DNA of 64,000 nt from Nymphaea colorata (Eukaryota; Streptophyta; Magnoliopsida; Nymphaeales; Nymphaeaceae): contig NC_045141.1 in NCBI RefSeq assembly GCF_008831285.2, positions 9,103,353 through 9,167,352 of the forward strand, read 5' to 3'. This document shows, piece by piece, positions 1 to 64,000 of the stretch (position 1 is its first letter; each line of letters starts with the position of its first letter). The translations under genes were made by a program, and so were the position numbers. The notes beneath the pieces were generated by a model. The model did not search any database. It had not been told where the DNA came from and worked only from the letters and a program-made list of their open reading frames with translations.

Positions 1-1161
1 ACGGAAAAGATAACGATAAATGGAGCTGCCATTTTCACTAATCTCTGTAGAACGCACCCAAATTTAACAAAAAGCACCCATCAGAAGCTTGATGGCAGCC
101 TAGCCATGGTGGATGTGTGTGTGCGTGTATGAGAGAGGGGGAGAGAGAGAGAGAGAAGTGTGCACCTGGAGAGCGAGGCCGTGAATGGAGTGATGAAGGT
201 GAGCTGCTCCAAAGATTGTCACGTTCAGGACGCCATGGAGGGGGCTTGGGAATCCCATCCCTTTCTCTCTCTACGCAGACTTCTCCTTTCCTGTTTTCTT
301 TCTTGGTCTGCCTCTATGTGGATCTTGCAATATCAAGAACATCACGTTTTAAATCTGCGCGTCGCTTCTTCTCCTGCAACAACAATGTCCAAGATCAACT
401 TCCCTTCTTCCATTATTTTGTTTCGGTAATTATTTCAGCGGAAAGCGGTCGCTTTGTATCGCCTGCCTTTTCCTTTTCCCACCGGGGGCAGGTAGCGATT
501 TTGTGTAGTATTTATGAAATACTACTATTTAAACACTAGAAGAAAAAAAAAAAAAAACACTAAACGAATGAATGATGCAAATTTGTACTGGGGAAGGTAA
601 ATACAGGGATGAGAGAGGCAAGCCTGTATAAAGTACAAACGACAGGGGGAGGGTTGTATATGCACAAATTATCAAACATGACGTGGGCGTCACATGAGGG
701 GGCCCGACCTCACCCTTACTTTCCTGCCTTAAACCCTCGAACAGATTGAAAATACAGTGCTACCATTACAAGAATCTGGACTGCAAGCATGGAGTTAGCG
801 CTATGGGAATACTTTACAGCAGTGGCCGAGACACAAACTTTTGGCTGAATGGTGTTAAGGGAAGTGAGTCGAAGGTAGTCTCAAGTCTTTATGGAGGTTG
901 GCAAGATCAACTTGTTCCCCCTACAATCATGGAGAATTTGAACGAGCATAAAATTCTATTGAGGTCTATTTCTGTGTCAGAGAGAATTGTTTACAATTTT
1001 GCAGCCATCCGTATCTCTACCTATTTACAATGGCATCTTTCTTCATGTGTACTCATCATGTACATCCTTGCATAGGCAGTGTAAAAGTAAATAGATGAAC
1101 CTCCGAGATTGTTGTTGTTGCCCAGAGTTTGTGCAATTCGTGTATTTCTTTTGTCACTTTA
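1..1161. other. Unassigned DNA with a GT/GA microsatellite
   Basis: I recognise no gene in this stretch. A short GT run followed by a GA run lies at about 113-156. Two short open frames overlap the GA tract and look fortuitous. The last part, just before the copia primer-binding site at 1,162, may be the remains of that element's 5' LTR, but I found no second copy and no clear TG start, so its extent is unknown. Confidence 0.4.
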
Positions 1162-1650
1162 TGGTATCAGAGATACATTTTCTCCTTTGAATATTGCTTT
1201 TCAAAGCCCGCAAGTTTAGTCATGGCTGCCTCGTCTTTGTCTCAAGTCCTATGTCTGTCAAGCTGAACCGAGGTCATCATTTGCCTTGGAAGAGTCAACT
1301 TGAATCTGTCTCAAGACCTATTGCTGTTTGTTGATTGAAAAGAAGAGGCTCCTCATTAGCATCTCCCCAATGACAATGGTGAGAAAAGCATCAATGCTGC
1401 ATTTCTCAAGCGGGAAAGGCCGGAAGAGCTAGCTCTTAGCTGGATCAAGGTGAATGTAAGCCAAATCATGCACACCAAGATGGCTTGTGAGACATGGTGT
1501 TGGTGTTGGGAAAATGAGCACAAACAGAATGATTGAACTTCACAATTGGAGAGGATCGCTTCCAACAACCTTTAAATAAGCACTTTTATCTCATGCACAA
1601 GCAAGCAAAATACTTCTTCTACTCGAGCTCTAAAAATAAAACCTTATCAT
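1162..1650 (+). pseudogene. Copia retrotransposon relic: primer-binding site and gag fragment
   Basis: A motif TGGTATCAGAGA at 1,162-1,173 matches the start of the plant copia primer-binding site, complementary to the 3' end of initiator-Met tRNA. About 50 bp downstream an ATG opens a frame resembling the N-terminal copia gag-polypeptide domain (a 'VKLNRGHHLPWKSQ'-like stretch, then 'LALSWIKVNVSQIMHTKMA'). The similarity is spread over two frames and broken by stops. No zinc knuckle or pol follows; the relic ends at a TA microsatellite. The assignment rests on recalled family patterns and the PBS, not on an alignment. Confidence 0.5.
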
Positions 1651-1662
1651 CCAAAGGATCTC

Positions 1663-1667
<5 letters not shown>

Positions 1668-1727
<60 letters not shown>
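1668..1727. repeat. (TA)n microsatellite
   Basis: About 60 bp of almost perfect TA dinucleotide repeat. It borders the copia gag relic on its right. Confidence 0.9.
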
Positions 1728-1728
<1 letters not shown>

Positions 1729-1729
1729 A

Positions 1730-4700
1730 TGCACAGTAATGAAACAAATGACAAAACGATAATATCAAACAAAGAAAGACCAATTTTAACGTGAAAACCC
1801 TTTCAAAATGAAAGGTAAAAACCACAAGGTTGAGAGTAACTGCACAACAAATCCACTGTATAATATGAAAATGACTACAAGAGGGTAATATATCATGTCT
1901 ATACTCCAAAGACCCAATAATCACAAAAAAGAGAAAAAATAAAATAAATGAAGAGGAAGAAGTGGAAGAATATCACATGACTAAGCGTGATAAACTTCCC
2001 ATAAAAAAAACCTTCTTCCATTTGCCCTAATCTTCACTAAACAAAGAGAAAAATAATATGGGACAAGTGCTTTTGGCTTACAACTTAATCGATTAACCGC
2101 ATGTAGGACAATAATATATACATTTTAATGCCATATGATAAATAGTTTCTTACAATTTACAATCTAATTTACCATACAACTTACAATAAGTATACTTAAT
2201 GCAATAAAACTTGATATTTGATATACCAACATAATACGATTGGGAGAAAATAACATGAGACAAACGTTTTCAACTTACAATTTCATCTTTAAATGAAAGA
2301 GAGCTTTTAGTTCGCATATGTACGTTTGTTTGAAATGATTCTCACTATTTTCCTTGCTCAAGGCTTGCATTTTGCAACAACAGATATAAAGTAAACAATT
2401 GTTATTTTCTCAAGAGATTGTTGATGTGTTTTTCAGTTGTGCCTATGATTCTTCTGCAACAAAATATTCATAGGGGCATGCCATTGATCCAGCAGGATGT
2501 AGTCTGGTTCATTATTTAATCAATCTGAAAAATTGAAAAACATTGTGTAGATGGCTCTAAGTTCATACCACCACCTTTCCACAACTTGGTATATTTAGCT
2601 AGCACCCATCTCTTCAATTTCACATCACTGTTTTAATATTGCTTCGTCTAATGCTTAGCTAGTTGATATATACGTACATACATAGACAGTTGAACTGGTC
2701 ACCCCAAAACAGGTGTGTCTAGGTATACACATATCATAGACAACAACAAACAACATAGGTGACGAGTATTGGCCTTGCCCAGCCTCACTTACGCAGAAGG
2801 TCCACCCTCACCTCCTTCCTCAAGCCGAGAGATAGTGTCACTCAGTTTCTTTAAATAGTTCGGACCATCTAAGGTCAGGCCAGATGTGCATTAATCATTA
2901 TGAGCCTTCATTGTTTAGTTTATACATTTAAGCATACTTTCGATGTATATTTTTTTTTCTCATATGATCTGTTTACTGCATGTGATCATCACATAATTAA
3001 CAACATGATATGTAGCATATCTGAACTTAGATAAATGACATTAGATAAGTTTCTGGTCATCAGGACCAAATCTCAATTGTGTATACACATGTATTTCATT
3101 CATTAGCATAGAAGTCTAGGTCTCGAGTATTAATTCAAACAAATGCTTAGGCTTGAAAAACACAACTCCTAAGGCATCTATGTCTCAGCTTAGCTAGATC
3201 CAGATCCAAATGTTTTAGAAACAAATTGGATCCATATCCAAAACTTCTCAACAAGTAAAATATGTATTTAGTGTATAAACAAGTTAGACATAAATCTAAG
3301 TTCATTGAAAATAACTGAAATATCTATTTCCAAAAAAATTGAATCCAAGTCCATATATGATTTAAACTATGAGCACTCTATTGTTAAAGTAGATTGGATC
3401 CAAATTCAAATTCTTTTAGAAGATCCAAAACATATATTTTCAAGCTAAATCAAATCTTATGCAGATCTGTTTAAAACAACCAAGGTATGCATTTTATTTT
3501 TAAAGAAGTTTGTCTCAAATCCAAATCAATTACAATATTGAAATATATGTTATTCAACCAAGTTGGATCTAAATCTAAATCCATTTTCAATAACAGGTAG
3601 GTATATATATGTATATAGCGAGAGAGAGGGAGAGAGAGAGAGAGAGAGGGAGAGAGAGAGAGAGAGAGTATGGAACCATTCTCTTGTTTCTAAGAAAATT
3701 GAATAAGGATCCCAATGTCTCAAACTGAGGTAAAATATGTTTGCTGAAAGCGCTCTTAATGGGAACAAGGAAAAAACAATTCGGCCCGATAGAAATGACT
3801 TGGAAATAAAAAGAGAAGTTGACAATTAGATTTTTATTAAAATTATTATTAGAATCTCTTTTCTAATACTTAAAACCAGGTAAAATGGATTTTAGAGACA
3901 TTAGAACATTCTTTTTAAAACTTAGAAACACATAAAGTTCCAAAATTTTCAAAATAAAGGTGCTAGTCTCAAAATAGAACCTTAAGAAATGAGGTGGGAT
4001 AAGGGTTTTAATAAATCAATATATAATATGGAATAAATTCAAAAATTCTTACAAAAGGTATATAATCGCTCCTTGCGACCGTTTCTCACATTTTCTTCTC
4101 TCGTTTCTCTCGCTTCTACCTCTCCCTCAAGTTCTCTCTTCTTCCAAAGGGAGTCCCATGGGCGACCCAGGCCGTCACCGGCCTCTGGCAAGGTCCGGCG
4201 ACCTCCAACCATCATTGCCATGACAGCAGCATGGCTTCCTCCAAGCCCAGGGTAAGTTTTTGTTTATTTATTTATTTGGGTATACTTTTGTTTACTTGAG
4301 GTTTTAAGGATGTGGGTCTTACCGGGAAATGCAGCGGCCATTGCCAACTACCTCCCAAGATCAGCGAGGCCACTGACAAGCTGCCCACCGAGAGCAACCA
4401 ACGATGGTGATATTTAAGTAAAAGAAGAAGGTTGTAATCAAGTCCACAAAGAAAATTAAGTGAACAAAAATAATAAAGAAAATGGGAAACCAAAACAGAT
4501 AGAGGATCAGAAGAGAAAATCATAAAGCGGTGTTTTTGTTAATATTCATTTGTGCTTGTATGTTTTATTTTCATTTCAGAGCAGAAGTGCTCTTTGTTAA
4601 CACGGGACCTAATATAGCTGCTACTTTCACGGATGGTTTCTCTTCTTTTTATGGTATGGTATAATTACTTTCAGTAAATGGTCATACTACCATCACCAAC

Positions 4701-5176
4701 AGAGAAGTCTTAGATGCTATATACCATCATAGTACTGTGCATGGCGTGAGAAGTCATACATGCTAAATATACCACCCACAGCGTGCATGGCGTGATTCAC
4801 GTACTGCATGCATAGATATACCATGCGCATCTATAGTGAATTAAGTATTTATCCATACGGTGCACATTGAAATTATGCAAGCCATGCCGACAGACACACG
4901 AGCATAACATGTAGCATGACAACCATATGGTATGGATGGTTCAGTTTAAATCATGCATATAATATGGAAATGCTGGAAAATTGAAAAAGGAAGACATTAT
5001 TAGCTATACGACGCTATACCGTCCATGTCTATCAAGTAGATCAAAGGAAAACAGCGTACGTACTCTTGATGACAATCCTTTGTGTGAGTGAGTTGCCTGC
5101 TCAAGGAAACAGTGATATACATTACAACATGCCAATCATACCACATCATTTAACTTAGATCATACGTACATACATA
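1730..5176. other. Unassigned AT-rich DNA with simple repeats
   Basis: No gene is recognised. About 1,770-1,900 has a sequence style (AACGTGAAAACCCT) often seen, reverse-complemented, in plant copia LTRs, so an LTR relic on the minus strand is possible but unproven. A GA microsatellite lies at about 3,619-3,668. A block at 4,730-4,820 repeats the motif TGCATGGCGTGA. The open frames of 60 to 91 codons here are low-complexity or antisense to repeats. Confidence 0.4.
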
Positions 5177-5623
5177 TAGGGATGTCAACCCCATCGAGTA
5201 ATCATATCCATTTTTTTGATATTCACATGTTCACATTTAAATTCGGATTCAAATTCGAATAAAGAAAAATCATATCTGAATCTGAAACCCGATTTTACAA
5301 TCCGAATTCGATCTGAATCCGATTTTTATATTTATATCCGAATTCGAATCCAAATTTTGAACTGGATGTTGCCAATTTTCAAAAATTAATAGCATCAGAT
5401 ACATGATATTCGTCTAAAAATGAAATCGATCCAAATCCGTATCCAAATTCGATCAGATAATTATGTATATCCGAATCTGAATATGAATCAAATAGGATGC
5501 CATTTATTAAATCCGAATCCTATCCAATTTCTTAATCGCATATTAAAAAAAATTTCGGTATCTTATTTTTTCAAATTGGTTTGGTCGGATATCCGATTCA
5601 AATCGGATATATTGACATCCCTA
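5177..5623. mobile_element. Short MITE with 12-bp terminal inverted repeats
   Basis: The block starts TAGGGATGTCAA and ends with its exact reverse complement TTGACATCCCTA, 447 bp apart. The interior is non-coding and built from many short copies of a TCCGAATTCGGAT-like motif on both strands, typical of plant non-autonomous DNA transposons. The flanking 8 bp do not match, so the target duplication has decayed or is shorter than expected; superfamily assignment (hAT-like by TIR style) is therefore open. The open frame on the plus strand from 5,420 is an effect of the repeated motif. Confidence 0.65.
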
Positions 5624-6849
5624 CTTCCATGTTGTGGAACCCCATCTACGCAGGCATGTACAAGAGCAGGCCATGACATATGCGATGTTATGCTATCCCT
5701 ACACAAAAAATAAACGAAACCTAACACCGTCCATGTGCTCTCAAGGAAGTGGAAGAAAAGAAACAAAAATGAGCGGGTAGGGAACGTGCCCAACTTCCCT
5801 TCTCATGGTACAACCTTTTAAATATGCATGAGTGATGAAAGGCTGGCAAATTTTGGGAACCCAATGCAATATTTAGAAGAACAGTTGCAACTCTAAAAAA
5901 AAAAAATTGTATATTTTGTTTATTATCAAAATTAATTTCATCATTTCATTATCATTTTTTTAGTAAAATGACATAAAACAGGCTGGCTTTTCACTTCCTC
6001 TACTGGTACTATCATCTGAGTCACAAGACCAAACCGGTTTGTCTTCCCGTGACCTTAAAAGAGAGCTTAAGTCCATATAAAGTCTGCTGCTCAGGATAGC
6101 TCTAAGCTAGTTATATAAGGTCTGCCTCACCTAAGAAGGAACTCGCTGAGTCATTAAGGGAAGGAGAACCACTGACAATCATCTCCGAAGACACCTTGTT
6201 CCATTCCAGTAGTCCGTCCAGAACTAAACTTTGTTTCCATTGCTCAAAAGCCATGTGATGCTTGATTTTATCATTCTCCACACCCTTACAAGAGATTTCG
6301 AAACCAAAGAGACCTTGACCACATGCTATGATGTTCAAGGTACTTTTCCCTGATCATCACAGCTCACTTGGACTCAGAGGCCAAGGCTCTCCATCCCAAG
6401 AAGGCCAGAGAATGCGGTCCGGTGGGAGTGGAGAGGAGAGAGGGATTCGTGGTGAGCAAGAAATCGGAAAGAGGGGAAAAAAAAAAAAAGGAAACGAAAG
6501 GTTAAAATTGAAAGTTTATAACTTTAAAAATTTATAAAATTACAATTGATCACTTTAAGTTCCTCTTTAAAATCAGATTGAAACTTACTCGCTTGCCCCT
6601 CTTGAAACTTTGAAACTGATTTAAAAGTCATTCAATTTGATTTTAAAACCTTTGAGATTCACTTGAAACTTTTAAGAAATTCTTGAAATTTAGTTTGAAT
6701 TTATTCAAAGATTGATCCGAATTTATTCCAAGATCCTTGAAAATTGATTTAAACGTCTTAAAATTGATTTTGGGATCAACTGAGAATCTCTTAAAAATTC
6801 TGAAGATTTTGAATTTTCAATTAACTTCTAAATTTGCTTGAAATTGAAT
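5624..6849. other. Unassigned DNA left of the FHA-ORF element
   Basis: No gene is recognised. A 75-codon minus-strand open frame (6,111-6,338) has reasonable composition but no motif I know. From about 6,560 to the element boundary the DNA is a series of loosely repeated TTGAAATTGATTT-like units. Similar sequence resumes at 16,404, consistent with one block split by the insertion. Confidence 0.4.
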
Positions 6850-6854
6850 GACAT

Positions 6855-9800
6855 TGGTAGGACCTAACTCCGGTATAGGCGACAGCCCAGTCCTAGAGTC
6901 GATCCTACACCCAAGATCCTCGTAGAGGGTCCACACGGGTCTAAAGACGCCTAAAGATTGAACCAACACAACTCAAAGAGGAAACTAAGGCTAGACTCAG
7001 ACCAAACACACTCCTTGTAGCCGGATCTTAGGCTCTAGGCCACCGAAAAACTACAGGAATACTGGACAAATGCGGAAGCGATTCAAAACTATGCAAGGAA
7101 AATAGCAAATCTAACTAGTCTAAATGAAGTACCTCCCCAAGGCTTGCTCGGGGTTCATTTGATGAATCTTCTGGAATTCTTTGATGATCTGCTGTAGGTG
7201 CTGTTGAGGATGAATTCCAGACGTCAGGTTGTAGCTGAGAAAATCGGGACACCAAGGTGGAAGGTGCTGCAACGCCAAGAAAGACGCCAAGTTGGAGAAG
7301 ATCGCTGGTAAAGTCTTTGATGTCTTCTCTTCAACTCGGTTGCTGCTGCTGGTTTTGACGGAGCTAATACAAATGCTGCTGCTCCGGGTGTGGCAGTAGG
7401 CTCTAGATATAGCTGAGAGAGAGCCTCTTAGCTCAGCCCACCTGGCTGAGTGCCGTGGTAGCACACGGGATCCGGTTGCTTGGTGATAGCAACCTCAATT
7501 CGCTTGGGCGAGTGGATGAAATGCCCAAGGGTGCACACCAAATGCTGTAGTCGTGGCTGGGGATGGGTGGATTCAGCTTGGTCTTAGCTGAGGAATTACC
7601 TAACTACAGTCAATAGAGGAAAGCTCGGCCGTAGAGCTTGGTAATGATCCTAAGTGTGGCTGGATTAGGGCCGGTTAGGAGCGATAGGGGCTTGGATGGC
7701 TTCGGCTACGGTGTAAGGGAAGATGATCTAAGGGTGTGAGGTCTAGAATGAGGTGGCTTAAGACAAGGGAATGTGGGATGTTGATTAGGAACTGGTGGTT
7801 AGGTTCAAGGATGATTGAACGAGTGGCTTGGGTTTAAATGAGAGAGCTAATGAGGAACTAAGGAGGGTTAGGGATCACGTGAGTGAGTTTGACGTGGGAT
7901 CAAAAGGTGGACTCCTACACTTGAACCTAGGATAATCCTCTAGATCTAAGGCTGAAAATTCAAAGGTGGTAAGTGGGATGTGATGTGGCTGGGATCTAGG
8001 GATGGTTAATGATTGAATCACCTAAACTAAAGAGCAAATCCCTCCAAATGTGGGCACTAGTGGCGCCGGCTCCTCCAATGTAGTCAAATGTGGCGAGGTG
8101 GCGCCTTGTGGAATGATGATTCCAAATGTGGGGATTCTCTTCCAAATCACGTGCAAATCAAGGGTCAGATCTTCTCCTAAGGATCTGGATGAAGGGCTAG
8201 GAGAGACTTAGATGGGTAAGGATGAAGCTCGTACCACTTTTTGAAGCTAGAATGTAGGAGTTTCCCCTTAATTCTCGCCTAGAAAATCTCCTCTCCATGC
8301 GATATCTCCTTGGAGTACTTTTGGACGGACTTACCCTTGGAAATGATGGTCCCACTTCGTGGCAAGGAAGGGCACTTTGGTCCTTGGGTGATGATGACCA
8401 GAATCCCCCAAATGTGGCCGGAATTATGGCAGAGGTCGCCGGAAAACCAGAAGTTCCCGGTGACTTGGTGCTTGCTATCGCCTAGGCCGTTCTTCGCGAA
8501 ACCAATGTGTATCTTCTTCTTTCTTTGCGTGGAATCACCTTATATGGTCCATTCCCATGTCCAAGATGGTCTCACCGTGATTTCTTGAGGATGGGATTCT
8601 GATTTTGCCGGCGAAATTCCAGAGATGGACCGCGGATGAAAACTAGAATCGATCGACTCTTCTTGTGCCGTTTCCTTGAGTGATTTCTCAACTAGGAAAG
8701 CCTCAATGCCTAGGATCTTCTAAGACACGTAAAACTTAGTTTAAATCAAGTTTCAACCGTGGAAAAGAAGGGAATCTCGGCTGTGACTCGAGACTTCTCC
8801 TCTTCTTGTAAGTCAAACCTTGGATCAAACCAAACCAACGTAGTTGCTTAGCTTTCACCTTAGGAATCCAAGAACTAACCTTGTATGAGGAAACCGTGGG
8901 TTTGCTGTCCTTCCTTGGATGAAGACGCAGCCTCCTTGTTCAACTTAGGCCTCTAATATCTCTGATGTAGCAGAGATATTGCACCCAAGACGTGGCTGGG
9001 TAGATGCGAAGATGAAGACGATGATAACTCCTAGGGCCGTGGCTCACCCAAGAGAAAGCCCTCACCTTCTTCTTCAACGAGAATTGATGTAAATGAAAGA
9101 GAGGGGAGATAGTGAGGAGTTGGGAAGGAGAGGAGAGGAAGACGTGAGGGGGAAGGGGAAGTAGAGGGCCAGCATGCTGGTCTTGGGAGAAGAGATTGGA
9201 GGGAACGTGAGAGAGAGAGAGAGAGAGAGAGACACGAGAAGAGAGAGAGAGAAGTGAGGAGAGAGAGAGAGCAAAGAAGCAAATGACCTTGATTTCCCAA
9301 AATTCCATTCATTTACACATGAATCAAAACCTTATATACATGAGTACATAAATCTGGTTCCCATGCATGGAACCAGCCCAAATCCAAATCCAGAACATGC
9401 TAAAGCAAAACGGATCCAAGGCACAACCCGCCTTGGTAAGTTTGAATCCAAAACCGAATTGGCGCAAACTCAAATAAAGCAAATCAAGAAGTGAAAAGCG
9501 GCTAAGTCCTAGCTAGACGCCCCTTGAGCCTTGTGAGCTCAAGGTGGGGACCTCGTCCGGGTTGCCGCCCAAACTTCGGACTTGACACATCCCTTAACCT
9601 CATTGAGCTGAGCTCAATTCAGCCAAGAGACCTCCCTAGACTCGTCCTAGACCGACTCTAGAGACTTGGGTTTCGATACGACTCAAGAATGGACCATGGC
9701 CTATACCAGAGAAGTCCTATGGATCTAGTATCCTAACTCGCGGATTCCCCCAATTGCTGGTCTTCACCTAGTTCATTCATGTCCTAGAGCCGTTGCATAT

Positions 9801-9921
9801 CCTCCCGCACCTCCCACTGCATTTGCTCTAGGCTCGAAGTTTAATTCCATTGAGCCGTGATCTCTCACTGTGGCCGTGCCTTTGGCCTTGGTTAGGCCTA
9901 CTCGGACTAAGGCTCGTACCA
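6855..9921 (-). repeat. 3' LTR of the FHA-ORF element (left copy)
   Basis: 3,067 bp, nearly identical to the right copy. I noticed about ten substitutions by eye (for example near 7,387, 7,394, 7,666, 7,698, 7,928, 8,329, 9,309, 9,496 and 9,919) plus a 6-bp difference in a GA run near 9,212. That is roughly 0.3 per cent, so the insertion is young. Open frames inside it (such as 7,120-7,464 on the minus strand) recur in the right copy because the LTR is duplicated, not because they are genes. Confidence 0.93.
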
Positions 9922-9938
9922 GATCCACCCTCCTTAAA
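9922..9938 (-). other. Polypurine tract of the FHA-ORF element
   Basis: On the minus strand the bases just before the 3' LTR read AAGGAGGGTGGATC, a purine-rich primer for plus-strand DNA synthesis, directly followed by TGGTACGAGCC, the LTR start. It confirms the orientation given by the PBS. Confidence 0.8.
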
Positions 9939-9959
9939 TCGAGCTTGTCCCCAAGCTCA

Positions 9960-10289
9960 TTATGAACTTGTTTCTTGGTGGCTCTGACGCACGCAGTCAT
10001 CTTTCACCTTGTGTTTCCTCCCTGGTCCATAGTCTCTGGGTAACACCTTCACTGAGTTCCTAAGATGGAGGAAACATCTTCTTGGGCCTCTTGAATAAAC
10101 CTTGAACATGGCCCTTTTAACTCTGAGTTTAGCTATGGTCAATGTGTCTGGACCATAGTCTCGAGGTAACTGTCCAATTCGCTTCATTGGTTGCCCAAGC
10201 AACCTTTCATCATTCTGGATCTCATTCGTTGACATGGCTTTACCACGGTCATGTGGTTGCCACTTTCTACCACCATGTTGTAGTGGTTT
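9960..10289 (-). pseudogene. In-frame extension of the FHA ORF beyond a stop, with C-terminal repeat units
   Basis: The TAA at 10,292-10,290 is followed in the same frame by 109 more sense codons. They contain a second copy of the ORF's C-terminal unit: 'LQAGGRLWQAHDRGKAL...IGQLPRDYSP' before the stop and 'LQHGGRKWQPHDRGKAM...IGQLPRDYGP' after it, then a third shorter 'VLPRDYGPG'. So the protein probably once ended near 9,960, and the stop may be a late mutation. Alternatively the units after the stop are untranslated repeats. A different frame (10,000-9,773) crosses the PPT into the LTR and is not counted. Confidence 0.6.
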
Positions 10290-12590
10290 TTACACTTGTT
10301 TAGGACTATAATCCCTTGGGAGTTGCCCTATAGCCCTCTTTTGCAGCCCTTGTAGCTGCTCAATAGTGCCCTCCTGATGTGCGAGGGCCTTCCCTCTGTC
10401 GTGGGCTTGCCATAGGCGCCCACCTGCTTGTAGTACTTGTTGGTTGATGATGTAGTCTTTCTGTTTACAATTACTCTGTACTGCCCATTGCACCTCAGTT
10501 GCGCTCATGTCGTTGGAGTCAATTGATGTTGGTGACTCCGACTTGTAATCCTCACATGAACTCGAGGGGTTCCACATCTCTTCATTGCAATTTGGTGACT
10601 CTGAGTACTGGAATGCTCTCCATCTTTTTGGGTAGAGTTTTTCATTCTTATCTCTGTGAATCACCTCTTCATTTTGTTGTTGTCCACCCTCCTTAGGATG
10701 TATCATCTGTTGTTGTAATAGAGAATGGGTGGATAAAGATCTTTCCTTGTTCTCATACGATTCAATGTGCCCACTCTTAGCCATTGGGCCTTCACGATTC
10801 ACTCGTGGATCTTCTTGATGAGCCTTATATTTGTTGAATGATGGTCTTGGCTCCAAAGTAATAGTGTGATCATCATCAGAACTGCACAAGAAATCATCTT
10901 CAAACTCAGAGAAGAATCCTGCTAATTCCTCTTGCACTTCCTCTTGCCACTTTTGGATGCAACGAAGCTTAGCATGTTGATCACTTTCACTCATCTCAAT
11001 AGGGGCTAACCACGTCTCCTCGCTCTGTGGATGATTCTGACAAGAGGGTATTCCTTCAAGTTGCTCCACCCGTGGTCCGATACCTTGGTCTTGGTGTGAG
11101 CACGTCATGTGGAAAGCTAACTCTTGGGTTGCTTGTAGTTGTAACTCTTCCACAATCTGTGAGCAGTCAGTTGAATCCGCTCCACCCTCCTTATGATCTG
11201 CCTTACCTTCTATTGTGGAAGGATATGATGGATGATCCTCGCTTCGCTGGCTGGACTCTTCATCTCCTTCTATTTCCATGGGATCATTAGAGTCCATGCT
11301 GCTTGCCTTTTCTACATCATTCCTTTGATCTTCAAGGTTAAGATCTTCTGGCATTTGACAACGGATTAGCTCCACCTTGTCTTCTGGCTGTATGATCTCA
11401 AGAGGTTGAAGCTCGCTTGATTCTTCCACTTCCATCATGTTGGGTGAAGCTAGAGCTGTACACACTAAAGATTCTTCTTTGTACGTATCTAATGCTTGGT
11501 TGGGACTAGACGCGTGCATTGAGTTTGTAGAGATTGAAGCTCTTTCTTCATGTGATCCTAAAGAATCTTCACTTGGAAGTGTCTCTTCAATAGATTCGCA
11601 CTCTTGACACTTGCTTTCTATTTCAGCCAATAACTCATTGGTAGTCCATGTCTTCAATGATTCGCCATCACTTGAGTTGTTGGATGGCTCCTCAACTGTA
11701 GCTTGATCATGAACACCCTTGCCCTTGAGGCTATTGTTCGGCACTTCACATTTGATTGTCTCTACCGCTTGGTGCATTTCATCTCTCTTGTTCCTGCTTA
11801 CTTCGTCCCTTTTCTTAGGTTGATAATTGGTCTGAGGGACCTCGGATTTTTTAGTAAGGCCTTTAGTTGAGTAGGCCTTGCGGTAGGCTTTAGTGTTGTC
11901 AGTTTTCTTTGGAGGTGGTTGTGACACCGCACTCATGATGCCTTGGTTCTTGCTTCCGTTGCCTTTGCTCATGTGCTCCGTGCGAGGTGGCGGAGTAGCT
12001 GGTCCGAGTAGCTCTTTGCTCTTCATGTTGGTCGGAACCATGCCCTTGGACGTGTTGCTCCTTAACTCCACGTGAGGCTTCTCTTGTTTCACGTTGTCCA
12101 ATATCTCATCCATCTTTGAGAGCGCTTGTCGTATCATCTCTTCAATGTTAGGAGATGACTTTCCTGGGTTACTATTTCCAGGTTTCCCTACTTGTTTGAC
12201 GGGTTTGGGTGCTGGGATTTCTTCCAACACAAACTTATGACTCATGTCTCCTATTTGTATCACTTCTCCTGGATAAACTTGTAAAAGCTCACCCAGGTTG
12301 ACTACTCTTCCTGCAACCCTAAGTCGACCCACTAAGGTCCTATTGGTGATCCTAATGTTACAGGTCCCCTTGTCCACTTCAATCACACAATGATAACCCA
12401 TTACACTGACATCTCGTAGGATGATGTCGCATCTCGGGTTTTGCCCAATCAAGAAACTGATGAACTGTGGGCCGTAACTCCAATCTTCTCTGTGAACTAA
12501 AATCTTCTCTTCCACGAGTTTTCCGTAAGAATAGGTGCTAAACACTAAATCAACATCTAAACTTCTGGGATACGCACCTTCTTCCATCAT
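10290..12590 (-). CDS. 766-aa protein with N-terminal FHA-like domain, encoded inside an LTR element
   Basis: The ATG at 12,590 opens the only long frame in the element's interior. Residues about 15-125 follow the FHA beta-sandwich pattern: 'FLIGQNPRCDIIL', 'VSVMGYHCVIEV', then 'VYPGEVIQIGD' and 'HKFVLEE'. FHA domains normally bind phosphothreonine. Here the usual Gly-Arg is Gly-Gln and the Ser/Arg of the SRRH stretch are Met/Gly, with only His kept, so phosphopeptide binding is doubtful. Residues about 130-300 are basic and Lys/Pro-rich. About 300-640 are strongly acidic and Ser/Glu-rich with no fold I recognise, including a Phe/Asp/Glu patch 'FFSEFEDDF'. The C-terminus has the start of a repeat ending IGQLPRDYSP. 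No zinc knuckle, protease or polymerase motif is present. Composition suggests a nuclear, scaffold-like or gag-substitute role; that is inference. FHA assignment is by motif reading only. Confidence 0.75.
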   Translation of the reverse strand: MMEEGAYPRSLDVDLVFSTYSYGKLVEEKILVHREDWSYGPQFISFLIGQNPRCDIILRDVSVMGYHCVIEVDKGTCNIRITNRTLVGRLRVAGRVVNLGELLQVYPGEVIQIGDMSHKFVLEEIPAPKPVKQVGKPGNSNPGKSSPNIEEMIRQALSKMDEILDNVKQEKPHVELRSNTSKGMVPTNMKSKELLGPATPPPRTEHMSKGNGSKNQGIMSAVSQPPPKKTDNTKAYRKAYSTKGLTKKSEVPQTNYQPKKRDEVSRNKRDEMHQAVETIKCEVPNNSLKGKGVHDQATVEEPSNNSSDGESLKTWTTNELLAEIESKCQECESIEETLPSEDSLGSHEERASISTNSMHASSPNQALDTYKEESLVCTALASPNMMEVEESSELQPLEIIQPEDKVELIRCQMPEDLNLEDQRNDVEKASSMDSNDPMEIEGDEESSQRSEDHPSYPSTIEGKADHKEGGADSTDCSQIVEELQLQATQELAFHMTCSHQDQGIGPRVEQLEGIPSCQNHPQSEETWLAPIEMSESDQHAKLRCIQKWQEEVQEELAGFFSEFEDDFLCSSDDDHTITLEPRPSFNKYKAHQEDPRVNREGPMAKSGHIESYENKERSLSTHSLLQQQMIHPKEGGQQQNEEVIHRDKNEKLYPKRWRAFQYSESPNCNEEMWNPSSSCEDYKSESPTSIDSNDMSATEVQWAVQSNCKQKDYIINQQVLQAGGRLWQAHDRGKALAHQEGTIEQLQGLQKRAIGQLPRDYSPKQV

Positions 12591-13321
12591 TCTTGCCTTC
12601 TCTTAAATCAAAACAAATGCTTAAAAACTTTCTAAGCTATCTATTTCAAACACCAAACTGAACTACTAAAAGCTGAAAACCACGACACTTGTAAATTCTG
12701 TAACTCTCTAACTCGATGTCCAAAAATCACGAAACTTGGTAGCAAAATACTAGACACGATAAGGAATCCAACGCCACCAAGATCAAGCTCTAACTCTGCT
12801 CCAGGAAAGCACTCGTTCTTCTGAAAGTCACGCCTGGGCTTGCTCTTCAACCGCGCAGGACTCCCCCAGTGATAGGGGTCCACTCAAAAAATCATAACTT
12901 TTCACCCGTAACTCAAAAAAATCTGAAATTTGGACTGGAGATTCCTGAGACGTAGGCGCTTCCAACGAGCCTAACCTTGACCAATTCCGACGCCGGATCT
13001 GACAGCGCCGGCCACTGGAATCCGGCGTAGTTTCTGGTTTTTCAGAAACTGAAAAAAATGCAGGCTGAAGAGGATGAGTTTCTGCTATGCTACCATCAAA
13101 CCAAACTAACACTGCTGGAATCTGAAAACTGAGTGCGGCGGCCTCTCAAGATGGCTCTGATACCAAACTGATAGGTTTGGTATCAGCCGGATAAGTTTGG
13201 AACTCTCCTTTCCAACTTTCACCCGCTTTTACCAAAATCGATCTTTCTTGCACTTATGAGCAACATAAACTCTAGAATTTGAATTCACAAGATGTAAACA
13301 AGCAACGGAATCCTCCACGTT
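12591..13321 (-). other. Leader between PBS and the FHA ORF
   Basis: About 730 nt lie between the primer-binding site and the ORF start. The tract holds two short minus-strand open frames (13,112-12,828, 94 codons; 12,883-12,641, 80 codons) with no recognised domain. They would act as upstream ORFs if the full leader is retained. An intron removing them is possible, but I did not identify convincing splice sites. Confidence 0.5.
13157..13186. repeat. 12-bp perfect inverted repeat containing PBS sequence
   Basis: CTGATACCAAAC (13,157-13,168) and GTTTGGTATCAG (13,175-13,186) are exact reverse complements separated by 6 nt. The left arm with its preceding bases (13,153-13,165) duplicates the PBS core found 170 bp away. 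In RNA this would form a stable hairpin in the leader. Confidence 0.8.
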
Positions 13322-13334
13322 GGCTCTGATACCA
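13322..13334 (-). other. Primer-binding site (initiator-Met tRNA type)
   Basis: On the minus strand this reads TGGTATCAGAGCC, complementary to the 3' end of plant initiator-Met tRNA. It starts 3 nt inside the LTR boundary, which is within the normal range. It fixes the element's orientation as minus. Confidence 0.85.
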
Positions 13335-13337
13335 AAT

Positions 13338-16300
13338 TGGTAGGACCTAACTCCGGTATAGGCGACAGCCCAGTCCTAGAGTCGATCCTACACCCAAGAT
13401 CCTCGTAGAGGGTCCACACGGGTCTAAAGACGCCTAAAGATTGAACCAACACAACTCAAAGAGGAAACTAAGGCTAGACTCAGACCAAACACACTCCTTG
13501 TAGCCGGATCTTAGGCTCTAGGCCACCGAAAAACTACAGGAATACTGGACAAATGCGGAAGCGATTCAAAACTATGCAAGGAAAATAGCAAATCTAACTA
13601 GTCTAAATGAAGTACCTCCCCAAGGCTTGCTCGGGGTTCATTTGATGAATCTTCTGGAATTCTTTGATGATCTGCTGTAGGTGCTGTTGAGGATGAATTC
13701 CAGACGTCAGGTTGTAGCTGAGAAAATCGGGACACCAAGGTGGAAGGTGCTGCAACGCCAAGAAAGACGCCAAGTTGGAGAAGATCGCTGGTAAAGTCTT
13801 TGATGTCTTCTCTTCAACTCGGTTGCTGCTGCTGGTTTTGACGGAGCTAATACAAATGCTGCTGCTTCGGGTGTAGCAGTAGGCTCTAGATATAGCTGAG
13901 AGAGAGCCTCTTAGCTCAGCCCACCTGGCTGAGTGCCGTGGTAGCACACGGGATCCGGTTGCTTGGTGATAGCAACCTCAATTCGCTTGGGCGAGTGGAT
14001 GAAATGCCCAAGGGTGCACACCAAATGCTGTAGTCGTGGCTGGGGATGGGTGGATTCAGCTTGGTCTTAGCTGAGGAATTACCTAACTACAGTCAATAGA
14101 GGAAAGCTCGGCCGTAGAGCTTGGTAATGATCCTAAGTGTGGCTGGCTTAGGGCCGGTTAGGAGCGATAGGGGCTTGGACGGCTTCGGCTACGGTGTAAG
14201 GGAAGATGATCTAAGGGTGTGAGGTCTAGAATGAGGTGGCTTAAGACAAGGGAATGTGGGATGTTGATTAGGAACTGGTGGTTAGGTTCAAGGATGATTG
14301 AACGAGTGGCTTGGGTTTAAATGAGAGAGCTAATGAGGAACTAAGGAGGGTTAGGGATCACGTGAGTGAGTTTGACGTGGGATCAAAAGGTGGACTCCTA
14401 CACTTGAACGTAGGATAATCCTCTAGATCTAAGGCTGAAAATTCAAAGGTGGTAAGTGGGATGTGATGTGGCTGGGATCTAGGGATGGTTAATGATTGAA
14501 TCACCTAAACTAAAGAGCAAATCCCTCCAAATGTGGGCACTAGTGGCGCCGGCTCCTCCAATGTAGTCAAATGTGGCGAGGTGGCGCCTTGTGGAATGAT
14601 GATTCCAAATGTGGGGATTCTCTTCCAAATCACGTGCAAATCAAGGGTCAGATCTTCTCCTAAGGATCTGGATGAAGGGCTAGGAGAGACTTAGATGGGT
14701 AAGGATGAAGCTCGTACCACTTTTTGAAGCTAGAATGTAGGAGTTTCCCCTTAATTCTCGCCTAGAAAATCTCCTCTCCATGCGATATCTCCTTGGAGTA
14801 CTTTTGGACGAACTTACCCTTGGAAATGATGGTCCCACTTCGTGGCAAGGAAGGGCACTTTGGTCCTTGGGTGATGATGACCAGAATCCCCCAAATGTGG
14901 CCGGAATTATGGCAGAGGTCGCCGGAAAACCAGAAGTTCCCGGTGACTTGGTGCTTGCTATCGCCTAGGCCGTTCTTCGCGAAACCAATGTGTATCTTCT
15001 TCTTTCTTTGCGTGGAATCACCTTATATGGTCCATTCCCATGTCCAAGATGGTCTCACCGTGATTTCTTGAGGATGGGATTCTGATTTTGCCGGCGAAAT
15101 TCCAGAGATGGACCGCGGATGAAAACTAGAATCGATCGACTCTTCTTGTGCCGTTTCCTTGAGTGATTTCTCAACTAGGAAAGCCTCAATGCCTAGGATC
15201 TTCTAAGACACGTAAAACTTAGTTTAAATCAAGTTTCAACCGTGGAAAAGAAGGGAATCTCGGCTGTGACTCGAGACTTCTCCTCTTCTTGTAAGTCAAA
15301 CCTTGGATCAAACCAAACCAACGTAGTTGCTTAGCTTTCACCTTAGGAATCCAAGAACTAACCTTGTATGAGGAAACCGTGGGTTTGCTGTCCTTCCTTG
15401 GATGAAGACGCAGCCTCCTTGTTCAACTTAGGCCTCTAATATCTCTGATGTAGCAGAGATATTGCACCCAAGACGTGGCTGGGTAGATGCGAAGATGAAG
15501 ACGATGATAACTCCTAGGGCCGTGGCTCACCCAAGAGAAAGCCCTCACCTTCTTCTTCAACGAGAATTGATGTAAATGAAAGAGAGGGGAGATAGTGAGG
15601 AGTTGGGAAGGAGAGGAGAGGAAGACGTGAGGGGGAAGGGGAAGTAGAGGGCCAGCATGCTGGTCTTGGGAGAAGAGATTGGAGGGAACGTGAGAGAGAG
15701 AGAGAGAGACACGAGAAGAGAGGGAGAGAAGTGAGGAGAGAGAGAGAGCAAAGAAGCAAATGACCTTGATTTCCCAAAATTCCATCCATTTACACATGAA
15801 TCAAAACCTTATATACATGAGTACATAAATCTGGTTCCCATGCATGGAACCAGCCCAAATCCAAATCCAGAACATGCTAAAGCAAAACGGATCCAAGGCA
15901 CAACCCGCCTTGGTAAGTTTGAATCCAAAACCGAATTGGCGCAAACTCAAATAAAGCAAATCAAGAAGTGAAAAGTGGCTAAGTCCTAGCTAGACGCCCC
16001 TTGAGCCTTGTGAGCTCAAGGTGGGGACCTCGTCCGGGTTGCCGCCCAAACTTCGGACTTGACACATCCCTTAACCTCATTGAGCTGAGCTCAATTCAGC
16101 CAAGAGACCTCCCTAGACTCGTCCTAGACCGACTCTAGAGACTTGGGTTTCGATACGACTCAAGAATGGACCATGGCCTATACCAGAGAAGTCCTATGGA
16201 TCTAGTATCCTAACTCGCGGATTCCCCCAATTGCTGGTCTTCACCTAGTTCATTCATGTCCTAGAGCCGTTGCATATCCTCCCGCACCTCCCACTGCATT

Positions 16301-16398
16301 TGCTCTAGGCTCGAAGTTTAATTCCATTGAGCCGTGATCTCTCACTGTGGCCGTGCCTTTGGCCTTGGTTAGGCCTACTCGGACTAAGGCTCGTATCA
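13338..16398 (-). repeat. 5' LTR of the FHA-ORF element (right copy)
   Basis: 3,061 bp direct repeat of 6,855-9,921. In the minus-strand sense it begins at 16,398 and ends at 13,338, immediately before the primer-binding site. It would drive the element's transcript. It contains a plausible TATA box (15,807-15,819), giving a U3 of about 0.6 kb and an unusually long R-U5 of about 2.4 kb. Confidence 0.93.
15807..15819 (-). promoter_or_regulatory. Candidate TATA box of the FHA-ORF element 5' LTR
   Basis: Read on the minus strand the sequence is CATGTATATAAGG, a good plant TATA box. The same sequence is at 9,330-9,342 in the other LTR. A start site 25-35 bp downstream would fall near 15,780, just before the CT-rich tract (15,685-15,760, minus sense), which would then lie in the 5' untranslated leader. 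No experimental start site is known. Confidence 0.5.
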
Positions 16399-16403
16399 GA
16401 CAT

Positions 16404-19400
16404 TCACAAGGTTTGTAGAATTTATTTGAAAATCCATTTGATTTCAAAAATCGCTGGTAAATCTTGGAGTTTAACTTGAAACCATTTGAGACTCATTGAA
16501 TTAAAATATGAACCATTGGTTTTTAATCTGAATTTGGATTGGAATATTTAAAACGGATCCGGATCGTTTGGATCCATGAACGCACTTTAAAGAAAAGAAT
16601 ATTAGATCTGAATATAAGACTGCTTAAGGCATGATAAGACACCAATCCAAATCTGAAGATGTTTTGAAGTCTGGATAGTAAAAGATTTGGAAATTTATAT
16701 CCCGAACATTAGGTACGTCAGTGATCATCAGAGAAGTTTAAAAAATGAGAGGTAAAGATTGGACAATGAACTTTGATTGGGTTTGAATTATAATTGTGGA
16801 TCCAAAATCTAGAATGATGAAGTTGGACTCCGGACATCAAAATAGGCATCATCTCCAACAACGATGGCTGGAAACACAGGCTTAGAGCAGGTTTGGAGGG
16901 TAAGGGAGAAATTCCTTCTATCTGGAAGGTGATAAGAAAAGTTAACAACAGAATCACCTTACTGCAACAGCTCCCAACTTTGGAACTGAGCGAAATGATA
17001 CGCAAATATGGAGAGGGACTCTTAGGCAATGATGGAGGATGATTTCCCTTTGCTCAAATTGTTCTTCTTTCTTTTGATTTCTTCTTTTGGGCTGATGGAA
17101 GGGTTGAATTTGGTTTAGTGATTTCCCAATTTTGTTTGCTAGCCTTATTCTAGTGCCTGATGCTTAACATACAACTTTTTTGGAATAAATGGATGGGAGC
17201 CTATCTTCCAGCAACGCTTTACCCTTGCACAAATTTTGGAAAATTAAATGGGCACTTGTGAAAAAATTTCTAATATTTTATTTTCTTTATTTTTCACAAT
17301 GTTGAAACCTCATTAAAATTTATTCACACATTTATACTAGTGGGAAAAATAAAGAATTGCAGCATAAACTTGATTTGCCAAAAAGGTACTTTTACTGCCT
17401 TAGGAATCTAGATTCACAACAGCCATTTGAGAATGAAGGGTCAGCTAAGAGCTCTGATACCACAATGAAGATGAAACAGAAAGAGAGACGAAAGAATGAA
17501 AGGTTTGAACATTTCACCACTGCCTGGGACGTTGCTAGTGTAGACACGGAGAATGTTGAAGCTCGGTGAAGAAGGATGGAAAGAACATCAAATTACTAGG
17601 ATGAGCACAATAGGGGTTGATACGCACTCGCACTATCGCTGGCTCCTCCTCTCTCGCTAGGATAATTCCCATTAGAATTAAAAAGTCTTTTTAATTTAAA
17701 AATTATATAAAAATAGTTTTTTTTTTTTTGAAATACTCCTAACATGGGGTTAACAAGATGGTGGTGGGGGCCTCTAGCACCTTGTTACTTTTTTCCCTTT
17801 TGCCATTTTCTTCCACTTTTATCTACTTCCCTAATTTTTGGTTTTTCTGAAATTGTCTCTTTCCTTTTACATGCAACATTTTGTTTTTTTCCTTATGTGC
17901 TTGAAAAGTTTGATAAATCCCAAACATTTCCAAGGTTGGATAGATCCCAACCTCTTTAAATAAAAATGTAGAAATATCACACCCCACTCATGATTAAAAT
18001 ATTCTTACCGAAAGAAATTGGGCCATTCATCCATAGGAAACATTCATGCCAACATCCACAATGTAACATAACAAGGAAGACTTGAGTGTTGTGGGAAGGC
18101 ATGAAGGGAGCCTTCCCCATGGTGAAACGCACGTCACTCTGGCTGCATGTCACTACGGAGGCTCCTTTCATGTCTTCCCATAACATATAACCCGGCCTCC
18201 AAAGTGACAGCCATATGGAAGGAACAAACCATATACATAATGATTTTTAGGAATGCATGGGCTATTTGGACCCTATGCAAAAAGAGAGAAAAAGACAAAA
18301 GAACGAGGGAAAGGGAGACAGAGAAAGGAAGGAGGAAACAAATAGTGCCTAGTCAAAAGATTTTAAGCAATATTTGAGGCGAAATTAGTTTCAATATTTC
18401 ATATCCATGTTTCTAAGAATTCGTAGGGAAATCTAGGTTTGTTTTGAACTTTTCAAAACAGGGCAGAAAGGACCCTTCTTTTCTCGATGTTCCTTGTTCT
18501 CCCCATCCTATTTGTCAATCTTTTTCCTCCACTCTTTCTTTTGTGCATCTCTCTCTTAGCTGAGGGCCAACCCCAGCCTCTTCGATCATCGACAACTAGC
18601 TTGTGTATCAAACACAAGGATGATGAGTCTCCAGATGCTACAGACAATCCAAAGCAGAGGAAAAAAAAAAAAAAAAGCAAGTCTGAGAGATAAATAATAT
18701 TGATCTTCGCCAATCCTAAAGCAGCTATCAAGTGATGGGAACAGCAACCCAGGCCGACATACAAGAAATCCCAAAAACCACAAATGGAGGATTCTATCCC
18801 AAAAAGAAAGAAATGATTTGTAGGAGGGTTTTCTGCTGGAAACAAGAAGACAAGGTCTGCTGATCTCTTCAGTATCATCTATAGGAAGAGTCTTTGAGGT
18901 GGAGCTTCGTTCGTCCTCTTCCAGTCTTAGTTGTTGAGCTTATCTTATTCATTGATTATTTAATTATTATTTTATGGTTCATGTTACTATTATAGGGAAG
19001 GCCCGCGGACACCCGCGATTAGCATAAGCAAGATATCAGTGGAAACCAGGAGCATCTGGCAATAATAGCTTCTTCCTTTCCTCTTCTTTGCTTCATTTCA
19101 TTTTATTCTTCTATTTTTTATTCTCAGTTTTTTTAATACATTAAGAAGGAAATACTAAATTGTGCTAGTGTTGCACCCAGAGCCATTTCGTGTGTATGTG
19201 ATACTAAAAATGTTGATCACGCTAAAGGTGTGGTGAGAGTTATGTCGTGCCATGTGACAAGGTGGTTACTAATATCGTGTCTGCTATATTCAAAGAAAAT
19301 TACTCTCCTCCATTCAAGCTAAGTGGCTTGCAGTTTAACAATGAACAAGAGAAAAGTGGAGTTAGTGGGATGACTTTGCACATGTTGTGAAAATTGTTGA

Positions 19401-19544
19401 AGCTTGAATTCATTATTATTTTTTCTCTTTGTTGTACCATGTAACTGTCAGCCCATTTATATTCTTATGTGCACCACTGATTTACAATAGAAAGAATGCA
19501 ACAATAGAGACCAGAATTTTCACTGTCATCCTCAGTTTTCTTAC
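16404..19544. other. Unassigned DNA right of the FHA-ORF element
   Basis: No gene recognised. The first 150 bp continue the TTGAAATT-rich block that ends at 6,854. A PBS-like GCTCTGATACCA at about 17,453 (minus sense) has no LTR beside it. At 18,450-18,900 open frames occur on both strands, but they are antisense to each other and carry no known motif. The stretch before 19,545 may include the 5' LTR of the copia relic that follows, but no partner LTR was found. Confidence 0.4.
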
Positions 19545-20845
19545 TGTTATCAGAGCCAACTTGTTTTCCTTTGACAATGTCAATGGTTACTGTAACTCAT
19601 TGGAATGCTATTGCTGCTCTTGTTGTAGTCAAACTATCAGGGGAAAATTATCTTTTATAGACAAACTAGTTGGAATCAATGATGGCCTTTTAGGATCTTC
19701 TACAGTTTGTAGATGGATCATCTAAAACTCCTACATAATATGTTCAAAAGAATAACAAGAATGGACTCGATCATGAGTTGGTCTTGTAGCATAAACCTGA
19801 CCAACTTGCACAATGTCGGATAAAATCTACTTTGTCTAAAGCTGTGTTGAACCAAATCATGAGGACCAAGTTGACCCATGAAGCATGGAGTATGCTAAAG
19901 CAGGTTTATGACTCGAACTCTTCATTGCAAGCTATGTCGAAGACTGGTAAACCTACCTAAGATTAGGGTGGGTTTCCTTCCACATGGCTTAGGATCATAT
20001 TTGCTGTGGTGGGCCTGATGCTTAGTCTAGGGTGACACATCCAATGAACATAACAAAGTTTAGGTAGATCAAATCTATGGTTTGGATCTCAGCATCAAAG
20101 CTCCAGGCTACTAGACTTTACCTAATGAATGCACAAAGAGATCCAATCTGTTTCCCCATTCAAGCAATTTGTCCTCATCTATACTACTGAATTTCTGGTT
20201 CGCTTCTAGTCATCACCCTGTCATTGTTTCTCTGTTATCTTCTACTCCGTCCTTACTACTAGACTTTACCTAATGAATGCACAAAGAGATCCAATCAGTT
20301 TCCCCATTCAAGAAATTTGTCCTCATCTATACTATTAAATTTCTGGTTCTCTTCTATTCATCACCCTATCATTGTTTCTCTGTTATCTTCTATTCCGTCC
20401 TTATCTTTTTGTTATCTCTTGGTCTTTATTCTTGAAGAAGGAGTTTTAGAATCAGAAGAAAGGTTTCATGCCTGTGATGGAGTACATAAGCCATATAAAA
20501 GGAATTACTGATCATTGGCTGTTATTAGTTGTGTGGTTTCAGACAAAGACATAGTACAACAGCTCGTTAATGATTTAGAACCTGATTTTGACATGCTTAC
20601 TTCTGCCTTGTTGTGTCTCCCTTAGCCACCCAATTTTGAATATTTTTAGGCGAAACTTCTTCAACATGACAGTACCATAAAGCAGACAGCCGCGGAAAAT
20701 GATTTGACCACCAATTCTCATTCAGTGCTTGCTACAAAGGTCTCCACAGGTTAAGGACAAGAAAATCAAGGGAATCAAGGTGGGAGAGTGGATGTCAGTT
20801 TGGACCGGGAGAATGTGGCAATCTCCCCACACCTAGCATATATAT
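19545..20845 (+). pseudogene. Old copia retrotransposon, 5' part: PBS and gag
   Basis: TGTTATCAGAGCC at 19,545-19,557 is a one-base variant of the copia PBS. Gag similarity begins at about 19,577, with the pattern '...LSGENYLL' then 'LNQIMRTKLTHEAWSMLKQVYDSNSSLQAMSK' spread over positions to about 19,955. It resumes at about 20,466 with 'SDKDIVQQLVNDLEPDFDMLTSALL' and an 'AKLLQHD' block. Stops and frame changes are frequent. The gap 19,957-20,465 is an insertion of other sequence holding a 148-bp tandem duplication. The gag is cut at 20,845 by a solo LTR and continues with the zinc-knuckle region after 25,314. Confidence 0.65.
20109..20404. repeat. Tandem duplication, 148-bp period
   Basis: Two adjacent units (20,109-20,256 and 20,257-20,404) beginning TACTAGACTTTACC differ at several positions. 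They lie in a segment that interrupts copia gag. No function is apparent. Confidence 0.85.
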
Positions 20846-21369
20846 TGTTATCACCCCAAATTTTTGCCAAAAGACTGTATTTTATTTTTAGACCCTAAGC
20901 AGAAACCCTAGACCCAAAACAAGTTCACGACTGTTCGATCCAAAATAAATTTCTAAAACCTTATCCAAACCCAAACACAAGATTCAGATCCAACTTTCAG
21001 ATCCGAACAAGAACCAAAATCCAAGTTTAGATCTAAATCAGAAATTTCAAACTCAAAATCCAAAGTCAAAATCAAAACAACAAAATTTGATGCTATTGAG
21101 TGTCGCACACGCCTGCACGGACCTTCCCTTTGTTTTAAGTCTCGTCCTCGCACCAAAATTGTGTTTTTGAGCTTAAACCACTCAATCAAACATGTCGGCA
21201 ACCAATTGAACCCAATCCAAATCTAAAATGAGCCCGAAGTCATTCAAAGTGGAGTTGGCTCCGTTTGCAACAAAAAAAAAGAAAACCATTTTTACCCCTT
21301 TAAATATATGTGTAAAGTATAATTTTCTACGTTGTTTTCTAATATTATTCTTTGAACGGCCCTCTGGGA

Positions 21370-22527
21370 TAGGGCTGCACACGAGCCGAGTCGAGCTCGA
21401 GCTCGAACTCGACTCGAGCTCGAACTCGACTCGAGCTCGACTCGAGCAACCTAACACAAGCTCAAGCTCGACTCAATTATACAAAGTCGAGCTCGAGCTC
21501 GACTCGCTTAACTCGATCAACTCGTTTACTGCATCTATGCCACAAAACTCTTCTTGCTCCTTCATTTTAACTCGAGTAACTCGTTTCTTGCATCTGGGTG
21601 TTCTTCAACCATCTACTTCTCTGCATGAGAACAGGAAAACCTATTTCTCGTTGTAATCAAGCACATAATCATACCCTTTGTTTTGTCAAACACCTCATCA
21701 ATGCAACATAGTTCAACAAAAAACTCGAAAAAACTCACAAAAGAAAAAGGGGCTATGCCACAAAGCAGCAGAGAGAAAGAGAGGGAGAGGGAGAAGACCT
21801 GTAAACCTTGTGGAAGGAGAAAGGAGGAGGTAGCAAATAGTCCCTCAAGAGCATTGAATGTGAGTGTTGATGGCGTCTGAGGCAGCAACAACGAGAGAAG
21901 GGGAAAGGCGATAGATGCAATTGATTTCTGGTGGGTTTCATTTGGGCAAAATCAATTGGGAGGAGGAGGAAGAAGAAGAACAACAAAGAGAAGAAAAAAA
22001 GAAGGCCGAAGAGGTACCTGGCGTGAAGGCGAGAGTAGGAGGTGCAGCAAGAGTGAGAGGGACGATGGATGCGTCTGAGGCAGCAGCAGCAAGAGAAGGG
22101 GAAAGGCGACGGATGCGTCTGAGGCAGCAGCGGCGGCCGGTGAGAGAAGGCAGCAGCAGCGGAAGAGAGAGAGCAGTTGGAAGACAGCAAGTTCCCTCAG
22201 GTCGTGGTCGATGGAAGAGGGAAGACAACAAGAGAGAGAGCAGATGGGAACAAACGGGAAGAAGGGAGAGTGAAGACCGAATGGAAAGAGAAAAAAGTTT
22301 TTACCCTAAACCGGTGAACCGGTTTCGCGAACCAGTTTATTCAATTTAATCGATTTAATATAACGAGTCGAGTCGAGTTCTTGCAACTCGAACTCGAATC
22401 GTTTATTGACATGAGTTTAACTTTTAGCTCAAACTCGACTTGTTTATAAATGAGTCGAACTCGAGCCGAGCTTTTTCGAGCGAGTTCGAGTCGAGCCCGA
22501 GTTGGCTCGACTTGTTGTGCAGCCCTA
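21370..22527. mobile_element. Non-autonomous hAT element, 1,158 bp
   Basis: Ends are TAGGGCTGCACA... and ...TGTGCAGCCCTA (12-bp perfect TIRs). The 8 bp outside, CTCTGGGA, are identical on both sides (21,362-21,369 and 22,528-22,535), diagnostic of hAT. Subterminal regions are packed with CGAGCTCGACTCG-type repeats on both strands. The interior is purine-rich with repeated GATGCGTCTGAGGCAGCAGC units and no transposase; the Glu/Arg-rich open frames (for example 21,915-22,349) are composition effects. It shares TIRs, subterminal repeats and an 'ACCCTAAA...CCGGTTT' segment with the 6-kb element at 34,277, so it is a deletion or satellite form mobilised by that family. Confidence 0.92.
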
Positions 22528-23040
22528 CTCTGGGAGGCTAAGGAGGCAAAACCCGCCCCTTATTGGTCCAAATGAGATAATAAGGAGGGCGTTTCACCCC
22601 CCTTGTGAAAATGCTCGTCTCGCCGCAACACACAACAACGCATCGGCCGCTGCTGCGATGCATCCTTGCACGCGCAACACGTCGGGTAGGGCCTGTGTGC
22701 AGTGCAGGCCCTATTTTGAGTCAAAAACCTTTAGCCTGGCTGGGTGGGCATTAGCCCTGCCCACACCCCAAAGGGGTGTTTGTAGGGCTAATGGCCAATC
22801 CTATTTAGTCAAAACCTATTTAAAAAATAAAATCAAATTATTCAAAAATACTTGAAATTCATATGAAAATATTGTGAAATTAAAAAAAAAATCAAATTTT
22901 GAGTTTTGGCTCCAAAATTCCCTATAAATACTCGCACAATCTTCTTCTCTTTGGGCATGAGCTAACCCTTGAGGAACTTTTAGTGCTCTCTGACTTGAAG
23001 ATTTAGAGTTTTCTCTTAGCTCTCTTTTTTCATTTCTCTC

Positions 23041-23336
23041 TCATTCTCTTCTTCTTCTCCAACCTTTAAAGCAAGCTTCTTCAAGATCCAACCTTTCAAG
23101 GGAGCACAAGAAGATCTCTTGGAGGCATATCTTCATTACCTTGGAACTTCACCCAAAGCAACTCTCATTCTCTTTCTCAATTTCTCTCTCATTCTCTTCT
23201 TCTTCTCCAACTTTGAGAGCAAGCTTCTTCAAGATCCAACTCTTCAAGGGAGCACAAGAAGATCTCTTGGAGGCATATCTTCATCACCTTGGAACTTCAC
23301 CCAAAGCAACCTTAGGATCATCTGAAGTAAGAGATT
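23041..23336 (+). repeat. Tandem duplication in the long LTR, 148-bp period
   Basis: Two units (23,041-23,188 and 23,189-23,336) carry TCATTCTCTTCTTCTTCTCC through a 'GGAGGCATATCTTCAT' segment with few differences. The duplication lies downstream of the LTR's TATA box, in the probable untranslated leader. The other LTR copies in the window hold one degenerate unit. Confidence 0.85.
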
Positions 23337-24253
23337 CATCTTCTAAATCATTCTCATTAGAGGTATGTAATCAATATCTCACTCCATTTCTTTTCATTAC
23401 TTCTTCCCTTTTTCATCTCCCCATGGCTATATAAGATAGCTCTCAGATATCCTTTTCGGAGTCAAGAAGCTATTCTTGAGTACTCCGAGAGCATGAGAAG
23501 ATGAAATACATTTCATTTTAGGATCGAAACATGTTTATCTCTTCTCTTGAATATTGCTTTGTTTTGAGATATTATTCATGCATGGTTGATTGATTTTTTA
23601 TATTTATATATGAATGAACGGTGAGAATGAGTGTTTGAATTGGAATTCTTCTCTATTATTATGTTGGTTTTGAGGTTGGAATTTGTTCAGCCCGAAAAAA
23701 CCCTAATGAATATGTACATGTTAAAAATGCATTTCTTTGTCATTCTTACCTTTAGTTTCTTTCTTAGTCATTCGATTAAGAACCTCAATTAAGTACTTTA
23801 TTACGTTGTTTGACTTTCTCCCATACCTAATGGTGGGTTAAATGTATTTCCTTGTAATAAATAAAATAATTATGTTTTATGTTCATGTATGAAAATATTT
23901 GAAATTATGCTTTTCAAAAGATTTTCAAAAGCAAGAACTCTCTCTAATGAGGTTTTGGAGACTTAACCTAGCTCTTTCATGAGCCCAAATTCATCTCCGG
24001 CTTATATAAAAATCGAATTCGGATATTTTCAAGTCATTTCTTGATTTTAACTCTCAAGAAGATATATACGTATATACATGTTATATAATTATATGTGTAC
24101 ATGATTATGTTTATTTGTCTATCTCTCTCTATGGTTTCACATATCATTTTACGAATTTTCATATACACATGAATGTGTACATACATATGTTCCATTTCCC
24201 TCTCTATAATTTTTTGTTTCTCTCTTCAAGTAGAATGTTTTCCTTTACAAATT

Positions 24254-24255
<2 letters not shown>

Positions 24256-24306
<51 letters not shown>
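24256..24306. repeat. (CT)n(TA)n compound microsatellite
   Basis: A CT run passes directly into a TA run within the long LTR. The homologous region of the other copy (33,890-33,985) has separate TC and TA runs. Confidence 0.9.
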
Positions 24307-24308
<2 letters not shown>

Positions 24309-25314
24309 TTTCTTATAAAATCTCTCTCTCTCTCACACAAATCTTCTTAACCCTCTCCATTTGAGTTTGTACTTTCTCTTCATAAACTTTCATATACAAA
24401 CGCGTACATGTATGTATACATGCATATACGTATAAAATACATATAAAGATACGTATCTCCCTCTATTCTTAAATCTTTTATTTGGTGATCTTTAAAATCT
24501 CTTTCTTTTTTTCTCTCTATGAAAGTATTTCATCTTTTTAATTATTTTTGGATATTTTTGCCCAAAAATCTAATGTTTTAAATTTCCATTTGTCGACTTC
24601 ACCAAGATAAAAAATCAAATAATGACTCACTATTGGAATCATGTTTGATGGTCTACAACCTCATTCTATTTTCAAAAAATTTTCTTTTGATAAAAATACT
24701 TATGACAATTTTATAAATAAGAATGAGAAACTCAAGTATATGTGATGGTAGGAATGTTTTTAGATGAATGTTATGGTAGGAATGAATGATTTCCTTTTAA
24801 TCATGTAGGATCAATGCATTCATACATTCACATTCACTTAACATTACGAATGATCACAAGCACGCTTCTAAAAGAACTTAAGCAAGATGACATGGAGCTC
24901 TAACTAAGTAGTCACCGAATGAGAACAAAAATCTCAAACCTACTTAAAGTCTTAAAAGAACACTAAAATGACTTCAAAAGTGATCTCCAAAGGTTTTCAA
25001 GTGATATTTGTAAAGATTTCTCAATTCAAAATTTCTCAAATCAATCAAACGACTCTTCAAAAACTTTCTCAAAGATTTGAAACATCAAATTTTCAATGTT
25101 TTCTCAAACACTACACCGCATTTAGAATAAAAAATGCTTAAGCCAAAATGAAATGCATCAAGAATAAACATAGCCCTTGGATTGGTTACCCTCGATAAAG
25201 GTGCTAGGAATGACAATCCTCCAATGGGCGAGTCTCTTTCTCTCTCATTTAAAATAAAACCTCATTTTTTTGGAGCACTCTAAAAACTAAATATTTTGGG
25301 GATCGAACATATCT

Positions 25315-27800
25315 ACAATGCAAAGAATCAAGGAAGAGTTTTTACTTGTTTTCAATGTAATAAGAGGGTGCATGTGAAGGAAAATTGTTTCGCTCAACAC
25401 TCAAAACAAAGGAAATGTGAATAAGGTAGAAAGCAAACCAGTCAATGCTTAGGGCACAAAAGCGTTGCTTGTAGAAGTACAACCGTTCTTATTGTCAACC
25501 ATGTCACAAATGATGGTCAAATAAAATGAGCAGGAGTAATGTGCTGGTCCTAGTGTTGTCACACATGTTACAGGTAATGAAGGTAAGTTGTCACACTTAT
25601 CTCCTTATTCTAAAAGAGGTGGCATAGTGACATGAGATGGAACTCACTACTTCATCACTCATATTGGAAATGCATGTATCTGTATGTCTTAAGTCTACAC
25701 TCTCTTTGCCCAATGTTCTTCTTGAATTGAATATAAAAAATAATACGATATGAATTCTTCTATTAAATTTACCCTCTCCTTTGTCCATGTTAAGGATCTT
25801 TCAACATGTACAAAGGAGATGTTTGCTAACGGGGAAAGACGAGGAAACATGTACCTTTTCAAGGAGATGCCTTCTATTCTTTGGTTGGTGCCATGCATGT
25901 AGTTGACATCATTGTCTTTGTCCTCTGAGTCATCTTCCAGTAGTTCTTGTTTATTTGGGCCTTCTGAATCTTCTTATTGTAATAACTCAGATGTTTGGCA
26001 TGGACATTTGGGTCATTGTAGTCAGGGTTTTATTGAGAAACTTGGAAGCGATCACCTTATTCCAGAGTCCAGTTGTCTTCTTTTTTTTAAAAAAAATAAG
26101 TGTTCAAGTTGCAAACTCTGTAAGGGTCATGTACTTCTTTTCTATCTCTAAAACACTTCCAAACTATTTCAAATTGTGTATTTTGATGTTTGGGGACCCA
26201 CCCTAATCATTTCTTCTTTATCTAGAAGTCATTATTATGCCATTTTTATGGACTTCTATTCTCGATATACTTAAATATACTTTATGAAACGTACACATGA
26301 AGCATTTCTAATTTTCTAAGATTTCTATCTATTGTCAAAACTAAGGTTTTCTATATTGTTGTGCATTGCAATGTGATGGTGGAGGAATGTATGCATCAAA
26401 TAATTTTACTACCTTATTCAGAATAATGACATAAGTGGACAAAGTTCTAGCCTGCATACTCCACAAGAAAATGAAGTCACGGAGAGAAAACATAAGCATG
26501 TTGTAGAAAGTTCTATAAGCATACTTCATGACAGTCATGTGTGTATTAATCCCTACACAAAAGCATTTCATACTTTAATTCACATCATACATTGTCTTCC
26601 TATGCATTTTTGGTACACAAGTCACCATACTTTGTCTTGTTTGGACAGCATCCCTGCTTTGATGAGTTACATCCTTTTCACTGCATGTGTTACATGCATA
26701 TCAATTCATCTCTAAAAAGTAAGTTATATGATTAGGCAGCTAAGTGAAAGTTTGTTGGATATACAGATGCTTAAGGGAGTACATGTGTGATGTTCTGGTC
26801 ACCAAACACATCAGAACTTCCAACAAAGTTATCTTTATTAAACAGAATCTCGAATTGTGTGGACTTACACAAGTGCCCACTAGCAAAAAGAAAGTGTATG
26901 ATCTGTGGTTAAGTGTAGATCATTTTAACAATGCTTGAAAAGGTTGTACAGAAACTTACCATACTTTAGTGGTGATTGGAAAGAAGATAGTCCTCAGAAA
27001 AGTATAGAGATGCCCCATATACAGTAGTTTTCTAGACATATCTACACTAGAAGACACAAAGACATAGGTTCCATAGTAGTAAAGGAGGTTTCTAATAATT
27101 TAGCTCCCATTTAGTGATGAGTGAGCTATTATAACTTTTCTTTTGAATTTTAGTTGTTTATGTCCCATCTTGCAAAGCAAAGTGGGCCAACTTGATTCAA
27201 TGACATTGTTATATTGGATAGAACCATGAATAAAGAAATGGAAGCTCTCCATGAGTGCCATACATGGGAAGCCATCCCACAGCCCGAAGGGATGAATGTA
27301 CCTAGCTCAAAGTAGGTTTATAAAAAATAAACCTGATAGAATTATCCATAGATATAAAGCTCAATGATGGCTCAAAGATTCACACATAAATATAGACAGG
27401 ACTATGATGTGACTTTGAGAACAGTAGTGAAGATGGGTACCATTCATGTTGTTATATCTTTAACCATTGACCAGGGATGAAAGCTTAGTGTGATGGATGT
27501 CAAAATGTTTTCTCACAAGGTGATTTAAAGGATGAGGTGTATATGGAACAACATCCTGGATACACTGAAAAACTACATGGGTATGCAAACTCGGGGAAGT
27601 CTTTGTATGGCTTGAAGAAAGCATCATGCTCTTGGTTTGACTGTTTTTTTCTGCATATGAAAGCTATGGTTTTAGAAGGGGCTCTCTTGATCGCTCTGCT
27701 TTCATTTATAAAGAAAGGGATATTACTAATCTTCTTCTTACATAAGTGGAGGACATTATGACTAGAAGCTCTATGACCTAACTCGAAGGAAGTGAGGAAC
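25315..27800 (+). pseudogene. Old copia retrotransposon, 3' part: zinc knuckle, protease, integrase and RT remains
   Basis: This continues the gag at 19,545-20,845 after the solo LTR. In order: a decayed CCHC knuckle ('CFQCNKRVHVKENC', 25,345-25,400), weak protease-like sequence to about 25,860, a GAG-pre-integrase block 'WHGHLGHCSQGFIEKL' (about 25,995-26,050), integrase core pieces ('FDVWGP', 'SLHTPQENEVTERKHKHVV', about 26,180-26,510), then reverse transcriptase pieces ('MNKEMEALHECHTWEAI' near 27,225; 'SVMDVKMFSH' near 27,490; a damaged 'VEDI' in place of YVDD near 27,750). Stops and frameshifts are everywhere. RNase H and a 3' LTR were not found. Inactive and old. Confidence 0.7.
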
Positions 27801-28149
27801 ATCATAGGGTCTAGTGACTACCAATCAACCCGTAAGAAGGAAAATGACAGTCAGACATAATTCACGTTATCAACTTATAGGTGATGAGGCATAAAACATT
27901 AGCAGATGGTAGCTCAAGATCCATATAAGGCACCCTTGATCTACTTCGAATTCAAAGAACTTCCTAATGATTACAAGGAAGGTTTACAAATTCTAGTGAA
28001 TGTAACAATAATTATATATTCACACCCTTAAACTATTTTTACTGCTACGATAAGTTTTGTTATTAGATTGTTATCTTTTGAAATTTCCATGATCAACTAT
28101 ACATCCATTCAATGTGGGAATATTATACTATCAATGGGATTTTGAAGAG

Positions 28150-29100
28150 ATTGGTGTTGGCTGTATACAATAAGATGTGACAAATTGGAGGTCTAAGGTT
28201 AGAGCCATCTACAAGATATTCGACAATTTACATGACTGATTAGCAAATCAACTTGATGACATCCCACCAGAATGATGGTCGGCCCTTATGGAACACTTTA
28301 ATACTAAAAATCAGAGGCATAGCTTCAAACATGTCAACTATTTTTTGACCAAATAAGGTATGTTTACTTAATATATATTTTTGCAGATTATAGGCCTTAA
28401 TCAGGAAAAATACTAAGAACCTTTTCAAACATACGTACACACACACACACACACACACATGAACTAAAAGTTTCACTCCTTTTATAGTCAAAATTGTAAG
28501 CTAAAAGTAGTTATCCTGTATTATGTTCTCTTAATCATATTATGCTGGCAGATAATGAGATATTCCATGTGCTTTTTGTCAATTAGATCCTAGATTGTGA
28601 CATTGAGCCTTATAGAGCTCGGCTCTAGGACATGTGCCTCACAATGTGTTGTACCATAATGCAGAGACAAGCAATTATTGTAAGAGCAGTTTTCCTTTTC
28701 TTTTAAATTGTAATATGTATGTTTATTGTGGTATACATTCTTTTGTTTTAATGTCATTTTTATCTAAAGTACTTTACTATGTGTAGGACAATATTAAAGG
28801 AATGCTCACTACAAGGCTAGAAAGGAAAGCATATACACAATTACGGATAGATATGTTGACCCAAGCACATGCTTAGGACAAATATGGACGTGTTTGCACA
28901 TGCGGGATTAGTGTGAAATATTAGCACATAATGCAGCTTTAGAGGTAAAAGTCATGAGGCAAAAAGTTAAGATTGAATATCTAAAAAAAGCGGTTTGAAG
29001 TTTCCTAATTTGGGAGGAGAAAATACAAATTCTTCTTCATATGGTACTCAACATCGTTATACTTTCTCACCCGGGGTTGAAAGCTAGCAATTTCCTTCAC
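28150..29100 (+). pseudogene. Possible plant transposase_24 (En/Spm-associated) fragment
   Basis: Around 28,190-28,340 the plus strand reads, with stops, like 'KVRAIYKIFDNLHD', then 'LANQLDDIPPE' and 'WSALMEHFNTKNQR', the spacing and composition of the plant transposase_24 family. Around 28,790-28,930 a further piece ends 'DKYGRVCTCGISVKY', resembling that family's C-terminal 'YGRVRGxGxGV' motif. The two parts are separated by about 430 bp of unrelated sequence with a CA microsatellite (28,439-28,460). No terminal repeats were found. The call rests on recalled motifs only. Confidence 0.4.
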
Positions 29101-29145
29101 AAGTAAACATATTTACTCTCATTAACATGTTTCACATTACTTATG

Positions 29146-29740
29146 TGTTACCACCTTAAATTTTTCCAAAAATACTGTATTCAGATTTAATCCTATACCC
29201 AAAACAAAATCGCAACTATTTGATCTAAAATGAATTTGTAAACCCAAGTTTAGATCAAAATCAATCATTTCAAACTCAAAATCCAAAATCGAGTTCAAAA
29301 TGACAAAGTTTGGTGCTATGAGCGTCGTTCATGTGCACAGACCATCCTTTTGTTTTATGCTTCGTCGGTGGCTAATTAAATCGAATATGCATTCAAAACG
29401 AGCCCGGAGTAGATCAAAATAGAGTCAGCCACCCATTTTTAACAAAAAATTTTCCTTTACACATTTTAAATAAAAAAATATTTTATGCTTCCTATATAAA
29501 CAACATATGTTATTTTATTAGATTTTATTTAAAAAAAGGAAGGAGCACGCACTTGCACGTGTGAGCGTGCCACATGCTAGCGCTCGCGCGAGCGAGTGCA
29601 TCATCGTGCATGAGTACTCCTTTGCGCGGCAGTGGGTCGCGGGCAGCCTGCTCACAAAGCACGATAGCGGGCAAACGGCGCCTAGCGTGCCAAGTGGTCC
29701 TGTGTGTACATGCCCTCCTTTTTTGTGAAAAAGACCACCC
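29146..29740 (+). repeat. Truncated copy of the long LTR family
   Basis: Begins TGTTACCACC and runs parallel to the starts of the LTRs at 20,846 and 32,466 (for example 'AATACTGTATTC' then 'CAAACTCAAAATCCAAAATCGAG' and 'CTATATAAACAAC'). Similarity fades near 29,740. The segment 29,550-29,700 is locally GC-rich with many GAGCG/GCGCG words. It could be the 5' LTR of the element whose 3' LTR is at 32,466, but no PBS was found and the flanks do not match. Confidence 0.65.
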
Positions 29741-31830
29741 TTTGATTATGTTTCCTCTCTTGCATATAAGATTAATTGAGGATGATCAATCATGTTCACT
29801 TAGACCTAGGATCAAATACAACCCTCCTCAATTTAAGGCTTGATTGAAGACAATGTTTGTTCTTCTTCTTATTTTAATCATCATCTTAAGCAACATTGCA
29901 TTGGAGACAACCGATTTTGCATGCTTGCTTATCAAAAATTTTCAATACATATTTGTCCTGGTCATCATGTTGTCGATTTTGGTCTTAGGCGGTAGCACAT
30001 AACTAAGCCTTACAATTAGACCACACCTTGGGCTGGAAAGCCTCTTCGTTAACACCATGAGTGGTAACATGTGGTATATCGACGAGTGCCCAAAAAGAAG
30101 TTGATAAACTTTACCCTTAGTTGCCAAATAAAAGAGTCTATGCTTGTATTAAGCCTCTTCGCTAAGGTATATTGACATATCTTATATGGAACAATCATAC
30201 TTGATCAAACCAAATTCAGTTAGGGTCCTATGCTCATTTTCCAAATATATACATGATAAATGTGACTTTAGAAAGTGCTATATTGTATGATGAATGCATG
30301 TGCGTCTTCAACAATCTTTGATCAATTTAATAATTTTACATTCCATATTTTTCATTTAAATCAACGTTTTTTTCGATCATCTCTACATAATCTTCAACAT
30401 GACCATGTCATAAGTTCATGCTTTAACCTTACTATCTAAATGACATTGATTTTTCAAATACTGTCATTCAGCAAATCCGTTTTTCAAAATTACTTCAAAA
30501 TCTATATTTTATCATACTTTGTCAATCCCTCATTTATTCATTGGTCCAACCTCATATTCTTAAACATGATAACCAGTTATTAGCTCAATTACCAACTTTG
30601 CTTGACTAAGGTCATGCATAATTTTTTTGGCCTCAACATCCATATCTTTCTCCCTGTTTTATTGAGTTATCATTTATTCCAAATTGAATACCAATCTTTG
30701 CTTTACTCAAGTATACTCCATGTTTAATCATCGGACATGTGATTCAAGCATCAAACATTTATTATACTCTGCTTGAGGTCTAATCATTTCAAAGCTAAAA
30801 TTCTTCACAAGTGATAAATTGCTCACAATTTTCTCTATTTTCCTATATTATTAACTTGATATCTCGCTATGAGAATCACTATTTACCGATCTATTTCTAC
30901 AAAAAATTTCTTTCCTACATGTTTTGTCCCAATTGTTTGTCATTAAAGATAAATCAAAAAATTCTTTTATATCCAAGCTCTGCTTCCACCCTCACATATC
31001 AATTTTCTTTATTTAATTAAGGCAATTTCCATTATTTTCTTCGCCTCAATCTCAGTTCGTGATCAACACGTGCTTGACTGAGGTCATGCATTCCTTTTTT
31101 TTTCCCTTTATTTATATTTAACCAAATAATTTTCTAGCTTCAATATCTATGCTGTGTCTTTCTTCTCATTTTACTACGTCCATGATTTTATTGGGTCATT
31201 ATTTATTCCAAGATCTTTGTTTTGCTCACATATTCTATTTTTAATAGTCAGACACTTATTTTTAATTTATTCATCCACCCTTATTGAGTCTATATCTTTC
31301 TGAATCAAACCTCATATATTTATACTCTGCTTGAGATTTAATCCTTTCAAAATTAAGATGTTTTATTGTCCTATATTATCTTGCTATGAGAATCACCATC
31401 TACCGATCATATTCTCATTTTCATTCCAATAAGCTTTGTCTCAATTTCTTGTCATTGAAGACAAAATAGAAATTCTTTCATACCAAAGCTCATATTACTT
31501 TGCACCTTTATTTTCCTACTAGCGGAAAATATATCAATTTCTTTTACATAATTTTGTCTATACCTTCTTTTCATTGGGGCATTTTCTAGTATTTTTGTTT
31601 CAATCCAAGTATCAACCTTCTATCTTCTACTTAATACATTCACATATTCTGTTTTGAATCACATTTTATCCATTACCATTCATGGCAATTGCTAATACTG
31701 AGGCATTTTTTTTTAATTATGAATATTTTGAGACATTTCTAAATTGCTTTTGCGACACACATTTTTGTTTCACAATCATCATTGTCCATAAAAACAAGGA
31801 ATCATATCCCACTTAAATCAACTAAAGATT
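29741..31830. other. AT-rich interior sequence without genes
   Basis: No coding similarity seen. Between 30,590 and 31,260 two loosely similar blocks share phrases such as 'GCTTGACTAAGGTCATGCAT' / 'GCTTGACTGAGGTCATGCAT' and 'TCATTATTTATTCCAA', suggesting an old internal duplication. If the LTRs on either side belong together, this is the interior of a non-autonomous element. Confidence 0.4.
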
Positions 31831-31834
31831 TGAA

Positions 31835-32400
31835 CAAGTGCAATCTGGCCGCTAGGTTCGGAGTATTCTAAAGTAAGTTCAACCTGGTCGCTAAGAAGAG
31901 AATCTTATGAAGCAAGCGCAACTCAGCCATTTGGCCAAGGGCTTTTCAAAGCAAGTTCAACTCAAACACTAGTTTGAGGAATTTTAACAAGTTCAAAATC
32001 CAGCATTTGGTGAAAACAAAAAAATTTCACCAAAAGGGACTTGAGGTGATAATAAGTTTTCTTGTCACAACCAATGAAGGAGCTATATGGTCTCATTCCT
32101 TGCTTCAACAAAGGTATTCGATGTGATGAAGCTTTTTTCCTGACATTTCCACTTGTTATGGAGCAACCCATTTATAAAATGGGTAAAACTTGAAATTATG
32201 GACTAAAGAGCAACCCACACAAGCAATGAGTTAAACCTGCAATGCAAGCCAAGGCAAACCCATTCAAAGGGGTTAAACCTGAATTTACTTTCAGCAAACC
32301 CGTGCAGGTAAGGGGTTAAACCTGCAACGTAAGCTCAAACAACCCATTTAGGTAAAGGGGTTAAGCCTGAAGCATCATTCCAAAATGTTTTGTTTGAAAA
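31835..32400 (+). repeat. Degenerate tandem motifs upstream of a polypurine tract
   Basis: At 31,840-31,980 a motif like 'AAGCAAGTTCAACTC..CCGCTAGG' recurs about four times. At 32,160-32,370 a unit of the form AACCCATT...GGGGTTAAACCTG recurs about five times, with unequal spacing of about 35-60 bp; each unit can fold on itself. Such tandem motifs before the 3' LTR are known from some large plant gypsy elements (Tat/Ogre type), but no pol is present to confirm that lineage. Confidence 0.65.
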
Positions 32401-32452
32401 ATCTGGGGTGCTAATCTTTGTCACTAAGCACACCTAATGTCGACTTAGTAAC

Positions 32453-32464
32453 AAAGAAGGGAAA
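32453..32464 (+). other. Polypurine tract before a long 3' LTR
   Basis: AAAGAAGGGAAA directly precedes (one C between) the TGTTATCAC start of the LTR. This shows the LTR at 32,466 is a 3' LTR of a plus-strand element rather than a solo copy. Confidence 0.7.
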
Positions 32465-34947
32465 CTGTTATCACACAAAATTTTTTCAAAAATACTGTAT
32501 TCGGATTTAATCCTATACTCAAAACAAATTCGTAACTATTCAATCTAAAATGATTTTTGAAACCCAAGTTTAGATTCAAATCAAACATGTCAAACTCAAA
32601 ATCCAAAATTGAGTTCAAAATGACAAAGTCTGGTGTTAGGAGCATCGGTCACATGCAGAAAACATCTTTTTGTTTTATGCTTCGTTGGCGGCTAACTAAG
32701 TTGAATCTGGATCCAAAACGAGCCTGAAGTAGCTCAAAATAGAGTCGGCTGCCCATTTTTAACAAAAACTTTTCTTTTACACATTTTAAATAAAAAAATG
32801 TTTTATGCCTCCTATATAAACAACATATTTTATTTTATTAAATTTTATTTAGAAAAAGGGAAGGAGCATTTGCCCACATGTGCGAGCGTGCCATGTGCAA
32901 GCGCATCATCACACGTTAGTGCTCGCGCAAGCCCTCCTTTTTTAGGCGCACAAAGAGATCTCTTGGTGGTTCATCACCTTGGAGTTTCATCCGAGGTGAC
33001 TCCAAGATCATTCAAAAGAGATGGTTCATTCCTAATATCATTCATATTCGAGGTATGTAGTCCTCCATTTTCATCTATTTTCATTTCCCAAATGATTTCT
33101 TATCCGGAATCGAGAGCTACATGTTGAGTGCACGAGAAGTATGAGCAAGAAAAAATAAATTTCATTTCTTCATATTATCTTCAAAAATATGTTTGCTATA
33201 TTATCTTACTCCTCACTCATGCTTGAAATGATGATCATACATGATGTTCTAATTTTCTTTAATTGATGAGCAAATACACGGTGAAAATGAGTGCTTGGGA
33301 TTAGGATTTCTTCATTCTTGTGTTGATTTTTGTGGTTAGGACTTGTTCAACCCGAGAAAGCCCTTCACAAATTTGTATAAGTTAAAGCGCATCTTCATGT
33401 CATTTTCACGCTTAGTTTATTTCTTAATCACTCAATTAGGAACTCCAATGAGTGTTTCGTCATTCCTCATTTTATGTATTTTTTATTTTCTTCCATACCC
33501 AATGGTGAGAGAAATCAATTTTCTTGTAAGTGTGGTTTTTATCCACACACAAAAATTTTAGAATCATATTTTCCAAAAGATTTTAAAAACCAAATACCCT
33601 CTCCAAAAGATTTTAAAAACCAAATACCCTCTCTAATGCGGCCTTGGAGACTTAGCTTAGGTTCTTGCATGAGCCCAAGTTCCCCTCCAGTCTACATCAA
33701 AATTGAAGTCGGATATTTTCAAGTCATTTCTTGATTTTAATATTCATGAAGACATATGCATATATACATGTTATATATGTGCACATGAATGTCTTTCTTT
33801 GTCTTTCTCTCTTAATGATTTAACATACTTTTACAAACTCACGTATATGTATATATGAATATATATATGTGTGTATTTCATTTTTAAATCTCTCTCTCTC
33901 TCTTTCTAAAATGATCTTCTCTTATCTATTTAATTTAAACATCATTTTCACAAGGTTTCATATATATATATATATATATATATATCTTTATTTTAAATCT
34001 TTGATTTTGTGAATTTCAAGATCTCTTTCTCTATATCTCTCTTGGGTTTAAGTCTTTCAACTTTTCCATTTTTTTGAACATTTTTCTTTAAAGATCTTTT
34101 TCATTTGCCGACTTCACCAAGACTAAAAGTCAAAGTAATGACCCAATATTGGAATCATGCTTGAGGGTCTACAACTCTATTCCATTTTCAAAAACTTTTT
34201 TCTTTCTTCAAAAATATTTATTACAAAAATCTTGAATGTACGTGATGGTGAGAATGCCTTTAGGTGGTGTGGTAGGTCAGGCTGCACACGAGCCGAGTCG
34301 AGCCCGAGCTTGCCCAGCTCGAGCTCGACTCGGCTCAAAGAGTTCGAACTCAAACTCGAGTCGAGTTCCCTAACACGAGCTCGAGCTCGACTCGTTTAAC
34401 TCGTTTAGTTTAGGTGTTTACTTGTTTAACGTTAAGTCTCATTTAACTCATTTAGCTCGTTTAGGCATAATCTAACTCGTTAACTCGTTTAACACAATTT
34501 ATGGCAATAAGTGTAGATTACCCTTACTCTTATGAACATAAAATTAGGAATAGAATTAAGAATTAACAATATGCCAAGGTAATAACAATTTGGTGTGCTC
34601 ACATAATTTCAGAAATGCCAGAAGTTCTGTAAAATGTAGCTGCTATTACAAATAATCAGTGATAAACCTCGGCAGCTAGGAACTGAGAATTATGTGGTAT
34701 AGCATCGACTTTATATTGCACCGTCTTAAAAAAAATATGGAGCAAAGAACACAGACCATGGTCATTTAGAAAATTAGAATATCATGAATAAGAATACCAT
34801 CTTTAAGAAGGCATGTATAGCTAATGAACTGACATGGTACCCTCTTGAAGAACTTCAAATAAGAATTGTCCCATATGAGTCTGTATAACCCAGCAATGCA
34901 CGTATAGAAATAGGCAAAGCAGGAGAACCTCATTCTCAACCACATGC

Positions 34948-35088
34948 ATGACAATTCACATTCCTGCCTCCCAACATGTAATATTATGATTTTGCACATG
35001 ACAATTCACATTCCAGCCTCCCAACACGTAATATTATGATTTTGCAGATGACAATTCACATTCCAGCCTCCCAACACGTAATATTAGC
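34948..35088. repeat. Three tandem 50-bp units inside the hAT element
   Basis: Units beginning ATGACAATTCACATTCC start at 34,948, 34,998 and 35,048 and run to a GTAATATTA end. They differ by only a few bases. The third unit is incomplete. Confidence 0.9.
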
Positions 35089-36107
35089 AGCAGTATAAAT
35101 TATAAGAGGCCACATAAATAAAGCATTTAATCAACAGACCACAGAAAATGTGTGTCCCAAAGGCATGGTAAAATGCAGGTCCCAATACATCATGCTGCCT
35201 TAACTTTCAAAAGTTTATTCTTTAACTACAGGATGTCTATAAGACTAACATCCTAACAAGAAAGAATGTAAGAGCCCAGATTGGCCCCTGAGAAGTCAAA
35301 ACTTTCTTCATGTCCTTCAGAACTTCTCCATTGTGAGCTGATTGCTAACAGTTGATCTTATCATTGAAATCAGGAAGGTGCAGGAGAAACCAAGCTCCTT
35401 TGCTTCAGTTGCAAGAGACCATGTTCAGAGAAGAAGCAAACCAGCATGTTGTGCTTCTCACAACTGGAATTTGGAAAAGCACGTCAAGCTATAGTGGGCA
35501 TCAAAGAAAACTTTCAATACAGTCACATAATAAAATTCTGGGATCATTTCTACAGGAAATTTGAACATTTAGGAGAAGTACAATACAACAAAGAATAGCT
35601 ACTCGAAGCTGAAATCCTAATTAGTTGATACAGCCACGGCAGGCTTGATGTGGAAATCCATCAACTACTACTGAATACACGTGGTTGGACTGCTATGTCA
35701 CATTATTTTCAATTTTAAAAAATGACTTTTTAAGTGCACAATGGTCATAAACACTGACAATAATGGAACCAAAGATACCAAAAAGCAAAAGATACAACAA
35801 GAACATTTCTTAAGAGGTGAAGGAAAGTTAAGAAACTGTATCACTAACCCGAATTCACATACTCACTTCATATAGAAGCTCTCCACACAATCATGAGTCG
35901 TGAACATTACATCAAAGCTGAAAACTGCAAGAGGCAACAGAAACAAACACTAGAATCACATTAGATCAATAAGAAGAAAAACAAGCATCACCAAGAGGCA
36001 ACTTGAATCATTCTAATGATATATATTCACTTTATTCATCCTTAACTTGAAAGAAATACATATAGTCAATTAACAAATGGTTCACAAAATATTTAATGAA
36101 TATAATT

Positions 36108-38119
36108 TCTTCAAAACATAATTACTTTTGTTAACACTTCATGCATTGGATCACCATCATTCTTTACCCAATTACCAAAACAAACCAAAGCTTCAACTGT
36201 TTTTGGCATCAATGAACTATGACTATCATTAACAATTCGACCTCTTGTACTAAAAGCTTTTTCTGAAGCAACAGAAGTTATTGGAATTGACAATAGATCA
36301 CGTGCCATTTGTGAAAGAATTCAATACTTAGATTCCTTATCCTTCTGTCATTGCAAAATATTGAAAGAATCTTCATCACCATTATCCTCATGCTTATTCA
36401 ATCCGTCCTCTAAATATGTGTCTATCTCGGATTTGGTGACCTAAAAAGCAACATTTTCAGCTTTACCCAAGAACTTAAAAATAGTTGTCTTCCACCACGT
36501 GGTGTGTCTCGACTCTCTCGACCTTGAATACTAGAGGAATTAGTTGATGTGGTAGAAATATTGGCATCCACTTCATTTCTTTGAATGTAAGTTTCATAAA
36601 CATTTTGTAAAGATTGTTTTATCATTTGCATTTGTTCTTCCCTTTCTTCTCTTGACTCGTAAATTATTGAAAAGATAAATTCTGATAATGTGAGTTTCAC
36701 ACGTGGATCTAATATGGATGCAATAATCATTAACAAGTTACAGGATTTCCAATATTTATCAAATTTCTCCTTCATTTTCACTGCCATTGCCTTCATAAAT
36801 CCACCTTCATTTTCAACATTTTCCTGTAATATTTCTTGAACTCTCTAAATTTCAAGAAAATAGAAGTTTGTTGTTGCATAAGATGACCCAAAAAATAATG
36901 TGGACACATCATATAAAACTTGAAGAAAATCACATATCACTGCTATTTTTTCCTAATCCTTAGAACCATACCAAGCCTGGATCTTCCATGCTATATTTTG
37001 CAAAAGCATCTTTATATGCAAGAGCTATTTCCAACATAAAATATGTTGAATTCCATCGAGTTGGTACATCTAACACTAACTTCTTTGTCGTTGAAATTTC
37101 CAACTCTCTAGCTGCAGCTGCAAAACCATGGACTCTTGAAGGTGAAACTTTGATATATTTTACTGCATCTCTAATACGAATGATTTCATCTTTAATGACA
37201 CTCAACCCATCTTGTACCATCAGATTCAAAATATGTGCACAACATCGCACAAGAAAAAATTTACCTCCATAATACAAGTTGATGCCGTTTTTTTTCATGT
37301 TCTCTTTTAATTTTCTGACAAAAACATCATTTGATGAAGCATTGTCAATTGTAATAGATATTTCTTTTTAATCTCCCACTCTACAAGATGCTTAGCAATT
37401 ACATTTGCTAAAACTAACCCAGTATGAAGAGGCTCAACTTCGATAAAGTTGATGATATGTTGTTGCATATTCCACTCTTTATCAATGAAATGTGCTGTTA
37501 ATGCCATATATCCAAGTTGTTGGTTTGATGTCCACATATCTGTAGTCAAAGCAATCTTATCAACACCCTTCAAGACAAGAAGCAATTTCTTCTTTTCATC
37601 TTCATATAATTTCATGACATCTCTCTTAATTGTCGTTCTTGGAACTGGCACCCAATTAGGAAAAGCAAGCCTAAGAAGGAACCTAAACCAACAATTATCC
37701 ACTATGAAAAAAGCACGTTCTCTGGTTGCTACTAGTTTTGCAACTATCTTTCTCATTGATTGAGAATCGATGTTGGAACCCATTTCCATAAGCTTCTTCG
37801 TGACATCTGAAGTATTTCCAGATTTAAAACTTAAAATCATTTGCTTTTTATTAGCAAAACATGTCAAACATTTGTGTCTTCTGATTGATGATGTAGATCC
37901 TCCTGCACTTATCAAAAACATTATATTGCAGTACTTACATTTTCCTTTTTTGATACCATTTATAATGACCTCGTCAAAATCATTTCATATTTTAGAAGTA
38001 TTTGCTCTTGATCTTTTTGCACCACTTACACGTACTTCAGGAGCATCTATTGAAACTCTTTCATTTTCAATGTCTTACGAATCCATAGGAGTAGGAATGT
38101 ACTCCAATTGGGGCATCAT
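36108..38119 (-). pseudogene. Decayed hAT transposase (BED zinc finger, RNase H-like, C-terminal dimerisation domain)
   Basis: Read from 38,119 leftwards. A BED-type finger has 'CKYCN' and 'SIRRHKCLTC' (about 37,955-37,865), with its expected Trp mutated to a stop. An RNase H-like region follows ('ALTTDMWTSNQQLGYMALTAHFID' near 37,545-37,475; 'RCCAHILNLMVQDGL' near 37,240; 'VPTRWNSTYFMLE' near 37,060). Then come 'ILDPRVKL' (36,710) and the hAT dimerisation block 'LLSIPITSVASEKAFSTRGRIVND' (about 36,300-36,230). These are Ac/DAYSLEEPER-type landmarks in correct order. Damage includes two stops before 37,960, a frame change in an A-run near 37,365, another near 36,960 with further stops, and one between 36,420 and 36,310. 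It cannot encode active enzyme, though the family may have active members elsewhere. Confidence 0.88.
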
Positions 38120-40789
38120 CTGAACTGTCCTAAATCACATACTTGTTTGCCCTTATCAATGATATTTCTTTCTAAATTTGTCATTCTTCAAACTAGTAAT
38201 TTTCCCTCCTGCTCAAGTTATTCTCCTATTTGAACATGAAATTTGACAGAAGCATATTACAATCTAATGGAATATAAAATGAAAAGCACTAGTTCTTATT
38301 ATTAAATATAAAAAACACAAATCATTGGGATAAATATCATAAAAACCCAACACAACCATGAGAAGGCACAAATGAAACACACATATGAAAAGGAAGTGAG
38401 GATTACAGTTGCAAATGAAATACGCATACAAATTTAAGCTGAAAAGAACATTTTGATACAAAGGTCCAAGTCCCATGATCAAATCGTAGTCAATAAAAGT
38501 TTCAAAATCTGAATTTGTCATGCATTCTTAAATAGTCTTGTGAAAGATAAAGGAAGAACAAGACAGGGAAAAATAATAACAATAATTACCTGAAATGAAA
38601 ACTTAGAGGTGCTTTTGGACAGCAGATCCCTTAGGGCTTTCTTAGCATTAGTACGCTTCAGACGTGTAGCATATCTGACATAGTTCTGCAATCCATGAGC
38701 TCAAAATAAGGTTATGAAAGAAAAGCATGTATGCTTACACCATATGGTTGGAAGATAAAAGAGGTTCCAAACAGTATTGTCATGATATAACATGAATATT
38801 ATTGTCATGAACTTATGACAACCAAAAGGCAACAAAACTGGAAGCACAGAAAAGTTTCTAGTTGATAGCATAAATTTGTCAACTAGAACCATTATAAAGG
38901 AGAACAAACAAAATTAGGAGATTCAACACTTGGAGGAACATAATTTAGTTACATAACTTAAACAAAGATCCAGTTCCTTATTGACTTCTGTTTCCACTAA
39001 AAAGGAAAAAGGATATACCACAAATTTCAAATTATGTTCCTAAACTGCTACACTTGATCAAGATCAAGGGTTGGCACTGGTTTACCATTGATTCGCTAAA
39101 ATAAAACCCAGAAAAAATCTAGAACAAAATATTACCCTGAATTTGGGAAAGAAACATCTGTTGGCAGCAAATTTATTAGTTTCGCAGTGACACATAAACT
39201 AATAAAATCTAGACCACATAAAGCAAATATAGGGGATATTGTCATGCTACTCTGATTAAGGGTGACATTCTATGCAAGTGTTCATAGTGGGCACAATCAG
39301 CAAGAAATTTTCTACAAAAGAATTTTTGTCGAACACTTATCTATGCAAGAATACACACGAACTCTTCATGTATACGTCAACCATTTCATTTTTTCTTCAA
39401 TAATAGAGAAAGTTCATAGCAAAAAGAGCTATCTGTTGCAAGAGCTATTTCGGTCCCTCCATGCCTCCTCATTCCATTAAAACAAAAGTCCCAACACCCA
39501 ACACGGCTTAAACCATGGAACAAGGAAAATGACCAACATTGGCAATGGCAAGCCACTGTGACTCTATGAGAGAGAGAGAGAGAGTACCAGAATAGCCCCA
39601 TGCAACAGGAAGACCTCACCTCACGCTGCAAAAGAGATGAGCAGAGTGCAACAAGCATGTCTTTGTTCGAGGAGATGGAGAAAGAGAAGCACCTGCAGGA
39701 AGAACTGAAAATATGAATCATGATGAAAACAAGAGAGAGAATGCAGAAAGAAAGCGTGAGAGAGAGAGAGAACTTATACAAGCAGGAACCTTCAGCTAAA
39801 AGTTGAAGGTAGAAGGGCCAGAAGGCTGAAGCGGAGAGCACACGTAGGAACCTTGGGCTGAAAGCGGAGCAGAGCAGCCGGCTGACCTTGAAGGCTTGAA
39901 GGATGAAAGATGAAGCCTAAAGTGGCCCGCTGACAAGTAAAGGTTAGGCCGTTAGGGTTGCAAACTCACAATGGAGGAAAAGTTTCAGTCACAGACGGAT
40001 AATGGGAGAAGAGAAGGAGAAGTCGGAGAGAGCCAGAGGGAGAGTCGGAGTTGGAGAAAAGGAAACCCTAAAACAAAAAAGTGTTTCCCACCTGAGACGC
40101 TTCTGAACCGGTTTTTTAAAAACTGATATTTTAATACATTCGAGCCGAGTCGAGCTTTAATGAGTCCAATTGAGTGAACTCGAGCTCGACTCGTTTAGTT
40201 GAACGAGTCAACTCGTGAACTTGAGCTCGACTCGTTTATGAGTAGAGCTTAAACGAGTCAAGCTCGAGTAGCTCGACTCTTTGTGCACCCCTAGTGGTAG
40301 GAATGAATCTTGTAGGATCAATGCATTCACGCATCCACATTCACATCTCTAAAAGAACTTAAGCATGATGAGATAGAGCTCTAATTACATAGTAACCGAA
40401 TTAGAGCAAAATCTCAAACCTACATAAAGTCTCAAAAGTTACTTCAAAAATGATTTTCTAAGCTTTCCAAATGATATTTCCCAATTTTAGTTTTCTCCAA
40501 GATGTTTCACATTCTCAAGTAATTCTTCAAGAATCTTTTCAAAAGTTTCAAACATCAAATCTTCAACATTTTCTCAAACACAACACTGCATTTAGAATGA
40601 CAAGGTTGTTTAAGTCAAAACGAAATGCATCAAGGATAAACATAGCCCTTGGATTGATTACCCCTGGTATAGGCGCTGGGAATGGTCAATCCTTGTAACG
40701 ATGGGCAAGTCCCTTTCTCTCTCATTTTCTAAACAAAACTCATTTTTCTGGAGCACTTCAAAACCAAAAGAAATTTTTGGGATGCAAAT

Positions 40790-41640
40790 ATTTTGTTTCA
40801 TAGGATCATTGGTGCAATCTACAATATCGAACCACCTTTGCAGTTTTCAACCACACTAGGGCGTTGTGGTTGTACCAAGTTGACTACATATTGCATACTA
40901 GAAATATGACTATTTTTGGGAAATGAACTTTACATTTTATTTTTAAGTATAGTTGTAAATATGGTAGATTTTTTATGTCAAGTTGATCATTTCCAACTTT
41001 TTTTTGGGAACATGGTTGTACATATGCATATAGGTGCACAATGGAAATGATATGTGGCTGCCTACTCCTTTTTTTCAGCCATTTTTAATGCTTTTTGCCT
41101 TATCCTTTAATGCTAGCCTCTGATAAATATCTTACATTTCAATGTCATTGTTGCCTACTCTTTGTATGTTGTACATTTCTTTGTATGGATGTACTTTAGA
41201 GATCTTTGTACATAGCCATATTAACAATGAGATCAATTGCTATATAATGTGCACCTACACTAAGAGCCAAAGCAATTCCTTTGTTTAGATAAATATGTTT
41301 TCCATAATGTAGAATGTAATTTTCAATAACTTGGCCATGCAATCAAGCATGCAATCTGCTGAGTTGATTCGATATGAGGTTCATTCTTTTGATTAGGTTA
41401 TAGGAGTATAAAATATGTGTGGTTTGGTTTTTGTTTTTCTTTCAATTGCACAAGCACAAATTAGTCATAGGCTTGCCCTGCTGTTAGCATTACTATGTTC
41501 ATGAGATCAATGTTGTTCGATGCAGGTACTACCAAGCCCCTCAGTTAGCTACAGTGATGGAATATGTTGTAGGCATAGAGCTTATCAAAGGTCCTACAAT
41601 TTCTTATAATGTTTTCATATATTGTTTTCTTCAGTAGACC
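40790..41640. other. Unassigned DNA between the long LTR and a kinase relic
   Basis: No gene recognised for most of the stretch. At 41,527-41,592 a short block flanked by AG on the left and GT on the right reads 'YYQAPQLATVMEYVVGIELIK' and could be an exon, but I do not recognise it. Confidence 0.35.
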
Positions 41641-41655
41641 ATTCTTTGGACACAA

Positions 41656-41977
41656 ATTGGTAGTGTTTAGTATCGACATATATGCGATGACAAAGGAGTT
41701 GTAGTTATGACACTAACTAGATCTCTTTTACAAGGGATCAAGGAGTATGTTATTTAGGTCAATATGCTAAAAGAAGCATCAATTTATTTTTTCTTCTCAA
41801 AAAACAAGCTTTATTGGGAATGAATGGGAAAACATGAAATATTAATTACCGATGAATAATTGTTACTTGCCATGTCAAGTCTCTTAATGAAAGTTCACCA
41901 CAAGTAGTTGGCATCTTTTGTCGTAGATGAGAAAATGATCCTAGTTTATGAGTACATGGAAAGAGGGAATCTTCAGT
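41656..41977 (+). pseudogene. Receptor-like kinase fragment (N-lobe of the kinase domain)
   Basis: Two blocks match the N-lobe of plant receptor-like kinases. Block one (41,656-41,780) reads 'IGSV*YRHICDDKGVVVMTLTRSLLQGIKEYVI', parallel to the glycine loop and beta-3 strand; the ATP-binding lysine position is Met and two stops interrupt it. Block two (41,874-41,977) reads 'SSLLMKVHHK*LASFVVDEKMILVYEYMERGNLQ', parallel to alpha-C through the hinge. About 95 bp between the blocks could be an intron. The resemblance is closest to malectin-like LRR kinases. At 42,060-42,240 the minus strand has a juxtamembrane-like piece ('RRKILYFDEIKDI'), hinting at inversion. The catalytic loop and C-lobe are absent. 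Confidence 0.65.
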
Positions 41978-42244
41978 AACTACTCTTAGGTACTCTATTA
42001 AATATAAACTGCATATTCTGGTAAGCAGGACCTACTAAAACTTGCAAACATACTTTTCAATCAAGTGAAAAACCAATTGGTTCTTTAGGCATGTTGGAAC
42101 TTGCTTTCCTTGAAGATGGATGTTTACGGTCCTGGTTGCACCTGTTTCCCATAATGTCTTTGATTTCATCGAAATAGAGAATTTTCCTTCTTAATGAGAA
42201 ATTGGAAGTCATGGTAGTGGATGTTGAGAACGAACCCAATAAAA

Positions 42245-43850
42245 TGGAGTTGAGAAGCTCAAGTGAATTGTTTTCATGATTGTATAATTAAACGGGGAGT
42301 TCATAGAAATTCTTACACATATATATCAAAAATCACTACGTTAAATGACTGCCTTTTGTATGCTGTATTATACCATTAAATATCGTGTCGGTGATTGTTC
42401 ATCTCATTTATTCAACAACGTTTCGTGTCGATTATGTATTCTTTCCTTGGCTTACTCTCTTTTTATCACACATACACACAAATGACCACCTCGTAAAGTT
42501 AGATGGGAGAATTCATGGACTCTCTCTCTCTTTCCTTCGTCATCTTTCCTTCGTCATCTGCTTTTTGGAGTATTCTTGATCAATTTTAAGAATTGTTCGT
42601 TTCATTTCATGCTAACTAATCAATAGCTTAAACTAAATAAAGAAGCTTATAGTCAACTCCAAAATTATATTTCAAACACACGTATGGTATAGGTCTAGGA
42701 TCCGTAGGCAAGTTTCTTTAGGTCTCATTAATGCCGTTATCATATTCTGGTTAGGGCTCTGCATTACTCTAGGCGCCTTTACCCTGATCAGTTTTTCAAC
42801 CAAATGAGAGAATAGTATTTGCTGTTTGGTACTACCTTGGGACTTTTTTGGTTCTGTAAACCTTGCAAATCAAGATGGATAGTTACAGGATTTTTGGATC
42901 ACACTTTAACTTCCAATCATTTGTATTTGTTCATATATGATATCTTTATTCTCATACGAATTTCTAATCCAAATCTCTTACTATCATTGCTAACAAATAT
43001 ATAAGGTACATAAGAGGTTAAATATAAAGTTATAAACCAATGCACGTGAAATCTTGAAAAAAAGTTTGGTGGTTCATGCTAAAACCCAATGAAAACCCTG
43101 AAAGTTACATGTCTGATAACTAAACCAGCTGATTTTTCATAAGCAAAAAAAAAATCCAAGCAAAGAACAAACATGCAATGACAAGATATGCACCATTTCC
43201 TAAAAGATGACATATAGTTCAACCTTCACATTCGCGAGTTCAAACTATAGCTGCCGTTGCCAATCAGTAGCTTAAATATTATAGAAAATGCATTTCACAT
43301 TTGAACATCTAATTGAAAAAATGCAGAATCCCTTGAAAGATTGCACATATACCTGGCCATAAAACTATAGATTGCACATATACCTGGCCATGGAAAGCAA
43401 TGCGCTTTAGTTGTGGAGCTACTTACGCTGAATGAGTTGAAAAAAACGCAACCCAAGCAAATTTTCTTTCCATAGAATCTTCATTCTGTTTACGGGTCAC
43501 TACGGAAGATCAATACGATTGTCAGTTAATCGGAAGGCACAGTTCTGACTGATACGCAGAGTTTATTATCAAGAAACAGAGAGAGAGAGAGAGAGAGAGA
43601 GCTTACATGAATCGAAGACAGAAGAGAGAACGATGAATTCAAATGGAAGCCTCTCGAATGATCGCTGGTGTCCCCTTTTTTCTTCTTTCTTATTCTATCC
43701 ATCCACAATCACCTCTAACTGTTCCACCAACCACCGAAGCTCGCCAAGTTGAAGATAACACCACCTTAGCCATTCATCTTTTTCTTAATCCCAAATCTTT
43801 TCATCTTCAGCCTAATAATCAACTTCTCCTCGCTTCTCTTATATTATCTA
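42245..43850. other. Unassigned DNA
   Basis: No gene recognised. A 30-bp unit containing GATTGCACATATACCTGGCCAT is duplicated at about 43,340-43,393. A GA run lies at 43,578-43,600. The open frame at 43,643-43,903 runs into the TA repeat and has no known motif. Confidence 0.4.
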
Positions 43851-43851
43851 T

Positions 43852-43852
<1 letters not shown>

Positions 43853-43887
<35 letters not shown>

Positions 43888-44274
43888 GTATAATAGAAAA
43901 TAGAAATATATTTTACATCCTTATATATAATACATATATATTATATGTTATCATATGTTTACAAAAATATATATATGTTATATATATACAAATAATAAAT
44001 AATGTTATACGTATGTATATATACATGGTACACATATGTATTATATATTTGTTACATAAACAATTACAATATATATGTATATTTTGAATAGTATATATGC
44101 AGTATATACGTAATATATAATGTTGTATATATTATTACATTATAGAAGTTGTGATTTATAGGTACAAATATATATATATATATGTTATGTACATATATAA
44201 TAATATGTATACTTATCTTATAATATTATTATTATATAAAATATACATATGATACATATATGTTGTAATATGTA

Positions 44275-44324
<50 letters not shown>

Positions 44325-44717
44325 AACATTTGTTTATATATATAATGTTTACAACAATAGGTACTATAATGTATATGTACATATTATAATGCTACAACAT
44401 ATATAATGCATAAATTATATAAATATATTATACATATTATATATATACTATATGTCATATTGTACAATATATAATATATATTATATACATATTATATGTT
44501 ATATTGTATAAAAGATAATAAACATATAACATTCTATATACATTACAAGTTATTACGTATAACAAATTTTATACACGTATTATAATGCATAATGTATATA
44601 ATTATAGTAATGTCTATTAATTATATATTACTAGAACAATAATGTATATGTATAACATACAATATATTATATTATGTATTATATGTTAAACGTATAATAT
44701 ATATGATACATGTTATT
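43853..44717. repeat. Long AT-repeat tract
   Basis: About 865 bp made almost wholly of TATATA, ATAATGTATA and TATGTATAC words, with pure TA runs at about 43,855-43,884 and 44,282-44,320. The same kind of sequence resumes at 50,065, so this is one low-complexity tract into which the copia element inserted. Confidence 0.85.
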
Positions 44718-44722
44718 GTATG

Positions 44723-44952
44723 TGTTGCGTAATAGGGAAGGGGAGAACGAGAGAAAGAAAGAGAGAGAGAGAGAGGCGGTAAAACTTCTTACTCAATCTC
44801 GTACACTAATCTCTACTAAAAGAGAGATTAGGGCACGGCTGTAACAGTTACAAACGGAGGACACATAAAATATTGAAATGACATAAGAGAACCCTAACTT
44901 TTAAATATTCAACTAACTACCACATTTAAAGCCAAACTTTCTACTTTCAACA
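44723..44952 (-). repeat. 3' LTR of the young copia element
   Basis: 230 bp, identical to the 5' LTR. The purine tract TTGAGGGGGAG (minus sense, 44,953-44,963) sits directly inside it, as expected for plus-strand priming. Confidence 0.95.
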
Positions 44953-44959
44953 CTCCCCC

Positions 44960-45343
44960 TCAAGCTGGAGCATAGATGTCAACCATGCTCAGCTTGTCAC
45001 AACATCTAGAGAAATCACCAATCGGAAGAGCTTTCGTAAACATATCTGCGGCTTGGTCTTCAGAAGCTACATGAACTGTAGACACTACACCTTCTTTTAT
45101 AAGATCACGAATGTAATGACAATCCACCTCAATGTGCTTAGTTCTTTCATGAAATACTGGATTGTTTGCAATATAAGTAGCAGCCTTGTTATCACAATAC
45201 ATTCTCATAGGAAGAGGAACATGAATACTCATATTCGTTAGCATAGATTTAATCCACGTCATCTCAGTAGCTGTTTGAGCCATTGCTCTATATTCAGATT
45301 CTGCACTTGATCTAGAGACCACATTTTGTTTCTTGCTCTCCAT
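44960..45343 (-). CDS. Copia Pol C-terminal piece: RNase H
   Basis: This piece carries 'SSAESEYRAMAQTATEMTWIK' (catalytic Glu), 'YCDNKAATYIANNPVFHERTKHIEVDCHYIRD' (catalytic Asp and the conserved His region) and the closing 'QAADMFTKALP' typical of copia Pol. It ends a few bases before the PPT. It has no start of its own and would be made only as part of the polyprotein. Confidence 0.88.
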   Translation of the reverse strand: MESKKQNVVSRSSAESEYRAMAQTATEMTWIKSMLTNMSIHVPLPMRMYCDNKAATYIANNPVFHERTKHIEVDCHYIRDLIKEGVVSTVHVASEDQAADMFTKALPIGDFSRCCDKLSMVDIYAPA

Positions 45344-45687
45344 GATATGAGATTACCCCCAACAAAGACATAGAAGCCAGTTGTTGACCTTCTATCATCA
45401 ACAGACCCTGCATAGTCAGCATCACTGTAAGCAACAACATCTAGATATTCACCTTTCTTAAAGAAGAGACCTCTGCCTGGGGAAGATTTTAGATATTTCA
45501 ACACCATCAACGCCGCATCCCAGTGGACTTTTCTAGGTTTTTCCATAAACTGACTTAATTTTCCAACAGCAAAGCTAATATCTGGTCTTGTTACAGTAAC
45601 ATAAAGCAGTTTTCCAATAAGAGACCTGTAAGATCGGGAATCTACTAGTTCTGATTGATCATCATGAAGATGAATACGAGGATTCAT
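45259..45687 (-). CDS. Copia Pol continuation: RT connection and RNase H start
   Basis: This piece is in a second frame after the break near 45,690. It contains 'SYRSLIGKLLYVTVTRPDISFAVGKLSQFM', the usual RT thumb/connection, then the RNase H opening 'YSDADYAGSVDDRRSTTG' with its first catalytic Asp. After 'LISWRARNK' the frame is wrong. The expected 'SAESEYRAMA' is in the frame of the next piece, so a further single-base change lies near 45,335-45,342. Confidence 0.85.
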   Translation of the reverse strand: MNPRIHLHDDQSELVDSRSYRSLIGKLLYVTVTRPDISFAVGKLSQFMEKPRKVHWDAALMVLKYLKSSPGRGLFFKKGEYLDVVAYSDADYAGSVDDRRSTTGFYVFVGGNLISWRARNKMWSLDQVQNLNIEQWLKQLLR

Positions 45688-48476
45688 CGGGAGTTGGTCC
45701 CTAGCATCCCTGTGTCTTGCAGAAGATCAAGGACATACTTCCTTTGAGACAATGCTACACCTTCTTTGTTCTCCACAACTTCAATTCCAAGAAAATATCT
45801 CAAGTGACCAAGATCCTTCGTGACAAAATGTTTTTGAAGGAAGGCCTTAGTAGCAGATATTTCTTGACCACAATCACCTGTCAGAATAATGTCATCAACA
45901 TATACTATCATGACAACAATACCTGTAGAGGTCTTCTTGATGAATAGAGAATGATCCAAAGGAGATCGTTCAAATCCACACTGTGAAACTACCTCTGATA
46001 ATTTGTGGAACCATGCCCTGGGACTTTGTTTAAGTCCATAGATAGCCTTCTTCAACCGACACACTTTACTACACTCCCCCTGTTTCTCGAACCCTGGAGG
46101 TTGTTGCATATACACGGTCTCCTCAAGATCACCATACAAAAAGGCATTCTTCACATCAAGCTGATACATAGGCCAATCCGAGTGAACCGCAACTGAAATA
46201 ATAAGACGAATAGTGCCCAATCTTGCCACTGGAGAGAACGTCTCAAAGAAGTCAACCCCGTATGTCTGAGTGTAACCTTTAGCCACTAATCGAGCCTTGT
46301 ATCGCTCTAATGATCCATCTGAATGATATTTGACTGTAAATACCCATTTGGCGCCAACAATGTCACAGTCGTCAGGTGGATCGACCAACTCCCAGGTACC
46401 ACGCTGTACAAGGGCATCCATCTCATCTTGCATAGCTGTTCGCCATTTACAATCGAGTAAGGCCTGTTGATGACTAGTTGGGACTGTATGAACTGCCATA
46501 GCCTTAAGAAACTGTTGTAAGTTATCATCAAGATGGGTAGTGGAAACAAAGTGAGAGATAGGATGCATGGTACACTGTCTCTTGCCTTTGCGCAGGGCTA
46601 TAGGCAAGTCATTTGAAGGAACAACATCAGGTATACTTACTTCAGTGGAGCTCACATCTTGAGAAGAGTCTGATGGTCGACCATGAGAGGGGTCCTGTCG
46701 CCGAGTGTAGACCAATGGAGGATCCTGAAACCTATTCATAGTCAACGTAGGAGATGGAAAGGATTGCAACGGGATAGGTGGGATAGGTAAAGGGATAGGA
46801 CATGGCATTTCAGATGATGTAGAGGTAAGAGGATTAAAGTAAGACCGCTCCTCGAAAAAAGTGACATCCGCACTGATATACTCTTTGTGAGTTACCGGAT
46901 CAAAGCACTTGTACCCTTTTTGGTTTCGGGGGTAGCCAATGAACACACACTTAATGGCTTGAGCAGCAAGTTTATCACGTTTAGGCCCAAGAATATGAAC
47001 AAAACAGGTACAACCAAAAACTTTTGGTGCAACGGAAAACAAGCTTCGATTGGGATAAACAAGTTTAATAGGTACTTTGTTGTCAATGGAGGATGATGGC
47101 AAACGATTGGTCAGGTAACAAGACATGAGAATGGCATCACCCCATAAGTATGCAGGTACGTGATTATGAAGCATTAGGGTTCGAGCAACAGTTAGAAGTT
47201 GCCGATGTTTTCGTTCTGCAATTCCATTCTGTTGTGAGGTATGAGGACATGTAAATTGGGGAGAGATACCATTTTCAGCATAAAAGGTCATTAAGATAGA
47301 TGATTTGAACTCAAGAGCATTATCAGTGTGAATACACTTAACCACAGAACTAAATTGAGTCTTTATTTCAATAATCAAGTTTTTGAGAATACAAATTACT
47401 TCAGACCTTTCCTTCAACAGGAATACCCAACTGACTCGAGAATAATCATCAACAACGACAAGAAAGTACCTAAACCTATCTCGGCTAGCAACCCTGCTAG
47501 GCCCCCACACATCAACATGAAGAAGATCAAATAACCCTTGACTTGAAGGACTAAGACTCGAAGGAAAACTACTACGTGTGTGCTTGCCAAGTTGACATGC
47601 CTCACACTGGAAAGACTCTGGACCTGAAAGTTTAGGCAGGAGAGAACGAAGCTTGGGTGCTGAAGGGTGACCAAGCCGGAGATGCCACTGGAAGATTGTA
47701 GACTCTGATGTAGACGCGGTAGCTGCAAGACCCATTGGAGCCGACAGGATGTAGACTCCCCTTTTCTCATAGCCGCCACCAATCGTCTTCCCAGTTTGCA
47801 AGTCCTGAAATGAGCATGAACCAGGGTCAAAAATAACACGACAGTGTAAATCAGTAGTCAACTGTTTAACCGAGAGTAAATGAGATGGAAAGTCAGGAGC
47901 ATATAAAACATGTGAAATAGTCATAGACTGAGAAAGTTTCACATTTCCATAGCCCAATACGGGTGACAGTCTACCATCTGCAATTTTGACATGACGTGGC
48001 TGAGGAAATTTATGTAGAGTAGTAAACCACCCAGGGCTACTGCAGAAATGTCTCGATGCTCCTGAATCAATAATCCACAAAGTATCTGAGTCAGATGTGG
48101 AAGGACCCGCTGAGATGGCTCGATCGGTCAACGCTGTAGAAGCTGAAGCCTGTGAGGCTTTGTGCGTTAAAAATTGCTCATACTCAACTCTGTCAATGCT
48201 GACTGTAACTGTCTCTGGCGCTATACTAGACGAAGCGTCCTCCACTGTAGGAGTGGTCTGTGCAGAACCCATAGATAAGTGAGTAGGACTCTTGCCCTGA
48301 TTGATGACTATATTTCTTCCTTGCGACAAAGAGGATGGGCGACCATGTTTATCCCAACAGCGATCCTCTAAGTGTCCAATCTTTCCACAATAGGTACATT
48401 GGAACCTCCCACGGCCCCCAGTTCCACGACCTATACCTCTTCCTTTGGCACTATAGGTGGAGCTATGACCGCAACC
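45684..48476 (-). CDS. Copia zinc knuckle and Pol: protease, integrase, reverse transcriptase
   Basis: The open frame extends upstream of the first listed start: a Gly/Arg linker and the zinc knuckle 'CTYCGKIGHLEDRC' (about 48,400-48,355) are in frame with pol. Then come the aspartic protease 'WIIDSGASRHF' (near 48,070), the GAG-pre-integrase 'WHLRLGHPSAPKL', and the integrase DDE core with 'LLHVDVWGP', 'HTDNALEF' and 'QNGIAERKH'. The RT starts near 'WELVDPPDDCDIVGAKWVF' with 'YQLDVKNAFLYGDL' and the catalytic 'YVDDIILTGD' (near 45,900). All catalytic residues seen are intact. The frame ends early at 45,684 after 'LLQDTGML' through a frame change near 45,690-45,705, separating it from the RNase H part. 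Confidence 0.92.
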   Translation of the reverse strand, partial: GCGHSSTYSAKGRGIGRGTGGRGRFQCTYCGKIGHLEDRCWDKHGRPSSLSQGRNIVINQGKSPTHLSMGSAQTTPTVEDASSSIAPETVTVSIDRVEYEQFLTHKASQASASTALTDRAISAGPSTSDSDTLWIIDSGASRHFCSSPGWFTTLHKFPQPRHVKIADGRLSPVLGYGNVKLSQSMTISHVLYAPDFPSHLLSVKQLTTDLHCRVIFDPGSCSFQDLQTGKTIGGGYEKRGVYILSAPMGLAATASTSESTIFQWHLRLGHPSAPKLRSLLPKLSGPESFQCEACQLGKHTRSSFPSSLSPSSQGLFDLLHVDVWGPSRVASRDRFRYFLVVVDDYSRVSWVFLLKERSEVICILKNLIIEIKTQFSSVVKCIHTDNALEFKSSILMTFYAENGISPQFTCPHTSQQNGIAERKHRQLLTVARTLMLHNHVPAYLWGDAILMSCYLTNRLPSSSIDNKVPIKLVYPNRSLFSVAPKVFGCTCFVHILGPKRDKLAAQAIKCVFIGYPRNQKGYKCFDPVTHKEYISADVTFFEERSYFNPLTSTSSEMPCPIPLPIPPIPLQSFPSPTLTMNRFQDPPLVYTRRQDPSHGRPSDSSQDVSSTEVSIPDVVPSNDLPIALRKGKRQCTMHPISHFVSTTHLDDNLQQFLKAMAVHTVPTSHQQALLDCKWRTAMQDEMDALVQRGTWELVDPPDDCDIVGAKWVFTVKYHSDGSLERYKARLVAKGYTQTYGVDFFETFSPVARLGTIRLIISVAVHSDWPMYQLDVKNAFLYGDLEETVYMQQPPGFEKQGECSKVCRLKKAIYGLKQSPRAWFHKLSEVVSQCGFERSPLDHSLFIKKTSTGIVVMIVYVDDIILTGDCGQEISATKAFLQKHFVTKDLGHLRYFLGIEVVENKEGVALSQRKYVLDLLQDTGMLGTNSR

Positions 48477-49159
48477 ACCCCCACAACAAGAGCAGAAGCA
48501 GAGGTAGGCGTCACACCAGTTGGTTGAGACAGGCTAACAGCAAGACGGCTAAGTCTGTTGTATGCATCAGAGAGCTCAGGAATTTCACTTCCAGTGAGCA
48601 TCTGATCCTTAGCAGAAGCATACTCAGGGGAGAGACCAGCAAGAAACTTCGCAACCATAGTAGGTTCAAAATGTGACTTATAACACGATTTGCAAGGAGG
48701 ACGCAAAAATTTCAGACGTTCATAAGTAGCTTTCACTGTTGCAAAGTATTGAGATAAATCTTGATTTCCCTGTCGGAGGTTGTGCAACTCTTCTTCAATT
48801 TGAAGGATTTTACTTACATTCTTATCTTGAGAATATGTCTGTCTAAGGAAGTCCCACATCTCCTTCGCAGTAGTATAGTAAGTAATAGTAGAAGCAATTT
48901 GGGGTTGGACACTATTCATAATCCAAGACATAACCATGCTGTCGTCCTCTTCCCAGGTTATGTACTTGCCTGTCTTGTTAAGAGGTTCATCCTCTTCAAT
49001 AATGTGTCTCTTTCGATGTCCTTTTACTGACAACATAAAGGATCTAGACCACAACTCATAGTTGTGTCCATCTAATTTAACTGTAGATCCATAGGAAAAG
49101 GGATTTCCAACTCCTTTATGATCATTACCACCCTCCAATCTTTGGTTCTCAGCCATCAT
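48431..49159 (-). CDS. Copia Gag (242 codons before a frame break)
   Basis: The ATG at 49,159 opens a frame with the copia-type gag domain: 'VKLDGHNYELWSRSFMLSV' (residues about 29-47), 'MVMSWIMNSVQPQIAS', 'AKEMWDFLRQTYSQ' and 'LSQYFATVKATYERLKFL'. Gag forms the virus-like particle that packages element RNA. The frame ends at 48,431 in a spurious C-terminus. The CCHC zinc knuckle that should belong to Gag lies in the next frame. The change of frame is most simply placed in a run of five G (minus sense, 48,478-48,482): one base more or fewer there aligns the Gly-rich linker with the zinc knuckle. In most plant copia elements gag and pol share one frame. Confidence 0.85.
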   Translation of the reverse strand: MMAENQRLEGGNDHKGVGNPFSYGSTVKLDGHNYELWSRSFMLSVKGHRKRHIIEEDEPLNKTGKYITWEEDDSMVMSWIMNSVQPQIASTITYYTTAKEMWDFLRQTYSQDKNVSKILQIEEELHNLRQGNQDLSQYFATVKATYERLKFLRPPCKSCYKSHFEPTMVAKFLAGLSPEYASAKDQMLTGSEIPELSDAYNRLSRLAVSLSQPTGVTPTSASALVVGVVAVIAPPIVPKEEV

Positions 49160-49816
49160 AAATCACAGCAAGAATGGGACGACCAAAATGAAATATATAT
49201 ATATGCAGCAATTTCACGCAGCCTTCAGGAACAGAACAAAGAACAGTCACGCAGCCTCTTTCAACAACCCCCAAAACAGCAAGGAAAAGGGGGAAAACAG
49301 ACAACTTGCTGGAAAGAAAATTTGCTGAAACTACACAGGAAACGACAGGGAATAAACTTGCTGGAAAACAGAACTTATAAATGAAGTCTGCCGCTGCTTC
49401 TAACATTCCACATCTTGCGTAGATAAATTCTGCATCTATTTTGCTTCACCAGAATTTCTGATCATCCCTCAAACCACAACTACAGACAGCATATCAACGT
49501 TTCTTCAACACTTAAACGTTCAACACTCTAAACAGTATCCATGACCAGCACATAAAAAAATATCCAAATACTCCACGTGAGGATCTGATTACGCCTTCCA
49601 CATAGGCGAGATCAGGTCCTCCTCTACACAGCAGAGAATATGAGATAAGTTAGAGATTACTCCAGCAACAGCTTGAGGTGTTCTCGTAAGTCTGAGATAT
49701 TCTCGTATGCAAGATGGGCAAGAAACGATCACGCCAGAACACAGAGTCGATGACGCCAGCAGCTTGAGTCGATCACGCCTGCAGCTTGAGCCGATCACGC
49801 CAGCAGCTTGAGTCGT

Positions 49817-49829
49817 GGCTCTGATACCA
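49817..49829 (-). other. Primer-binding site of the young copia element
   Basis: Minus-strand TGGTATCAGAGCC starts directly at the LTR edge and is complementary to the initiator-Met tRNA 3' end. Confidence 0.92.
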
Positions 49830-50059
49830 TGTTGCGTAATAGGGAAGGGGAGAACGAGAGAAAGAAAGAGAGAGAGAGAGAGGCGGTAAAACTTCTTACT
49901 CAATCTCGTACACTAATCTCTACTAAAAGAGAGATTAGGGCACGGCTGTAACAGTTACAAACGGAGGACACATAAAATATTGAAATGACATAAGAGAACC
50001 CTAACTTTTAAATATTCAACTAACTACCACATTTAAAGCCAAACTTTCTACTTTCAACA
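49830..50059 (-). repeat. 5' LTR of the young copia element
   Basis: 230 bp, TGTTG...CAACA ends, identical to 44,723-44,952. It contains a GA-rich tract and the inverted pair ACTAATCTCT / AGAGATTAG. Confidence 0.95.
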
Positions 50060-50064
50060 GTATG

Positions 50065-50426
50065 TATATAATACTATAACATATATACTCCTAATATATT
50101 ATAGAATATACATATACAACATATAATATACATATATTATACATGTAATATTATACCACATTGGGCAGAAAATGTGGCAAATTTTTGGTCTTCACACTTT
50201 TCTTCCTGCTGACAGGACACATAAGTACATGATACATGATACATGCATACCTACATACAGTACATATACATATGTGTGTGTATTATACATACATACAGGT
50301 TTCAGTCACTTCTGGCGAATGCATATCCCTGTGTGTATATGCAAATGGCACTGTAGACTAGTCAGAAAACGCAGGTGCAGTCAAGTCATTACGATGCAAT
50401 GCAGTCTGTAGATATCAAGTGCACAC
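50065..50426. other. Remainder of AT-repeat tract and unassigned DNA
   Basis: 50,065-50,165 continues the AT tract broken by the copia insertion. The rest, with TACATA/TACATG words, holds nothing I recognise. Confidence 0.5.
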
Positions 50427-50727
50427 CTTCAATGAGGTTGCTGAGAAGAGGTTCCAAAAGTCTATTTTCTGCCATGATCTTGCTATTTTTTGGACACTTC
50501 ACCAAGTTGTTTTGGGTCATGTTTGCTTTTTCAGCTACCATTGAATCAGTAGTATTGCATTTTATTGTAATCAAAAGTAGAATGGCACCAGGTCTGGAAC
50601 CAATTTTCTCACATGAAGATAAGTTCTTTGATAGCTCTAGCAACAATGACAGTGCTGCAAGCCATTCCCCTGGACTTGACATGAGTCATGCTGCTAATCG
50701 GATTGCATGTGCTTGAGAAACCAATTC
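50427..50727 (-). pseudogene. U-box/ARM-repeat E3 ligase fragment (PUB43/44, SAUL1-like)
   Basis: From an acceptor-like TTGCAG (minus sense) at 50,728 the frame reads 'ELVSQAHAIRLAA*LMSSPGEWLAALSLLLELSKNL', then 'EKIGSRPGAILLLITIKCN', and 'NLVKCPKNSKIMAENRLLEPLLSNLIEG', ending at a donor-like AAG/GTGTGC. The order (EKIGSxPGAILLL, KCPxNxKxMAENGLLEPLL) is that of ARM repeats in plant U-box ligases related to SAUL1, which control senescence and defence. One premature TGA lies where a Cys codon is expected. The U-box itself is absent. A lone exon in a transposon-rich area, so a relic or a piece carried by a transposon. Confidence 0.7.
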
Positions 50728-51090
50728 CTGCAACATGAAGAAAGTTGTGAGCAAGCAAAAAAGTTAGCAAGCATTACAACTTTCAACAATTGAAGATGAA
50801 AAGTTACCAACAGAGATGTTAGCAAGCATTACAAATCTTATGGAATTATCTCTCTTCTCTCAGTTTGTTTTGGTCATATCTTGAGATTTTACTATGAGAA
50901 ACAGAAGCATGGTTCAGATAATACATATCAGCACTTTGAAAAAGTAATATAATGAGAAAGTTCTTTTGTACAACAACCTTTTCAACTTCTACTTGAGCAG
51001 GAGTGCACGAACTGATGGTGGAATCCATGTCTTCCCATTTTCAATGATAATCTTATTTCTCACCTGGCTTTGTGTCTCCTTAGAGAAGAC

Positions 51091-51264
51091 TAGAGGTGAA
51101 CACGAGCCGAGTCGAGCCCAACTTCAATCAACTCAAACTCGGCTCGACTAAAGGAAACCTCAAACTCAACTTGAGTAAGGCTCGACAAACTCGTTTGATA
51201 CTCACCATTACTTGTTGATCTCGAGCTCGACTCGATTAAGGCTCGACAAACTCTTTTGAGTAAC
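51091..51264. mobile_element. hAT element end fragment
   Basis: Starts TAGAGGTGAACACGAGCCGAGTCGAGC, matching the TIR and subterminal repeats of the hAT elements at 21,370 and 34,277, and continues with CTCGAGCTCGACTCG-type words. I found no partner TIR or second copy of the flanking 8 bp (GAGAAGAC). A truncated end or an abortive copy. Confidence 0.65.
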
Positions 51265-51632
51265 TATATAGTCTATATTATGTCATCAGGGTAGGGATTC
51301 ATTTTTTTCCTTTCTTAATCTTCTACTTTTGCTAATCACGTTATGCTACGGATATGTTATATTCTTGAAGATGCTACTTTGTATCCTTTGCAAAATGGAG
51401 CTCACCAGTCACCGGATACAGTGGTGGAAAGAATAATGACATCATGCAGGCCCCAGATTTCTTTTCAAGTTTCCAATGTAATTTCTATGTCAAGGAATAC
51501 ATAATCAGAATCAAAATGGAGTGTTCTTGTGACATAGCCTCCTCACCAGGCGAAAAAAAGATCAAGAAACAACAAGACCAAAGCCAAATTAAAAAATTAA
51601 GTACAAAAAGTAGCAGCAGGAAACTCACTCAC

Positions 51633-51794
51633 TTCTGCACTAAGCAAATAAGCTTGTACTGCTGAGTGTCCAAATGGATCAATCTGCCAACCAATTCTAG
51701 GTGTCTTGCCAAACTCTTCCTTTATAAACCCATGACCTAGAGTCGTCTGTTCAATCATATCGATGTAAAGGGGTGCTTCGTCATGCATACACAT
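51633..51794 (-). pseudogene. Alpha-mannosidase exon (GH38, catalytic-nucleophile region)
   Basis: Reads 'CMHDEAPLYIDMIEQTTLGH', then 'FIKEEFGKTPRIGWQIDPFGHSAVQAYLLSAE', followed by a donor-like GTGAGT. The motif WQIDPFGHS holds the nucleophilic Asp of plant vacuolar/lysosomal class II alpha-mannosidases (glycoside hydrolase 38), which trim mannose from N-glycans. The frame is intact across 54 codons, but the expected 'FINGGW' before CMHDEA is missing or altered, and no acceptable next exon ('GFDSLFFARIDYQD' in the family) is seen to the left. Together with the block at 51,943 this looks like a broken gene rather than a working one. Confidence 0.8.
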
Positions 51795-51942
51795 AGCACA
51801 ATTTCTACAATGTCAAAAGGCAGGTCGGTCCATTAATTCCAGAACCACCATCCATAGTTGAACATCATAGGAAAAGCCGAAGCAAGAACACCTAATTGAA
51901 AACATGGTTTCAACAGATTGGAAAAATCAAATTATTCATACA

Positions 51943-52033
51943 TAAATTCAAGCAGTCCTGAGTCAACTAGTTCTTTCACAATTTTCTGTACCATAGGGCT
52001 CTGATTTCTCCACCATCGCTGAAAAAATGCCAG
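51943..52033 (-). pseudogene. Alpha-mannosidase upstream exon fragment
   Basis: Reads 'LAFFQRWWRNQSPMVQKIVKELVDSGLLEF', the segment that precedes GGWCMHDEA in plant GH38 alpha-mannosidases, and ends at a plausible donor (TTTAT/GTATG). An upstream stop follows within three codons on the 5' side, and the N-terminal zinc-binding 'HSHDDVGW' exon was not found up to 55,250. The order and spacing with the block at 51,633 (about 150-bp intron) are right for one gene on the minus strand. Confidence 0.75.
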
Positions 52034-52410
52034 CGCCGCTCAAATAAGTCAGTTTCAAGCAATGCTTGTTGCCCAGCCTCGAACGCCTATCCAGTTTAAT
52101 GTTTAGCTAAACACCTAAACAGAAGCAACAAAAGTATCCCAAATGAGGGTGAAAAGGAGACATACAGGGAAACTCCATTACCTGCTAGCAATAATGAAAC
52201 ATCATGGGATGTCATGCCATGATTAGCTCATGTGTCTAAACTGTCATCACAAAGAAATTGAATAAGGTCACCTGTAGGCAGGCTGAGAGAGAGAGAGAGA
52301 GAGAACTACATACATGCACGCACGCAGAAGCTCTTCACACCGTCATGAATAATGGACAACAAAGCAAACAAAGGAAAAACTAACGTGTAAGTAGACAAAG
52401 TTAACTTACA

Positions 52411-52455
52411 TAAAAGAGATGACTATTTTCAAACTGCCTATCCAACATTCCAGTC
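52411..52455 (-). other. Unidentified exon-like block
   Basis: Between an acceptor-like TTGAAG and a donor-like GTAAGT, the minus strand reads 'TGMLDRQFENSHLFY'. It has the coding look of an exon but I do not recognise the protein. It may join the blocks at 52,791 and 53,905, since all three lie on the same strand in order. Confidence 0.35.
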
Positions 52456-52790
52456 TTCAAGACAAGCAGAATAAATAATGATGGTCAGTCAAATTAACTA
52501 CATCATTTTTAGGCATAAACATTAAAGAAGAAGGAAAAGGACCCCTGTATACACCAGCATCCACACGCAGCATAAGCAGAAACAAAGTGAAGTTCTTAGC
52601 AATACCACCTAAACCTACATGCATCATGCATGTGATGATAAACACTTCCCATGCGCTAATCCACAATGAAAAATTGACAATTTATGGCATCATGTTAAAA
52701 AATATTGTTTAATACAGAAAAAAGTATGAAAAAAAAATAAACCATAAAATCAACATCAACTTCCAAAAAGCATTAAGAGTAATAAGTACC

Positions 52791-52840
52791 TTTTGATCAT
52801 CTACACTTTCAACCATGTCCAGATTAGGGACAGATGCTGC
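52791..52840 (-). other. Unidentified exon-like block
   Basis: Flanked by TTTTTCGCAG (acceptor) and AAG/GTACTT (donor) on the minus strand; reads 'SVPNLDMVESVDDQK'. No family recognised. Confidence 0.35.
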
Positions 52841-53904
52841 GAAAAATGGATAAATACAGTGAGACAAACTAAAAACTGTCTTCTATTATATACACAAAAA
52901 TGTAATACACAAACACGATCCACTTAGCTTAATTGATATGTGATTAATCAAGTAAGAAGTTGACATAACGAGGAGCCAGAAGCATTTACGTAGTGAAATG
53001 CTCAAATTATGAAGAGGTACAAAAGGCACGTACATAACCATACATGCTTCGACAATGGAATGACCATTTAGGAATACGATATAGTTGTTTTAGTTATCCA
53101 GTATAAAGTAACAGATGAAAATATTTTTGTCATTAGTCGTTTCCTGATGCAATACCAAACCTTCAATTTGCAGTGATTAGCACATTTAAACTTGGATTAC
53201 ACAAGCAAATGACATGAGGAACAATCTCTTTGGACGCTGTAAAGGACTATAACATGTATCAAGTTTTCAAAAGTAGCAGATGAAGCATAAATAGAGATTG
53301 CATACAAAGATCCAACAGTGACAATAATTGTGAAAGCACAATATTAGGAAATTACAGGAGGCTAAAGCAGCAACATAAAATAGTAAAGTCAGCAATCAGC
53401 ATACGTAGATGGCCCTATGAACAAGGGCACAAGGCAACAGCATGGAACAATATTCTAAATGTGATAACTGCATGGTATTCAATTCAATAAATATCACTTG
53501 TTTTCACATGAAACAGCTCCAAACAAGAGCACCATGGTCCTAGCTTCCCAACATCTAGCAAAAACATGAAAAATGGCATTGATAATTTCAGAATGTTTTC
53601 AACATATAAAGAAAGCAACAATACTGCCAAGGAACCTACTTAGCCATTATTAATTTCCGGATTACCGCTTAACCACTCACAATTTCCTCAGTATTTTGTT
53701 TCATGTAGTTCCTCAAACCTGTCTCCTACCTTATACAGCATCCCATTTACATTTTTTCATCCAACACCATTGGCCGATAACCAAAATTAAACTGCAGCCA
53801 CCAAGGCAATATTAAGGCTTGACCCCAAATGGGATTTTTCAAAATTCCCCCAATGTTATAGTGCTCCAAGTTAACGATAGAGAAACAACCAGAAAAAAGT
53901 ATCC

Positions 53905-53970
53905 AGCGTCCACAAACCTGTTTTGTAAGCAGCATCATAGTGTCGCCTGGCAATTTGTGCTAACAAGAAG
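53905..53970 (-). other. Unidentified exon-like block
   Basis: After TCTTGTTAG the minus strand reads 'QIARRHYDAAYKT' and meets a donor-like ACAG/GTTTGT near 53,920. With the two blocks to its left it may represent part of an unrecognised host gene. Equally, these may be chance short frames. Confidence 0.3.
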
Positions 53971-55250
53971 AAGTAGTGTAAACATATGTATGCATATGCA
54001 CTAGATGTATTCCATGCATGTACAACTATGTTCCAAGTATTTATGTGGAAATAGAGTCACCTTCTCTCTCTCTAAAATAATGATGCACTAGGTAGATAGT
54101 AAGTACTCAAAAGCGCCAAGTCAGGGAAATGAAAAGTGCCTAGGTGAGCCAAAAAACAGTAAATGAAAGAAAAGAAAACGAAGAACTGGAAAGACAGCAA
54201 AAAAAACAAAAAAAAAAAGGAAGATTACAAAAAGGTAAAAATAGAAAAAGAAGATAAGGGGAATAAATATTACAATCTTTTTTTTACTTAAGCGCATGAA
54301 TGGCCCAGCCTAGTTTAGAAGGTCACTGCCTACGGACTACATACATTTTTTACTACATAGGCTAATCAAAGGTGCTAGTTTTGTTTGACACGACTAGGCC
54401 CTTAATAGATTTTCTAACACCAAAACACTGTTCACAAGATGCAAAATTCTGTGGTAAGGAGAGAATAGAGGTTATGCATGAGTGATAAATGAGGATTGCA
54501 ACTACTTTTGAACCAAATCCTAATTATTAGGAGTTCCAGTACTTGCTGCACAAGGAGTCGCATCAGTTCATATTTCTGTGCGAAGGAGAATCCAATTTAA
54601 GCTTGTCAATTGTTCTTTGTCATGAAGCTTCCATGTTCTTCTAAGTTCCAGTGGATTCTCATGAATGTTTGATTACCCTTGCCTGTCCGTGCCAAAACTA
54701 AATCTAGTTATTATTACTGTTGGATTTTGTTGTGCAAAAACATACCTAATCCTGTCACCAGATCAAAAAACATTCACTAAATTATTTTATGATTGTTCTA
54801 TGGGAATCAAATGCTGCACAGTAAGAACGACATGTCCCTTAAATTCCAACTTAAGCAAAGGCTGGACAGAGCAGGTTCTCATCCAATATGCAAATGCTGG
54901 TTTTACCCACAGTTGTTCCAAGGGGAACAAATTAACCTTGTCTAGGAATAAGCAGGACAGGGCTTCCTTGTTACTGTTGTTCCAAAAATACAAACCGGAC
55001 AACACATCACAATTGTGAACATCAAAAAAAGAAAACCTGAGGTGTTTCCCATTTAAGCAACTGGTTAGGCACCTAGGTGTTAGATGTAATCCGAGGGAGA
55101 GTTGGTAGTCAACTTTTGATTGCATAGCTAATGCCTTATCAGTAGAAGAGCATATATTGTCAGGTAATCAATCAAAGAATCATGAAACCAATAAGTAACG
55201 CAAGAAACCATCTACATTTAGTGAAACCTCAAACTATATTGAGTGGAAAA

Positions 55251-56104
55251 GTGCTATGTTAAAAAAATTAAATGCCTTGACAAAAGCTCAAACATGAGAT
55301 ATAAGATTTACCTATAGGAAAAAAAACAATTTGATGCAAATCAGTTTAAAGTAAAAATTAAAAGTGGTGGATCTTTAGAAAGATATAAAGTTAGGCTTGT
55401 TGTTAAGGGATTCTATGAAGAACCATTTGCTCCTGTAGCTAGAATGAGTACTGTTAAGATTCTTATTGCGTTAGCATTTATTGAAAACTGAAACATCTAT
55501 CAAATGGATGTTAAAAATGCATTCTTAAATGGAGATTTTATAGAAGAAGTTTACATGAAGGCACCATCAAGTTTGCCACTTCTACAAGGAAAAGTTTTAA
55601 AACATAAGAAGGCTCTCTATGTCTCAAACAAGCCCCTAAAGCTTGGTTTGATCGACTTAACTCTATTATCTCTAATTATGGATTTCATTCACATTTTATT
55701 GACACTGCTTTGTTTGTCAAAAATACTGTTGCAAGTACCATAATCATCCTACCATAAGTCAAGTATAACAAATGATAAAATCACGAAAATGCCTGAAGCA
55801 GTAGGAAGCACAATAAATATTGATAATGGAGTTCCTCTTCCCAATCCTACTCCCTTACCAAGAGCTTGTGTGATCCTTAATGCATCTCAACATCACCTGT
55901 CCTGATATTGCTCATGTGGTTCATACAGTAAGTCAATTTCAGCATGCTCCATCAATTGTTCATATGGGAGCTGTTTTTCGTATCATTAGATACATTAAAG
56001 GGACAATAAATAAGGAAGTATTTACGGCCTCTTCTTCATCTCTAAATTGAGACAACAAAAGCTCTACTTACATTGCTAAGAATCATACATTCTATGAACG
56101 AACC
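55251..56104 (+). pseudogene. Outer copia relic, left part: RT and RNase H start
   Basis: Starts inside pol ('SLERYKVRLVVKGFYEE' pattern near 55,370) and continues 'FAPVARMSTVKILIALAFIEN', 'IYQMDVKNAFLNGDFIEEVYMKAPS' (55,500-55,570) and, after a deletion that removes the YVDD region, a block parallel to the RT connection (55,785-56,035). It ends within RNase H at 'AKNHTFYER', where a younger copia is inserted. The reading resumes at 62,073. The 5' half of this element is absent from the window or lost. Confidence 0.75.
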
Positions 56105-56274
56105 TGTTAGGAAATAAGATATCTTAATGATATCATAGCTAGGTTAGGTTTTACATTTTTACATTTTATTTTCCTTTTCTATGTATTTTATTTTTATTTT
56201 ATTTTTATTTTCTTGTTTAATCTTTTGTTCTAGCCGTTGGGAGTTCCAACGACTCTTTTATGAGTCGTTGGAAC

Positions 56275-57114
56275 CAATGTTGTAAAAAGCGTATCGTAAG
56301 CCGCATCAGTCTGGTTTTAAGGTACGCCGTATCATAAAATATCGTAATGTATCGTAACCGTATCGTTTTTTTTAATAATCATAAAAAATAGAAAAAAAAA
56401 TCAAAAAATACATAAAAATCAGTAAAAATCAAGAATAATATGTTCTTTATAAAAACACATAGATTCATAAGTCATAAGGTCCATAAGTCTATGAGATACG
56501 ACATCAAAAAATAAGTTTTAAATGTTATGTATTACATCACAAGATGATAATGAAATTATGAAAATGTTCAGTGTCAATACATATAAAATGAAAGCACTCT
56601 CGACTCTCATTCATAATCTTCATCATATTCATTCACATCCTCATCTCCATCTTCTTCATCTTCATCTTCACGATTTAAAAAAACCCCTTTCTTCCCAACG
56701 GGAATCAGCCACCCACACACAAATTCATGGTTTAATCGATGATTTCACTTTGAAAATCGATCATTTAATGTTGGAAATCGATGATTTCCCTCCACGGCGG
56801 CACCATCTCTAGGTTAAAAATGAAGAATGGTCAGGTTTTTATAAGAAAAAATCAAAAAAGGAGGATTCAAGCTCCCCTTTTTTGAAATCAGCCTGTATCA
56901 TACGATACGGGGCGTATCGCACCGTATCGTACGGTACGAGGTCCTGTATTGTATGTACCATACAATAAAAGTACGATACACCCCTGTTTACGATATGGGG
57001 GGTGTATCGTATCGTATTTTCTAAACGATACAATACGTAATGTATCGTATTTCCTAAACGATACAATACGTATCGTACGATACGACTACGTATCATAAGA
57101 TACATACAACACTG
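56275..57114. mobile_element. 840-bp hAT-type MITE inside a copia 5' LTR
   Basis: The 8-bp duplication GTTGGAAC is exact (56,267-56,274 and 57,115-57,122). Ends are CAATGTTGTA and, inverted, CAGTGTTGTA (9 of 10 bases). The 3' LTR of the same copia provides the unoccupied state. The interior has many CGTATCGTA / TACGATACG words that pair with each other (56,285-56,370 and 56,890-57,105), and no transposase; the short open frames (56,522-56,812; 56,839-57,243 minus) are not genes. This is a different family from the CGAGCTCGA-rich hAT elements. Confidence 0.92.
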
Positions 57115-57325
57115 GTTGGAACCTCCAACGTCTAGAACAGCCTCCTCTACTTCCTTTTCTTTATTCTTATTTCTTGTATAAATAGAAGAGCTACCTCTTG
57201 AACAAAATAAGTTGTGTTTCAATGCCATTTGGTATTCAATCAAAAAGATTTATATCTTTTTCACTTGGCCTTAGTGTCTTTTTTTGTCATATGCTTTTTT
57301 AGTGACTATTATAGTCATATTTTCA

Positions 57326-57346
57326 TGGTATCAGTCTATCAGAGCC
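57326..57346 (+). other. Altered primer-binding site of the inner copia
   Basis: TGGTATCAG is followed by TCTATCAGAGCC, so the usual TGGTATCAGAGCC carries an 8-bp duplication-like insertion containing a second ATCAG. Directly adjacent to the LTR end. Confidence 0.8.
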
Positions 57347-57542
57347 AATGGGCTGCTTGTTGGAGATTTTTAGAAGCTATTTTTGTTGTTTAAGGTGCTG
57401 GTTTGCTGAAGAAAATTTTTGACGTGGTTATTGCTCATTTCTTGAAGACTTTTCTGTTGCTGCTCACCAACTGTTTGGTGAAATTTCTAGAATGACTACC
57501 TTTTTTATTTTCTTGGAGGTTGTTACTTAAAATCTTGCTCTC

Positions 57543-60500
57543 ATGGAGGACTCCAAAGTTTCGATCGAAGGAGGAAATTATCATGCTCCGTAAAAGCTTG
57601 ATGGAATCAACTACACACTATGGGCAAAATGCTTGGAGGTGCATATCAAAGGGAAATATTTATGGGGTTTCATAAGAGGTACGCCCACCCCTCCTTCGCT
57701 CAAATTAACGAAAATAGAAAATGGAATTGAGAAAGACTTAGATAGGGAAGAAAGACAAAATGCCATGAATGAATACTATAAAATAAATGATTGGGAGGCC
57801 AAAAACTCTAGGATTACGGAATGGATTTACGGAAGTATTGAACCTAGGATTGCCCAACATCTCATGTATTATGAAAGAGAAAGTGAAGTTTGAGAATATT
57901 TCAAGGGAATGTTTACCCAAAAAAAATATAGCCCGAAAGTATCTTTTAATTCAAAAAGCTCAAAGTATCAAACAATGTGAGAATAATGTTAGATAATATT
58001 TTACGGAAATCTCTAGTGTTTGGAATGAGTTGGATCAACTTACTCCCAAACTATGAATGGATTGTAAGTGTCATGAGATTAGAAGAGAAGAAGTCGATGA
58101 ATTTAGGTTTTTTCAATTTCTTCAAGGCCTACGACCTGAATTTGAACAAATTAGGTCAGCCCTACTTTCTTTAGTCTCTCCTTCACCCATTCATGAACTT
58201 CTTACAAAGTTAAGTGGTGAAGAAACTAGAATGAAATTATCCAAAGAATTAGATAGTATTCTTGTTTCCAAACAAGAAGAGCAAAAAGTCTTAGCCGCCT
58301 CTAGACCCAAAAACAACATTAAATCCTTTAGACCTCCTCCCTTTAAAAATCAAAATAGAAGGGAATTAAAGGTTGTTTGCTACTTTTGTCATGAGCCGGG
58401 TCACATGAGACCTAGTTGTCCAAACTTAAATAACAATGAAGGACAATCACGAAACTATGGAGGAAATGTTCTCAAAGGATGAGTTTCATATCCTCAAGGA
58501 GGGCAACACAACCGTGGAACTTCATATCCTCAAGGTGGGCAATACAACAATAGACAATTTGATCAAAGGAAGGCTGCAAATGTTGCAAATGAAGGATGTG
58601 ATCTTTCATCAATCTCCACAACATTGAATCAAATCATGTCGGTCCTTCAACCCAAGATCAAAGAGTCGAATTCCGGAGCACTAGCAACAATGGCATCCAC
58701 CTCCAAAACTCTGGTATGTTTCCTTGGCTTCTAGACTCTGGTGCATCTTTTCATATGACACCAAATATATCTTTGACCAATTTTGAACAAGCAAGAAAAG
58801 AATCCAATGTAGTTACTACCGATGGAACATCTTTGAGTGTTAAAAGGATTGAGAATTTTCAAAAAAAATTTGGAAAACAAAAATTCTTTGTTCCAAAAGT
58901 TAGTTATGTCCCTAGACTTAATCTTAACTTACTTTTTGTATCTCAAATTTCAGATTTTGGTTTTGACGTAGTTTACTCATCAAATAAATGTTTGGTGCAG
59001 GATCACCAAACCGGGAGATTGATTGGGAAAGGTTTTAGAAAAGGGGACTTTTACTACATGGACAGTTTATGTATCCCCAAAGAAAAGTTTTGTCACTATG
59101 TGAAAAATGTGGATATCAATGTTTAGCATCAAAGATTAGGTCATTCAAACATTAGAAAATTGTCTGTGATGAGTCCTACCAAGGACGTTTGTATTGAGAA
59201 CTTCAAATGTAATGATTACATACATGGAAAAATGAAATCCTTATCTTTTGAACAAAGAAACTTCTTTTTCTCTTTTCCCTTTGATCTTGTTCATTCTGGT
59301 GTGAGGACCCTCTCCTGTCATGTCAAAAAGAGCGCTATCGTATTATGTGATATTTGTTGATGATTTCACTAAGTATTGTTAGATATATTTCCCAAGATAC
59401 AAATCTAAAGTTTTTGAGATGTTCAAAAATTTTCACAACTTAGTACAAACACAATTTAACGCTAAATTAAAAATTTTCACAACTTAGTACAAACACAATT
59501 TAATGCTAAATTAAAAATTCTAAGGACTGATTCTAGGGGTGAATACATTTCAAATGAGTTCAAAAGATATTTGGAAAACTATGGAATAGTCCATCAAAAA
59601 TCTTGTCCAAGAACACCTCAACAAAATGGACTTTCTGAAAGAAAACACATAGGCATATAATTGAAACAACAAGAACTCTTCTTATTACCAAAAATGTGCC
59701 TAAAAACTTTTGGGCAGAAACTGTTCTTGCCTTTGTTTATCTCATAAATAGAATGCCTTCAAAAGCTTTAAATAATACAACCCCTTTGGATTATTCAAAT
59801 ATGAACCTGATTTCAATAGGCTTCGTGTTTTTTGATGCAAATGATTTGTTCTTAATGACAAGACTGATAAACTAAGTTCAAAGGTTATTGAATGTGCATT
59901 CATTGGTTATTCTGAGACACAAAAAGGCTACAAATGTTATGACCCAGTCAAAGACAAAGTCATAGTTTCAAAGAATGTAAAGTTTTGTGAAGATGAAAAT
60001 AGATTCAAAAATTGTGGAGAGTCACAACACAACAATGATTATTCCTTTTTATTTAAGTATCTCTCTCAATGTGATGATGATGATAGTAACACTGATGATA
60101 ACTATAGTGGAGTAGCCAAGGAATAATCACGTATCATAAAAGAAACTGACAACAAGATGTTGATGAAGTACATCATGAGACTATTGATCTACAACCAATT
60201 CCAAGTGAAGAAAACCTTAGAAGATCTACTAGAAATATAAGACAACCCAATAGGTTTGTGTCATATGAAACTTTTACCCCAACACATAGAGCTAGAATTA
60301 ATGTCATTCACTCTCACTTTGAACCTTCTACTTTTAATGAAGCCTCCAAATATATTTAGTGATGGATCTCCAGAGAGATATAAAGCAAGGTTTGTTGCTA
60401 AATAATACACTCAAGAGTATGGTATTGACTATGAGGAAACATTTGCTCCTGTAGCTAGAATGACTACTGTTAGGACCCTTATTGTTTTAAGGTCTATTAA

Positions 60501-61730
60501 AAACTGGAATATCTATCAAATAAATGTTAAAAATGTCTTTTTAAATGGATATCTTATGGAAGAAGTTTATATGGAAGTACCATCAGGGTTGTCAGTTCCA
60601 CAAAGAAAAGTTCTTAAACTTAAAAAAGCTCTTTATGGCCTCAAACAAACTCCTAAAGCTTCGTTTGACCGTTTTCACTCTATTATTTCTGATTATGGAT
60701 TTCATTCATGTTTAACTGACACTGTCTTGTTTGTTAAGTATACTACTGCAGGTATCATAATCCTCCTACTGTATGTTGACGACATGATCATTACAGGTAG
60801 TGATAAGGAAGGTATTAGAGAATGTAAGAAATTACTACAAAAAACTTTTGAAATGAAAGATTTAGGTTTTCTATCGTATTTGTTGGGTATTGAAGTTGCA
60901 TACTCTACTAGAGGATATTTTTTGTCACAAAGTAAGTTTGCTACAAAGATCATTGTTAAATCAGGCATAACAGATGATAAGGTCACAAAAACTCCTGAAG
61001 CAGTAGAAAGCAAAATGAAGATTGATGATGAAGTTCCACTTACCAATATCACTCCTTACCAACAGCTTGTGGGATCCTTAATGTATCTTAGCATCACTCG
61101 GCCTGACATTGCTCATGCGATTCATATTGTGAGTCAATTTCAACATACTCCATCAACCGTTCATATTGGAGTTGTCCTTCGTATCATTAGATACATTAAA
61201 GGAACAATAAATAATGGAATATTTACGTCTTCCTCTTCCTCCTGAAACTTGATTGCTTATATTGATGCTGATTGGGGAGGAGATCCAAATGATAGACACT
61301 TAACTACTGGATTTTGTATTTTTTTTTGGAGAATCACTCATCTCATGGAAGTGCAAAAAGCAATAGAAAGTCTCTCTATCCTCTACTGAAGTTGAATATC
61401 AAGTCATGGATTGTACAACTATGGAAATTATCTGGCTTCGTCAAATGCTCCTTCATATGGTTACAAGAATAGAAGAACTCACTGATTTGTGCTGCGATAA
61501 CAAGAGTTCTATCTACGTTGCCAAGAATTAAACATTTCATGAATGAACAAAGCATATAGAGATGGATTGTCACTATGTTCGTGAAGAATTTTTGAAGAAG
61601 ATTATCAAGCTCCTAAATGTTTCCTCTGAGTTCCAGCTGGTTGATTTCTTCAAAAAGCCTCTATGTTCTCCCGTATTTAACTTTCTTTTAGATAAACTTT
61701 CGGTGATAGCACTGTAAGTTTAAGGGGGAG
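57543..61730 (+). pseudogene. Inner copia gag-pol, decayed
   Basis: The ATG at 57,543 begins gag ('INYTLWAKCLEVHIKGKYLWGF'), interrupted by a TAA before it and by stops near 57,890. Gag continues at 58,057-58,480 to the zinc knuckle 'CYFCHEPGHMRPSC'. Protease 'WLLDSGASFHMTPN' starts near 58,722, followed by 'HQRLGHSNIRKL' (59,127). The integrase core, with a 44-bp tandem duplication at about 59,428-59,510, reaches 'SCPRTPQQNGLSERKHI' near 59,600. RT runs 60,360-61,245 with 'YQINVKNVFLNGYL' (the catalytic Asp position is Asn), 'YVDDMIITGS' (60,772) and 'LVGSLMYLSITRPDIAHAI'. RNase H runs 61,250-61,690. Purine tract AAGGGGGAG at 61,722-61,730. There are many stops, so no functional polyprotein. 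Confidence 0.85.
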
Positions 61731-62067
61731 TGTTGAGAAATAAGATATCTAATGATATCATAGCTAGGTTAGGTTTCACATTTTTACATTTTATTTTTTT
61801 TTTCTATGTATTTTACTTTTCTTTATTTTTATTTTCTTGTTTAATCTTTTGTTCTAGCCGGGAGTTCCAACGGCTGGAACAGTCTCCTCTACTTCCTTTT
61901 CTTTATTCTTATTTCTTGTATAAATAGAAGAGCTGCCTCTTGTACAAAATAAGTTGTGTTTCACAGCCATTTGGTATTCAATCAAGAAGATTTATATCTT
62001 TTTCACTTCGCCTTAGTGCCTTTTTTTGTCATATGCTTTTTTAGTGACTATTATAGTCACATTTTCA
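61731..62067 (+). repeat. 3' LTR of the inner copia
   Basis: 337 bp, TGTTGAGAAATAAGATATC...CACATTTTCA. It lacks about 36 bp relative to the 5' LTR around the MITE site, including a GAGTCGTTGGAAC repeat. Confidence 0.9.
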
Positions 62068-62072
62068 GAACC

Positions 62073-62655
62073 AAGCATATAGAGATAAATGGTCACTATG
62101 TTCGTGAAGAATTTTTTAAAAAAAGTATCAAGTTTTCATATATTTCATCAGAATTCCAGCTAGTTGATTTTTTCAATAAGCCTTTATTATTCTCCCAGAT
62201 TTAACTTTCTTTTAGACAAACTTTCAGTAATAGCACCATAAGTTTAATGGAAGGTGTTAAGAAATAGGGTACATGTATGCATATATTACCTATGTTTATG
62301 CACGTACATTACATATATAACTATAGGCTGATATATGTATTATTGTTAATAGGTCATCTTTTGTAGACTGTTTTAGGTTTTTTTAGTTTTTTTTATTTTT
62401 ATTCTTTTGTTCTTTGTTCTAGCCATTGGCTAGTCCCAACGGCTCTCTTATGAGTAGTGGAACTAGTCCAACGGCTAGTTCTTTCTAGCCTTTCCCCTCT
62501 TCTCTTGTATAAATATCACACTATTCATTGTACAAAGTAGGTTGTTATGAATAACAATTTTCTAGTAATTGAATAAAGGATTCTTATTCTCACTTGACCT
62601 CAGTGCTTATTTTTTGTTACATATTCATTTGGTGACTGTTGAAGTCACATTTTCA
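62073..62655 (+). pseudogene. Outer copia relic, right part: RNase H end, PPT and 3' LTR
   Basis: 62,073-62,210 reads 'KHIEINGHYVREEFFKK...FQLVDFFNKPL', continuing RNase H from 56,104. A weak purine tract (TAATGGAAGG, 62,245-62,254) precedes an LTR at 62,255-62,655 (401 bp, TGTTAAGAAATAGGG...CACATTTTCA). This LTR is related to, but clearly diverged from, those of the inner element, so the inner copia inserted into a distant member of its own family. Confidence 0.8.
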
Positions 62656-62656
62656 T

Positions 62657-62658
62657 AG

Positions 62659-62711
<53 letters not shown>

Positions 62712-62932
62712 CTTATTGCTCGACACCCCCTCAAACTTAGGGTGCTATCACCAAAAGTTTGTCTAGAAGAATTGGATCTAGATGAGCATACGGGTTCAGT
62801 GAAGAAATCAGCCAACTGAAATTCAGAGAAACATATGAAAGTCTGATTGGTTTCTTCAAAAATTCTTCACGAACATAATGGCAGCTCATTTCTTGTGCCT
62901 GGTTTGTTCATGAAATGTATGATTCAAAGATA

Positions 62933-62970
<38 letters not shown>

Positions 62971-63185
62971 CTTATTTCTCGACATCCCCTCAAACTTAGG
63001 GTGCTATCACCAGAATTTTGTCTAGAAGAAAATTGAATCTAGATGAGCATACGGGTTCGATGAAGAAATTAGCTAGCTGAAATTCAGAGAAAAATATGGA
63101 AGTTTGGTTGGTTTCTTCAAAAATTCCTCACGAACATAATGACAGTTCATTTCTGTGTGCTTGATTTGTTCATGAAATGTATGGT
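62657..63185. repeat. Tandem duplication (about 272 bp) spanning a copia 3' end and TA/CA microsatellites
   Basis: Unit one (62,657-62,928) and unit two (62,929-63,185) each begin AGATAATATATA, pass through (TA)n(CA)n, CCTTATTxCTCGACA, then the reversed end of copia RNase H up to CATGAAATGTATG. They differ at scattered positions. TGTCGAGAAATAAGG on the minus strand is the LTR start of the same copia family, followed directly by the microsatellite. Confidence 0.85.
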
Positions 63186-64000
63186 TCTTGACAATATAGA
63201 TAGAACTTTTGTTATCGCAGCACAACTCGATGGACTCTTCTATTTTTGTTCTCATATCTAAGAACATTTGACAGAGCCAAACAATTTCCATGATTATAAA
63301 GGTCATGGCATGATACTCAACTTTGGTAGAAGAAAGAAAAACCTTTTATTGCTTCTTGCACTTCCACAATCCAGTGCTTGATTGTCTGTCATTTTGATCT
63401 TTTCCACAATCAACATTAGTATAAGCAATCAAAATGAGAGAAACGAAGAAGCCATAAATTTTCCTTATTTATTATCCCTTTGATGAATTTGATGATACGT
63501 AAAATAGCTCTCATATGAATGGATGATGAAGCATGTTGCAATTGACTTACTGTATAAATTGCATGAATGATATCAAAATGAGTGATGTTAAGATACATTA
63601 ATGATCCCACAAGTTAATAGTAGGGAGTAGGATTAGCAAGAGGAACTACATCATCGATCTTCATTTTGTTTCCTACTACTTTAGGGGTTTCTGTGATTTT
63701 ATCATATGTTATACCTGATTTAGCAATATTCTCTGTAGCAAACTTAGCTTGTGATAAAAAAATACCTTACAGTGGAATATACAATTTCAATTCCAAGAAA
63801 GTACATTATAAATCCTATATCCTTCTTTTTTAAAGTATCGCAACAAACTCTTACATTCTTTAATCACTTCTTTGTCACTACATGTAATGATCAGGTCATC
63901 AATATATAATAGGAAATTATGATACCTGCAAGAGTATTCTTAACAAATAAGACAACAAATAAGGCAGTATCAATGCACATGAATGAAAAACAAATTAGAA
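62740..64000 (-). pseudogene. Copia retrotransposon on the minus strand, 3' part, cut by the window end
   Basis: Read leftwards: RT pieces (63,990-63,620, including the YVDD-region equivalent near 63,905), 'MGSLMYLNITHFDIIHAIYTVSQLQHASSSIHM' (63,610-63,510), then RNase H with 'IEESIELCCDNKSSIYIVKNHTFHEQIKHTEMNCHYVREEF' (63,260-63,130), and the purine tract TTTGAGGGG (minus sense, near 62,985-62,993). Same family as the inner copia at 56,105. Frameshifts and stops occur. The 5' part lies beyond 64,000. Confidence 0.75.

Follow-up and report, generated by a model that had tools for sequence, protein, structure and literature searches.

Sequence comparisons indicate that the LTR retroelement at positions 6855-16398 of a 64,000-nucleotide stretch of Nymphaea colorata DNA (the window) is very probably one of a set of old FHA-encoding, chromovirus-like satellites that are mobilised by matched helpers and whose FHA-fold protein probably acts in trans. 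Within a Ty3/gypsy lineage of chromovirus-like type, the window element would be a young member of a satellite-like branch, either non-autonomous or semi-autonomous, whose gag-pol appears to have given way to one gene for an FHA protein of approximately 870-900 residues. Because the FHA elements and gag-pol elements have their ends in common, a helper would provide in trans the Gag, reverse transcriptase and integrase that act on these ends, and satellite and helper RNAs may be co-packaged, since mosaics of both LTR and ORF are as expected from template switching. Translated from the satellite RNA, the FHA protein would work in trans in the particle or in a ribonucleoprotein, its fold perhaps providing a protein-docking surface independent of phosphothreonine, and the domain most likely comes from a host FHA gene by an ancient acquisition. 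A wider proposal is put forward tentatively, as a possibility somewhat short of probable: satellites and gag-pol helpers would form a stable two-part system, long diversified as matched pairs, in which the satellite contributes to the common replication cycle a dedicated factor of FHA fold, phospho-independent and serving the particle, chromatin targeting or evasion of defence, and both partners use repeated internal polypurine tracts (PPTs) for second-strand synthesis.

On the comparisons described below, the FHA satellites are an old, recently mobile lineage of several families with one conserved FHA protein, of which no report was found in the open-access literature searched. Plants commonly harbour non-autonomous LTR elements whose proteins are unexplained; a recognisable domain, deeply diverged members and matched helpers in one genome make it testable whether satellites pay their way. 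The FHA elements would also be an instance of a retroelement that took over a domain of host type and retained it across deep divergence.

Element structure and the FHA-protein reading frame

The window element is structurally complete, as the earlier note on this DNA had claimed; it is an LTR retroelement on the minus strand, and the features given below, apart from the TSDs, are on that strand. An exact 5-bp TSD (GACAT at 6850..6854 and 16399..16403) encloses direct LTRs of the form TG...CA. Alignment of this pair placed the 5' LTR (element sense, 3061 bp) at 13338..16398 and the 3' LTR (3067 bp) at 6855..9921, with 99.48% identity (K2P 0.0033); 8 transitions, 2 transversions and a single gap of 6 bases set them apart. 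A PBS (TGGTATCAGAGC, 13323..13334), which we take to be of the initiator-Met tRNA type, is located 3 nt inside the LTR, and a PPT (AAGGAGGGTGGATC, 9922..9935) directly abuts the 3' LTR. The PBS pattern, with one mismatch at most, occurred at 6 sites in the window, including sites in other retroelements, compared with 0.23 expected from shuffling. Between the 5' LTR and the ORF is a leader of 747 nt (12591..13337). A second PBS-like site (13154..13165), 169 nt inward of the first and preceded by a remnant LTR-like end (CCTATCA), was found in all four family copies compared (window, L012, L013 and L016). Gag, protease, reverse transcriptase, RNase H and integrase were all absent, as judged from Pfam searches of the ORF and 10 further frames (of 89 listed with at least 45 codons), none of which 10 gave a match over cut-off, and from hhalign comparison with gag. 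The element is thus non-autonomous, and the absence of a zinc knuckle, protease, reverse transcriptase and integrase stated in the earlier note was borne out by Pfam within the same frames.

The FHA-protein ORF of the window copy comprises 766 codons (10290..12590) and is the sole long ORF of the element. The longest open frame of the interior (770 codons) far exceeded those of 1000 dinucleotide shuffles (mean 127, maximum 255). Past the stop, the frame continues for 109 codons that include a repeated motif, LPRDYGP (9963..10289), and this continuation and the FHA region form one ORF in L009 and L011, the two of eight close-copy interiors with a single 876-codon frame from the ATG. Thus, the long ORF of the earlier note is real, but its 766 codons are those of a prematurely stopped copy. 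From its N terminus, the full protein (approximately 870-900 residues) comprises the FHA domain, then a long linker of low complexity and, at the C terminus, conserved motifs.

The location of this ORF in the position of gag-pol, together with the absence of any other long ORF, might suggest that the FHA protein replaces Gag as a new capsid or nucleocapsid of a novel particle. A precedent of this kind appears in the available part of a report on wheat RLG_Sabrina variants, in which other proteins, two of them of capsid-like fold, take the place of gag-pro (PMC9744471). This explanation is nevertheless improbable: comparison of the ORF family with helper gag by hhalign gave a probability of 0.1 percent (E 0.8), no zinc knuckle was noted among Pfam matches of the window ORF and family proteins, the model of the protein is mostly low-confidence linker, and a complete gag domain is already present in the helper lineage. 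A diverged gag as the origin of the ORF, which the earlier note had named as a finding that would undo its reading, was not supported by the same hhalign result.

In a database of 5.8 billion proteins, neither the ORF (E 0.001) nor its residues 1-135 (E 10) nor a 9-sequence alignment (E 0.1) retrieved a relative, a result that says little on other plants. Viral contigs likewise gave no relative, and NCBIfam gave no match.

The FHA domain

The N-terminal FHA-type pattern described in the earlier note corresponded to a Pfam FHA domain (PF00498) at residues 47-114 (12249..12452), with a score of 25.6 bits versus a cut-off of 20.7 (E 1.7e-5); the same domain of L009 scored 29.9 bits. FHA was matched in 10 of 10 domains scanned (E <=1, best 1.7e-8) and in 8 of 9 full proteins (E <=0.1). 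When a profile of 10 relatives was compared with the PDB, the best matches were to Ki-67 (7.8e-5), 2n84 (1.1e-4) and 3gqs (1.3e-3), followed by weaker matches to Rad53, Mek1 and CHFR (E 0.009-0.03); a single-sequence PDB search gave nothing significant (best Ki-67, E 0.17). The FHA fold is an 11-strand beta-sandwich. Two single-sequence AlphaFold models, one of them mostly strands (pLDDT 42.8) and the other at pLDDT 38.5, were of too low confidence to bear on this fold, and Foldseek with the domain model gave no match at E <=0.001.

FHA domains contact phosphothreonine via Arg, Ser and Asn. Compared with known FHA domains (Ki-67, Rad53, CHFR and OdhI), the element domain keeps the core glycines, and the histidine in 8 of 10 aligned sequences, whereas the Arg, Ser and Asn contact positions were all replaced, as judged by eye, in the 10 aligned element sequences (by Gln/Ser, by Met/Gln/Lys/Glu and by residues other than Asn, respectively). 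Because these phosphate-contact positions are replaced, a phosphothreonine-binding role is unlikely, and with it a signalling role for the domain that the earlier note called signalling-type.

Close copies, diverged families and selection

Nine loci closely matching the window ORF were found by a search of the whole genome (407.8 Mb in 783 contigs). Six full-length copies at different places were dated (LTR K 0.0007-0.026), and each had a 5-bp TSD, exact in four and with one mismatch in two. These multiple insertions refute an artefact, or an ordinary host gene between LTRs, an explanation with virtually no remaining probability for which only the host-like domain speaks. One copy, L012, was mosaic, with 89% identity in the LTR and 98% in the interior. 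Among the eight interiors examined, six were broken, and omega within the family was 0.56-1.02, with no clear departure from the neutral simulation mean of 0.70, so that present-day selection is not proven for the window family. Broken copies seem to transpose, as young LTRs were noted in the window element and L010.

Approximately 42 further loci contained relatives of the FHA ORF, with 27-39% identity in aligned stretches. Proteins of common layout at 25-35% identity retained frames of approximately 870-900 codons, and a stop-free frame of at least 750 codons was present in 10 of 15 translated loci, these being partly picked for long frames. Frame lengths were taken from our own translations because those from the genome search may read through stops (C329 was given 875; the L038 translation gave 439). 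The idea of a captured non-retroviral domain in a recently mobile element therefore stands as regards mobility and a conserved FHA domain, but what is seen is an old lineage of several families, not a one-off recent capture.

Selection was assessed from pairwise omega values compared with neutral simulations. Values for L033/L034 (0.37) and L031/L041 (0.42) were below the respective simulation minima (0.39, and 0.47 of 300 simulations), and that for L029/L037 (0.46) was under the 2.5% point (0.47). In contrast, L028/L033 (0.47) and L029/L036 (0.51) were within the neutral 95% range while L036/L037 (0.66) and L028/L034 (0.62) were near the neutral mean. Deep pairs gave omega of 0.26-0.35, with dS near saturation. 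Neutrally simulated frames were still stop-free in 0 of 300 cases at 130 changes and in 3 of 300 at 100 changes, a comparison to be read with the partial picking of loci for long frames. The pair L029/L031 was mosaic, with dS of 0.08 in the FHA domain versus 0.9 overall. As for the check proposed in the earlier note, whether the ORF is kept open, several diverged pairs are open with omega below neutral simulation, but the window family itself does not show this.

These results bear on the possibility of passive capture, in which the FHA gene would be host sequence picked up by transduction and would have no role, the LTRs and cis sites alone being important. Plant LTR elements are known to capture host genes, as the available part of one source describes (PMC3726574), and the broken state and apparent movement of close copies, like the overlap with neutral simulation of omega from the window family and four diverged close pairs, are what such capture would give. 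The long frames and layout retained at 25-35% identity, the three pairs under the neutral range, the low omega of the deep pairs and the near absence of stop-free simulations argue against it, and it is considered quite unlikely.

Conservation was also noted at the nucleotide level. Exact internal copies of the PPT core (AAGGAGGGTGGA) code for PKEGG at 10683..10694 and HKEGG at 11181..11192, and such cores (TAAGGAGGGTGG) occupy equivalent positions, with conserved synonymous sites, in several families approximately 25-35% identical in protein. Identical codons exceeded expectation in the C-terminal part (21 versus 12.1 for A/B, 25 versus 12.2 for B/D) and in FHA residues 61-120 (15 versus 8.6 for A/B). 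This pattern might indicate that the ORF region is conserved chiefly as RNA or DNA, for cis signals such as internal PPT copies and packaging sites, with the protein secondary. Such an explanation is unlikely, however, as codons of residues 1-60 were identical at the level of chance (6 versus 6.1 for A/B), the FHA region codes for a domain recognised in every one of the 10 members, and RNA signals leave stop-free frames of 870-900 codons unaccounted for.

All 69 listed genome matches to PF00498 were over cut-off, and several of them were inside FHA elements. In a search for the host source of the domain, 11 of 20 fetched FHA-matching loci scored at least 57 bits against the element profile and, by this score, are taken as further relatives, whether or not they lie within LTR elements. 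The best fit among the other nine was L043 (in L063; 47.8 bits), but this locus, like L044 (in L062), may be an old relative instead of a host gene. The host source may be linked to PARALLEL SPINDLE 1-type genes.

Proposed helper lineages and comparison with known elements

The search for an autonomous partner, proposed in the earlier note, led to a Ty3/gypsy gag-pol lineage with a chromodomain-like tail (L014, L015 and L017) that has the LTR ends, PBS and PPT of the window family. In L015, gag, protease, reverse transcriptase, RNase H and the integrase zinc-binding and C-terminal domains were over cut-off while the integrase core was slightly below (32.1 versus 32.6 bits); the Pfam Chromo match of the helper was also below cut-off (22.3 versus 25.1 bits, E 1.3e-4). 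All three copies were interrupted by stops or breaks. Over 130 nt comprising the LTR end and PBS, the window family (FHA-A; window and L016) was 85-93% identical to L014, L015 and L017, and a second family (FHA-B; L028), which matches a different gag-pol sublineage, was 93% identical to L071, whereas either family was only 48-57% identical to helpers of the other pair. A variant PPT was common to FHA-B and L072, whose position makes it the opposite end of the L071 element. For FHA-C and FHA-D, comparison with seven helper ends gave no clear helper (best 59% and 51%).

The earlier description of the interior needs one correction: next to the PPT it keeps a short remnant of the helper pol 3' end (GAGCTTGGGGACAAGCTC...AAGGAGGGTGGA, 9922..9958). 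Judged by eye, one frame of this remnant gives AWGQARFKEGG (compare helper pol ...RAWGQARSKEGG). In other FHA families, the ORF runs into the pol tail of the helper (hhalign probability 89.6, E 1.9e-6). The window element has its LTR end, the surroundings of its PBS, its PPT and its pol tail in common with the L014/L015/L017 lineage, of which it appears to be a derivative.

LARDs are large, LTR-flanked elements without gag-pol that are mobilised in trans and have a non-coding interior. The window element is similar in size, flanking LTRs, lack of gag-pol and, probably, mobilisation in trans but differs in that its interior codes, as indicated by the ORF and the evidence of selection; it also lacks the Gag domain that defines the TR-GAG or gag-only class. 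Retand elements, as described in the available part of their report, also belong to the gypsy elements of plants, code for additional proteins and are in some cases non-autonomous, but their extra ORFs are antisense and lie between pol and the 3' LTR whereas the FHA ORF is sense and takes the place of gag-pol (PMC11963269). Closer in its ends is RLG_Quinta of Einkorn wheat, a non-autonomous gypsy element whose LTR ends and PBS match those of its partner RLG_Cereba and which also has an extra domain of unknown function (DUF1); from what is available of that account, RLG_Quinta retains Gag, whereas no gag similarity was detected in the FHA elements (PMC11302176). The non-autonomous RLG_Sabrina variants and RLG_WHAM of wheat, with RLG_Wilma as autonomous partner, are also Gypsy elements without reverse transcriptase and integrase in which the gag region is swapped for unrelated coding segments, and the partner was similarly proposed from related populations and sequence (PMC9744471). 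In the portion of that report available, these segments code for short proteins, of which four lack homology to other proteins of wheat and two are capsid-like, and an FHA domain was not seen among them, whereas the FHA elements have one protein of approximately 870-900 residues that is kept across families to 25% identity.

Architecture and movement of the window element

As the earlier note had claimed, the window element (6855-16398, minus strand) was intact in outline, with the target-site duplication GACAT on both flanks and two LTRs (3061 and 3067 bp) differing at 10 positions and by one 6-base gap within a GA repeat. Its primer-binding site (PBS) lay 3 nt inward from the 5' LTR, and its polypurine tract (PPT) abutted the 3' LTR. 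A second PBS-like site, preceded by an LTR-like end, lay 169 nt inside the first (13154-13165) in the four family copies compared. The 3416-bp interior contained one long ORF (10290-12590, minus), the 770 open codons of which were far beyond chance (maximum 255 in 1000 shuffles). The FHA-type N terminus proposed from sequence was borne out by a Pfam FHA match to residues 47-114 (25.6 bits, cut-off 20.7), and no Pfam match above its cut-off was obtained with ten further frames of the element (from 89 frames of at least 45 codons).

Searches of the 407.8-Mb assembly gave 40 matches to a 546-bp LTR probe and at least 74 to the window ORF, including at least nine loci with close copies; the ORF counts are lower bounds, from 59 of 293 first-look candidates scored and loci counted by hand. 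Eight interiors of this family were 96.5-99.6% identical. Two (L009 and L011) were open for 876 codons and six were broken, the window copy by a stop at codon 767; the 766-codon protein of the earlier note is thus a shortened form. LTR divergence in six full-length copies was 0.0007-0.026 and their 5-bp target duplications were exact in four and carried one mismatch in two, indicating that the family has moved repeatedly, also recently.

One FHA copy, L016 (G000:C9:9696000-9700470), carried a short LTR of ~0.6 kb built from both ends of the long LTR; its PBS-proximal LTR end was 93% identical to L017, a gag-pol element described below, versus 90% to the window copy. Two FHA copies 7191 bp apart (G000:C3:30758556 and 30765747) are possibly a tandem element with a common LTR. 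The window also held a separate copia-like element (44723-50059; 230-bp LTRs 100% identical, PBS at 49818), its coding assigned by ORF reading alone, and two ORFs (36422-37921) that may encode a hAT-type transposase.

Diverged FHA proteins and selection

Relatives of the window ORF were detected at no fewer than about 42 further loci (neighbouring matches merged), with aligned stretches 27-39% identical. Among 15 loci translated (two close copies and thirteen diverged, chosen partly for long frames), stop-free frames of at least 750 codons were present in ten, three of them ending at the stretch boundary, and shorter frames of 407-631 codons in five; the ORF of L030 was also broken. Both L029 and L030 looked like complete elements, each with long LTRs of its own (~3.9 and ~3.0 kb, respectively), a PBS and a PPT. 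Seven aligned diverged full-length members were 25-35% identical to the window family. The translated proteins had a common layout of N-terminal FHA domain, low-complexity linker and then EKLYPERWRAYQFPDSPNCSREL, IGQLPRDYGP and VYSRGPRRCFLxLRNSLxVLPRDYGP or close variants.

FHA was matched by all ten domains scanned with E no higher than 1 (best 1.7e-8), and by 8 of 9 complete proteins with E no higher than 0.1. Against solved structures, the ten-sequence domain profile matched Ki-67 (7.8e-5), 2n84 (1.1e-4) and 3gqs (1.3e-3), followed by Rad53, Mek1, CHFR, kanadaptin, OdhI and NIPP1 (E 0.009-0.1), with unrelated chains mixed in from E 0.36 among 33 matches up to E 10. In an alignment with Rad53 and Ki-67 read by eye, the ten element sequences had Gln or Ser at the arginine position after the first glycine, Met, Gln, Lys or Glu at the serine position three before the histidine, and none had the second-loop asparagine. 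Arg, Ser and Asn at these positions contact phosphothreonine. The element domain retains the FHA pattern without the classic pocket, and is probably no standard phosphopeptide binder. A relative with decayed surroundings, L063, retained more of the usual motif, which would fit pocket loss after capture. PF00498 gave at least 69 genome matches (150 of 164 candidates scored), and 11 of 20 taken as possible host exons scored at least 57 bits with the element profile. Loci L063 (C11:10.20 Mb) and L062 (C1:12.11 Mb), with a more canonical motif, are possible intermediates towards a host source.

Naive dN/dS (omega) is misleading here: neutral simulation with the LTR transition bias gave omega 0.70, with 2.5% points of 0.46-0.54. 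The earlier note had proposed dN/dS across copies as a check, and three diverged pairs lay below the neutral range (L033/L034, 0.37; L031/L041, 0.42; L029/L037, 0.46) but the window family, with six of eight interiors broken, was uninformative at 0.56-1.02. Other pairs were inside the range (L028/L033, 0.47; L029/L036, 0.51) or near the neutral mean (L028/L034, 0.62; L036/L037, 0.66); L029/L031 and L036/L031 gave 0.47 and 0.46, and deep pairs, whose synonymous sites were close to saturation, gave 0.26-0.35. Simulated frames remained stop-free in 3 of 300 runs at 100 changes and in 0 of 300 at both 130 and 300 changes, an argument that weighs most for far-diverged loci because loci were partly chosen for long frames. 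In L013 and L016 the ORF had diverged less than the leader (1.9-3.0% vs 4.3-5.5%), whereas this was reversed in L012 (1.7% vs 0.7%).

Proposed helper lineages with matched ends

A candidate for the autonomous partner with the same LTR ends, PBS and PPT sought in the earlier note was a gag-pol Ty3/gypsy lineage (L014, L015 and L017), termed the helper, which was 85-93% identical to the window family over 130 nt around the LTR end and PBS. The final 80-90 bp of the window element's LTR matched L014 and L015 at 88-92%, and its LTR end matched L017 at 72% over 215 bp; blocks of the LTR matched all three at 65-72%, and the interior matched L015 and L017 at 78% over its initial 77 nt. The frame of L015 was open for 1375 codons and, after one stop, 283 more, with gag, aspartic protease, RT, RNase H and integrase zinc-binding and C-terminal domains above cut-off and the integrase core just below, as was the helper chromodomain-like tail; the frames of L014 and L017 were broken. 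Helper RT matched at least 104 loci at E < 1e-100 (104 of 4342 candidates scored), in identity bands of about 80, 77 and 75%, about 93 of them by hand count with open frames of at least 1000 codons. Helper copies and diverged FHA relatives were crowded at one contig end (G000:C3, ~28.4-30.9 Mb), possibly heterochromatic or centromeric, and also occurred on many small contigs.

Over the same 130 nt, a second FHA family, FHA-B (L028), was 93% identical to another gag-pol sublineage, L071, and shared the PPT variant of L072, the PPT side of L071 with an RT locus between them. When the pairs were crossed, so that the window family or FHA-B was compared with the helpers of the other, identity was 48-57%; FHA-B and a further sublineage, L077, were 71% identical. 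No clear partner for families FHA-C (best 59%) or FHA-D (best 51%) was present among the seven helper ends compared. Diverged FHA ORFs continued in frame into the last pol residues (RAWGQAHFKEGG vs RAWGQARSKEGG; hhalign E 1.9e-6) and the window element retained the same pol-tail DNA beside its PPT, which argues that the FHA gene took the place of gag-pol in a helper-like backbone.

Mosaics, internal polypurine tracts and proposed mobilisation

Relative to the window element, L012 was 89% identical in the LTR and 98% in the interior, and the FHA end of L031 was nearly that of L029, the remainder being different (FHA dS 0.08 vs 0.9 overall); these mosaics would fit co-packaging and template switching. 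Besides the terminal PPT, two copies of its core lay inside the window-family ORF (10683-10694 and 11181-11192), and helper gag-pol (L014, L015 and L017) had one within one mismatch. The first place was occupied in L029, L031, L032, L036, L037, L038, L039 and L041 and missing in FHA-B; the second was occupied in L028, L029, L033, L034, L035, L036, L037, L039 and L040, altered in L031 and L041 and absent from L016. L030 had neither. The codons AAG GAG GGT have a joint expectation of roughly 5% (product of codon usage). Their recurrence in several families nevertheless makes these sites candidate central polypurine tracts.

We infer the satellite mechanism as a whole. Satellite RNA would most likely enter helper particles, be primed at the common PBS and be copied by helper RT, after which helper integrase would use the shared ends to insert the copy, with FHA protein made from the same RNA acting in trans; broken young copies (the window element and L010) would agree with supply in trans. 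The FHA-coding mobile element of the earlier note proved real and part of something larger: LTR satellites that encode FHA proteins form a diversified class, in which two families have matched helpers. We place these among a known kind exemplified in wheat, that of gypsy elements that are semi-autonomous and carry unusual coding regions.
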